A DNA stretch of 39,096 bases from a virus. Below are positions 1 through 39,096 of the stretch, piece by piece. The notes under the pieces are model-generated. The model was not told where the DNA came from, did not search any database, and saw nothing but the letters and a program-made list of their open reading frames with translations. The translations under genes and the position numbers were made by a program. The stretch covers positions 1 through 39,096 of the IMG/VR virus record IMGVR_UViG_3300030390_000938. One strand, given 5' to 3'. Numbering within the stretch: position 1 is the stretch's first letter; each line of letters starts with the position of its first letter.

Positions 1-21
1 GTATAACACTGTACCAGATAT

Positions 22-49
22 AAAAAAGCCGCTTACGTCACTAAGCGGC
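22..49 (-). terminator. Rho-independent terminator of the left-edge minus operon
   Basis: The arms GCCGCTTA and TAAGCGGC (28-35 and 42-49) pair perfectly around a 6-nt loop. On the minus strand the stem is followed by six T. It would end transcripts from the PAPS-reductase-like gene and its small followers. The same stem sequence recurs in the plus-strand terminator at 10955-10983. Confidence 0.85.
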
Positions 50-154
50 GAAATGGTTAAGACTATATCTTGGTTAAAAGATAGATACAAAGTGTATCGA
101 TTGACATAGATAGACATCACACTTGTCGCACCGTTCACTATGAGCCGTATGCCG

Positions 155-244
155 TTACATCCTATTTAAAACTATATCACCATTACACTCTAATGCGCCT
201 CGCTCTATCTCTCGACTGTGCTTAGCAATGCTATATATCGTCAT
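155..244 (-). CDS. Possible 29-residue leader or small ORF
   Basis: This ORF begins MTIYSIAKHSREIERG and stops at 155-157. An in-frame GTG at 262 with an upstream AAGG would give 35 residues. It is the only plausible ORF between 52 and 368, and it lies about 110 nt downstream of a copy of the 29-nt upstream motif (353-381). No family is recognised. It is short enough to be chance; the rest of 52-368 shows no other gene. Confidence 0.2.
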   Translation of the reverse strand: MTIYSIAKHSREIERGALECNGDIVLNRM

Positions 245-352
245 AGCTACGAGATTAATCACCAAACCTTATTAATTGATTGATAAACCCTGTGTCTTTA
301 TGCGCTATACTTCTGCACTGCACAATTTAATAATACACCAACCGTCAAATAT

Positions 353-381
353 TGCTAATAACGTTTAGTTATAAGCTTATA
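353..381 (-). promoter_or_regulatory. 29-nt upstream motif, copy E (divergent)
   Basis: On the minus strand this reads TATAAGCTTATAAC then TAAACGTTATTAGCA. It matches the consensus CATATAACAAAACGGTATTT seen at 942, 1908 and 34959, with several substitutions. It overlaps the end of the 48-residue gene at 369-515 and points toward position 1. A promoter role is inferred only from recurrence and orientation. Confidence 0.4.
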
Positions 382-515
382 CCATGCACACTAAATTTAA
401 CATCACATACCCGCCACTGCGGCAAGTCCATTGTATAACCTTTGTTCCAACCCATCATTTGCATAGTTAATATGCCGTTTACGTGTGCGTTACTTCTTGT
501 TCTGCATTTTTTCAT
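369..515 (-). CDS. Small hypothetical phage protein (48 aa)
   Basis: The product is 48 residues, beginning MKKCRTRSNAHVNGILTM. Its ATG overlaps the stop of the preceding gene as ATGA, so it is probably translated by coupling. The N-terminus is basic with one Cys, and two Trp residues follow (positions 23 and 34). I recognise no domain. It is the last confident member of the chain of small minus-strand genes that ends at the terminator at 22-49. The call rests on the overlap architecture and conserved strand rather than on similarity. Confidence 0.5.
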   Translation of the reverse strand: MKKCRTRSNAHVNGILTMQMMGWNKGYTMDLPQWRVCDVKFSVHGISL

Positions 516-694
516 AACATAGCCTTTTTAATTGCTTCGTGAGTTACATCAGCGGCGGTTAATTCAATATCTACAGCACGACATAAACCGATAAACTGAC
601 CAGTCATTTCTGAGTGGTCGTATAACTCGTCAACCACATTCATGACCATGTATTGAGTTGATTCGGAAACTGTGAATTGGTCTTTGTAATTCAT
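512..694 (-). CDS. Small hypothetical phage protein (60 aa)
   Basis: I place the start at the ATG at 694 (MNYKDQF...). It overlaps the stop of the upstream gene as ATGA. A longer reading from 763 would overlap the neighbour by about 70 bp. The product is acidic and soluble, predicted largely helical, with no membrane segment or recognisable motif. The stop overlaps the next start at 515. Position in an ATGA-linked chain downstream of a conserved motif suggests a co-expressed accessory gene. The function is unknown. Confidence 0.6.
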   Translation of the reverse strand: MNYKDQFTVSESTQYMVMNVVDELYDHSEMTGQFIGLCRAVDIELTAADVTHEAIKKAML

Positions 695-891
695 AGCATT
701 TGCGCCCCATATAAACCTAAACCAAATAAAACTGGCCAGATTAAATGCCATAACCGCGAGCATGTAACCTCAACTTTTGAAGGCATACCATATTGTTTAG
801 CATATCCCCAGGCTAAGTTTTCATTTTTAGCCTTAACGCGCATTGAGCTTGGCTTGCTACCGGTTACGAAAGTCACTTTGTATAAATTCAT
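691..891 (-). CDS. Small hypothetical protein with C-terminal hydrophobic segment (66 aa)
   Basis: The product begins MNLYKVTFVTGSKPSSMRVK, a pattern common to small phage proteins of unknown role. It ends in a hydrophobic stretch (about residues 46-66, LWHLIWPVLFGLGLYGAQML) that could be a single membrane segment. A good ribosome site, GGGAGAA, precedes the ATG at 891. It is the first gene of an ATGA-coupled trio (691-891, 512-694, 369-515), and copy A of the 29-nt motif ends 51 nt upstream of its start. It may be membrane associated; the function is unknown. Confidence 0.6.
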   Translation of the reverse strand: MNLYKVTFVTGSKPSSMRVKAKNENLAWGYAKQYGMPSKVEVTCSRLWHLIWPVLFGLGLYGAQML

Positions 892-941
892 TTCATTCTC
901 CCTTAATGTCTGAGCTAATAATAAGCCCAGACCTTTAAAAT

Positions 942-970
942 GTTAAATACCGTTTTGTTATATGGTTATA
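942..970 (-). promoter_or_regulatory. 29-nt upstream motif, copy A
   Basis: The minus strand carries CATATAACAAAACGGTATTT followed by AAC, preceded by TATAAC. It matches copy B at 1908-1936 in all but three of 29 positions. It sits 51 nt upstream of the 66-residue gene, the same distance as copy B from its gene. This is likely a promoter or activator site. Confidence 0.6.
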
Positions 971-971
971 A

Positions 972-1856
972 CTAACTTGCAAATGGCTCGCAGCTACTGG
1001 CGCAACCCTCGTTCATGTGTTCTGGATCATCTTTTGATAGCCATTGAGGGTCTGCATCTTTAAACATTGCTATTATGTCGTCACAGGTTTTGTAATTTCT
1101 ATACATAGTTCTAGGCTCATCAACATGTACCCCTTTTATTTTATTGCTGCCCATATGCCCGTAGTCTTTTTCCATGGTGTTCGCAAACTGCTCAGGTGCA
1201 TCACGGTAAGCTTTCATTGATTTGCGTTCTGACTTTCTAAAGCAGCCAACACAGTTACCTAAATGCTCAGGTATGTCTAAATCAAATTCGCGATCTTCCC
1301 ACCAATCTAAAATATCTAATTTATCTGGCGCATCATCAAACCAATGCGCTAGAGGGTATACTTTATTTTGCGGTGTCATTGAGTCTTTTAACCTTCTAGG
1401 CTCATCAATGCGTATACCTAAAGCTGTATTGTAATTATTATCTCCGTCTTTTTTATTGCTCCAGCCAAGCACGTTTTTTACATAGTCATGTATAGGCGCT
1501 TCTTTAAGCTCTCTTGTGCAGTGCGGGTAAGCTGCGTTTGGTAGGCCGTACTTCTTTATGACATCAACCATTGGCTCTCTATTTCTTGAGGCTGTTTCGT
1601 ATGTTACAAGCTTGTGGGTGCAGGCGACTCGACCAGTGTGAACAACCGCCTCAACCCATATTGGTTTTGCACCATATAGCTTAGCGTTTTCTATATCGTT
1701 ATTATTTACGAACTCTAAAGTTTTATGATGCTCCCACCCTGTGTTTGCAAATATACCAACAATATTATATTCATCTGAATATTCAGTAAGTAAGCGCTTA
1801 TACATATATTCGCTGGTTCTTCCACCTGAGCGACAAACTAATAAATTCTTTTTCAT
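972..1856 (-). CDS. PAPS reductase / PP-loop superfamily protein
   Basis: This is a 294-residue member of the phosphoadenosine phosphosulfate reductase-like adenine-nucleotide alpha-hydrolase family. The pyrophosphate loop SGGRTS lies at residues 10-15, FANTGWEH at 37-44 and HCTRELK at 112-118. A CxxC pair (C202, C205) and late cysteines C285 and C289 could hold a metal or Fe-S cluster. The ATG at 1856 is preferred over an upstream GTG because GGAG lies six bases before it. In phages this family is often annotated as PAPS reductase. True sulfate reduction is unproven, and a role in thio-modification of nucleic acid (DndC-like) or another adenylation is possible. It forms its own unit behind motif copy B. 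Confidence 0.8.
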   Translation of the reverse strand: MKKNLLVCRSGGRTSEYMYKRLLTEYSDEYNIVGIFANTGWEHHKTLEFVNNNDIENAKLYGAKPIWVEAVVHTGRVACTHKLVTYETASRNREPMVDVIKKYGLPNAAYPHCTRELKEAPIHDYVKNVLGWSNKKDGDNNYNTALGIRIDEPRRLKDSMTPQNKVYPLAHWFDDAPDKLDILDWWEDREFDLDIPEHLGNCVGCFRKSERKSMKAYRDAPEQFANTMEKDYGHMGSNKIKGVHVDEPRTMYRNYKTCDDIIAMFKDADPQWLSKDDPEHMNEGCASSCEPFAS

Positions 1857-1907
1857 TTCAATCTCCACTAATTATTTCCACTAAATCTATCGCATATTCC
1901 GAATTAA

Positions 1908-1936
1908 GTTAAATACCGTTTTGTTATATGCTTATG
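1908..1936 (-). promoter_or_regulatory. 29-nt upstream motif, copy B
   Basis: The minus strand carries CATAAG then CATATAACAAAACGGTATTT and AAC. It ends 52 nt before the ATG of the PAPS-reductase-like gene. It is nearly identical to copy A, and its edge overlaps the first 8-mer of the iteron-like array. Confidence 0.6.
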
Positions 1937-2041
1937 CGTTTTGTATCACCAACTTAATCAAAACTAAATAAACTTAATCCAACTTAATCATTTTTCTATT
2001 TAGTTGGTTGTAAGTCTTTCTTATATATATCTTTTTTCTAT

Positions 2042-2168
2042 TCCCAACTAAATAACTAAATAAATAGGTAAACTACATGTATAGGATAAAATAAAATGTA
2101 CTGTGTATATATGTTTTTTATACGTATATAAGAGATGGGATAGAAAAGATTTAGTTATTTAGTTGGGA
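2042..2168. repeat. Perfect 20-bp inverted repeat around an AT-rich core
   Basis: TCCCAACTAAATAACTAAAT at 2042-2061 is exactly reverse-complemented at 2149-2168. Each arm contains two tandem iteron units. The 87-bp interval is strongly A/T biased and has TA-rich stretches. The geometry suits a DNA-unwinding element flanked by initiator sites. Confidence 0.75.
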
Positions 2169-2199
2169 TTTAGGTGGGTTGTTGTTTTGGCTAATAAAA

Positions 2200-2223
2200 A
2201 TCCCAACTTAATTAAGTTGGGAT
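2200..2223 (-). terminator. Terminator of the primase-helicase operon
   Basis: A perfect palindrome, ATCCCAACTTAA with its reverse complement, is flanked by AAAAA and TTTTT, so it can terminate on either strand. It lies 25 nt downstream of the primase stop. Its arms are themselves iteron units. Confidence 0.7.
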
Positions 2224-2247
2224 TTTTGGGTTATTTAGTTGGATTGG

Positions 2248-4473
2248 TTATTTTGCGTACACGTAGTGATAATTTTCTCCGCTAAAGTTTGTTCGTCTTC
2301 TTCCCACTGGCTCATAGCCTAAGTTCAAAAGAGCATTTTTAAGCGCCTTCGTCTTCGGAAAGTCTTCCCACTTATCATCAAAATCGGCCGCATTCTTTAT
2401 AATCTTACCTAGTTGGGTGACGTCAATTTCTCCCACATCACATTTTATTTGCTCGCTAAACTCCTCTAACGCGTCTTCAAGTGCTACTTGAGTCGACGAT
2501 TTACTTAGTTCTTCCATCATTAATTTTGCGTTAGTTGCTGGCGCTCTCTTGTAGCTTAAAAACTCGTTACTTATCTCAATATCTAAAAAGAATTTACGCA
2601 ACTCACCAGCGTTATTACGCACGATTTCATACAACGAACTGTAGTAATTAGGATTGCTATGCATAAACGCTTCTAGCGCGTCTTTACGTTGCCACTGGCT
2701 AAACAATATACAATAACGTCTGTCGTTGGCGTCTATTGGTATAGCGTCTTTAAAGTTAGTTAGTGCGAAATAGTTTGTTGTATTGATGACGCTTCTAGGG
2801 TCTTTTCCTTTTTTGTGCTCTTCAACAACTGGATTACTAATATAAGGCTTTAAGTTGTTTAACACTTCATATTTGCGCGTATTATCAAGTTTTAACTCTT
2901 CTATAAACGTCATACACTGACCTGTAGCCCAACCCGTGAAATTACTCTCAAGGCTACCAACGTTCATAATACGTACGTTATTATATCCCATTACAATCTG
3001 CATCATTTCAGCTAACAAGCTCTTACCATCACCTTGCACACCTTGGAGCACTATTGACCAGTTCATCTTAACACCGGGGTTTTGTACGTTATACGCTAAA
3101 TAATTGATTAATATGTCACGCTCTTTTTCGTCTGGTAACAAGTGTTCAAAGTGACGCATAACAGCTTGTACCGCTTCACCCGGTTCTTTTAATTTTATTT
3201 GCGGCTCTTTATATGTGTTTATATATTCAAGTCCTGCGTGAGTGAATATCTCACCAGCAGCAGGAAAATACATACTGTTTTCTACTATTTCTATAATGTC
3301 ATTAGCGTAAACAGTCGCGCTCTGCTTTTCACCATCTGCGCTTAAAGGTGTGTCGCGGTTGTGAGCTACATCAAGCGAACGAGGGCCGCAAACCGCCTTT
3401 GTCTCTCGGTTCATATACTCACCTGTTGCAGTCATAAACACATAATCTTCTACATATTCGCCTTTATTACCGTTGCCACGCGCCCGCTTAATTTCACCTT
3501 TAATTGAAGTGATACTTGGTTTATCGCCTAAAATATCAACGTACTTTTGTTGTATCTTTTTCAGTGTAACGTCTAGTGTCATTTGGTCTAAGTTAATCGA
3601 AGCTAAACGTTCAATCTCAGATTTAATATCATCTAAAGTCTCGGCTTGTTCCAAACCTCTATTTGTTTCTTGTACTATTATCTTGCTTTTAGCCTTAGCT
3701 CCGCCTGCTAAATCAATTACACTGGCAAACGTAACCGGGTTAGTATGTTGTTTGCGTGAAAAACTCTCCCAGCGTCTACGGTTCGCGTCCTCATCGTATT
3801 TTTCTTCGCATCGCTGACTAAACTTATCAAATAACGCCCAACCTTCTTCGCCTAATTGATGCCATAGCGCCATACCCACTTTTAACCATGTGTTTTGATC
3901 TGCTGCATGATCATCACTCAACAACTCAACATAGCTTTTAACTTCGTCATAACTAATGTCGTGTGGGTTGGCCGCCACAATACTCAATAAATCGTCTGTA
4001 TCGTTATTGTCTGTCGTTCTTGATTGACTAGTTAATAATGTAATTGCTTTACCCGGTAACGCTGGTAATTCATCTTGCAAAGCTTCAACGATTGAATCGT
4101 GAAAAGTTAAATTCTCGTAGCCTTCACCGCTTGCAATATAGCCTTTGCCACTTGAGCGAGTATCAAAACCAATCACGCCTAGTAAATCTGAACCGTTTGG
4201 GAAATCAAAATTACTAGGTACAGCAAACGCATAATGCATACCACCGTTTAATGTTTTTTGAAGTTCTGCGCTATCCCAATCAAGCTTACAACCTAACGCG
4301 CTCTCAATATCGTCTGTTGATACACCTTTGTATGTGTCTATGTCGATTATAAAAACACCTTGTGGTATCATTATTCCGAACATTGCCGTGTTCACTGAGC
4401 CGCTAAACTCTTGCCAGTTCGTTCCTTTTGGTACGGCTGGCGCCTTATTTTTAGTTAGTGGAAAAACTACCAT
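2248..4473 (-). CDS. Bifunctional primase-polymerase / SF3-type helicase
   Basis: This 741-residue replication protein has an N-terminal prim-pol-like domain with the metal-binding DID at 44-46 in FIIDIDTYKG. A PriCT-like module follows at about 190-250 (NTWLKVGMALWHQLGEEGW). The C-terminal ATPase has Walker A GVQGDGKS near 475-484 and an acidic Walker B, MTFIEELK, near 520. It should unwind DNA and lay primers at the fork. It follows the Cro-like gene with one base between stop and start, and GGGGAA before the ATG serves as ribosome site. The adjoining iteron-like array fits a role as origin-binding or loading helicase. Family assignment rests on motif order. Confidence 0.88.
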   Translation of the reverse strand: MVVFPLTKNKAPAVPKGTNWQEFSGSVNTAMFGIMIPQGVFIIDIDTYKGVSTDDIESALGCKLDWDSAELQKTLNGGMHYAFAVPSNFDFPNGSDLLGVIGFDTRSSGKGYIASGEGYENLTFHDSIVEALQDELPALPGKAITLLTSQSRTTDNNDTDDLLSIVAANPHDISYDEVKSYVELLSDDHAADQNTWLKVGMALWHQLGEEGWALFDKFSQRCEEKYDEDANRRRWESFSRKQHTNPVTFASVIDLAGGAKAKSKIIVQETNRGLEQAETLDDIKSEIERLASINLDQMTLDVTLKKIQQKYVDILGDKPSITSIKGEIKRARGNGNKGEYVEDYVFMTATGEYMNRETKAVCGPRSLDVAHNRDTPLSADGEKQSATVYANDIIEIVENSMYFPAAGEIFTHAGLEYINTYKEPQIKLKEPGEAVQAVMRHFEHLLPDEKERDILINYLAYNVQNPGVKMNWSIVLQGVQGDGKSLLAEMMQIVMGYNNVRIMNVGSLESNFTGWATGQCMTFIEELKLDNTRKYEVLNNLKPYISNPVVEEHKKGKDPRSVINTTNYFALTNFKDAIPIDANDRRYCILFSQWQRKDALEAFMHSNPNYYSSLYEIVRNNAGELRKFFLDIEISNEFLSYKRAPATNAKLMMEELSKSSTQVALEDALEEFSEQIKCDVGEIDVTQLGKIIKNAADFDDKWEDFPKTKALKNALLNLGYEPVGRRRTNFSGENYHYVYAK

Positions 4474-4474
4474 T

Positions 4475-4654
4475 TTATTCCCCTTTTATTAAATCAATAG
4501 CCTTAAACTTACCGCCTGTTATTTCTTCAATTTTAATGGCTTGTAATGGTGGTACTTTACCATCCCTAAACCAGTGAGACACATAGGCACGTGTTACGCG
4601 CAATTCCTTAGCTAATCTGTACTGTGAACCAAAATGCTCAATTAATTTAATCAT
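4475..4654 (-). CDS. Cro-like helix-turn-helix regulator
   Basis: This 59-residue protein begins MIKLIEHFGSQYRLAKELRV and continues TRAYVSHWFRDGKVPP, a classic HTH in which QYRLAKEL is helix 2 and TRAYVSHW the recognition helix. This is the Cro/YdaS type of small phage repressor. It is first in a minus-strand unit with the primase and diverges from the plus-strand replication operon. The 100-bp intergenic region contains a 19-bp palindrome centred in the opposing promoter, so it probably represses the rightward early promoter and perhaps itself. No CI partner or integrase is visible. Confidence 0.85.
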   Translation of the reverse strand: MIKLIEHFGSQYRLAKELRVTRAYVSHWFRDGKVPPLQAIKIEEITGGKFKAIDLIKGE

Positions 4655-4682
4655 AATATTTACCCTTTTAATGTATAAAGTG

Positions 4683-4711
4683 TTTACAGTATATAGATTA
4701 TATACTAATAT
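4683..4711 (+). promoter_or_regulatory. Early rightward promoter with embedded 19-bp operator
   Basis: TTTACA (4683-4688) and TAATAT (4706-4711) are 17 bp apart. The spacer is almost filled by the perfect palindrome AGTATATA-GAT-TATATACT (4688-4706). A minus-strand TATAAT also lies inside it, so one operator could control both directions. It matches the layout of the site at 6232-6260. Confidence 0.7.
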
Positions 4712-4754
4712 GGCTAGTGAGAATTAACAATACAACTTAAAAGGTAAAATTGAA

Positions 4755-5096
4755 ATGAACGAAGAAATTTTAAAACAATTAACACGTATCGCTGATGCAC
4801 TTGAGCTGGCTATACTACCGCAAAATAACCAAGCTTATAGCGAGAAAGTCAAAGAGACTCTAAACGTTGACGATGCACAGCAGAAATTAGCGCCAAAAGC
4901 CGAACCTGAGCAAAGTGTTAAGACTTATACACACGATGATCTTAAAAAGCTTTGTTTAGTTAAATCGCGTGAAGATATAGTAAACAAGCCTAAACTAAAA
5001 GCGCTATTAAAAGAGTACGGAGCAGCTAAAGCTAACGATGTACCGGTTGATAAGCTTGCGGAGTTAATCGCTAAAATTGAAAGCGGGGAGTTTTAA
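4755..5096 (+). CDS. Hypothetical protein of the replication operon (113 aa)
   Basis: This 113-residue protein begins MNEEILKQLTRIADALE, a short coiled or helical start. A linker rich in Ala, Pro, Lys and Glu follows, then a C-terminal helical segment (about 58-110, DDLKKLCLVKSREDIV onward). It is the first gene after the operator-controlled early promoter and ends two bases before the DUF2800 ATG. Proteins with this layout are commonly encoded immediately before DUF2800 genes in phage replication modules. A function is not known to me; a small adaptor or ssDNA-metabolism accessory is only a guess. Confidence 0.7.
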   Translation: MNEEILKQLTRIADALELAILPQNNQAYSEKVKETLNVDDAQQKLAPKAEPEQSVKTYTHDDLKKLCLVKSREDIVNKPKLKALLKEYGAAKANDVPVDKLAELIAKIESGEF

Positions 5097-5098
5097 TC

Positions 5099-6223
5099 AT
5101 GGCAATTAAACATGCCAAGTTATCAGCCAGTGGGTCATCCCGCTGGCTTAACTGCCCCGGTAGCGTACAAGCTGAGTCTAGTTACCCTAACACAAGCTCA
5201 AGCGCTTCTAACGAAGGTAGCTGTGCTCATGAGGTTGCAGATTTATGTTTGCGGAATAACGAAGTAGCTGAAAGTTATTTAGGTCAAGTTTTCTTTGGCG
5301 TGAAAGTAGATCAAGAAATGGTCGAGCATGTTCAAGGGTATGTTGACTTTGTTTTAAGCTTTGAAGGTGAGTTATTCCCTGAACAACAAGTGGACTTTAG
5401 TCCGTGGGTGCCTGATGGGTTCGGCACCTCTGACGCGATTGTTATACAAAAAGATAAAGTTCAAATAATTGATCTTAAGTATGGTAAAGGCGTTGAAGTT
5501 TTAGCAGAGAATAACAGCCAAGCAATGTTGTACGCGCTCGGTGTCTATAATGACTATGGTTATCTGCTAGACGACCAAGAAACGTTTGTGCTTCACATCT
5601 ACCAGCCACGCATAGGCAATTTTAGCGAATGGGAAATAAGCCTAAAGGATTTACTCAAGTGGGGCGAATGGGTAAAGCTTCAAGCTGATTTAGCATTGAG
5701 CAAAGACGCTGAACGTGTACCGGGTGATAAACAGTGCCAATGGTGCCGCGCTAAAGGTGATTGTAAGGCGCTGTTCAATTACACGCAAAAAATTATCATG
5801 GCTGAGTTTGACGATATTGAGGCGCTTGAAAACCCCGACAACTTGAGTAATGAACAAAAACGCATAGTAATACAAAACCGACCTTTAATTGAAAGCTGGC
5901 TAAAAAGCGTTGAGCAATCTGTTATGACCTTAATGCTAGATGGTGCTAAGTTTGCAGGTTTTAAACTTGTAGAGGGTCGCAGTAATCGTAAGTGGTCTGA
6001 TGAAGAACAAGCTAAAGAGGTTTTATTGTCTGCTAAAGGTGAAGATGAAATTTATACTAAAAAGCTAATAAGCGCACCACAGGCTGAAAAGCTGTTAGGT
6101 AAAAATGAAAAACACTTAATTGCAGACCTAATAATTAAGCCGAACGGTAAACCAACCTTAGCGCCAGAGAGCGATAAACGCCCACCGATAGGTGACGTTA
6201 CAGATTTATTTGAAGAAATGTAA
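5099..6223 (+). CDS. DUF2800 PD-(D/E)XK nuclease, RecB/Cas4-like
   Basis: This 374-residue protein of the DUF2800 family has a RecB/Cas4-type nuclease core: H44-E45 (CAHEVADLC), D112 in FGTSDAIVI, and D125-x-K127 in IIDLKYGKG. C19 near the N-terminus plus C213, C216 and C222 (CQWCRAKGDC) form the one-plus-three cysteine pattern that holds an Fe-S cluster in AddB and Cas4 nucleases. It probably processes DNA ends during phage recombination or replication. GGGGAG before the ATG is a strong ribosome site. It is followed, after a second promoter, by the DUF2815 gene, its usual partner. Confidence 0.88.
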   Translation: MAIKHAKLSASGSSRWLNCPGSVQAESSYPNTSSSASNEGSCAHEVADLCLRNNEVAESYLGQVFFGVKVDQEMVEHVQGYVDFVLSFEGELFPEQQVDFSPWVPDGFGTSDAIVIQKDKVQIIDLKYGKGVEVLAENNSQAMLYALGVYNDYGYLLDDQETFVLHIYQPRIGNFSEWEISLKDLLKWGEWVKLQADLALSKDAERVPGDKQCQWCRAKGDCKALFNYTQKIIMAEFDDIEALENPDNLSNEQKRIVIQNRPLIESWLKSVEQSVMTLMLDGAKFAGFKLVEGRSNRKWSDEEQAKEVLLSAKGEDEIYTKKLISAPQAEKLLGKNEKHLIADLIIKPNGKPTLAPESDKRPPIGDVTDLFEEM

Positions 6224-6231
6224 AATAAAGC

Positions 6232-6260
6232 TTTACAGTTAAGAATATATTAACTAACAT
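6232..6260 (+). promoter_or_regulatory. Second early promoter with the same architecture
   Basis: TTTACAGT-N13-ACTAACAT repeats the framework of 4683-4711 (TTTACAGT-N13-ACTAATAT) with identical spacing. The 19-bp sequence AGTTAAGAATATATTAACT (6237-6255) is a near-perfect palindrome in the same register as the upstream operator. It would drive the DUF2815 gene. Confidence 0.6.
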
Positions 6261-6316
6261 TACACCTGTCCTTGAGACAAAACTTAAATTTAAAATTCTA
6301 TAAGGTAGAAAATAAA

Positions 6317-6838
6317 ATGGCTAAATTCACAATTAAAAACGCTCGCTTATCTTTTCCAGCAATCTTCAAACGTGCTGAGTTCGACAACGTCGAAACTAAG
6401 TTCGAAGGTACTCTTTTATTAGATAAAGATTCTCAAGCAGACCAAATTGAGCAAATTAACAAGCGCATTGACGCTTTCTTAGCTGAAAAATTCCCTAAAG
6501 GTGCACCTAAATCTGTTAAGCGTACAGTTTTTATTGATGGTGATACAAAAGATTATGATGGTTATGAAAATCACATGGCTTTTAAAGGTTCTAACAATAA
6601 GCGCCCTACAGTTATCGACCGCGATAAAACGCCACTTGTTGAAGAAGATGGTAAACTTGAAGCGGGTGATTACTGTAACGCTATTGTTGACTTATGGTAC
6701 TCAGACCACCCTAAAGGCGGTAAACAAGTTTTAGGTAACTTACTTGGCTTGCAATTTGTTAAAGAAGGTGAGCGCTTCGGTACTGATACAACCGCATCAG
6801 TTGATGAGTTCGAAGAATTAGAAGATGACGATTTTTAA
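6317..6838 (+). CDS. DUF2815 single-stranded DNA-binding-like protein
   Basis: This 173-residue protein begins MAKFTIKNARLSFPAIF, the hallmark of DUF2815, an OB-fold SSB-like family found with DUF2800 in phage replication modules. The C-terminus EFEELEDDDF is strongly acidic, as in SSBs that recruit partners. I use the ATG at 6317, preceded by AAGGTAG, rather than an in-frame start 15 codons upstream. It likely coats ssDNA for the polymerase and nucleases encoded around it. A promoter (6232-6260) precedes it and a terminator follows, so it can be made as a separate abundant transcript. Confidence 0.88.
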   Translation: MAKFTIKNARLSFPAIFKRAEFDNVETKFEGTLLLDKDSQADQIEQINKRIDAFLAEKFPKGAPKSVKRTVFIDGDTKDYDGYENHMAFKGSNNKRPTVIDRDKTPLVEEDGKLEAGDYCNAIVDLWYSDHPKGGKQVLGNLLGLQFVKEGERFGTDTTASVDEFEELEDDDF

Positions 6839-6858
6839 CCTCCAAAAATAATAACCTT

Positions 6859-6886
6859 AAAGCCTAGTAAATTTACTAGGCTTTTT
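6859..6886 (+). terminator. Terminator after the DUF2815 gene
   Basis: AGCCTAGTAAA is followed immediately by its reverse complement TTTACTAGGCT (6861-6882) and a T-run. It probably limits read-through into the polymerase gene, so the SSB-like product would be over-expressed relative to it. Confidence 0.8.
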
Positions 6887-6920
6887 ACTATGTGTGGCCA
6901 CTCCACTAAAGAGAAACAAA

Positions 6921-8693
6921 ATGAATAAACCTAAAATGCTCGATATAGAATGTTATATTGATTACTATTTGATTAGCTTTAAATGTATCGAAACTGGTCG
7001 TTATCGCGAGTTTGAAATGTTTGAAGGCCAACCGCTCGACCGTCACGCCGTTTCTAAAATCATGCTTAATAATTTGACTGTTAGCTTTAACGGTTTAGCT
7101 TATGACTTACCAATGATAGCCGCTGCGCTCAAGGGCTACACAAACGAGCAGCTTAAAATGTTATCTGATGAACTGATAATAAGCGGTAAGCCTGGTTGGT
7201 TAGTATGTAAAAATAAAAAACTTTATGTGCCTAATAAATGGGACCACATTGATTTATTCAACGTTGCCCCAGGTGCCGCAAGTTTAAAAATTTACGGTGG
7301 TCGCTTACACTCCAAAAAACTTCAAGACCTGCCTATTGAGCCTAGCGCAAATATTAAACCGTCAGAGCGCGAGCCTATGCGTTTATATTGTCGAAACGAC
7401 CTAGACACTACAGAAGATTTATTTAACGCTATACGCAAGCAAATAGACCTACGAATTACGCTTACTGACAAGTATGGTATTGATTTACGCTCCAAATCAG
7501 ACGCACAAATTGCAGAGGCAATAATTAAGCAATATCTTGAAGGTTACGGGGTCAATGTTGTTAAACGCTCAACTGCTATAAAGCCTTTTAAATATCGTCT
7601 ACCTGATTGGGTTAAGTTTGAAACTGATGTTTTTAACGATATGTTGGACAAGGTTATTGACTGTACTTTTAAAGTTAATGATAAAGGTTCGGTTGTATTA
7701 GCTAAAGAGTTAAACAAGGCCATTGGTTTTTACGGAGCCAAATATAAGTTTGGTATTGGGGGATTGCATAGCCAAGAAAAAAGCCAAGTGATAATACCAT
7801 CTAAAGATGAAATGTTCGGTGAGTTCGATTTAACGTCAATGTACCCGACAATCATTATCGAGCAAGAGCTTTACCCAGAACATTTAACCAGTAAATTTTT
7901 AGACGTTTACACAATGATAAAAGACGAGCGTGTAAAAGCTAAAAATGAAGGTAATAGCATTGTTGATAAAGCCTATAAAATCTTGCTTAACGGCTCTTAT
8001 GGTAAGTTCGGCAGCAAATACAGCTATCTTTATTCACCTGAGCTTTTGATACAAACAACTATCACAGGTCAATTGTCTTTACTAATGATGATTGAGCGTT
8101 TAGAACTTGCTGGCGTTAATGTTGTTAGTGCTAATACTGACGGTATAAACGTAGTGTTTAAAAAATTGCAGCATAATGAAGTTGAAACATTGATTTATCA
8201 ATGGGAGCTTGAAACAGGGTATAACTTTGAATGGACACCTTACGCGGCTACATACTCGCGTGATGTGAATAATTACGTTGCGATTAAACAAGGTGGCGGC
8301 GTAAAAGGTAAAGGTGCATTTGCTGAGCCTAATTTAATGAAAAACCCGACCAATGAAATTTGCATTATTGCAGTTAAAGAGTATTTAGCTAATAGCACTC
8401 CAATCGAGCAAACTATAAAAGCGTGTAAAGACATTACAAAGTTTATAAGCATTCGCTCTGTTACTGGTGGGGCTGTGTGGCGTGATGAGTATTTGGGTAA
8501 AGCTGTTAGGTTTTATTATTCAACTGATGGTGATGTGATCACATACAAGAAAAACGGCAACAAAGTGCCACGCACAGACGGTGCAAAACCTTTAATGAAT
8601 CTATGTGATGAGTTACCAAGCGATTTAAATAAACAATGGTACATTGAAGAATCTATCAGCATGTTAGCTGATTTAGGGGTTAACTATGCTTGA
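6921..8693 (+). CDS. Family-B-like DNA polymerase with 3'-5' exonuclease
   Basis: This compact 590-residue replicative polymerase has exonuclease motifs D8-I-E10 (Exo I), NGLAYDL with D62 (Exo II) and YCRND with D160 (Exo III). Polymerase motif A is DLTSMYPT at 303-310, motif B K353-ILLNGSYG and motif C ANTDGI with D407. The second catalytic aspartate of the usual YxDTDS is not present in that form. I start at the ATG at 6921 (ribosome site AAAGAGAAA) rather than a GTG at 6894. The stop overlaps the VRR-NUC start by 8 bp. The same DUF2800/DUF2815 module in many phages carries a PolA-type enzyme, so this is a variant. Confidence 0.85.
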   Translation: MNKPKMLDIECYIDYYLISFKCIETGRYREFEMFEGQPLDRHAVSKIMLNNLTVSFNGLAYDLPMIAAALKGYTNEQLKMLSDELIISGKPGWLVCKNKKLYVPNKWDHIDLFNVAPGAASLKIYGGRLHSKKLQDLPIEPSANIKPSEREPMRLYCRNDLDTTEDLFNAIRKQIDLRITLTDKYGIDLRSKSDAQIAEAIIKQYLEGYGVNVVKRSTAIKPFKYRLPDWVKFETDVFNDMLDKVIDCTFKVNDKGSVVLAKELNKAIGFYGAKYKFGIGGLHSQEKSQVIIPSKDEMFGEFDLTSMYPTIIIEQELYPEHLTSKFLDVYTMIKDERVKAKNEGNSIVDKAYKILLNGSYGKFGSKYSYLYSPELLIQTTITGQLSLLMMIERLELAGVNVVSANTDGINVVFKKLQHNEVETLIYQWELETGYNFEWTPYAATYSRDVNNYVAIKQGGGVKGKGAFAEPNLMKNPTNEICIIAVKEYLANSTPIEQTIKACKDITKFISIRSVTGGAVWRDEYLGKAVRFYYSTDGDVITYKKNGNKVPRTDGAKPLMNLCDELPSDLNKQWYIEESISMLADLGVNYA

Positions 8694-8961
8694 ATCTAAA
8701 ATAGAAAAAGACAGCTTAAAAGAAGCGGCTAAACATGGTTGGTTTGCATTTAAAGTTATGAGTCAGTTGAATAAAGGGTTGCCGGACAAGTGTTTTATTG
8801 GTCATGGTAAAGTTGTTTTTATTGAATACAAGCAACCAGGCAAACAGCCTACAAAGTTGCAAGCCAAAGTACACCAAACATTTTTAGAGCATGGCGTAAA
8901 AGTACACGTTTGCACTAGCATAGACGAAACAATGGAGGTTTTAAACTCTTACATTCCTTAG
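8686..8961 (+). CDS. VRR-NUC domain nuclease
   Basis: This 91-residue stand-alone VRR-NUC (PD-(D/E)XK) protein has GLPD at 31-34, the catalytic core E47-Y-K49 in VVFIEYKQPG and the conserved Q59 of the KLQ helix. Phage VRR-NUC proteins are thought to act as structure-specific or Holliday-junction nucleases in replication and recombination. Its ATG overlaps the polymerase gene by 8 bp with AGGGG just upstream, so the two are translationally coupled. Confidence 0.9.
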   Translation: MLESKIEKDSLKEAAKHGWFAFKVMSQLNKGLPDKCFIGHGKVVFIEYKQPGKQPTKLQAKVHQTFLEHGVKVHVCTSIDETMEVLNSYIP

Positions 8962-8989
8962 TTGATTTGTTTTACCCTTGGTGTATACT
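8962..8989 (+). promoter_or_regulatory. Promoter for the AP2/HNH gene
   Basis: TTGATT (8962-8967) and TATACT (8984-8989) are separated by 16 bp, beginning just after the VRR-NUC stop. The start codon at 9020 lies about 30 nt downstream, preceded by GAGGGT. An own promoter suits a mobile cargo gene. Confidence 0.5.
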
Positions 8990-9019
8990 AATAGTTATAT
9001 ATTAACCGAGGGTAAAACA

Positions 9020-9562
9020 ATGATTACACATCCTGTTGATCAATCAACACTAAAAGAGCTGGTAACTTACAATCCTGAAACAGGTAAAATGTTTTGGAAA
9101 GCTAGAACCGCTAAACATATAAACTCTTCTTCCGCTTTAAAATCATTTAACACTCGATACGCTGGTAATGAAATAAAAACCATTGATGGTAAAGGTTATT
9201 ACCATGGTAGTTTTGGTGGGAAATTTTTACGAGTACACAGACTTGCTTGGCTATATGTCTATGGTGAAATGCCGAAAACAATAGACCATATAAATGGTGA
9301 TAGGACTGATAATAGAATTGTTAATTTAAAATCAGTTACCAATCAGGAAAACCACTTAAACCAAAGGTTAAATAGTACAAACACAAGTGGGGTTGCTGGT
9401 GTTTATTTAAATAAAAAATCTAATCGTTGGTGCGCTCAAATGAAGTTTAACGGTAAAACGTATCATCTAGGTAGTAGTAAAAGTTTTTTTGAAACTGTTT
9501 GCCTAAGGAAATCAGAGGAAAGACGTTTGGGTTTTTCACTTAATCATGGAGTTAGAAAATGA
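9020..9562 (+). CDS. AP2-domain HNH homing endonuclease
   Basis: This 180-residue protein has an HNH nuclease core at about 73-103 (H73, D89-H90, N98, N102; KTIDHINGDRTDNRIVN). A C-terminal AP2-type DNA-binding segment lies at about 122-158 (SGVAGVYL, W137, YHLGSS). Such enzymes are usually selfish homing endonucleases that spread between related phages. I start at the ATG at 9020, not 8978. It has its own promoter. Its stop overlaps the SNF2 start (ATGA), so the insertion left the downstream gene intact and coupled. No intron was seen, so it is a free-standing type. Confidence 0.85.
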   Translation: MITHPVDQSTLKELVTYNPETGKMFWKARTAKHINSSSALKSFNTRYAGNEIKTIDGKGYYHGSFGGKFLRVHRLAWLYVYGEMPKTIDHINGDRTDNRIVNLKSVTNQENHLNQRLNSTNTSGVAGVYLNKKSNRWCAQMKFNGKTYHLGSSKSFFETVCLRKSEERRLGFSLNHGVRK

Positions 9563-10896
9563 AATTAACAAGAGATTTATTACACGAGTATCAGCGCTCA
9601 GCAGTCAAACGCATTATTGATAACCCGTTTCATGCTTTGTGGCTAGATTTAGGCTTAGGTAAGACTCTGACTACACTTACCGCATTAGCTGACCTAAGCG
9701 ACTCAATGGGAATAACGAAAACACTCATAATAGCCCCTCTGAGAGTGGCTAATACTGTTTGGCATAAAGAGTTGTTAAACTGGGAACATACAAAACACTT
9801 AACTTATAGCATTTGCACTGGTAGTGAGAAAAACCGACTAGCCGCACTGCATAAAGATGCAGACGTTTACATAATAAATCGTGAAAACGTTGTATGGTTA
9901 GTTGATTATTACAAATCTAATTGGTGTTTTGATATGGTTGTCATTGATGAGGCAAGCAGCTTTAAAAGTACAAAAGCCCAACGCTGGAAAGCCTTGCGCA
10001 AGGTGCGCCCTTATATTGAACGCATGGTATGTTTAACCGGAACACCTGCTAGTAATGGTTTAATGGACGTTTATGCTCAAATATATTTACTTGATACGGG
10101 CGATAGATTAGGACGCAACATGACTGCATTTAAATCTCGTTACTTTGAAACTGATTTTATGGGTTATAAATACACTTTACGCGCAGGTGCTGAGCAAGAA
10201 ATTTACAAAAAGCTTGAAGATATAACAATGGTTCTAAAATCTGAGGACTATTTACAACTACCTGACCGAGTTAATGTGACAGTACCAGTAACTTTACCGC
10301 CAAAAGTTAAAAAGCAATATGACGAGCTAGAAAAAGAATTTATTGTTGATGTGTTAGACCAAGAATTAGCAGTGTTCAACGCCGCCGCTTTAGCTAACAA
10401 GCTTTTACAGTTTAGCAATGGAGCATGTTATACAGACGAGTATAAAAACTGGGTAGAGCTTCATAGCGGTAAAATTGATGCGCTAAAAGATATTATTGAA
10501 GATAACCCAAGCGAAAATATTTTAGTCGCTTACAACTACAAAACAGACCTTGAACGCTTAACGTCTACTTTTAAAGACGCTGTAGTGTTAGACAAAGAGG
10601 GTTTAGCAGTTGATAAGTGGAACAATGGCGAGATTAAAATGTTATTGGCTCACCCTGCCAGCGCTTCAATGGGTTTAAACTTGCAAAAAGGTGGCTCAAT
10701 TATAGTTTGGTTCGGCTTAACCTGGTCGCTTGAGTTATATCAACAGTTTAACGCACGATTACATCGACAAGGCCAAACTAAACCAGTTAGGATCATTCAT
10801 CTTGTTGCTGAGGGTTGTATGGATGAAAAAGTGGTAAAAGCTATTGAATCAAAAGCAAAGACACAAGACGAATTGCTTGATTACTTAAAGCAGTAA
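9559..10896 (+). CDS. SNF2-family DNA helicase/translocase
   Basis: This 445-residue superfamily 2 ATPase has motif I LGLGKT with K35, motif II DEAS at 130-133, motif III-like LTGTPASN and motif VI QFNARLHRQGQT at about 396-407. The latter, with QxxxRxHRxGQ, is diagnostic for SNF2 proteins. Phage SNF2 proteins are small and lack accessory domains, as here. It likely remodels or translocates on DNA at forks or recombination intermediates together with the VRR-NUC nuclease. Translation is coupled to the AP2/HNH gene. A strong terminator follows at 10955. Confidence 0.92.
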   Translation: MKLTRDLLHEYQRSAVKRIIDNPFHALWLDLGLGKTLTTLTALADLSDSMGITKTLIIAPLRVANTVWHKELLNWEHTKHLTYSICTGSEKNRLAALHKDADVYIINRENVVWLVDYYKSNWCFDMVVIDEASSFKSTKAQRWKALRKVRPYIERMVCLTGTPASNGLMDVYAQIYLLDTGDRLGRNMTAFKSRYFETDFMGYKYTLRAGAEQEIYKKLEDITMVLKSEDYLQLPDRVNVTVPVTLPPKVKKQYDELEKEFIVDVLDQELAVFNAAALANKLLQFSNGACYTDEYKNWVELHSGKIDALKDIIEDNPSENILVAYNYKTDLERLTSTFKDAVVLDKEGLAVDKWNNGEIKMLLAHPASASMGLNLQKGGSIIVWFGLTWSLELYQQFNARLHRQGQTKPVRIIHLVAEGCMDEKVVKAIESKAKTQDELLDYLKQ

Positions 10897-10954
10897 GCAG
10901 TAAGCATAAACTACAATTAGAAACTGAATCCAATTGTTTCTATTCTCCTGTCAT

Positions 10955-10983
10955 AGCCGCTTATTAACGTAAGCGGCTTTTTT
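10955..10983 (+). terminator. Terminator of the replication operon
   Basis: AGCCGCTTA (10955-10963) and TAAGCGGCT (10970-10978) pair perfectly around a 6-nt loop and run into six T. It ends the transcript through SNF2. Confidence 0.9.
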
Positions 10984-10985
10984 GT

Positions 10986-11014
10986 TATATGTATATAGCA
11001 AAACGTTATTATAC
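10986..11014 (+). promoter_or_regulatory. 29-nt upstream motif, copy F
   Basis: TATATG then TATATAGCAAAACGTTATTA reads on the plus strand, ahead of a plus-strand gene. It matches the consensus core ATATAACAAAACGKTAT. It lies just after a terminator and about 69 nt before the ATG at 11083, as expected for a promoter. Confidence 0.55.
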
Positions 11015-11082
11015 AAAATCCTCAATGTTTAATATTATTTATTCCAATGAAACGAAATACACAATTGATTGGAGAATTGACA

Positions 11083-11424
11083 ATGTTTAACAGCTTATAT
11101 AGCGCACAAGAATTACAAAGCAACTTCGACAAAGAAGAGTTTAAAATTAACCTTTCAAAAATAACAGACGATAATATTAACGCCGCTTTTGAATGTTTCA
11201 CTAAAGATGAAATTATCGAGCGATTACTAGCTGATAAAATTTGGTTTAAGTTATCAGACCGTCAATTGCATCGTGACTGCATTGAAAAGCAACTTAGCCA
11301 GCACAATGAAATAATGCTTGAAGTTATACGCGAAGCTACAACAATCAAAGCTGAATTACATAAAATGGCGCTAGTTGAAGTTGAAGAGATTATCTCAGAT
11401 TATGAGGTTAACCATGCCTCGTAA
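11083..11424 (+). CDS. Hypothetical phage protein (113 aa)
   Basis: The product begins MFNSLYSAQELQSNFDKEEF. TTGGAGAA before the ATG at 11083 is a better ribosome site than that of the longer reading from 11047. The protein is acidic and mostly helical; a central segment (CFTKDEIIERLLADK, then Q/H-rich) suggests a small alpha-helical bundle. No domain is recognised. It heads a four-gene overlapping unit ending in the MazG-like gene, behind a terminator and motif copy F. Confidence 0.65.
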   Translation: MFNSLYSAQELQSNFDKEEFKINLSKITDDNINAAFECFTKDEIIERLLADKIWFKLSDRQLHRDCIEKQLSQHNEIMLEVIREATTIKAELHKMALVEVEEIISDYEVNHAS

Positions 11425-11863
11425 GCAGTACAATAAAATGAAAGGCGCTTTAGCTAGCGCCAGAGCTGGACTAAGAAACCTAGCAGTATTTCATAGCCAA
11501 AAAGACAGTGGCGAAAAATACACATGTATGTGCGTTAACTTTAAAAATGGCAACTCTATCACTGTAGGTCAATCATTAGCTTTTGCTATCGGTGAAATTC
11601 GCCACAAGTGGAATGTTCACTTAATCGCCAGCGGTAAAGAGTCAAACGGCAAACTTAGGCTTGAAGTTGATCAAGTTCCAATAACTGAGCCGCTGCTACA
11701 GTCTGACCTTGTTGAATATCTTGACTGGCGACACAAAGAGCACGCAATTAAGTTTCAGCAGCGCAATGAATTAACCAATGTGTCATGGTTAGCTGTGCCA
11801 AATGGCAACTCAATTAGTGATGAGCAGATTGATAGTATATTAACAAAATACGAGGCTTGGTAA
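11414..11863 (+). CDS. Hypothetical phage protein (149 aa)
   Basis: The product begins MPRKQYNKMKGALASARAG at the ATG at 11414, preceded by TGAGG and overlapping the previous gene by 11 bp. The N-terminus is basic. Segments such as YTCMCVNFKNGNSITVGQ suggest beta structure, and a C-terminal helix ends DSILTKYEAW. No catalytic motif stands out and I do not recognise the family. The stop overlaps the next ATG (TAATG). Confidence 0.65.
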   Translation: MPRKQYNKMKGALASARAGLRNLAVFHSQKDSGEKYTCMCVNFKNGNSITVGQSLAFAIGEIRHKWNVHLIASGKESNGKLRLEVDQVPITEPLLQSDLVEYLDWRHKEHAIKFQQRNELTNVSWLAVPNGNSISDEQIDSILTKYEAW

Positions 11864-12054
11864 TGAAGCATAAAAAATGGAGTGTTAGCGAGCTGCAAAA
11901 TCTTTTAGCTATGATTTTCTCAGGCTTTTCAGTGCTTGATATGTGCCTGGCATTCAAGTGTACTAAGAAACAAATTTACACAGCATGTAATAAGCATTTT
12001 GATATGTCAGTAATGTTTATTAGACAGAGATATAAAATTGAGGTTATGAAATGA
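11863..12054 (+). CDS. Small possible HTH-containing protein (63 aa)
   Basis: The product begins MKHKKWSVSELQNLLAMIF. The segment from about 30 to 50 (DMCLAFKCTKKQIYTACNK) resembles a helix-turn-helix with a basic second helix, and the overall charge is positive. The TAATG overlap selects the start. It may be a small DNA-binding regulator, but the HTH reading is weak. It is coupled to the MazG-like gene by ATGA. Confidence 0.55.
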   Translation: MKHKKWSVSELQNLLAMIFSGFSVLDMCLAFKCTKKQIYTACNKHFDMSVMFIRQRYKIEVMK

Positions 12055-12467
12055 GCAATACAATTTATACAATGAATCACAATGTACCAAACCAACTTAG
12101 CAAGATTGCGCAATGGCACAAAGAACGCAACTTAATTAACGGCGCAACAAATGAAACGCAGTTTGTTAAATTGATTGAAGAAGTCATTGAGCTTTACGCC
12201 ACACTAAACTCTGATATGGAAGCTTACGAGATAGCCGCAATGATTCGCGGTATGGTCACCGACATAGAAAACAAAGGTAGAATCAAGCAAGCGCCAGCGG
12301 GCAAGGATATCAAAGACGACGTTGGTGACATTAATGTCGTGCTTATGAATATAATTGAGCGCGAAGGATTTACAATGCAGCAATGCCTTGAAACAGCCTG
12401 GAATGATATCAAAGATCGCAAAGGAAAAATGATTGACGGTATGTTCGTGAAGGAAGCTGACCTATAA
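12051..12467 (+). CDS. MazG-like nucleotide pyrophosphohydrolase
   Basis: This 138-residue all-alpha NTP pyrophosphohydrolase has metal-binding E43-E44-x-x-E47 in LIEEVIELY and D89-D90-x-x-D93 in DDVGDINVVL. A conserved tail, DRKGKMIDGMFVKE, is typical of phage MazG-like enzymes. It would hydrolyse (d)NTPs to monophosphates, serving nucleotide-pool shaping, alarmone control or sparing from modified bases. GAGG lies before the ATG. No adenylosuccinate-synthetase-like PurZ is present, so a 2-aminoadenine (Z-genome) pathway is not supported here. Confidence 0.88.
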   Translation: MSNTIYTMNHNVPNQLSKIAQWHKERNLINGATNETQFVKLIEEVIELYATLNSDMEAYEIAAMIRGMVTDIENKGRIKQAPAGKDIKDDVGDINVVLMNIIEREGFTMQQCLETAWNDIKDRKGKMIDGMFVKEADL

Positions 12468-12486
12468 GTTATAGCCTATTCGAAAT

Positions 12487-12520
12487 CGTTATAACGCGGC
12501 TTGGAATGGGTTGCTATAAT
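12487..12520 (+). promoter_or_regulatory. Extended -10 promoter and palindrome of the lysis operon
   Basis: TGCTATAAT (12512-12520) is a perfect extended -10 element. Upstream lies the 10-bp palindrome CGTTATAACG (12487-12496), which resembles the half-sites CCGTTATA and TATAACGG around the portal promoter. It would drive 12545 onward. Confidence 0.6.
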
Positions 12521-12544
12521 TAATAAAAATTAAAGGGGTTTTAC

Positions 12545-12799
12545 GTGAAGTACGAAAGTGATTATCTAGATATCATCGAGGGTTTAGGGTCAAGGCTTTG
12601 CACTCCCATGAGCGACAGTGAAATGAATCTACTCAGGCGCAACGCACTAGAATATACAAAGCGCCGTAGGTTTGAATTAGCAAAGATTGACAGTGTTTTA
12701 CGTAATATACGGATGGCGCAAAAAAGCGGCGATGAAGTTGAAGAACTTAAGCTGTTAAAACAATTAAATGAACTGGAGCAAAACAATGCTAACACTTGA
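12545..12799 (+). CDS. Hypothetical protein, first of the lysis operon (84 aa)
   Basis: Translation starts at a GTG with AAGGGG six to ten bases upstream. The 84-residue product is helical and charged, with a C-terminal coiled-coil-like stretch (about 48-82, EVEELKLLKQLNELEQ). No signal peptide or membrane segment was seen. It overlaps the next small gene by 14 bp. Its place before the endolysin fits a late gene, but no lysis role is evident. The function is unknown. Confidence 0.6.
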   Translation: MKYESDYLDIIEGLGSRLCTPMSDSEMNLLRRNALEYTKRRRFELAKIDSVLRNIRMAQKSGDEVEELKLLKQLNELEQNNANT

Positions 12800-12932
12800 A
12801 CAGCAAGCAGCAAGACACAGATTAATTCAAAAGATATGCAAGCAGAAACAAGCCGAGAGAGCAAAGCAATTCACTAATCGCCGCCGTGACTTTGAAGAAA
12901 AACTTGACTTAAAAAGAATGGGTATTTTATGA
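12786..12932 (+). CDS. Small basic hypothetical protein (48 aa)
   Basis: The product is MLTLEQQAARHRLIQKICKQ followed by a Lys/Arg/Gln-rich helical tail ending DLKRMGIL. It overlaps both neighbours, the endolysin by ATGA. The highly basic, single-helix composition may reflect nucleic-acid or membrane-surface binding. I infer a real gene from the tight packing and coupling. Confidence 0.5.
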   Translation: MLTLEQQAARHRLIQKICKQKQAERAKQFTNRRRDFEEKLDLKRMGIL

Positions 12933-13348
12933 ATAAAACAAAATTAGCTGAGCAACTTAAAAAGCATGAAGGTTTAAAGCTTAAGCCGTACACTGACACA
13001 GTTGGTAAATTAACGCTTGGCATTGGCCGCAATCTTGAAGATAAAGGCATCAGCGAGCAAGAGGCTTTATTTATGCTTAATAACGATGTGGATTATTTTT
13101 ACGATAAAATAAAAAAAGAGATTAATTGGTTTTGTGCACTTAATGACGCTCGCCAAAACGTGCTCGTTAATATGGCGTTTAATCTTGGTGTTGCAGGGCT
13201 GCTTACATTTAAAAACACATTAAGGCTTGTTGGTGTTGGTCACTTTTGCGAGGCGGCTGATGAGATGCTTAACAGCAAGTGGGCTAAGCAGGTTGGATAT
13301 CGCGCAGAAGAATTATCCGAGCAAATGCGTACAGGTGAGTATAAATGA
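12929..13348 (+). CDS. Endolysin, T4-type lysozyme (GH24)
   Basis: This 139-residue muramidase cleaves the N-acetylmuramic acid to N-acetylglucosamine bond of peptidoglycan. The catalytic triad aligns with T4 lysozyme E11-D20-T26 as E14, D23 and T29 within KKHEGLKLKPYTDTVGK and LTLGIGRN, with identical spacing. No signal peptide or signal-anchor segment is present, so it needs the downstream holin to reach the wall. It is coupled to its neighbours by ATGA on both sides. Confidence 0.93.
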   Translation: MNKTKLAEQLKKHEGLKLKPYTDTVGKLTLGIGRNLEDKGISEQEALFMLNNDVDYFYDKIKKEINWFCALNDARQNVLVNMAFNLGVAGLLTFKNTLRLVGVGHFCEAADEMLNSKWAKQVGYRAEELSEQMRTGEYK

Positions 13349-13527
13349 TCCAGCACATAGATGAAGAAATGCAAGAAACAGAGTTTTGTGAAGTAGACCC
13401 GCACGACTGCCATGCTTTGCTTAAGGAAAACTTAAGGCTAAAGCGTAGTCGCACAACATGGATAGCAGTTAGCTTTATGCTAGCTGTCTATCTATCAATA
13501 TTCATAGTCAAAAGGTTAATGTCATGA
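13345..13527 (+). CDS. Small single-TM protein of the lysis cassette (60 aa)
   Basis: The N-terminal part is acidic (HIDEEMQETEFCEVDPHDCH) and soluble. A basic patch (LRLKRSRT) precedes a C-terminal transmembrane segment at about 39-57 (TWIAVSFMLAVYLSIFIVK). It lies between endolysin and holin with ATGA overlaps and an AGGTGAG ribosome site. It could be a holin modulator or an unusual spanin part. The C-terminal placement of the membrane segment argues against a classic i-spanin, and no outer-membrane lipoprotein partner was found. Confidence 0.65.
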   Translation: MIQHIDEEMQETEFCEVDPHDCHALLKENLRLKRSRTTWIAVSFMLAVYLSIFIVKRLMS

Positions 13528-13997
13528 GTTTAGACCCAATTACTGCCGCACTATCATTAGGCGAGGCGGCTATAAATAGAATTTGGCCAGACGAAACTAA
13601 ACGCGCAGAGGAAATGCGAAAATTGAAAGAGCTTGAGCAAAGCGGCGATTTAGCAAAATTAAATGCTCATGTTTCATTAATGCTAAAGCAAGCTGAAATT
13701 AATCTAGCTGATGCAAAAAGCGGTAACTGGTTTCAAGCTGGCTGGCGGCCTGCCGTTGGCTGGGTTGGCGTTGTATCTTTATTCTGTATGTACGTACCTA
13801 AAGCTATTGTAATGACTTACATTTGGTCATATCAAGCGCTGACTATTTTAAGCAGATGGGATGGCGCGGGCAACTTAGTAATGCCAGCCTTTCCTAATCT
13901 TGGTGCGGCCGATATTGTCGGGCTGCTTGGATCATTGCTAGGCGTTGCAGTTATGCGCACTTATGAAAAGAAGGTAGGCGTTGACACTAGGAAATAG
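13524..13997 (+). CDS. 3-TM holin
   Basis: This 157-residue protein resembles the 3-TM holins of the gene-transfer-agent type. The N-terminal half is amphipathic and charged (EEMRKLKELEQSGDLAKL). WFQAGWRPAVGWVGVVSLFC starts the membrane domain at about 70, a second segment follows (YIWSYQALTIL), and a third lies at about 131-147 (ADIVGLLGSLLGVAVM). It would form the inner-membrane lesion releasing the lysozyme. It is the last gene of the plus-strand block and faces the tail genes convergently. Confidence 0.85.
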   Translation: MSLDPITAALSLGEAAINRIWPDETKRAEEMRKLKELEQSGDLAKLNAHVSLMLKQAEINLADAKSGNWFQAGWRPAVGWVGVVSLFCMYVPKAIVMTYIWSYQALTILSRWDGAGNLVMPAFPNLGAADIVGLLGSLLGVAVMRTYEKKVGVDTRK

Positions 13998-14031
13998 CGC
14001 AGATAAAACAAGGTTTCTGGGTAAATAAGTA

Positions 14032-14072
14032 AGCACCGACAACCACATTTGTTTGCTATGACTATCGGTGCT
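14032..14072. terminator. Convergent terminator between lysis and tail operons
   Basis: AGCACCGA (14032-14039) and TCGGTGCT (14065-14072) form an 8-bp stem with a 25-nt loop, followed by a T-rich stretch. It stands between the holin stop and the tailspike stop and can serve both strands. Nothing else is seen in 13998-14143. Confidence 0.55.
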
Positions 14073-14143
14073 AGTTTTGGTTTTAATTACTATAGTGTTA
14101 AGAAATAAAGTAAAGTAAATTCCATTTAACTATCTGGATGATC

Positions 14144-16201
14144 TTAGTTTGAAATCTTTGACCAGTCGCTATTAGTTAATCCGTATGCCATCCACCAAGA
14201 GTTATCATTCGCCATAAATACCTTCTCAGTTTCCCATCTTGGAGTTAGCAAGCCCACAGGTGTAGCTGCGTTTAAACTTCTTACGCCTCTTTTTTTAACT
14301 CCTGTTTCATTTGCTAAAGTATAACCATTACTTAACCCTGTAGCACCGTTAAACCATTGTAGATCAGCCACTCCACCGCCAAGTTTGGTTGGGCTAAATT
14401 CGTCAAGGGAGCATGTAGCATTAACCCTTAACCCTGTTCCTGTAGCTGATTCGTAATTACCTCCCACTAAAGCGCCGCCTGTGACATTTTCTAAATACCC
14501 GGCATCATTAGCAACACCTCTAAAATTTAAGTTTAAGTAATTAGTATCGCTTGAGCTAAAAACTCTCAGCCCATTATTCCCGCTAGTGGGATTTGGTGAA
14601 GCTGTATAACCTTTCATGCTAAAGCCTTCAAAAGTACACCTGTCTGCACTTTCTACATTTAAAATATTTCCGCTTATATTTGTACCGCTGACATCACTTA
14701 TGCTTATATCATCACCTTTACTAAAGGATATACCCCTTTCTGCCACTCCTACCCCTCTCTGGTTATAACCTATATCATTTAGTTTTACGCCTGATATATC
14801 CAATCTTTTAGGGTATAGGTCTGAACCAAAATCCTCAAATGTCAAACCGTTACCGCATATTCTTGCTGATACATTACTGACTTGGCAGTCAGTGAATGAT
14901 CTTTTAAACCCTATAGCGCCAAACCTGCATCCTGTCGCAACAATATTTGAAATTTGATTGTTATATGTCGATCCTGCCGCGCTTCCATTCGCGTATATAC
15001 CAACATCACCAGCGCCAAATATTCGCAAGCCATCAATTTGAGAGTTTTTATTGTCGCTAAACATCAAGGCAGAGTCTGGAGCGTCAAGTATTAAAAGATC
15101 TGTTATTTTATTCCCGTCACCGCCAATTGTTACCGTGTCACACACTACGAACTGATCATTTCCACCAGCCCTATTCCCATCTATGTGCAAACCATCAAGC
15201 CAAATCTCCTCTCCTTGCGCATTGATAGGGAAATATTGAGAGCCTGTATCAGTGGCTATATTATCCATAAATTTTAATTTTCCACCATGATTTTGTAGTA
15301 TTGTTCTGTCACCTACAGACAAATTAGAGAACATCCAGTACGGTTCGTTTATTCTCGGTGTTAAAGCAACAACCCAATGGCCGCTTTTATTTGAAGCGTA
15401 ATCCAAAGCTCTCTGCATGGCCTCTTGATCTGTTCTCCCAGATCTTTCAAATGCTTTTAAGTCTAAAGCTCCCTCTATCTGCAATTCAAATCTATCACCG
15501 TTAGCTTTGTCTATGATTATATCTCCATCTCCAAGAGCGCCAGAAGAAATAACCCTGTAATTAAAATTTCTTGAAACCTTTTCTATTGTCGCATTTGCCC
15601 CGACATTATAATTAATAGCAATCTGGTCTGCCTCGTTACCAATACGACTGTATATATCATCATGAGCACCAACAGCATTGCGATTACTTAGATTGCTATG
15701 ATCATTATAAAAAACTTGCTTATAGTCAGGCGCGCTCGGTACAGTGCCAGCAGTTACTACTTTGTTAGGCGCTCCCGCACCAATGTAAGCCCACACATTA
15801 CCGCTAGCATCAATACCCACTTGACCGTAAGCGTCATAAGTAAAACCATCGGCGAAGTTACCAACCACATAAGGCGTGCGCTCCATTATCTCCTGCACCG
15901 ACTCATCAACTCGGCTATTGAAGTAATCAGCGCCGACAACGGTAATCGGAGTCACTTGATTTTGATATTCAGCGTTATAACCACCCGCTTCAATAAAAAA
16001 AGTAAACTGACCATTTGAGGCTGTAACGTTAGCCAATCCATCTTGTTGAATTTCAGAAGATCCAGCCAAGTCACGGTAAATAGGCTGTAAAACCCCGTTT
16101 GTTTTCTTAATGTATATCGGCTGCCCGCTAACGTAGTTTTTACCGTCACTATCTGCGTCAACCAAAGTCCCGATTGATATTGTAAAAGATTGTAAAGCCA
16201 T
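14144..16201 (-). CDS. Tailspike / receptor-binding protein, second copy
   Basis: The product is 685 residues. The first ~182 (MALQSFTISIGTLVDAD onward) are nearly identical to the N-terminus of the spike at 16520-18667 and form the tail-attachment part. From about 230 to 620 an Asp/Gly/Asn-rich repetitive region (IWLDGLHIDGNRAGG, FGAGDVGIYANG) indicates a right-handed beta-helix. A distinct C-terminal cap ends WWMAYGLTNSDWSKISN. It should bind and possibly depolymerise surface polysaccharide. The gene sits behind a duplicated scrap of the tail-tip gene that supplies its ribosome site (AGAGAG). It is separated from the first spike by a terminator, so it needs read-through or its own promoter. 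Confidence 0.85.
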   Translation of the reverse strand: MALQSFTISIGTLVDADSDGKNYVSGQPIYIKKTNGVLQPIYRDLAGSSEIQQDGLANVTASNGQFTFFIEAGGYNAEYQNQVTPITVVGADYFNSRVDESVQEIMERTPYVVGNFADGFTYDAYGQVGIDASGNVWAYIGAGAPNKVVTAGTVPSAPDYKQVFYNDHSNLSNRNAVGAHDDIYSRIGNEADQIAINYNVGANATIEKVSRNFNYRVISSGALGDGDIIIDKANGDRFELQIEGALDLKAFERSGRTDQEAMQRALDYASNKSGHWVVALTPRINEPYWMFSNLSVGDRTILQNHGGKLKFMDNIATDTGSQYFPINAQGEEIWLDGLHIDGNRAGGNDQFVVCDTVTIGGDGNKITDLLILDAPDSALMFSDNKNSQIDGLRIFGAGDVGIYANGSAAGSTYNNQISNIVATGCRFGAIGFKRSFTDCQVSNVSARICGNGLTFEDFGSDLYPKRLDISGVKLNDIGYNQRGVGVAERGISFSKGDDISISDVSGTNISGNILNVESADRCTFEGFSMKGYTASPNPTSGNNGLRVFSSSDTNYLNLNFRGVANDAGYLENVTGGALVGGNYESATGTGLRVNATCSLDEFSPTKLGGGVADLQWFNGATGLSNGYTLANETGVKKRGVRSLNAATPVGLLTPRWETEKVFMANDNSWWMAYGLTNSDWSKISN

Positions 16202-16280
16202 AATTAAAAGTCTCTCTTTCCGCGAATTGTGGCGCTATTGTCGCCGATTATTGTAACTGAGTTGCCATTACTTCTTATTG
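15655..16280 (-). repeat. Long direct repeat, copy 1
   Basis: About 626 bp are colinear with 18121-18746, offset exactly 2466, with no indels. The block covers the spike N-terminal domain, start codon, ribosome site and the last ~25 codons of the tail-tip gene. Identity is complete over 16202-16280 versus 18668-18746 and drops at 16281. Confidence 0.9.
16204..16280 (-). pseudogene. 3' remnant of the tail-tip gene
   Basis: The minus strand encodes the same last ~25 residues as the tail-tip protein (RSNGNSVTIIGDNSATIRG, KRDF, stop). The homology ends abruptly at 16280, so no full gene is attached. The remnant marks a duplication or cassette insertion. It remains useful only because it carries the ribosome site for the spike that follows. 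Confidence 0.85.
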
Positions 16281-16519
16281 TACGTTATTAAGAAGTAGCA
16301 AGCAGCTGTTATTGCGAGATATAAATCATCATTACTTAATTTCAATTAAAGCGGCTTTTAATTATACTGGAGTGTATACGGTTACCCCGTCAGCCCTTTA
16401 GCATCTTTTCGTAATGATTTAGTCATTATAATTAAAGGGCTAAAAGGGCTGCTTGTGATTGTGTTAGTTTTTTACTTTCTTTCGCATATAGTTAAAGCCG
16501 CAATTAAGCGGCTTTCTTG
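16281..16519. other. Non-coding interval with nested hairpins between the spikes
   Basis: No gene is seen. AGCCCTTTA (16392-16400) and TAAAGGGCT (16433-16441) enclose a second perfect stem, TAATGA/TCATTA (16412-16417 and 16423-16428). A third AAAGGGCT follows at 16443-16450 with one extra A. Exact TATAAT hexamers occur on the minus strand at 16361-16366 and 16425-16430 and could serve a promoter for the second spike. A sequence near 16343-16366 resembles the terminator at 16494-16515. Confidence 0.5.
16494..16515 (-). terminator. Terminator after the first tailspike
   Basis: AAAGCCGC (16494-16501) and GCGGCTTT (16508-16515) pair perfectly around AATTAA, four bases beyond the first spike's stop. 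The minus-strand T-run is short. Confidence 0.65.
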
Positions 16520-18667
16520 TTATACTCTTGCGTTTACAGTGTACTCCAAAGTTAAGCCCGTTTGACTTGCTGCTACAGTCCCGTCTGATACATTATAAAC
16601 AGTCAATGTAAAAGAGTTTTGATTAGATGAAACTAAAGAAACTGTATAAGCGCCAAATATAGTTATAGAGCTTGAGTTCTCAAAGCCTAAATTGTGAGTT
16701 ACAGTTAATTGACCACTCGCGTTTGTTGATTGCGAGAAAAGCCTCCCTGACTTTGAAGTCCCACTCAACCCGCTAAAATCATTTCCCGTTCCTGTATTTG
16801 CTATGTTACCAGAAACGATACCAGTGAATACGTTGTTATTGCCTGTTACAGATAAATCACCATCAGTATTTAAGTTGATTGCATTTCCTGAACCAGAAAT
16901 GACCGTAGGGTTTACGCAATTTAAAACTGATAAACTTAAGTTTGCTTTACTGCCCAATATTGAGGCGGGCGTTTCGCAATTCTCAATATCCAAACTTCCA
17001 GTGCATGAGTCACCAGAGACTATTGCGCCATGAGTTGTTGATGTACCGACGCCGATTAGTTTTAAATCAACTTTAGTCTTATACCCTTTAACTTCTATCA
17101 AGCGGCCTGTTGTGTTTAATACCGCACCTTTATATGTATTGTCTCTGCATAGCCAGTTGTTGGCAGAATTATCATCAAGTATGCCAGCAGTGCATCCATC
17201 CGCGTGAATATTTAAAGTGTTACCCCTAGATCCAGAAAAGCAAACTACATCACAATCCTTTGCTATTAAATTAATGACGTTATTGTGACTTTCTGCACCT
17301 TCTGGCACTAACTCAGCGTCACCGTGTATTTGAGCGCCCACTCCGCAATTATTGGCAATCACCTCAATTACATTTGAATTACTGTATTGTTGCAATGAAA
17401 CGCCAGTTGTAAAATTATCAGATATAACGGAAAATTTATTGGCTATATTTGGCGCGAAGTCAAATGCAGTTACTCGAAGGCCATGAAAAACAGCTCTACC
17501 GCCAAGGCCGTCATTACCGTTGAAAGTCATATCAACTATATTGCAAAACTGAGAGCCGAATGATTGATAACCCATACCAACAATATCAACCCCAACCAAG
17601 CCTTTTGAGTTTATTCTTTTGCAAGATCTATCAGCTAAGGTTGCCGCTCCATACTCAGTCTTAACACACAGATCAACACCATCAAAAAACAGGTCTGAAA
17701 TAACCCCATCGTGAGCGCCAAAAACAGCCAAACAGAAGTGATTATTTGCTGTGCCGCCAGACATATTTGGGTCGTTTGGTTGCGATATAGTTAAATCTGA
17801 TACTTTAATGTTTCTTATGTTACTAACGAGGTTAGAAAACGCGACTACCGACTCGCCAACTGTGGAGGTGCTTACAATAGAGTTTTTTGGTATGCTGTAA
17901 ACATGCGAAGAAAAAATCACAGGGTCAATGTTGAAATTAGCTTGACTCTGATTGGAGAACAGAGATTTACCGCCTCCTAAGCTTATCTCCGTCAAACCAT
18001 TTGGACTATCATCGACACCAGCGTAAAGAAAATAATTGTTTAAATCCTCAATTTTATACCTAGTGCCTACGGGTGGGTTTTCTGCCTGAGCCTCCGCTAG
18101 AGTTACAGTGCGAATATAAATATCATCATGAGAACCTACACCATTTCGATTCACTAAAAGGCCGTGATCATTATAAAAAACTTGCTTATAGTCAGGCGCG
18201 CTCGGTACAGTGCCAGCAGTTACTACTTTGTTAGGCGCTCCAGCGCCAACGTAAGCCCAAGCATTACCGCTAGCATCAACACCCACCTGACCATAAGCGT
18301 CATAAGTAAAACCATCGGCGAAGTTACCAACCACATAAGGCGTGCGCTCCATTATTTCTTGCACTGATTCATCAATTCGATTGTTAAAGTAATCAGCACC
18401 GACAACAGTAATCGGGGTTACTTGACTTTGATGTTCAGCGTTATAATCACCCGCCTCAATAAAGAATGTAAACTGCCCTTTATTATCAGTAACATTAGCT
18501 AATCCATCTTGCTGAATTTCAGAAGTACCATCTAAGTCGCGGTAAATAGGCTGCAAAACCCCACTTGTTTTCTTGATGTAAATTGGTTGGTTTGGCACGT
18601 AGTTTTTGCCGTTATTATCAGCATCAGCTAGCGCCCCGATTGATAGTGTAAAAGATTGTAACGCCAT
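16520..18667 (-). CDS. Tailspike / receptor-binding protein, first copy
   Basis: This 715-residue paralogue of the gene at 14144-16201 shares the N-terminal ~182 residues (MALQSFTLSIGALADAD onward, containing VQEIMERTPYVVGNFADGF). After YIRT it diverges completely. Repetitive N/G/V-rich strands (VISDNFTTGVSLQQYSNSN, NLIAKDCDVVCFSGSRGN) point to a beta-helix. The C-terminal domain (about 645-715, LTVTHNLGFENSSSITIFG) looks like a compact trimerisation or binding cap. The ATG lies three bases beyond the tail-tip stop, with AGAGAG inside that gene's 3' end. It probably recognises a different receptor from its paralogue. Confidence 0.85.
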   Translation of the reverse strand: MALQSFTLSIGALADADNNGKNYVPNQPIYIKKTSGVLQPIYRDLDGTSEIQQDGLANVTDNKGQFTFFIEAGDYNAEHQSQVTPITVVGADYFNNRIDESVQEIMERTPYVVGNFADGFTYDAYGQVGVDASGNAWAYVGAGAPNKVVTAGTVPSAPDYKQVFYNDHGLLVNRNGVGSHDDIYIRTVTLAEAQAENPPVGTRYKIEDLNNYFLYAGVDDSPNGLTEISLGGGKSLFSNQSQANFNIDPVIFSSHVYSIPKNSIVSTSTVGESVVAFSNLVSNIRNIKVSDLTISQPNDPNMSGGTANNHFCLAVFGAHDGVISDLFFDGVDLCVKTEYGAATLADRSCKRINSKGLVGVDIVGMGYQSFGSQFCNIVDMTFNGNDGLGGRAVFHGLRVTAFDFAPNIANKFSVISDNFTTGVSLQQYSNSNVIEVIANNCGVGAQIHGDAELVPEGAESHNNVINLIAKDCDVVCFSGSRGNTLNIHADGCTAGILDDNSANNWLCRDNTYKGAVLNTTGRLIEVKGYKTKVDLKLIGVGTSTTHGAIVSGDSCTGSLDIENCETPASILGSKANLSLSVLNCVNPTVISGSGNAINLNTDGDLSVTGNNNVFTGIVSGNIANTGTGNDFSGLSGTSKSGRLFSQSTNASGQLTVTHNLGFENSSSITIFGAYTVSLVSSNQNSFTLTVYNVSDGTVAASQTGLTLEYTVNARV

Positions 18668-18746
18668 AATTAAAAGTCTCTCTTTCCGCGAATTGTGGCG
18701 CTATTGTCGCCGATTATTGTAACTGAGTTGCCATTACTTCTTATTG
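18121..18746 (-). repeat. Long direct repeat, copy 2
   Basis: This is the partner of 15655-16280. It lies across the genuine junction of the tail-tip gene 3' end and the first tailspike 5' end, and so is probably the ancestral arrangement. Confidence 0.9.
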
Positions 18747-21279
18747 CAAATCCTGATTCACCGCCAAGCGCTAACCCTGTGGAAGTTTCTCCATCCTCAC
18801 CCCATGCGCCGCCAGATATACCGCCTAACGAGCCTGCGCTAGACCTTGAGCCGCTAACGCCATTTAAGCCTGTATCGCTAGCGGCACCTTCTACAACCGC
18901 TTGGCCTCCAAAGCCACCAGCCCCACCGACATAGCCTTGGCCACCTGAACCCCCATTTCCACCGCCAACAAAAACAGGTGAAACAGTGCTATCAGCGATA
19001 CTTTTAGTGCTAGGCGCTCCGCCACCCCCTGCATATGATAAGCCCTGCGTTAAGTCTAGCACAGTTTGCACTGTCAAATTAATGGCATCACCGCCATTAC
19101 TGCCAGCAAAGCTTTGCGATTCAGCCCTCATTGGTGCGTCATCGGGGTTGGTTGCAAGAGCAACGCCGCCATTCGCACCACCCCCACCAGCGCCAAGAAT
19201 TTGACCTCTAACAATTATTTCAAGCTCAACCCCTGCCGCTTGCGTGCCTGTGTCAAAAGCATAGCTAGCCGTTGATGTTGCACCTATTGTAACATTAGAT
19301 GAGACGAAAACCTTATAAGAGCCTGCTACTGGTGCGAAATCATCGCTAAGTACGTAGTTTTCTTTGTTTTCATTAATGATAAAGTCGAAGTCTGCTTGAT
19401 TGACGATATCTTGATACAGTCTAGCTTTTAAAGTTGCTGTTTTGTTGTCAGAATTATCTTTGATGCTTAGTATCTGTAAGTTTTCAGACATCGGTAAGCC
19501 ATCATCATCAATATTCGTTTCTGTCGTTAAGTTTATTATCTCACCTTCTTCAACTAAACCACCGTCAACAGCGCCTACAGACTCGTAATCAACAGTGAAA
19601 GTGTAAGTTTTTGGTGGCTTTAAGTTAACGTTTGCAACTCTACCAATGCCGCCGACTGCGATACTTACATCCGTATCACTATCAGTTAAAAATCGAGAGT
19701 AAAACGTTTTCGCTTCTTGCGGCTCTAATGTACCTGTTAGCTCAAGCCCAATATTTATAGACTGATAAATCACAGATGAGTTTTCATCATTGGTCTTTTT
19801 ACTTGCGTCAAATGGTGCAAACCCAATTGCGGCTCGCGTTATTTGGTCTTTATCGCCGCTATCGATGCGTATTGTATCGCGCTTGATGTTAGTGTCCGTA
19901 ATTGTAACGGGTTGCTGACTAAAGTCTCCGCTTGCCTTAATCTTTATTTGCTGGGCTACTTCATCAAAATATATTGCGATATTGTTCTCAGCCCAAGACT
20001 GTACAATCTCGTTAATGAGCTTACTGACTGACTCTGATTTGTTTATGTAGACTTTGCCAACGCTACTCTGCACAGCATTGATCGCACTTGTGTAATCACC
20101 AAAAAAACTTGGCTCTATATTCGTGTAGTCTTGCAGTAAATCAACTATAAACTCAATAGGGTTAAAGTTTTCGCGAGTTAACACCCATTGCACAGACGCG
20201 TTTATTTTGTGGTCCTTTTGCTCACTACCAGCAACGCCGCGAGCATTTATCGCAAGCACACCGGCTGCAGAATCGGTAACTGTGTAATCAATTAGCTCAG
20301 AATCGATATTGACTGTGCCTGTGTCCGTGTCATTGCCGTATTCGCCGACCAAGAAATTCTTCAACGTTATCTCTGTTGACGCATTTGTGATATCAGCAAG
20401 TAAAACGCCAGCGCTAACCTGTGGCGCTTTTGATTTTGATTCCTCGGATAGAATTAACGGGTCTTTACCTGTGATAGTCACACTATCGTCATCGCTTATA
20501 TTAAAGCTGTCAATGACGTATTCGCGAGCTATGCAGTTAGCTTCGTCAAAGCTGCTATTCTCTGAAAAGCCAGAGTATGTGATCATCTTCCTGTTTCTTA
20601 GATAGCCGCCCACTCTAGCGTTTAACTTTCTTAATAGCGTTGAGAGATTACTTCTTTGCGATGGATATGGCACAGCGTATTGATCGCCATCTTCGTTATC
20701 TTGAATTGTTACTGTGACACCTGCATTTTTGGCCATTGCCTCACCAGGCTTTAGCAATACAGGACTGTGAGATATAGACTTTAATCCGTTGTAATAAATT
20801 TCACCAGCAACGAGCTGGATATCAGTAAACAAGAATTTACGTGTAATTTCTCTGTCAAAGCTATCAGCACTTGAGCAACCCTTGCCATCAGGTCTTTGTG
20901 GATAACCCCTGCACGAGCCGTCAGCTTCACCACCATGAATTATGCGTAATTGCTCACCCACAACGATAGTTGATGCCACCGTGCCAAATTGCCCTCTTGA
21001 TACAAGTGTTATTTGGCTACTACTATCAACGGTTACTTTTGCTATCTCGCCGCTGTTGGTTTTTAAGTATGGATTGCCATTCTGTAAAAATAATATGTCA
21101 GCACCCGCATTTTCAGTGACAGATAAAGCGCCGGTGTATGACGAATTTACAATTTGCTGCGAATCGCATAATCCATTATTTATAGTCTCATCAACTGAAT
21201 ACTTGCAAGCGTTTGGGTAAATAGCTACAGCTTGAATTACCCTTGTGCCGTGTTGTGATTTTAAGTCATTAAAGGCCAT
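18670..21279 (-). CDS. Tail tip protein with glycine-rich C-terminal tip
   Basis: This 869-residue protein lies where the central fibre or tip gene of siphophages lies. The N-terminal third has cysteines spaced C-x11-C (ACKYSVDETINNGLCD, near 27-40) and C-x12-C (SCRGYPQRPDGKGCSS), reminiscent of the Fe-S tail tip protein of lambda (gpL). The middle is beta-rich (DTVTITGKDPLIL-type strands). Residues about 690-845 are an extreme Gly/Ala/Ser sequence (GGNGGSGGQGYVGGAGGFGG). The protein ends in FAIRSNGNSVTIIG, like glycine-rich adhesin tips. It likely plugs the tail, contacts the host and carries the spikes. The Fe-S reading is inference. Confidence 0.75.
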   Translation of the reverse strand: MAFNDLKSQHGTRVIQAVAIYPNACKYSVDETINNGLCDSQQIVNSSYTGALSVTENAGADILFLQNGNPYLKTNSGEIAKVTVDSSSQITLVSRGQFGTVASTIVVGEQLRIIHGGEADGSCRGYPQRPDGKGCSSADSFDREITRKFLFTDIQLVAGEIYYNGLKSISHSPVLLKPGEAMAKNAGVTVTIQDNEDGDQYAVPYPSQRSNLSTLLRKLNARVGGYLRNRKMITYSGFSENSSFDEANCIAREYVIDSFNISDDDSVTITGKDPLILSEESKSKAPQVSAGVLLADITNASTEITLKNFLVGEYGNDTDTGTVNIDSELIDYTVTDSAAGVLAINARGVAGSEQKDHKINASVQWVLTRENFNPIEFIVDLLQDYTNIEPSFFGDYTSAINAVQSSVGKVYINKSESVSKLINEIVQSWAENNIAIYFDEVAQQIKIKASGDFSQQPVTITDTNIKRDTIRIDSGDKDQITRAAIGFAPFDASKKTNDENSSVIYQSINIGLELTGTLEPQEAKTFYSRFLTDSDTDVSIAVGGIGRVANVNLKPPKTYTFTVDYESVGAVDGGLVEEGEIINLTTETNIDDDGLPMSENLQILSIKDNSDNKTATLKARLYQDIVNQADFDFIINENKENYVLSDDFAPVAGSYKVFVSSNVTIGATSTASYAFDTGTQAAGVELEIIVRGQILGAGGGGANGGVALATNPDDAPMRAESQSFAGSNGGDAINLTVQTVLDLTQGLSYAGGGGAPSTKSIADSTVSPVFVGGGNGGSGGQGYVGGAGGFGGQAVVEGAASDTGLNGVSGSRSSAGSLGGISGGAWGEDGETSTGLALGGESGFAIRSNGNSVTIIGDNSATIRGKRDF

Positions 21280-22148
21280 TAGTTATACCCTATCATGCTA
21301 AATTCAAAAGATGATGTTGACGGTGATGTGTAACTTGGCGGTCTCAAGTTATTAGGGCTTGCATGCTGCCCAAATATATTCTGATTAAGCTCAACGTCCC
21401 ATTTCATAAAAAACGGCTTACCGTCCTTTACGTGCTCCATGTAATCAATGTATTCAGTGTTGATCTTATCGAAGTCAATAAAATCAAACTCACCACTTTG
21501 AGCGTAACCTATCTTTTTTCTACGCGAGATAATGAATTGACCTGTATTGGCTTGAAACCCTATGACCTCATCTTTGCTATTTGAATTAGCAGGCGTGAAA
21601 CCTTCGTTGGGAAGCCTTGAAAACTGCCACGACTTGCCGATGTAAATAGTACCTATATAAAGCTTGCTATCGAAGTTTAGCGTTAATCGTTGGCGCTGAG
21701 ATAGCTTTGGTTCAAAGTACTCGCAAATAGTCTTTAAGTCTCCCAGTGGCGTGAATGCCGCAACAACTTCCCACACACCATTGATTAGCAATTCAAGCGA
21801 GCCTGTCAAGTTTGCAGTTCTGCCGTTGTGTATTGCTATGCCGATGTAATCCAACTCTACATCAGCGTTTTGGCTAAACTCGATAACCACACTGCCGCTA
21901 TTAGCTAGTGGGCTGTATTGTGTATTGTCTCGATAATCTAGCGCGTTAGTGAATGGGTACTTACTATCCTCTGCCGCGCCTGTCACTGTTGATGTGGTTA
22001 GTGTATTACGAAACCCGATTATACTATTGCAAACTCCGCCTGATGCGCCACCACCATTACCGAGGACAAATACATTTCCAATCGGCACAAGTTGAGCGCT
22101 TTGCTGTTGCTCGTTTACAATTAAGTTGTTAAATAAGTTATCAGCCAT
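21279..22148 (-). CDS. Minor tail protein, distal-tail position (289 aa)
   Basis: This 289-residue protein sits between tape measure and tail tip and overlaps both (8 bp and 1 bp). It has a Gly-rich stretch (VFVLGNGGGASGG), then a beta-sandwich-like region (SVVIEFSQNADVELDYIG, SLELLINGVWEVV) resembling a discoidin-type fold. A C-terminal part contains RRKKIGYAQSGEFDFIDFD. Position suggests the distal tail hub or a baseplate adaptor. The assignment rests on order rather than on recognised family motifs. Confidence 0.6.
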   Translation of the reverse strand: MADNLFNNLIVNEQQQSAQLVPIGNVFVLGNGGGASGGVCNSIIGFRNTLTTSTVTGAAEDSKYPFTNALDYRDNTQYSPLANSGSVVIEFSQNADVELDYIGIAIHNGRTANLTGSLELLINGVWEVVAAFTPLGDLKTICEYFEPKLSQRQRLTLNFDSKLYIGTIYIGKSWQFSRLPNEGFTPANSNSKDEVIGFQANTGQFIISRRKKIGYAQSGEFDFIDFDKINTEYIDYMEHVKDGKPFFMKWDVELNQNIFGQHASPNNLRPPSYTSPSTSSFEFSMIGYN

Positions 22149-24447
22149 TTATTAGACCCACCCTTGCACCTTGCTGTTGACCGTTATTAACAGATAATAT
22201 CACATCATCGTCATTATTAAGCAATTCCACTAGCTGCTCTTTGCTGAATGTTGCAGTGCCGCCATTTTCAAGTCCGCGTAAATCAATTATACGGCGTTGA
22301 TTTTGCGTACCTGTGTTAGCGCTTGGCTGTGGCTGAGGTGTCGACACGCTTGCTGATGACGGCGAAGACGGTTGACTTGCGCTGTCTATTGCCGATAGTT
22401 GCTTTAATCCATTAGCGCCTATGATAGCTGAAATGCCAAGCGCCGTATAAAAATCATTCTCAGCAAATGCACGAGCTATACCCGCTGCCGTATCTATTTT
22501 TACAGCTCGCTTTCTTCTCTTTTTATTTGCCTTTTCAGACTTTGATCCGAATGCACTAGCGAGTGATAAAGCTGTATTGGCATACCCTTGATAAGTGTTT
22601 ATCTTGTTGACGGCCTCTTGCTGGTCTATCAAAGCCCTTTGAGCTGCACCCTCTTGTGATATCTCTGTAATTCTATTTTCAAATTGCTGTCTAGCCAGTA
22701 TTGCTTGCTCATCAAGTAAGGCTTGAGCTTCTAGCTTTTGAGCTTCATTAAGTGATTTATTATCTGCTAAAGCAAGCTGCCTATCTGTAATGGCTTGTAG
22801 TCTAGTTTGGAAGCTTTGATTTTCAGACTCTATCTGGCTAGCCAAATTAAACATTAACTGTGCGTTTTGGCGCTCGTATTCTGTCGCGTTCAAGTCATTG
22901 GCATCGGCAAAGAATTGACTGTATATGCTTTTTCTGTTTAGCAGTGATTGCTGAATCATTTGATTTTCACGCTCAAGCTTAGCGATAATTTGACCGTCAT
23001 TGCCTTGAGTTTCACCAGTGCCAGTGCTGCTCTGCGCTTTAGGTTGGTTAGTGGCGTCCGTAAACTGTATATTGTCAATACCACCAGCAAACAGAGCCTG
23101 TTGCTTTGTAGATATATCATCAAGAGCACCACTAAGCCTGTTAACCTCTGCTTGGTATCTTCTCACCCCGTCAGCCTTTATAGGGCTATCCGAAAAACTC
23201 TTGAATTGCTGTAATTTCTCGTTTGCTTTCTGTAGTGCCGCTTGAGTTTCTGCAAACTCTATCGATAAATTTTTAATCTGCATTTGACGCTGCAAATCAT
23301 TCAAGCCCTTGAAGCTCTGAGTTAGATTATCAACCTTGCCAGCTAAACGCGTTGACCTTTCCTCAGCAGTTTCAGCTTCATCTGCGAAGTAAATCAAAGC
23401 GCCAGCAGCTATGACAGCAGCGCCAATCGGCCCCCCAATAAACGCAAGCGCAGCGGAAGCCCCTCTGGCAGCCAATGCCTGAGCATTCATTAGCATAGTT
23501 GTTCTTGACACTACAACACCCATTGCATTCATTGTAGTTGTGGCTTTTAGTGATGACGCAGTCAATGCTAATTGTGATGCAGTAGCAGCACCAACAGCTC
23601 CGACATATTTAGCCCCAACAACCAACGCGAGAGCGCCGGCAACATCAACGGCAGCCTGTATGTTTTGCGATAGCGATGAGAGTGAGCCACTAAGCGCCTT
23701 GCTAACGCCAAATGCTTGATCGATATTACCAACGTAAACAGTTAACGCGTTGTTTAGCTCAGTAAAGCCGCTCGATATGTCTTTTGTAAATGTCAGTGAT
23801 GATTCATCAATGTTTTCAATTGCCTTTACAACTCTATCAGCGGTCAGTTTACCTTCTGAACCTAGCTTTTTGAGTTCGCCAGTTGTGACACCAAATTCTT
23901 TAGATAAAGCTTTTGTTATTGGTATTGACGCTTCAAGAATCGATCTAAGTTCATCACCCTGCAACGCGCCAGAACCAAGACCTTGAGCAAACTGAATCAT
24001 AACACTTGACGTTTCAGCGCCTGTAGCACCACCAGCCTTTAATGCTAAAGTTAGCTTTTCAGTAACATCAATAACTCTATCTTGACTTACACCAAGCTCA
24101 GAAGTTGCTTGAGATATTCTTGAATAAGCATCGGCGACACCACTAAGCTCTACACCAGCTCTTTGAGCTATTGAAATTATAGCGGATTGAGCAACACTAA
24201 ACTCTCTCGATGTTTTTGTTGCAGCTGCAATTCTGTTATTGACGTTAGTCCATGAGTCAGCATATTGAATTATTTTAGCAGTGCTCAATGCAGTTATAAC
24301 GCCGCTAGCCACTCGAGATAGTGACATCATAGAGCTAGATGCGCTATCAGCACTAGCACCAATACCTTTAACTGCTCTGTTAGTCCTGTTAGCGTCAGAA
24401 ACAGCGCCGCCACTATCTAGTTTTATTCGTACAATCTTATCAGCCAT
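22141..24447 (-). CDS. Tail tape measure protein
   Basis: This 768-residue protein sets tail length; at the usual ~1.5 angstrom per residue it implies a tail near 115 nm. The N-terminal ~210 residues match the tape-measure N-terminal domain (KLTADRVVKAIENI, GLGSGALQGDELRSILE). Hydrophobic segments lie near 270-290 and 335-355 (FIGGPIGAAVIAAGALIYF). A long helical region, rich in Gln and Ala, runs from about 385 to 650. I use the ATG at 24447 (MADKIVRI), overlapping the chaperone reading frame by 8 bp, rather than the longer reading from 24474. Confidence 0.93.
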   Translation of the reverse strand: MADKIVRIKLDSGGAVSDANRTNRAVKGIGASADSASSSMMSLSRVASGVITALSTAKIIQYADSWTNVNNRIAAATKTSREFSVAQSAIISIAQRAGVELSGVADAYSRISQATSELGVSQDRVIDVTEKLTLALKAGGATGAETSSVMIQFAQGLGSGALQGDELRSILEASIPITKALSKEFGVTTGELKKLGSEGKLTADRVVKAIENIDESSLTFTKDISSGFTELNNALTVYVGNIDQAFGVSKALSGSLSSLSQNIQAAVDVAGALALVVGAKYVGAVGAATASQLALTASSLKATTTMNAMGVVVSRTTMLMNAQALAARGASAALAFIGGPIGAAVIAAGALIYFADEAETAEERSTRLAGKVDNLTQSFKGLNDLQRQMQIKNLSIEFAETQAALQKANEKLQQFKSFSDSPIKADGVRRYQAEVNRLSGALDDISTKQQALFAGGIDNIQFTDATNQPKAQSSTGTGETQGNDGQIIAKLERENQMIQQSLLNRKSIYSQFFADANDLNATEYERQNAQLMFNLASQIESENQSFQTRLQAITDRQLALADNKSLNEAQKLEAQALLDEQAILARQQFENRITEISQEGAAQRALIDQQEAVNKINTYQGYANTALSLASAFGSKSEKANKKRRKRAVKIDTAAGIARAFAENDFYTALGISAIIGANGLKQLSAIDSASQPSSPSSASVSTPQPQPSANTGTQNQRRIIDLRGLENGGTATFSKEQLVELLNNDDDVILSVNNGQQQGARVGLING

Positions 24448-24769
24448 TTTTAGCGTCTCGCTTTTGTTTAGCAAAGAAGAGAGTTAAGTACTCTTCATCT
24501 ATATCAAGAATGATGCTCATAAATATGTCTGATTCATAACTGTGAGCACCATTGTATTTTATGTATTCTCTAATTGCAGATTGCTTCAGGTGTTGCGGCG
24601 TTGCCATTTGACCAACCCTATCGCGCTCTCTGTCCAATCTGTAAAAAGCCCCAAGCAAGCTAGACTGTTTACTTGTGAGATTAGGTTTGCGACCTTTCAA
24701 TTCTTTTAATGCTGCTTTATTGTATGGGCTTAAGTGTTTACTTGGTATTTTCTCAAGCTCAGTAAGCAC
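24440..24769 (-). CDS. Tail assembly chaperone, frameshift extension (GT-like)
   Basis: This reading frame lacks a good independent start; only a GTG at 24769 is available and no convincing ribosome site is near. It is open upstream to the slippery site at 24802-24808 and is entered by a -1 shift from the preceding gene, adding 120 residues (11 before the GTG). Lambda G/GT is the model. The product is basic and helical (LDRERDRVGQMATPQHLK; DIDEEYLTLFF). The fusion should wrap the tape measure and recruit tail-tube subunits. Its stop overlaps the tape-measure start. Confidence 0.8.
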   Translation of the reverse strand: MLTELEKIPSKHLSPYNKAALKELKGRKPNLTSKQSSLLGAFYRLDRERDRVGQMATPQHLKQSAIREYIKYNGAHSYESDIFMSIILDIDEEYLTLFFAKQKRDAKNG

Positions 24770-24795
24770 CCTTTGGTCGCCTTCCGAATCCCACT

Positions 24796-25257
24796 TTAGC
24801 GCTTTTTTAGATCTTCCATAGCCTCGACAGCTTCGTCATGCAAATAGGCGTAAGCATCGCTAGCGCCATTAATTAACGTTGGCACTAGAAAAGTCCTGTG
24901 CTCAATATCTAAAAATATACCTCTGCAAGTTTCTCGGCTAAATTTCAATTCATCACCTTTATCATCTTCAAGATAACCCCAGCCTGTAACGCCATAGTTA
25001 CCAAGCCAGTGCGCCCACAGTAGATTATTATCAACATGCCTTGGCGGGTTAAAGCCGTAAACTTCCTGGGTTATTTGGCTCATTTGCTTTTGTTGTTCAG
25101 CAGTGCCAATGCGCAGCACATTGAAAAATAAATCTGAATTATCTGGCATAGGGTAAATTGGAGCGCCGTTTTTTAACTTGTCTGCATCTTCTTTGAAGCA
25201 CTTTATTGATGCGCTGATTTGCTCGTTTGATTCTTCTTTGCGTTTGCGGAAAAACAT
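24796..25257 (-). CDS. Tail assembly chaperone (G-like)
   Basis: The product is 153 residues, beginning MFFRKRKEESNEQISASIKC and ending MEDLKKR. It lies between the tail tube and tape-measure genes, the invariant place of siphophage chaperones. Its last codons contain A-AAA-AAG, so a fraction of ribosomes would make a 272-residue fusion with the next frame. It is translated from an ATG behind motif copy H, after the terminator that closes the tail-tube transcript, so chaperone and tape measure are expressed separately from the abundant tube protein. Confidence 0.8.
   Translation of the reverse strand: MFFRKRKEESNEQISASIKCFKEDADKLKNGAPIYPMPDNSDLFFNVLRIGTAEQQKQMSQITQEVYGFNPPRHVDNNLLWAHWLGNYGVTGWGYLEDDKGDELKFSRETCRGIFLDIEHRTFLVPTLINGASDAYAYLHDEAVEAMEDLKKR
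24802..24808 (-). promoter_or_regulatory. Programmed -1 frameshift site A-AAA-AAG
   Basis: Zero-frame codons are CTA AAA AAG CGC TAA, so the heptamer is in the X-XXY-YYZ register. The zero-frame stop comes two codons later. After slipping, GCG CTA AAG TGG continues without a stop into the downstream frame. GGAAGA, a Shine-Dalgarno-like stimulator, lies just upstream. Confidence 0.85.
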
Positions 25258-25289
25258 AATTCACCATGATTAAATGTATTGATTACATT

Positions 25290-25318
25290 CTAGCAAATTA
25301 TTTGGTTATATGCTTATA
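25290..25318 (-). promoter_or_regulatory. 29-nt upstream motif, copy H (half conserved)
   Basis: On the minus strand TATAAGCATATAACCAAATA matches the first two thirds of the consensus, and the last third diverges. It lies between the tail-tube terminator and the chaperone start (33 nt upstream). Confidence 0.45.
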
Positions 25319-25330
25319 GCTAAATAGCAT

Positions 25331-25356
25331 AAAAAAGCCCCGCTAAATTGCGAGGC
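25331..25356 (-). terminator. Terminator after the major tail protein gene
   Basis: The minus strand reads GCCTCGC-AATTTA-GCGGGGC followed by six T, with one U-G wobble in the 7-bp stem. It begins 22 bases past the tail-tube stop. Confidence 0.85.
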
Positions 25357-25378
25357 CAAAAATACAACCGATACTAAT

Positions 25379-26545
25379 CTAAAAGTTAGTGAAAACTCTG
25401 ATAGTGGTACCTGTGTCGGGGTTTTCTTCTGCGTTGATGTTTAGCGTGTTATTAGCAAAACCTTCCGCAGTTGGCATTTCATGCTCGTTTAGATATGCAC
25501 GCTCAAGCTCGATAAGCATAGCGTTGCCATCATTCCAGATAATCTCAAAAGCTAAAGCCACACGGTTAGCATTTAAGAACTTCTCTTCCCAATTTGTAGA
25601 GTTAGCGATGTAGCTCTTAGCTACAAAGCTACCCGTTACAGCAAAGTTACGCGCCCCGTATGATTTACGCTTACAGCCTGCCGCTGGTGATGCAGTGTAG
25701 CCGTTAGCAATCTCAACAGATGCAGACTTCAACGAGCACTCAGCAGGTGCGCCATCAAGCCAAAACTTTTTAAATTGATTCTCAACGCCAGCCGCTTCTG
25801 ATGTGTCGTCAGCAGCATCAGCTTGACCTGATATTGCAGCGAATCCATCCTGTGCTAGCTCCCAAACGATATTAGCAGTCGATGTTAAAAGCTCTTCTTC
25901 TGGCACTTCTAGTGATAGCGTATCAACAAGGCCATCTTCAAAGTTAAGATATGCAGTTTCACCTGCGCGTGATTTATCAAGCTGACGGCGCTGACCCGTA
26001 AAGTACGTCGGGTTTAGTCCGTTTGCATACTTCTTGCTCGCAACAGTTATGGATGCGCCTACCGCTTCCGTTGATGCTGGCGCTGGCGTAGTTGTAACAA
26101 CGCTGCCAACAACGCTATCAACACGATAAGTTACATTGTTTTTGTCATCAGTAGCGCCACTAACAAAGATGTAATCACCCGCAACAAGGGTAGTTGCAGG
26201 AATGTCGAAGCCAGTACTAGTAATTTCAATGTCAGTGCCAGTGTAAGTGTTATCGTCAAGCTCTGAATGAATAGCCGCTACAATCAATGTTTTATTTTGC
26301 TGAAAAACATCACTTGAAATCTCCGCAGTTTGTTCAGAGCTGGTCTGAATGTTAGTTTTACCTTGTTGATTATTTTTAAGTTCGTTTGATACAGTTGACC
26401 CGACTGTCTTTTTAGCTGCGCCATCAGTGCGGCGAACCTTAAAAAATACAGGGTTTGAATCAACCGCGCCTTTTGTGGTCTGTGCAGACAAGTGCATAGA
26501 AATGTCAGAGCCGACTAGCTCGCGATCTGTTACTGTTGTACTCAT
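25379..26545 (-). CDS. Major tail (tube) protein
   Basis: This 388-residue protein begins MSTTVTDRELVGSDISMHLS. It is beta-rich, and SNELKNNQQGKTNIQTSSE resembles siphophage tube proteins. A Thr/Val-rich insertion (about 103-160, DIPATTLVAGDYIFVSG) looks like an inserted or surface domain. A strong ribosome site, GAGGAAATACT, precedes the ATG, which overlaps the upstream stop (ATGA). An efficient terminator directly follows, consistent with high expression. The identification combines order (after tail terminator, before chaperones) and composition. Confidence 0.85.
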   Translation of the reverse strand: MSTTVTDRELVGSDISMHLSAQTTKGAVDSNPVFFKVRRTDGAAKKTVGSTVSNELKNNQQGKTNIQTSSEQTAEISSDVFQQNKTLIVAAIHSELDDNTYTGTDIEITSTGFDIPATTLVAGDYIFVSGATDDKNNVTYRVDSVVGSVVTTTPAPASTEAVGASITVASKKYANGLNPTYFTGQRRQLDKSRAGETAYLNFEDGLVDTLSLEVPEEELLTSTANIVWELAQDGFAAISGQADAADDTSEAAGVENQFKKFWLDGAPAECSLKSASVEIANGYTASPAAGCKRKSYGARNFAVTGSFVAKSYIANSTNWEEKFLNANRVALAFEIIWNDGNAMLIELERAYLNEHEMPTAEGFANNTLNINAEENPDTGTTIRVFTNF

Positions 26546-26961
26546 AGTATTTCCTCGAAGTATCCGTTAATGTTTATATCGACTCTGTAAAACTTAGAAT
26601 CTGTTTGCTTGCCTACGATGTCAATTTCTGCAACTTGAGTTTTATACTCGTCAAACTCAATATGCTCAAACAAAGTTTGAATCTCGCTAGCAGTCGTAAG
26701 TATACCAGCTCTTTGCGTGCGGTTTGAGTTTGGCACGTAAAGAGCTATTGTGTGTATAAAAAACTGTCTAATGCAGCGTTTTACGTCTGGCGCAGTAAAT
26801 TGCCTTAAGCCTAAAGCTGTGCTTTGCGTTAAGTGCTTTTTATCAGTGCTACCGCTAACACCTCTATCAAGATTGTAAATATCACCTATCACATAGCCAG
26901 ACGGTATGCTTTGAGCTAAACGCAATTGAAACGATCGAGTTAAGCTATTTAAGTTACTCAT
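26542..26961 (-). CDS. Tail terminator protein
   Basis: This 139-residue protein lies directly before the tail-tube gene. It starts MSNLNSLTRSFQLRLAQSIP and contains long beta-alpha segments (KRCIRQFFIHTIALYVPNS, FYRVDININGYFEEIL) typical of the small tail-completion proteins that cap tube growth (lambda gpU/SPP1 gp17 class). ATGA-type overlaps on both sides couple it to its neighbours. It is named from position and size; no catalytic motif is expected. Confidence 0.65.
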   Translation of the reverse strand: MSNLNSLTRSFQLRLAQSIPSGYVIGDIYNLDRGVSGSTDKKHLTQSTALGLRQFTAPDVKRCIRQFFIHTIALYVPNSNRTQRAGILTTASEIQTLFEHIEFDEYKTQVAEIDIVGKQTDSKFYRVDININGYFEEIL

Positions 26962-27338
26962 ATATTCTCCGCTGCTTGCAATATTAAGCTAAGCGTTTTT
27001 GGTGGTGTCTGCTCTGAATATCCAGTTTCCATAATTCGATAAGCGTACGGCTGGTTATTCTGAATATAGATGGTCGGGTATTTAATGTTTTTAGCGGAGC
27101 TGATAACTGATACACCTTTACTTATTGTTGCCTGTCCAGACTTATCAGGCTTGCTCACAGTCTCATTAGTTGGGTCGCTAATGGTAGGCAAGAATGAAGC
27201 GCGTAAAATGCCGTCACGCACAGCAGAGGACGTAACAAGGCTGTTGAATATATAAATACCAACTCGTACAGACTCATCAGAAACAACTTCTTCTAAGAAG
27301 TCCGATATGTCCGCCGCTCTTTCATTCTTACCTGCCAT
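26958..27338 (-). CDS. Neck / tail completion protein (HK97 gp10-like position)
   Basis: This 126-residue protein has a helical N-terminus (AADISDFLEEVVSDESVRVG). A segment with many short beta stretches follows (KYPTIYIQNNQPYAYRIMETGYS), and the last residues are LILQAAENI. The pattern YIQNNQPYAYRIMETG recalls the HK97 gp10-type neck or minor capsid proteins. It overlaps the tail terminator gene and shares one base with the upstream connector gene. Confidence 0.6.
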   Translation of the reverse strand: MAGKNERAADISDFLEEVVSDESVRVGIYIFNSLVTSSAVRDGILRASFLPTISDPTNETVSKPDKSGQATISKGVSVISSAKNIKYPTIYIQNNQPYAYRIMETGYSEQTPPKTLSLILQAAENI

Positions 27339-27694
27339 TAAATGACAATCCTAATAAAGTATCCTGCATCGGCTGGGTCTGCTTCAACTTCGCTTATTGC
27401 ATACTCTTCACCGTCATACTCGCAATGATAGCTTGCATCAAAGTCCGCTGGTACAGGCGCTTCGTTCAATGTAAATAAATAAATATCTGATGCGGTCACA
27501 TTGCTGAATACTTGCTCAACGTCTTTAAGCGTTAGCGGTATTGCGCCAGTGGTGGCCGTGAATTTGGTATCGGTATCGGTTATCGGGTTATATCCAGTAT
27601 CTTTCTTAATGACAAGCTCGCGCTGAAAATCAGCAAATTCATCACTAAAAAGCTCGGCTGCTAACTCTTTAAATTCTGCCTTAAATGTTGCCAT
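27338..27694 (-). CDS. Head-tail joining protein (118 aa)
   Basis: I use the ATG at 27694, which overlaps the previous stop (TAATG), giving MATFKAEFKELAAELFSDEF. The 118-residue product has an N-terminal helix and then beta strands (SDIYLFTLNEAPVPADFD, YAISEVEADPADAGYFIRIVI), the profile of small stopper or adaptor proteins such as SPP1 gp16. Order supports a neck role. I cannot name the subfamily. Confidence 0.6.
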   Translation of the reverse strand: MATFKAEFKELAAELFSDEFADFQRELVIKKDTGYNPITDTDTKFTATTGAIPLTLKDVEQVFSNVTASDIYLFTLNEAPVPADFDASYHCEYDGEEYAISEVEADPADAGYFIRIVI

Positions 27695-28176
27695 TAGCAC
27701 TTCCTTATGCGACCCATGTTACCGCCGCTGTAGCTAGTAACATATGGTCTCATCAAGCTGTCAATAGTGCTTACATCATAAAGTGTTGTGCGTGCTGTGC
27801 CAGACTGATAATCAACAGACTTTGACAGTGAAGCTAGCTGTTTACTCTCAGATACAATTAAGCCGTTTGATGATTGTTCTGACTCACTAACAAACAATTT
27901 ACCAATCAAGGCCTGCCATGCTGCCTGCGTTGCTGCGTACTGAATATCAGATATAGCAACATCATCAGTCGGTAAGTCCATAGCCTGAGCTTCATCGACT
28001 TTATCGCCTTTGAAATTATATCGAGGATCAACAAACATTAAAGCGCTACGACTTAACGCTTGCTCTATCTGCAAGTCAGTATAAGCAGGGGTTACATAAT
28101 CAAACCCAAGCAAATCTGCGTTATCTTTAAATTCTTGCACTGTTAAGTATGAGTTAGTGCCAACTATTAAAGCCAT
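27694..28176 (-). CDS. Head-tail connector, DnaT-like/gp6 family
   Basis: This 160-residue protein begins MALIVGTNSYLTVQEFKDNA. The opening ALIVGTNSYLTVxEF is characteristic of phage proteins annotated DnaT-like or head-tail adaptor gp6. A helical bundle follows (QAMDLPTDDVAISDIQYAAT, AAWQALIGKLFVSE). It is the first gene of the neck-and-tail block and probably forms the ring bound to the portal. It is transcribed away from the plus-strand cargo unit, from an undefined promoter in 28177-28290. Confidence 0.72.
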   Translation of the reverse strand: MALIVGTNSYLTVQEFKDNADLLGFDYVTPAYTDLQIEQALSRSALMFVDPRYNFKGDKVDEAQAMDLPTDDVAISDIQYAATQAAWQALIGKLFVSESEQSSNGLIVSESKQLASLSKSVDYQSGTARTTLYDVSTIDSLMRPYVTSYSGGNMGRIRKC

Positions 28177-28291
28177 GTTAAAACCTCTATTCGTTATTAC
28201 GTTTGATTATAGCTTATAGCGATTAGTTATTAAACATTCAATTAATTTTGCGCTATTGTTAGCTCAAGTTAAATAAATGGATTGAATTTGA

Positions 28292-28459
28292 ATGAAGGTA
28301 TTACTTCACATTATAGCGCTTGCATTCACTTTGCTGGGTTGCTTGTCTTGGTGGTACATAGATGCAAGTATGTTTGGTTATCCCGTTATATTGCTGTTCT
28401 ATCTTTGCATCATAGGTGCAATTAACGATTATTTTATGAACAAGGAGTTATACAAATGA
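28292..28459 (+). CDS. Moron gene 1: two-TM small membrane protein (55 aa)
   Basis: The sequence begins MKVLLHIIALAFTLLGCLSW and contains a second hydrophobic run, YPVILLFYLCIIGAI, so most of the protein is membrane. The end is hydrophilic (NDYFMNKELYK). Alternatively the first segment is a signal peptide with Cys17. The stop overlaps the next ATG as ATGA. It is encoded opposite to the flanking structural genes. A superinfection-exclusion or envelope-modifying role is plausible but unproven. Confidence 0.6.
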   Translation: MKVLLHIIALAFTLLGCLSWWYIDASMFGYPVILLFYLCIIGAINDYFMNKELYK

Positions 28460-28557
28460 CTTTATTTTTACTTGTTATTGGTTTTGCAGTATCAATCGGG
28501 CTGGCTTTCTTGGCTGGCTATCAATTACACAAAGACAAATTAGGTGATGAAGAATGA
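28456..28557 (+). CDS. Moron gene 2: 33-residue single-TM protein
   Basis: The protein is one hydrophobic helix (TLFLLVIGFAVSIGLAFLAG) plus a short charged tail (KDKLGDEE). AAGGAG eight bases before its ATG is the best ribosome site of the cassette, which argues that this very small gene is real. It is linked by ATGA to both neighbours. The function is unknown. Confidence 0.6.
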   Translation: MTLFLLVIGFAVSIGLAFLAGYQLHKDKLGDEE

Positions 28558-28733
28558 GCGAAATGACAGATTTAAGCTACACGCAAACTAGCCGCGCAAT
28601 GAGTAGTAAGCCATTAGCGAGAGTTGAGCGACAATACAGACCAATATGGGTTATTGCAGCATATAACAATAAGAAGCGGAGAGTCGTTAGAAGTGTAAAG
28701 CGTAGCAATCCATCTTTTTTTACCAGCCTATAA
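28554..28733 (+). CDS. Moron gene 3: basic 59-residue protein
   Basis: The product begins MSEMTDLSYTQTSRAMSSKP. A short hydrophobic piece with aromatic residues (YRPIWVIAAY) precedes a strongly basic stretch (NNKKRRVVRSVKRSN). It could bind nucleic acid or the inner face of the membrane. It overlaps gene 2 by ATGA and is followed immediately by a terminator. I do not recognise the family. Confidence 0.55.
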   Translation: MSEMTDLSYTQTSRAMSSKPLARVERQYRPIWVIAAYNNKKRRVVRSVKRSNPSFFTSL

Positions 28734-28735
28734 AC

Positions 28736-28760
28736 AAAGCCCTCGCAATGAGGGCTTTTT
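28736..28760. terminator. Terminator of the moron cassette
   Basis: AAAGCCCTC and GAGGGCTTT (28736-28744 and 28750-28758) pair perfectly around GCAAT, followed by TT. It starts two bases after the last cassette gene and two bases before the end of the opposing decoration gene, so it can serve both strands. Confidence 0.85.
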
Positions 28761-28761
28761 G

Positions 28762-30000
28762 TTATCTCTGTTCCACTACTAAATAGCCATCAGTTTCCGC
28801 AGTGACATTTGCGGTTCCTGAGTTGTTTGCTACTTGCAGCTTGATGTAATCATTTTGGTCTAGCCTTGTATTTACGTTTATGTTAAAAAATGCAACATCT
28901 CGGGCGCCGACAAGATTGTTAACTGGCCTAACTTGATCTAACACGGTAACAAATGATGATGCAGAGTTATCCCATTTAACAACCCTCAGTGTAACAACGT
29001 CATTACTAGCGCCATCAATAGTCAATGAAGCTATTGCTTTATACTCCCTTGGGTTTATACCCAGATGCCTTAATTGACCGTCCACTGGGTTGTCAAAGTG
29101 CTGCAAGTCAGTGGTTATCCAAGATAAAGCTGCGATATCTTCAAAAACATCAATGGTTCTTATAGTTGTGGCTGCCGATGCGCCTATACCAATCGAGCCA
29201 CCTTCAAACGTGTTTGGTATCCCTAAATTATTAGACCATGAACATGCTAAGTCGCTCGCTGATATGTTGGGTGTGTAGTTTGAATCCGTAGCATCCTGCA
29301 CGCCAAGTCTAGTAATAATGGCACTATCAACTTGCAGTGTTGACGGGTTGGGGAAGTTTGCAGGGGAAAAGTCAAAGAGTGAAGCACTTGCAGGTAGGTC
29401 AACATTCATGTTTGTTCTAAATCTTGACCCTAGCGTGAGCGCCGTACCAGCTTTAAATAGCGAGTATGCCCCATCGGCTAAGCTTCTTACAATTGACGAC
29501 TCAATAAAGTACCCGCCAACCCATGTGCCCGATAGTGTTAGCTCAGGCTTTCCGCCGAATCTACCTGTGCCAGTTTCAAAGCCCTGTCTGTAACTATCTA
29601 TAGTACCAAGCGATGTACAGTTATTGTAATTGATCCTTATGAACTCAAATGCTTCAAATCCAGTTAAACTGCTAAGATTGTAAACCCTTGAGTTAACACC
29701 ATTCACATCAATAAGGTAATCAGCACCCAAAACATTACCACTACCACCAACTGGTGATGTGAACAAGGTGTAGTTATCATCATCACATTTAATACCTGAT
29801 ATATCGAAGTTGTAACCGCGAAGGTATAAGCCGCCTTCGGGAACTTCAATGCTTAACCCAGAACCAGTGAAATCTATAACACCGTCCAAAAAATACTCCT
29901 TTGTAGAATCAAGAGCACCTGAAAGCTGTTGAGGGCTTGAAACTAAAACCCGCTCTCTCGCCAACTCAATATCGCCTATACCACCTCTAACTAAGCTCAT
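28762..30000 (-). CDS. Capsid decoration / head-fibre-like protein
   Basis: This 412-residue structural protein is encoded downstream of the capsid gene. The first ~200 residues have short regular strands (GLYLRGYNFDISGI, SRVYNLSSLTGFEAFEFIRI) like a small beta-helix. The last ~130 residues (TLRVVKWDNSASSFVTVLD, DYIKLQVANNSGTANVTAE) resemble a trimeric jelly-roll or C1q-like domain. It could be a head fibre or an outer decoration that binds cells. It overlaps the 75-residue gene upstream by ATGA and ends at the bidirectional terminator. Confidence 0.55.
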   Translation of the reverse strand: MSLVRGGIGDIELARERVLVSSPQQLSGALDSTKEYFLDGVIDFTGSGLSIEVPEGGLYLRGYNFDISGIKCDDDNYTLFTSPVGGSGNVLGADYLIDVNGVNSRVYNLSSLTGFEAFEFIRINYNNCTSLGTIDSYRQGFETGTGRFGGKPELTLSGTWVGGYFIESSIVRSLADGAYSLFKAGTALTLGSRFRTNMNVDLPASASLFDFSPANFPNPSTLQVDSAIITRLGVQDATDSNYTPNISASDLACSWSNNLGIPNTFEGGSIGIGASAATTIRTIDVFEDIAALSWITTDLQHFDNPVDGQLRHLGINPREYKAIASLTIDGASNDVVTLRVVKWDNSASSFVTVLDQVRPVNNLVGARDVAFFNINVNTRLDQNDYIKLQVANNSGTANVTAETDGYLVVEQR

Positions 30001-30224
30001 GCCTCACCCGCCTCGTCAATATAAAAAGATGCACCAACATCAGGAGTGATTTTTAACCGTGTATTTTTAGTAAAGTATTCGGATGATCCAGTTGTTAGCG
30101 TATCAGCCAAAATCCAGTCGCTACCATCCCACACATTAACGGTAACACTGCCGCTCACAATAAGAAGCCTTGAATCTTGAGTGTCACCGAATGAGAGTGT
30201 TTGTTCCGTTGTATATCTTGCCAT
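29997..30224 (-). CDS. Small beta-rich decoration-associated protein (75 aa)
   Basis: The product starts MARYTTEQTLSFGDTQDSRL (ATG at 30224, preferred over a GTG one codon upstream). Its beta-strand alternation (LLIVSGSVTVNVWDGSDW, RLKITPDVGASFYIDEAG) suggests a single small beta-barrel or sandwich. It is coupled by ATGA to the 412-residue protein and probably adapts it to the capsid. No catalytic residues are apparent. The leader upstream contains the GTGAGAGG repeats. Confidence 0.6.
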   Translation of the reverse strand: MARYTTEQTLSFGDTQDSRLLIVSGSVTVNVWDGSDWILADTLTTGSSEYFTKNTRLKITPDVGASFYIDEAGEA

Positions 30225-30243
30225 CACAAAAGCCTTGTTTTGT

Positions 30244-30316
30244 GTGAGAGGTGTTAATTGTAGAGAGGTTGTGAGAGGTTTAAATGGTTGCTAGCGCTAG
30301 CGTGTGCGCCTCTCAC
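30244..30316. repeat. GTGAGAGG repeat cluster with GCTAGCGCTAGC palindrome
   Basis: GTGAGAGGT occurs at 30244-30252 and 30271-30279, a variant TAGAGAGGT at 30261-30269, and an inverted copy (GCCTCTCAC) at 30308-30316. A 12-bp palindrome GCTAGCGCTAGC lies between at 30290-30301. This 140-bp gap holds no gene. It may be an operator cluster or an RNA switch for the decoration operon. Confidence 0.5.
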
Positions 30317-30365
30317 CTCGCACTTAACTAGTATAAGTTAGTGAATGAAATAAATCCAGCTCATT

Positions 30366-30386
30366 AAAAAGCCCCTTTCGGGGCTG
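30366..30386 (-). terminator. Terminator after the capsid operon
   Basis: On the minus strand AGCCCC-GAAA-GGGGCT is followed by TTTT, a GC-rich stem with a stable GNRA tetraloop. It lies four bases beyond the stop of the 54-residue gene. Confidence 0.92.
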
Positions 30387-30389
30387 TTA

Positions 30390-30554
30390 TTATTCAGACT
30401 TACTTTTAGATTTTGCCTGCGCTTTACTTACACCTTTCGCGCCTTCCAAAGATCTAATAAAATCCTTGTCGGTAGTGTCGATTTCACCAGCTTTGACTGT
30501 CTTTATCTTACCGTTGACAAAGACAGCCGTATCAGCTGTTACGCTAAACTTCAT
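30390..30554 (-). CDS. Small protein downstream of the capsid gene (54 aa)
   Basis: The product begins MKFSVTADTAVFVNGKIKTV; its ATG overlaps the capsid stop by one base. The N-terminus looks beta-stranded. A helical, basic, low-complexity tail follows (SKAQAKSKSKSE). Proteins of this size and tail immediately after a capsid gene are often minor head components. It sits before a strong terminator, within the capsid transcript. Confidence 0.65.
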   Translation of the reverse strand: MKFSVTADTAVFVNGKIKTVKAGEIDTTDKDFIRSLEGAKGVSKAQAKSKSKSE

Positions 30555-31711
30555 TAGCCGATATTGCGCAAGCGAGCCATGTGTGTTTTAGAGTTGCGAA
30601 CTTCCATAGAGAAGTCACCTAAAACACGCACCTTTTGACCGTCTTGACCGTTTTGTGTAGCGTCTTTAGTCTGCCAAGAGCCTGACTCACCAGCATTGTT
30701 CTGCGCCATAGGCTTAACGCTAATCATGCCAGCATCAAAGATGATTAATTCATCATCAGATAAGTTTGTATCAATAACGATCTGATTAACAGAGCCGATT
30801 AATGGTAAGTCAGTAGGCAGGCGATTAACCGCACCTTCGTCATTAGACCAATCATTTAGACGCTGGCTTGAGTAGTTAGCGCCAACAAGCGAGTTAAGCT
30901 TTCGAGCTAGCGGAATGCCCACAGCAATTGTATTAGCCATGCCGCCACGCGCTACGATTTGAGCGTTAAGCTCGTTAATTTGGTCAAGTGTCAATGCAGC
31001 AGCAGAGTTATCAACGTTAATTGCACCAGCTTGATCAAGGAAGTAGCGGATGCCACCTGTGTATGTACGCTCTTTACCCGCAATTGTTGCTGTTGCTTTA
31101 CGGCCACGAACTAATGCACGATCCATCTGGATTGCAAGCTGGCGAATACGCTCTTGAACTTGGAAGTTAAGATCGTTTGTATCACCGTATTGCAGTGTCG
31201 CAAGGGCGCGGCGAGACATTTCAACGGCTGTATCCATTGTTTGAAAGAAGTTCTCAACATTTTCTGGTTGATAGATTCCGTCAGTTTCAGCCAAAGAGTT
31301 TTCTTCACGTGCAACTGAGTCGATTGTAAGAGTTGTAGCATCCGCAATATCGGCAGCAGTTGTACCGCCAAAACCACGAACAACTGTTAAATCATTCCCA
31401 GAAACAGACTCAACAAGTAATACTTCATCGCTACCATCAGGAGACAAGAGCATTCCAGAGCGGAACTTTGAACCGTCAGCAACAGATACGGTTGTCGCAG
31501 CAGCCAAAGCGGCAGCGGTAGTGTCTGAGCTTGTAGCGTCAACACGCATATCAAGCCAGCCCATTTTGTAGCCGTCATACGCCTGCATTGGGTCTGAGAC
31601 GTTAACAACTGATAAAATACCAGTACGGTTTGAACGTGCGATTTCAAAGGCTTCTGCAATAACTTTGTGATTTAAAGCTGAGGCCAGTAGGTTTGATGTG
31701 ATTTCACTCAT
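30554..31711 (-). CDS. Major capsid protein, DUF5309/SU10-type HK97 fold
   Basis: This 385-residue protein resembles the SU10-type (DUF5309) capsid family. VENFFQTMDTAVEMSRRALA and IRQLAIQMDRALVRGRKA form the long spine region, and the C-terminus is VRVLGDFSMEVRNSKTHMARL. A 60-residue Ala/Thr/Val-rich insertion at about 58-130 (LAAATTVSVADGSKFRSG) is likely a surface beta domain. It follows the scaffold gene by 11 bases and precedes a terminator. No separate protease was found, so maturation probably relies on the scaffold. Confidence 0.88.
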   Translation of the reverse strand: MSEITSNLLASALNHKVIAEAFEIARSNRTGILSVVNVSDPMQAYDGYKMGWLDMRVDATSSDTTAAALAAATTVSVADGSKFRSGMLLSPDGSDEVLLVESVSGNDLTVVRGFGGTTAADIADATTLTIDSVAREENSLAETDGIYQPENVENFFQTMDTAVEMSRRALATLQYGDTNDLNFQVQERIRQLAIQMDRALVRGRKATATIAGKERTYTGGIRYFLDQAGAINVDNSAAALTLDQINELNAQIVARGGMANTIAVGIPLARKLNSLVGANYSSQRLNDWSNDEGAVNRLPTDLPLIGSVNQIVIDTNLSDDELIIFDAGMISVKPMAQNNAGESGSWQTKDATQNGQDGQKVRVLGDFSMEVRNSKTHMARLRNIG

Positions 31712-31722
31712 CTTAGTTTACC

Positions 31723-32436
31723 TTATTGATTAAAATTAATTGATGCATCGAGGAAGCCTTTAAGGTCGCCCTTTTTCTTTGCTTGCTCTGCTTTTGTGTT
31801 TGTACTTACATTCGATCCACCTGACCCAGCTGGATTACCATTTCTACCGCCGCCTTTGCCGTGAGACTCACTAATTAGGTAGGGGTATAATTCCTTTAGT
31901 TTACCTTTGTATTCATCTAGACTGATGCTTGTTGCCTTGCCATTTTCAAGCACAACTAAACTGCCATCCTCGCTAAAATCTAAATCTTGATTAATTAAGC
32001 GCTTTAATGCTGCGCGGGTTGAATCAGTACCCATTGAAGCCAAATCGTTTACTACTGCGGTCTTTTCTTTTTGCTTAATGCTACCGCTTAACTCTTCCAA
32101 TTTAGCTTGAAGCTCTTCTTTTTCGCGCTGCGCCTGAGTCTTGAAATGCTCAAGAATTTCCTCATGCTGCCCGTTTTTCTTTTTGCTCTCAAGCTCTTGA
32201 GCTTCTAAATCTTCTTGACGCTCTTTTTCTGCCAACTCCAAAGCTTGCAAACGCTCTGATTTTTCCTGAGCTAATCTTTGTGCGTGGGTTAAGTCACCCT
32301 TAAATCGGTAAACCTCTTTTTTAGTTTCCGCTAAATCCTTGTGCATAAATAAGGTTTTATCACCTTCTTTAAACTCTACAAATGACTCACGTAAATCTTC
32401 TGGAACCGCTTCTTGTGTATCGTACTGTAATTGCAT
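31723..32436 (-). CDS. Capsid scaffolding protein
   Basis: The product is 237 residues from the ATG at 32436 (MQLQYDTQEAVPEDL; ribosome site GAGG). A long Glu/Lys/Gln-rich coiled coil runs from about 40 to 130 (ALELAEKERQEDLEAQELES). A helical part follows (DLASMGTDSTRAALKRLI), then a Gly/Asn-rich linker and a short helix at the end (KGDLKGFLDASINFNQ). This matches scaffolds that drive procapsid assembly through a C-terminal helix. It lies directly before the capsid gene. Confidence 0.82.
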   Translation of the reverse strand: MQLQYDTQEAVPEDLRESFVEFKEGDKTLFMHKDLAETKKEVYRFKGDLTHAQRLAQEKSERLQALELAEKERQEDLEAQELESKKKNGQHEEILEHFKTQAQREKEELQAKLEELSGSIKQKEKTAVVNDLASMGTDSTRAALKRLINQDLDFSEDGSLVVLENGKATSISLDEYKGKLKELYPYLISESHGKGGGRNGNPAGSGGSNVSTNTKAEQAKKKGDLKGFLDASINFNQ

Positions 32437-32515
32437 TTTCTGAACCTCAGTTATGCTGGTTAATGTCAACCTGACAATTAAGTTATATATTAGCCTATTT
32501 GACTAAAAAGTGAAA

Positions 32516-33982
32516 CTATAAGCCACTCATTTCCAATTCATTAAGTATTTCATCGGCTTTCATAGTCAATATGCCGCCATGCTCAAGCTGCCTCAATGCT
32601 TCGCTGCGAGTTATTAAACCTTGAATGTAGTCATTACGAATAGCATCTCGCTCCTGCGGCGATAGTTTTACACCGATAAACTCACGGTTAAGCTTGATAT
32701 CAACATCAGCCTCGCGGCCTTCGAAGTCAGCGCAGTATGAAAATAGCTTATTTAACGCAGTTTCAACAGTTGATTGAACATTGCTAAGCACGCTGGTTTT
32801 CTCAGCAGCGTTAATAACTTTAGCCGTGGCGGTTTGTTCACCGCTATTCTCTTGTATATCAAAAGTGCCGCCCTGCGCTTCAATCTCAGCAGCGTTTGAA
32901 TCAAAGTAATCTCTGTATGCTGTATCGCTAGCTTTCCAGTCTAATATGCCGTACTGACCATCTTTAGGTAGAGGTAAATGAGCATCATCAGCAACCGAAA
33001 TATAGTCTCGACCTGTCATTTGCTTGTAAAAATCTAAGGCTTGATTATCCCAGCCGCTAGACCAAGTTTTAGGCGTAGCCATGTAATGCAGTGCTGATTT
33101 GTAGCAAGCTGACATTTGATATCTATGAAGCGTCAATCCTGCTATTTCAAACAAGTAACCAAGCGCTAGTGGGATTTCACCTTTTGGATAGTCACCCTCG
33201 ATAACAAACTCAAATGGGATATAATCAAACATTGCACCAGTCGATTTTTCAGGATAAACAGGCTCAGACCATCCGCCAGCTTGCTTTGTTTCACCCTCTA
33301 CCCATCTGCGCTGATTATAATTACCGTTCTCGTCAATCGATAACAGTACGTATGTTTCAACTTCTTCACAGCTAAACATCAGCGGGTCTTGGTCTTGCTC
33401 AACCTCACGCAGTAAAACCCAAGTCAATTGACGGCGACCATTAACGCGCTTAAAATCCCAATTCACAATGGACTCGCGAGTGTAAAGCTTAATTGATGAG
33501 CGTAAACCAAAAGCTGCTTTTTGCTGCATTGTTAACTGTTCATCTTCATCAATGCCAAGACTTTCTAAATCAGAGTAATCAGCAAGCAACCCGCAATACT
33601 TAACTTGAAGCAATTCAGACTGAACTATTTTAACCAACTCATTCGCTGTCATACCGTCATTGTCAACGTCATCAAGCAGGTATTCTAAATCAGGTGGCAC
33701 ACCTTCAAAGTTGTTAGGCTGATAGCTTAAAGCGCCCTGTAATGCCGATAGCGTGCGAGAAGGCACGTTATTATACTCAGCTTGAGATAGTATTCTTTGA
33801 TACTTGGTACGTTGATATTCAGCATCTTGCTCATCATCACAATCAATGCGTGGTAGATATATAGTGGCATTCTCAGGTGCCTTCAAAGCTGGCACGCCCG
33901 TCACCGTATCGCGCATCATCTTTACGTATTTCTGCGCTGTTAAGTATGATTTATTTGCTTTGCCGAGCTGTAGAGTTGACAT
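32516..33982 (-). CDS. Portal protein, DUF4055 family
   Basis: This 488-residue protein matches the DUF4055 portal family: NKSYLTAQKYVKMMRDTVTG at the N-terminus, a long beta-rich wing (WVLLREVEQDQDPLMF), and a helical C-terminal stem (TAKVINAAEKTSVLSNVQST, LSPQERDAIRNDYIQGLITR). It forms the dodecameric DNA channel at one capsid vertex. The start region has only a weak Shine-Dalgarno (GGTG) and lies within one arm of a 13-bp palindrome. A promoter-like pair overlaps it, so the portal/scaffold/capsid transcript may begin here. Confidence 0.88.
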   Translation of the reverse strand: MSTLQLGKANKSYLTAQKYVKMMRDTVTGVPALKAPENATIYLPRIDCDDEQDAEYQRTKYQRILSQAEYNNVPSRTLSALQGALSYQPNNFEGVPPDLEYLLDDVDNDGMTANELVKIVQSELLQVKYCGLLADYSDLESLGIDEDEQLTMQQKAAFGLRSSIKLYTRESIVNWDFKRVNGRRQLTWVLLREVEQDQDPLMFSCEEVETYVLLSIDENGNYNQRRWVEGETKQAGGWSEPVYPEKSTGAMFDYIPFEFVIEGDYPKGEIPLALGYLFEIAGLTLHRYQMSACYKSALHYMATPKTWSSGWDNQALDFYKQMTGRDYISVADDAHLPLPKDGQYGILDWKASDTAYRDYFDSNAAEIEAQGGTFDIQENSGEQTATAKVINAAEKTSVLSNVQSTVETALNKLFSYCADFEGREADVDIKLNREFIGVKLSPQERDAIRNDYIQGLITRSEALRQLEHGGILTMKADEILNELEMSGL

Positions 33983-33984
33983 AG

Positions 33985-34040
33985 AAACACCGTTATAGAT
34001 TAATTGCTAATAGTATAACGGTGTTTATTGAATGGTGCAA
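33985..34040 (-). promoter_or_regulatory. Portal promoter with 13-bp-arm palindrome
   Basis: On the minus strand TTGCAC (34040-34035) and TATACT (34017-34012) are 17 bp apart. AAACACCGTTATA (33985-33997) and its perfect reverse complement (34014-34026) flank the predicted start of transcription, around a 16-nt centre. Transcripts from this promoter would carry only one arm, so an operator fits better than a hairpin. Read-through transcripts, however, would fold and hide the start codon region. Confidence 0.55.
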
Positions 34041-34059
34041 TTTTGGTTATAAGGATAGG

Positions 34060-34263
34060 TTATTTAGTTATATCGCTTAGGCTTTTCTTTAAATTCTTTA
34101 TCTGAGAATTGCAGTCATCCAAAAAAGCTTTGTGATGTCTAATTGCCTTCAGCTTGGTTTGCTCTATATGCATTATCTGAGACTCAATCATGTGAGGCAT
34201 TAGCTTTACTCTCTGCTCTTTCGGCAGGTCATTCCATAGGTGGCTGTAGTCATTTGGAATCAT
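34060..34263 (-). CDS. Small helical hypothetical protein (67 aa)
   Basis: The product begins MIPNDYSHLWNDLPKEQRVK and continues with a His/Met/Gln-rich helix (MPHMIESQIMHIEQTKLKAI) and a coiled-coil end (DCNSQIKNLKKSLSDITK). A good site, GGAGAG, precedes the ATG. It lies between the HNH nuclease and portal genes. Small helical proteins here may aid packaging or head assembly. I do not recognise the family. Confidence 0.6.
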   Translation of the reverse strand: MIPNDYSHLWNDLPKEQRVKLMPHMIESQIMHIEQTKLKAIRHHKAFLDDCNSQIKNLKKSLSDITK

Positions 34264-34311
34264 TTTCTCTCCAGTCTATTTGGTTAATAAGGGTCATTAG
34301 ATACGTTAGCT

Positions 34312-34815
34312 TTACGGCTTCCAGTTTGTATCCCACTGGTTTAACTTGCCTACATTGCAATCCTCGCAAAGCACTTGCAGGTTATTTATATCAAGCTCTA
34401 ATTCAGGATGAGTGGATCTAGGCTTTACATGGTCAACGTGCATTGTTAAATCATCTTGAGGAGTGCCGCCACAGCACTGGCATTTATTGCCGTACTTTTC
34501 AAACGCTTGGTATCGAAGTATCTTCCATAGTCTAGACGAATAAAAATCCTTTTTAGTCCTGAAATTTTTAACTGGCCGCGCTTTGCCTTCTATCTTTTTA
34601 ATTAGAAAGTCTACTTGACTGTTAGGGTGGATGTCGCCACGAATAATCAAATCAAGCTTCGCGTGAGCCATAACGATAAGCTCAAGCGTTGAAAATTCAC
34701 CACCCAAGCCAAGCCATGCTTTTATCTTGGCTTTCTTATCAATCATGCCTTGTGCGTTTCTAGATCTTCGCTCTCTTCTTTTGGCTTGCCGCTCTGACTT
34801 TGTTAGTTTCTTCAT
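34312..34815 (-). CDS. HNH endonuclease in the packaging region
   Basis: This 167-residue protein has a basic N-terminus (KKLTKSERQAKRRERRSRNA). A zinc-type HNH follows: C112/C115, HVDH at 126-129, N145 and C150/C153-N154. This is the class found beside terminase genes in HK97-like phages, where it assists DNA packaging. It may instead be a homing nuclease. Its ribosome site, GAGAGG, is half of a 7-bp stem, so translation is probably repressed in long read-through transcripts. Motif copy C lies 144 nt upstream in the same orientation. Confidence 0.88.
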   Translation of the reverse strand: MKKLTKSERQAKRRERRSRNAQGMIDKKAKIKAWLGLGGEFSTLELIVMAHAKLDLIIRGDIHPNSQVDFLIKKIEGKARPVKNFRTKKDFYSSRLWKILRYQAFEKYGNKCQCCGGTPQDDLTMHVDHVKPRSTHPELELDINNLQVLCEDCNVGKLNQWDTNWKP

Positions 34816-34820
34816 TGAAG

Positions 34821-34847
34821 CCTCTCTGGGGTTATTGATTAGAGAGG
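34821..34847 (-). promoter_or_regulatory. Hairpin sequestering the HNH ribosome site
   Basis: On the minus strand CCTCTCT (34847-34841) pairs with AGAGAGG (34827-34821) around a 13-nt loop. The 3' arm contains the Shine-Dalgarno GAGAGG, five bases before the ATG at 34815. The arrangement recalls the translational silencing of T4 I-TevI. Confidence 0.6.
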
Positions 34848-34958
34848 ATGGGGAAAAGGCTGTTTAAGCTATAGCTAGATAACCCGCCTTAACCACTCCA
34901 TAATTAAATTATAACGCACTCACCGCTAAGTGCAAATATAATCCACCTAAACCCATTA

Positions 34959-34987
34959 GTTAAATACCGTTTAGCTATATTCTTATG
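34959..34987 (-). promoter_or_regulatory. 29-nt upstream motif, copy C
   Basis: The minus strand carries CATAAGAATATAGC then TAAACGGTATTTAAC. It lies in the 241-bp divergent gap between the HNH gene and the plus-strand cargo gene and points toward the HNH gene. No gene is seen in 34816-35056. Confidence 0.55.
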
Positions 34988-35056
34988 ACTAAATGTTATT
35001 TATGGTTTTAGCGCTAAAGCTGTATAGTTTAGTGAAATTAATTAATGGAGATAGTT

Positions 35057-35635
35057 ATGAAGTCAGTAAGTAAAGTCAACCGCGATATCGAGCGAAGCAC
35101 AGATACCAATGAATGGCCGCAAGCTGGTGATGAGGCGACCTTAGTTTCTACTGGTATGACTACATTCAACAAAACCGTAAAAATAACTTACATTGGCGAT
35201 AGCACTGGTTATTATCTTGATTTATCTAGCGGCAAGGAATGCATGTACTTAAAGCACGAAACTGTATTCTCAAAACCTAAAATTCGCTGCGGGTCGCCGG
35301 ATTTAATATCGAAAACTATAAGCAGAGGCAGTGATATCGAGCGGAGCGCAGATGCTAATGAATGGCCGAAGGTTGGTGATACAGCCGAATACAACAACAG
35401 CCAATGCGAGGTGCTATTAACCGCAGACAGTAGCGGACACATAGTTGCAAAGGATAAAAATAGCAATTACATAAATCCGCATATAGATGACATTAAAAAA
35501 CCAAAAACACCAGAGGAAAAGCTTCGTTGCGAGTTATGGGATTTAATATCGGAAACCATAAGCAGAGATAGTGATATTGACTCTATAGTTACCGATATTA
35601 TGAATGATTACACGCTAACCAAAAAGCCCGATTAA
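35057..35635 (+). CDS. Cargo (moron) protein with internal 80-residue repeats
   Basis: The product is 192 residues from the ATG at 35057, with GGAG six bases upstream. DIERSTDTNEWPQAGDEA at residue 10 recurs as DIERSADANEWPKVGDTA at 93. RCGSPDLISKTISRGSD at 78 recurs as RCELWDLISETISRDSD at 158. The DNA repeats are also close (GATATCGAGCG...GAATGGCCG), so the duplication is recent. The WP-x-x-GD segments followed by beta strands (VKITYIGDSTGYYLDL) suggest two SH3-like small beta domains. It is encoded against the surrounding structural genes, as morons are. The function is unknown. Confidence 0.7.
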   Translation: MKSVSKVNRDIERSTDTNEWPQAGDEATLVSTGMTTFNKTVKITYIGDSTGYYLDLSSGKECMYLKHETVFSKPKIRCGSPDLISKTISRGSDIERSADANEWPKVGDTAEYNNSQCEVLLTADSSGHIVAKDKNSNYINPHIDDIKKPKTPEEKLRCELWDLISETISRDSDIDSIVTDIMNDYTLTKKPD

Positions 35636-35641
35636 GGGCTA
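35624..35641. terminator. Weak convergent terminator
   Basis: AGCCC and GGGCT (35625-35629 and 35636-35640) pair around GATTAA, overlapping the stop codons of the two convergent genes. The stem is short and the T-run is poor, so read-through toward the HNH gene is likely. Confidence 0.4.
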
Positions 35642-36808
35642 ATCAATCCCCGCCCTTCGAAATGCGCGCTCACCCGCTGCGGTGTCGCGCAACTCAGCAA
35701 GTGTAAGGCTTCTACCCTGCAAGTCGGTAAACTTTTCAATAGGTAGTTTACCATCCAAAAACAAAGCAGCCCTGGTTTTACCAAGCGTTGACTCAACAAA
35801 GAATCTAGGCTGCCTCTCAAGCCATTGCTGACTTGTAACTTTAGCGCTCACTTGCTCAACATCAAATACATCAGAGTCCTTACGGCCTTTGTATTTAACC
35901 TTTCTATCTGTGCGAGACTGCCTAGCTTCAAACTCTTCGCGTGCTGACTTGGTGTTCTTGCCGCCTATTAATGGTCTATCACCTGCTAGCGGGTCAATTC
36001 CATCACCTTTAAATAGATATACGCTGCGCTCATTGTAGTGAATTGGCAGGGTTGGCTTACTGTTATCATCCAGCTCAAACTCATCTAAATGGAAGCCCAG
36101 GCACGTTGTTGTGGTTCTATTATCTAGAGTGGCAAAGAACACCTGCTTATTAATAGCGCTTTTGTTTTTAGCTGCAAACTTATCGCGAGCCTGATTTGAA
36201 TAATGACTTACACCAGTGCGGGCTAGAGTTTCTGCGTACTGAGTCATACGCCCGTTAATTACACCGCCGACATACTTCTTAGTGCCGCGATTATATGAGC
36301 CGCGTAACTCACTTGTTATTTGCTGCAGCGTCTGACCATCGCGAAAGCCCTTAAGCACAACGCCGTCAACCATCTTGTTCGCAGTATTTATATTCTCTTT
36401 GATGAAGTCAGCCCAAACACCTGTATTAACGCGCCCGCCTGACTCTAAGCTTATTAAAGCGTTATCTGCTGTCGATACTACTGCGCCAACCTCTAAAGCC
36501 GTTAACGCTGCTGTGGTATAATCATCGTAAAGCTCACGAACAAATTCAGCCTCATCGTCAGTCATCAAGTGAAGTTCGCCAGTTATGCTGTCAAACATGG
36601 CATTCATAGATGCTGATACTTGGCTTCGAATCTCACGTGACAGCTTTGTTAGTTCTGATTTATTGAGCTCATCAAAACCAACCAGCATCCGCGGAATATC
36701 TTTAGATAAATCTTGCATAGTCTTGGTTATGTATTCGCTTCTCAAATACGTACCAAAGCGCAATAGCTGCGCCTCTCTGCGAATTGTTGAATCTAATAAT
36801 GTAGTCAT
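35639..36808 (-). CDS. Minor head protein, Mu F / SPP1 gp7-like
   Basis: This 389-residue protein has a helical N-terminal half (LRSEYITKTMQDLSKDIPRM). The Mu-F-like head morphogenesis motif follows at about 195-245 (ARTGVSHYSNQARDKF, LDNRTTTTCLGFHLDEF), with the conserved Cys in RTxxxCLxxH. Such proteins bind the portal and are needed for DNA retention or ejection. AAGGTAA before its ATG overlaps the terminase stop two bases away. Here the portal is displaced downstream by the HNH and cargo genes. Confidence 0.87.
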   Translation of the reverse strand: MTTLLDSTIRREAQLLRFGTYLRSEYITKTMQDLSKDIPRMLVGFDELNKSELTKLSREIRSQVSASMNAMFDSITGELHLMTDDEAEFVRELYDDYTTAALTALEVGAVVSTADNALISLESGGRVNTGVWADFIKENINTANKMVDGVVLKGFRDGQTLQQITSELRGSYNRGTKKYVGGVINGRMTQYAETLARTGVSHYSNQARDKFAAKNKSAINKQVFFATLDNRTTTTCLGFHLDEFELDDNSKPTLPIHYNERSVYLFKGDGIDPLAGDRPLIGGKNTKSAREEFEARQSRTDRKVKYKGRKDSDVFDVEQVSAKVTSQQWLERQPRFFVESTLGKTRAALFLDGKLPIEKFTDLQGRSLTLAELRDTAAGERAFRRAGID

Positions 36809-36810
36809 GT

Positions 36811-38373
36811 TTACCTTCTGAATCTTGGTGCGGCTACTGGTTTTGGTGTGCCATTTTCAATCACAGCTAGATATCTAAACGCATCAGCTCCATCGCTAGC
36901 CCAATCGTGAAGCGGCTTATCTCTAAAGCAGCCTAGCTTATCATTCCATTCTTTTCTGTATGATTCCAGACACTTAATTCCTCGCTCGCATTTATCTTTA
37001 TCAAAAACGCACCTTTCAAGTAGCTTCCTTGCGTGATTTATACCGTCATCAACAGATAATTTTGAAACAACTATAAAATCAATGCGATGCCTTACACCGT
37101 TATTATCTAGATCAAAACCTTGCGATGCTACTTGCTTTCTAGTCATCCCGTTGTTGCTAAAGTCTCTATTATCAATGTCATGCGGTGCGTAATGATAACC
37201 GTAATCATAACCTTTGTCGCGCAACGCTTTAACGTAATGCTCAAGACCTTCACCTGAGTTTTCGTAGTAGTCAATTAGGTGTATCTCATTACCCACTTTC
37301 TGATAAAACCAAATAGCCGTACTATCACCAACACCTAAATCCCATGCGGTATGCACCTTAGCATCATTATTGAAGCCTTTACATATCCTGCCGTCTTTAT
37401 ATATCTTAGCGAACTGCTTGGTATAGTAAGCGCCCTCTACTGATTGCTCGAAAGCTTCTTTTGGAGTGCTTGGATACTCTCGCTTTATATCATCAAATAG
37501 ATCGCATTCTTTTGATGCGTACCAATCCATCTGTTCCTTGGTAAACTCCTCGCCAGTATCATGTGATAACTTTGCAAAGTATGCTTGTATAGGCTCTGGC
37601 GTGCTCCTTCCTGTTTCTAGTTGATAACCTTTGTTTGTGTACCACGGGAAAAAGTGAAACTTAAAGTCTAGCTGAGTCAGCTCGTCACCTCTCTTTTGCT
37701 TTGTTTCAGCATCCTTGCAATACTGATAAAAGTAACCATCCCTACCTTCCGCGGTAGATTCAATCGTTATCACATTGCCAACTGCTACAGCTTCAAAAGC
37801 ACCTGTAACTATCTCCTTTGCTTTTTCTGGAAACTTTTTACATATGCTACCAAACTCAGATACGTGAAGTGATTGCAATGTACCACCACGATAACCAGTT
37901 GAAACGCGAATAGATGAGCCATTATCAAACCTAAAGCCGTTATCTTTATTATTGACCGGTCTTGGTAGCTGGTAACCAACCTCTGAAAGTAACTCTCTTT
38001 GATCATCAGTTATCGAATCATAAGCAAATCTGATTTTATTTTGGTAAATATCTTTTGCCGATTCTAGGTTGTGACAAATACAACCGGCTGAATAGTTTTC
38101 AATAAACAAGCAGTCATCCAAAGCGCTAATCATGCAGAATGTAGTAAAACCTAGCTGTCTTGCCTTTAGTATTATATCTCTACAGTGTTGATTAACGTAA
38201 AACTGCTCTTGCTCCTGATTAGGTGCAAAAAGAACTTTCTGCCCTGTCTTATCCTTTATATGGTATAGAGTGCAAAGGCGAAACCACTTATAAGTAAGCG
38301 CATCAGCTAAATCCTCATAATCAAGATCATCTAGGTTATCTAAGTACCACTTCGCCTTTTCATGGTTATTCAT
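36811..38373 (-). CDS. terL: Terminase large subunit
   Basis: This 520-residue packaging motor has Walker A-like KARQLGFTT near 70-78 with the following CMISALDD helix, and Walker B-like LHVSEFG near 170. A coupling region follows (ITIESTAEG). The RNase-H-type nuclease has D near 344 (TAWDLGVGDSTAIWF), D near 400 (HYAPHDIDNRD) and D near 493 (HDWASDGADAFRYL). It would cut the concatemer and pump DNA into the prohead. The start overlaps the small-subunit stop (TAATG). Confidence 0.95.
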   Translation of the reverse strand: MNNHEKAKWYLDNLDDLDYEDLADALTYKWFRLCTLYHIKDKTGQKVLFAPNQEQEQFYVNQHCRDIILKARQLGFTTFCMISALDDCLFIENYSAGCICHNLESAKDIYQNKIRFAYDSITDDQRELLSEVGYQLPRPVNNKDNGFRFDNGSSIRVSTGYRGGTLQSLHVSEFGSICKKFPEKAKEIVTGAFEAVAVGNVITIESTAEGRDGYFYQYCKDAETKQKRGDELTQLDFKFHFFPWYTNKGYQLETGRSTPEPIQAYFAKLSHDTGEEFTKEQMDWYASKECDLFDDIKREYPSTPKEAFEQSVEGAYYTKQFAKIYKDGRICKGFNNDAKVHTAWDLGVGDSTAIWFYQKVGNEIHLIDYYENSGEGLEHYVKALRDKGYDYGYHYAPHDIDNRDFSNNGMTRKQVASQGFDLDNNGVRHRIDFIVVSKLSVDDGINHARKLLERCVFDKDKCERGIKCLESYRKEWNDKLGCFRDKPLHDWASDGADAFRYLAVIENGTPKPVAAPRFRR

Positions 38374-38789
38374 TATCGCTTAGACCCGCCAGTAAGCTTT
38401 TTGGCAAGCGTATTACTTACCTTGATATTATTATTGGTTTCAATCGGCGCATTATCGCCCTGCATTAAATTGTGTTCTTTAATTGCAGCAATGGCGCTCT
38501 GCATGTTAATCATGCCCTTTTCGCTATCCTCAGATGTTGCTATTGATGCTATACGCTCAAGCAGTTTAAGCTTCTGCTCTTTAGACCAAATAAAGTTTTC
38601 ATCATTCTTTTTTTGGTGTTTGGCGATAGCTTTTTTTACGGCAGGTTTTGTCAAGTTTTCTTGACCAATTGACTTAGCTGTTTTTTCACTGTATCCAGCC
38701 TTAATAGCTGCTTGTGTAGCGTTACCGCCATTAAGCAAATAAGCCTTTACAAAGGCATCTTGCTTTGGTGTTAATTTAAGTTCGGACAC
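38373..38789 (-). CDS. terS: Terminase small subunit
   Basis: This Terminase_2-type DNA-recognition subunit has LTPKQDAFVKAYLLNGGNAT, AAIKAGYSEKTAKSIGQ (the HTH) and a basic C-terminal end (LAKKLTGGSKR). I prefer the GTG at 38789 (GAGGTAAGG upstream; the protein then reads MSELKLTPK), giving 138 residues. The ATG at 38822 has no ribosome site. It binds the packaging site and loads the large subunit. Packaging type (cos or pac) cannot be judged from this window. Confidence 0.9.
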   Translation of the reverse strand: MSELKLTPKQDAFVKAYLLNGGNATQAAIKAGYSEKTAKSIGQENLTKPAVKKAIAKHQKKNDENFIWSKEQKLKLLERIASIATSEDSEKGMINMQSAIAAIKEHNLMQGDNAPIETNNNIKVSNTLAKKLTGGSKR

Positions 38790-38851
38790 CGCCCTTACCT
38801 CATATTTTCGCGAACCTCGCATTTATTTTATTATAGCTTATTACAGGCAAT

Positions 38852-38876
38852 AAAAAACCCCACGTTATGCGGGGCT
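38852..38876 (-). terminator. Terminator of the right-edge gene
   Basis: On the minus strand GCCCCGC-ATAAC-GTGGGGT folds with two G-U pairs and is followed by six T. It ends transcription arriving from the right edge, so the terminase operon must start within about 38790-38850. Confidence 0.85.
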
Positions 38877-38936
38877 TTTTATTTCAGACTCTATATAGAA
38901 AATATAAAATCTTACTGTGGAAGCTGGATTATAACC

Positions 38937-39096
38937 CTAACTCAAATAACTATCAACGCCTTTCGGCTCGTATTGTCTAATATGCTTTTCATAGTTGGCT
39001 ATCTCTTTCTCTAACTCATTAGCTGATTTAGCGTCATTCATTTCAGCATAAGCCTTAACCTTTAATTTAAGCTCTGCTACTTTGCGCTTGTAGTAA
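38937..39096 (-). CDS. Partial hypothetical protein at the right edge
   Basis: A minus-strand frame runs off the window; 52 residues and the stop are present. The sequence is a charged helix with heptad character (KVAELKLKVKAYAEMN, SANELEKEIANYEKHIRQYE) ending PKGVDSYLS. It looks like a small coiled-coil protein. It belongs to a unit upstream of the terminases and ends at the terminator above. Joining it to position 1 as a circle gives no start codon. Confidence 0.6.
   Translation of the reverse strand, partial: YYKRKVAELKLKVKAYAEMNDAKSANELEKEIANYEKHIRQYEPKGVDSYLS

Follow-up and report, generated by a model that had tools for sequence, protein, structure and literature searches.

Where does this marine phage begin to replicate its DNA, and which of its proteins recognizes the site? 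The window, that is, the whole stretch of DNA analysed here, is a complete virus record of 39,096 bases (IMGVR_UViG_3300030390_000938) that matches Pseudoalteromonas phages over short stretches. It contains genes for portal, terminase, capsid, tail and lysis proteins, and no end repeats were found in it. Given that the genes divergent from the primase-helicase gene encode a DUF2800 nuclease, an Enc34-type ssDNA-binding protein, a family-B DNA polymerase, a VRR nuclease and an SNF2 helicase, the phage possesses much replication machinery of its own. Two adjacent large genes elsewhere in the window (14144-16201 and 16520-18667) have nearly identical NH2-terminal parts and different COOH-terminal parts, like alternative tail-fibre proteins. 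A first-pass annotation had proposed a cluster of the octamer AACTWAAT beside the primase-helicase gene as a replication origin, recognized by either the primase-helicase or a Cro-like protein.

Iteron array behind the primase-helicase gene

The cluster lies in non-coding DNA between the primase-helicase stop codon (2248) and a PAPS-reductase-like gene (972-1868), and the gene positions thus confirmed the setting described in the first-pass annotation. Its count was reproduced exactly, with 13 copies of AACTWAAT on the two strands of 1903-2240 versus 6 in the remaining ~38.7 kb. Dinucleotide shuffles of 1870-2247 (n = 5000), a comparison akin to one that the annotation had suggested, yielded a mean of 0.22 copies and a maximum of 4, and the array was the strongest 8-mer cluster within the entire window. 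For the extended form CCAACTWAAT, 8 copies were observed versus a mean of 0.007 and a maximum of 1 in shuffles of the same region, and all 8 exact copies of the whole record are located inside 1949-2242. Many copies had been described as extended by CCC; some are indeed extended, but CCC is present on only 4 and CC on 8. The outermost iteron starts 5 bp past the primase-helicase stop codon, which places the array immediately 3' of the presumed initiator gene, as in phage-inducible chromosomal islands (PICI).

The cluster is therefore real, but its extent of 1903-2240 had to be revised. Given that the copy at 1903-1910 lacks the CC and sits at a 28-bp promoter-like repeat, we place the array proper at 1949-2242 (Table 1), and the stray copy is probably outside the origin. 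The 28-bp repeat, GTTAAATACCGTTTTGTTATATGNTTAT, occurs at 942-969, 1908-1935 and 34958-34987, upstream of minus-strand genes, and is also present in other Pseudoalteromonas phages; it is probably a phage promoter.

The inverted repeat reported around an AT-rich core was verified: its arms match perfectly over 20 bp and stand 87 bp apart, forming a repeat downstream of the gene as in pRN1 and BIP-1, and each arm consists of two tandem units. Measured between facing 9-bp units, the core is 105 bp long. We presume that the iteron-free core is the unwinding element. A palindrome nearer to the primase-helicase gene looks, from its sequence, like an intrinsic terminator at the 3' end of that gene. 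Terminator-like hairpins built of opposed iterons are located behind the primase genes of the window and of four relatives (L008, L010, L028 and L030), so that termination and initiator binding may interfere with each other.

Table 1 Features of the array region and adjacent genes in the window.
Feature	Position	Strand	Description
Stray AACTTAAT	1903-1910, within 1903..1935	-	Overlaps 28-bp promoter-like repeat upstream of PAPS-reductase-like gene
Iteron array	1949..2242	.	8 CCAACTWAAT and 4 AACTWAAT without CC, in two mutually facing sets
Arm 1 of inverted repeat	2042..2061	+	Tandem doublet of 8-bp unit (2046-2053, 2054-2061)
Iteron-free core between arms	2062..2148	.	AT 0.76
Arm 2 of inverted repeat	2149..2168	-	Tandem doublet of 8-bp unit (2149-2156, 2157-2164)
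32-bp palindrome	about 2196-2227	.	Two opposed overlapping iterons (2205/2211), T run on either strand
Primase-helicase	2248..4473	-	PrimPol-like N-terminus, PriCT-2, SF3/DUF5906 helicase, predicted C-terminal winged helix; presumed initiator
Winged-helix coding part	2251..2517	-	Residues about 653-741, predicted; presumed iteron reader
Cro-like regulator (P22_Cro/YdaS)	4490..4654	-	Upstream of primase gene

No DnaA box (TTWTNCACA), such as a classical iteron plasmid would have, was found in 1-4900, and the window's post-primase region contained no exact match to the consensus IHF site. Cumulative GC skew, which had been put forward as a check on the origin, has a local minimum near 4.7 kb. 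Since the skew changes sign where gene orientation does (~4.7 and ~14 kb), this minimum is confounded and the skew is uninformative.

Private repeats and shared layout in relatives

Relatives of the primase were taken from IMG/VR and from phage genomes; a profile search of genome contigs with the primase alignment confirmed no relatives. Behind the primase-helicase gene of the relatives, the nearest non-coding gap is AT-rich and contains short repeats that are private to each lineage, among them GGGTCTAA in L008 (whose primase is 72% identical to that of the window), TGTGCAGG in L009, AGGCCACAA in L010, AGGGACA in L014, GGTGTTTRAT in L015, GGGCCAGAA in L028, GTATCAGGG in L030, GTATCCGAA in Vibrio phage 1.017.O, AGGTCCGAA in Burkholderia phages AH2 and BcepNazgul, and AGCGGATA in Vibrio phage LP.1, in which 7 of the 8 genomic copies are inside the post-primase gap.

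With one fixed threshold, strong 8-mer clusters were detected in 15 of 22 post-primase regions compared with 3 of 388 control windows. The strongest of these three control windows belongs to Stenotrophomonas phage Suzuki, in which a dense GTACTGTCAC array (5431-5772) lies beyond two small genes that follow the primase, in the first gap without coding sequence, and is likely a displaced origin. The other two were set aside: in PCA1 the cluster, which is farther off, consists of two hairpins that are almost identical, and in R16L it looks like a coding repeat. In 7 of the 22 regions, no clear array was evident immediately after the primase. None was found behind the primase of PHS21, FoX4 or R16L; in E21 and Saba, downstream repeats are present but do not form a clear iteron array. 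PCA1 has doublet-like arms, and RDJL3 has no significant inverted-repeat arms.

Among 17 phages, the iteron of each (allowing up to one mismatch) was present downstream of the primase in all 17 and within 700 bp upstream in none. Given that these phages were chosen for a visible repeat, the downstream count is partly a matter of construction, whereas the upstream zero is not.

What the relatives share is a layout. Facing iterons enclose an AT-rich, iteron-free gap of mostly 79-106 bp; in the window, L010, L028 and L030 this gap measures 105, 105, 105 and 106 bp, with 9-bp units that are unrelated to each other. Doublets spaced 8-11 bp apart often flank the edges of the gap, and significant inverted repeats were found in many relatives. 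Within the AT-rich core, no shared motif was detected beyond what shuffles gave. Sites matching the IHF consensus were enriched, with 13 in 23 post-primase regions versus ~0.9 expected. One such match, ATCAATAACTTA, recurs in the post-primase regions of L009, L015, L028, L030 and L034. A search of the open-access literature revealed no described origin for this phage group.

Structure prediction for the primase-helicase

Pfam analysis of the window primase-helicase identified PriCT-2 and DUF5906 and gave no PrimPol match, and the winged helix is a predicted one; relatives of the protein are annotated as bifunctional primase/polymerase. A model of the COOH-terminal 142 residues predicted helices followed by a winged helix (pLDDT of 87). 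The best structural matches of this domain were winged-helix proteins, at modest similarity (Z up to 5.4), and a Foldseek search against the PDB returned no significant match. P4 alpha was absent among the structural matches listed, which excludes nothing. The fold of the full-length protein was predicted with low confidence (pLDDT of 71) and served for layout only. The closest solved structure by sequence is that of NrS-1 polymerase (helicase part, E value of 8e-17). In L007, a stand-alone gene directly behind the iterons (8613-9065) encodes a product that resembles the primase COOH-terminal winged-helix domain and is perhaps a replication regulator.

A Mantel test with 16 phages did not detect correlation of iteron similarity, which is near saturation, with similarity of the PrimPol, PriCT-2, helicase or winged-helix domain or of the Cro-like protein; Cro-like open reading frames were picked automatically for this test, and some of them (L010, BcepNazgul) look wrong. 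As covariation of iteron and domain was not found, we infer the identity of the reader from other grounds. Of the two proteins named in the first-pass annotation, the primase-helicase is favoured by its predicted winged helix and by analogy to pRN1, P4, SaPI Rep and SCCmec Cch2, and it likely reads the iterons through that domain.

Comparison with known origins

The replication protein of the archaeal plasmid pRN1 contains PrimPol, helical, SF3 and winged-helix domains, and its origin has been mapped experimentally: of the DNA downstream of the gene, only a ~100-bp stem-loop is required in cis, and mutants with an altered stem-loop fail (PMC4234260). A similar stem-loop was reported for Bordetella phage BIP-1, to which BPP-1 is nearly identical; the authors found no iteron origin in BIP-1 and left open the recognition motif of the pRN1 replication protein (PMC4234260). 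We found that each 21-bp arm of pRN1 is a TGTCCA doublet spaced 9 bp apart, and that these four copies are the only TGTCCA sequences in the plasmid. The arms of BPP-1 each contain two TTTGCCTCG units, and doublets were also seen in the arms of pHEN7 and phage S1; pRN2, pDL10 and pSSVx have strong arms but no significant doublet. The window resembles pRN1 and BIP-1 in the order of its elements, namely a regulator gene, a gene for a PrimPol-SF3-winged-helix protein (as predicted for the window), a terminator hairpin (terminator-like in the window) and an inverted repeat that encloses an AT-rich core. Arm length is similar (20 bp in the window), whereas pRN1 has two doublets only and a 58-bp loop, and the phage has about 12 copies and a core of 87 bp. 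The window protein, like that of BIP-1, has PriCT_2 in place of the pRN1 helical domain.

The origins of PICI, including SaPI, lie directly 3' of the initiator gene and comprise two iteron sets around an AT-rich region, an organization stated to be unique among known bacterial replicons (PMC6092414). The window has the same arrangement, and complete phages thus appear to share it, whereas PICI are satellites that often have Pri and Rep as separate proteins. The window element is itself not a PICI, and the integrase expected of such a satellite was not among the scanned window proteins (a subset of the open reading frames), though its origin would work like a PICI origin. In SCCmec, the initiator helicase Cch2 uses its COOH-terminal domain to bind the iterons of a putative origin that lies downstream of the helicase gene (PMC7581432); that staphylococcal cassette differs in having three AAGTG iterons and a separate polymerase/primase. 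P4 alpha, as summarized in PMC4234260, is a single protein that serves as primase and helicase and binds the origin, which contains repeats, through a winged helix; its primase domain is of a different type. NrS-1 polymerase needs the 8-nt template motif TTTGGTTA, which is present in two copies per genome and is the proposed origin (PMC7102993, PMC8718748); in contrast to the window, the next gene follows at once, with no iteron gap. The annotation's statement that no described origin has this iteron thus holds for the iteron sequence as far as we searched, whereas the architecture was already known.

Alternative explanations

Four other readings were weighed, and their plausibility declines in about the order given here. 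The functional element might be a cruciform or stem-loop that is recognized through its shape, the mechanism put forward for pRN1 and BIP-1, with the repeats as a by-product. The single strand of the window region folds well (z of -4.5), and both the inverted repeats of many relatives and the failure of the pRN1 mutants (PMC4234260) would fit. We nevertheless regard this reading as improbable, given that the arms are imperfect in L008 (13 of 15 pairs) and L017 (12 of 15) or absent in Serratia phage JS26 while the iterons persist, that additional iterons lie outside the stem, that the loop is as long as 87 nt, and that the arms are repeated internally, which a hairpin does not need. It is slightly less probable again that the iterons act in single-stranded form, as template sites where the PrimPol domain begins its primers, rather than as duplex sites for a winged helix. 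The requirement of NrS-1 polymerase, the closest solved relative, for a template motif supports such sites, but the copies are numerous and stand in tandem doublets related by dyad symmetry, as expected of sites that a protein binds on duplex DNA, and the iterons of the window and L008 differ even though the primases are so similar. Neither PrimPol nor PriCT-2 covaried with the iteron in the 16 phages, in which iteron similarity is near saturation.

The region might also be merely a spacer with a terminator and a promoter, or it might serve in packaging, partition or attachment. The terminator-like palindrome and the promoter-like repeat at 1908-1935 are both present, and the cos site of BcepNazgul is nearby in its record. 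However, terminator and promoter together account for few of the iteron copies, neither integrase nor ParA/ParB was found among the scanned proteins (again a subset of the open reading frames), and the array follows the primase gene in relatives; we consider this reading very unlikely. Least credible of all is that the iterons are operators through which the Cro-like regulator controls transcription. A Cro-like gene is present upstream of the primase in the window, and some relatives have a Cro-annotated gene at the same place. The 700-bp interval in which none of the 17 phages has its iteron is, however, that of the Cro-like gene and the divergent promoter, and binding by the Cro-like protein, the second reader suggested in the first-pass annotation, is therefore unsupported.

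Discussion

The region 1949-2242 is most likely the replication origin of this phage, as first proposed, given that relatives keep its position and layout while each carries a repeat of its own, and that the paired-doublet design is also found in the experimentally mapped origin of pRN1. We hold this reading with considerable confidence. On the basis of sequence, structure prediction and analogy, the primase-helicase would bind the iterons through its COOH-terminal winged helix, and the core would then melt. Copies of the protein would attach to the iterons (~9-10 bp each) in double-stranded form. The opposed iteron sets, which place a tandem doublet at either edge of the core, would position two SF3 helicase rings. 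These rings may melt the AT-rich core and then move apart, after which the PrimPol-like domain would prime, and the family-B polymerase of the phage, together with its ssDNA-binding protein, would extend the primers. Given that each lineage has its own iteron, such an origin would respond to no initiator but its own.

The layout common to the related phages suggests a design shared with pRN1. Whether pRN1, the tailed phages and, judged by layout, the phage-inducible islands all belong to one class of PrimPol-SF3-winged-helix origins, with inverted, initiator-specific doublets of ~8-10 bp around an AT-rich core directly behind the initiator gene, is in our estimation an even question. If they do, the stem-loop of pRN1 and BIP-1 would be a set of duplex winged-helix binding sites rather than a hairpin, and TGTCCA would be the motif that ORF904, the pRN1 replication protein, recognizes. 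This is a testable proposal for the way in which a replication protein of the pRN1 type finds its origin. What is new here is the pairing, in whole phages, of a pRN1-type protein and a probable iteron origin of PICI-like layout, the architecture itself being known, so that a layout stated to be unique to phage-inducible islands is extended to complete phages. For Casjensviridae and their marine relatives, a large and little-studied group, the finding offers a rule for locating origins: a private repeat behind the primase-helicase gene. With an iteron that changes fast within a fixed layout, these phages provide a natural series for the study of joint change in initiator and origin.
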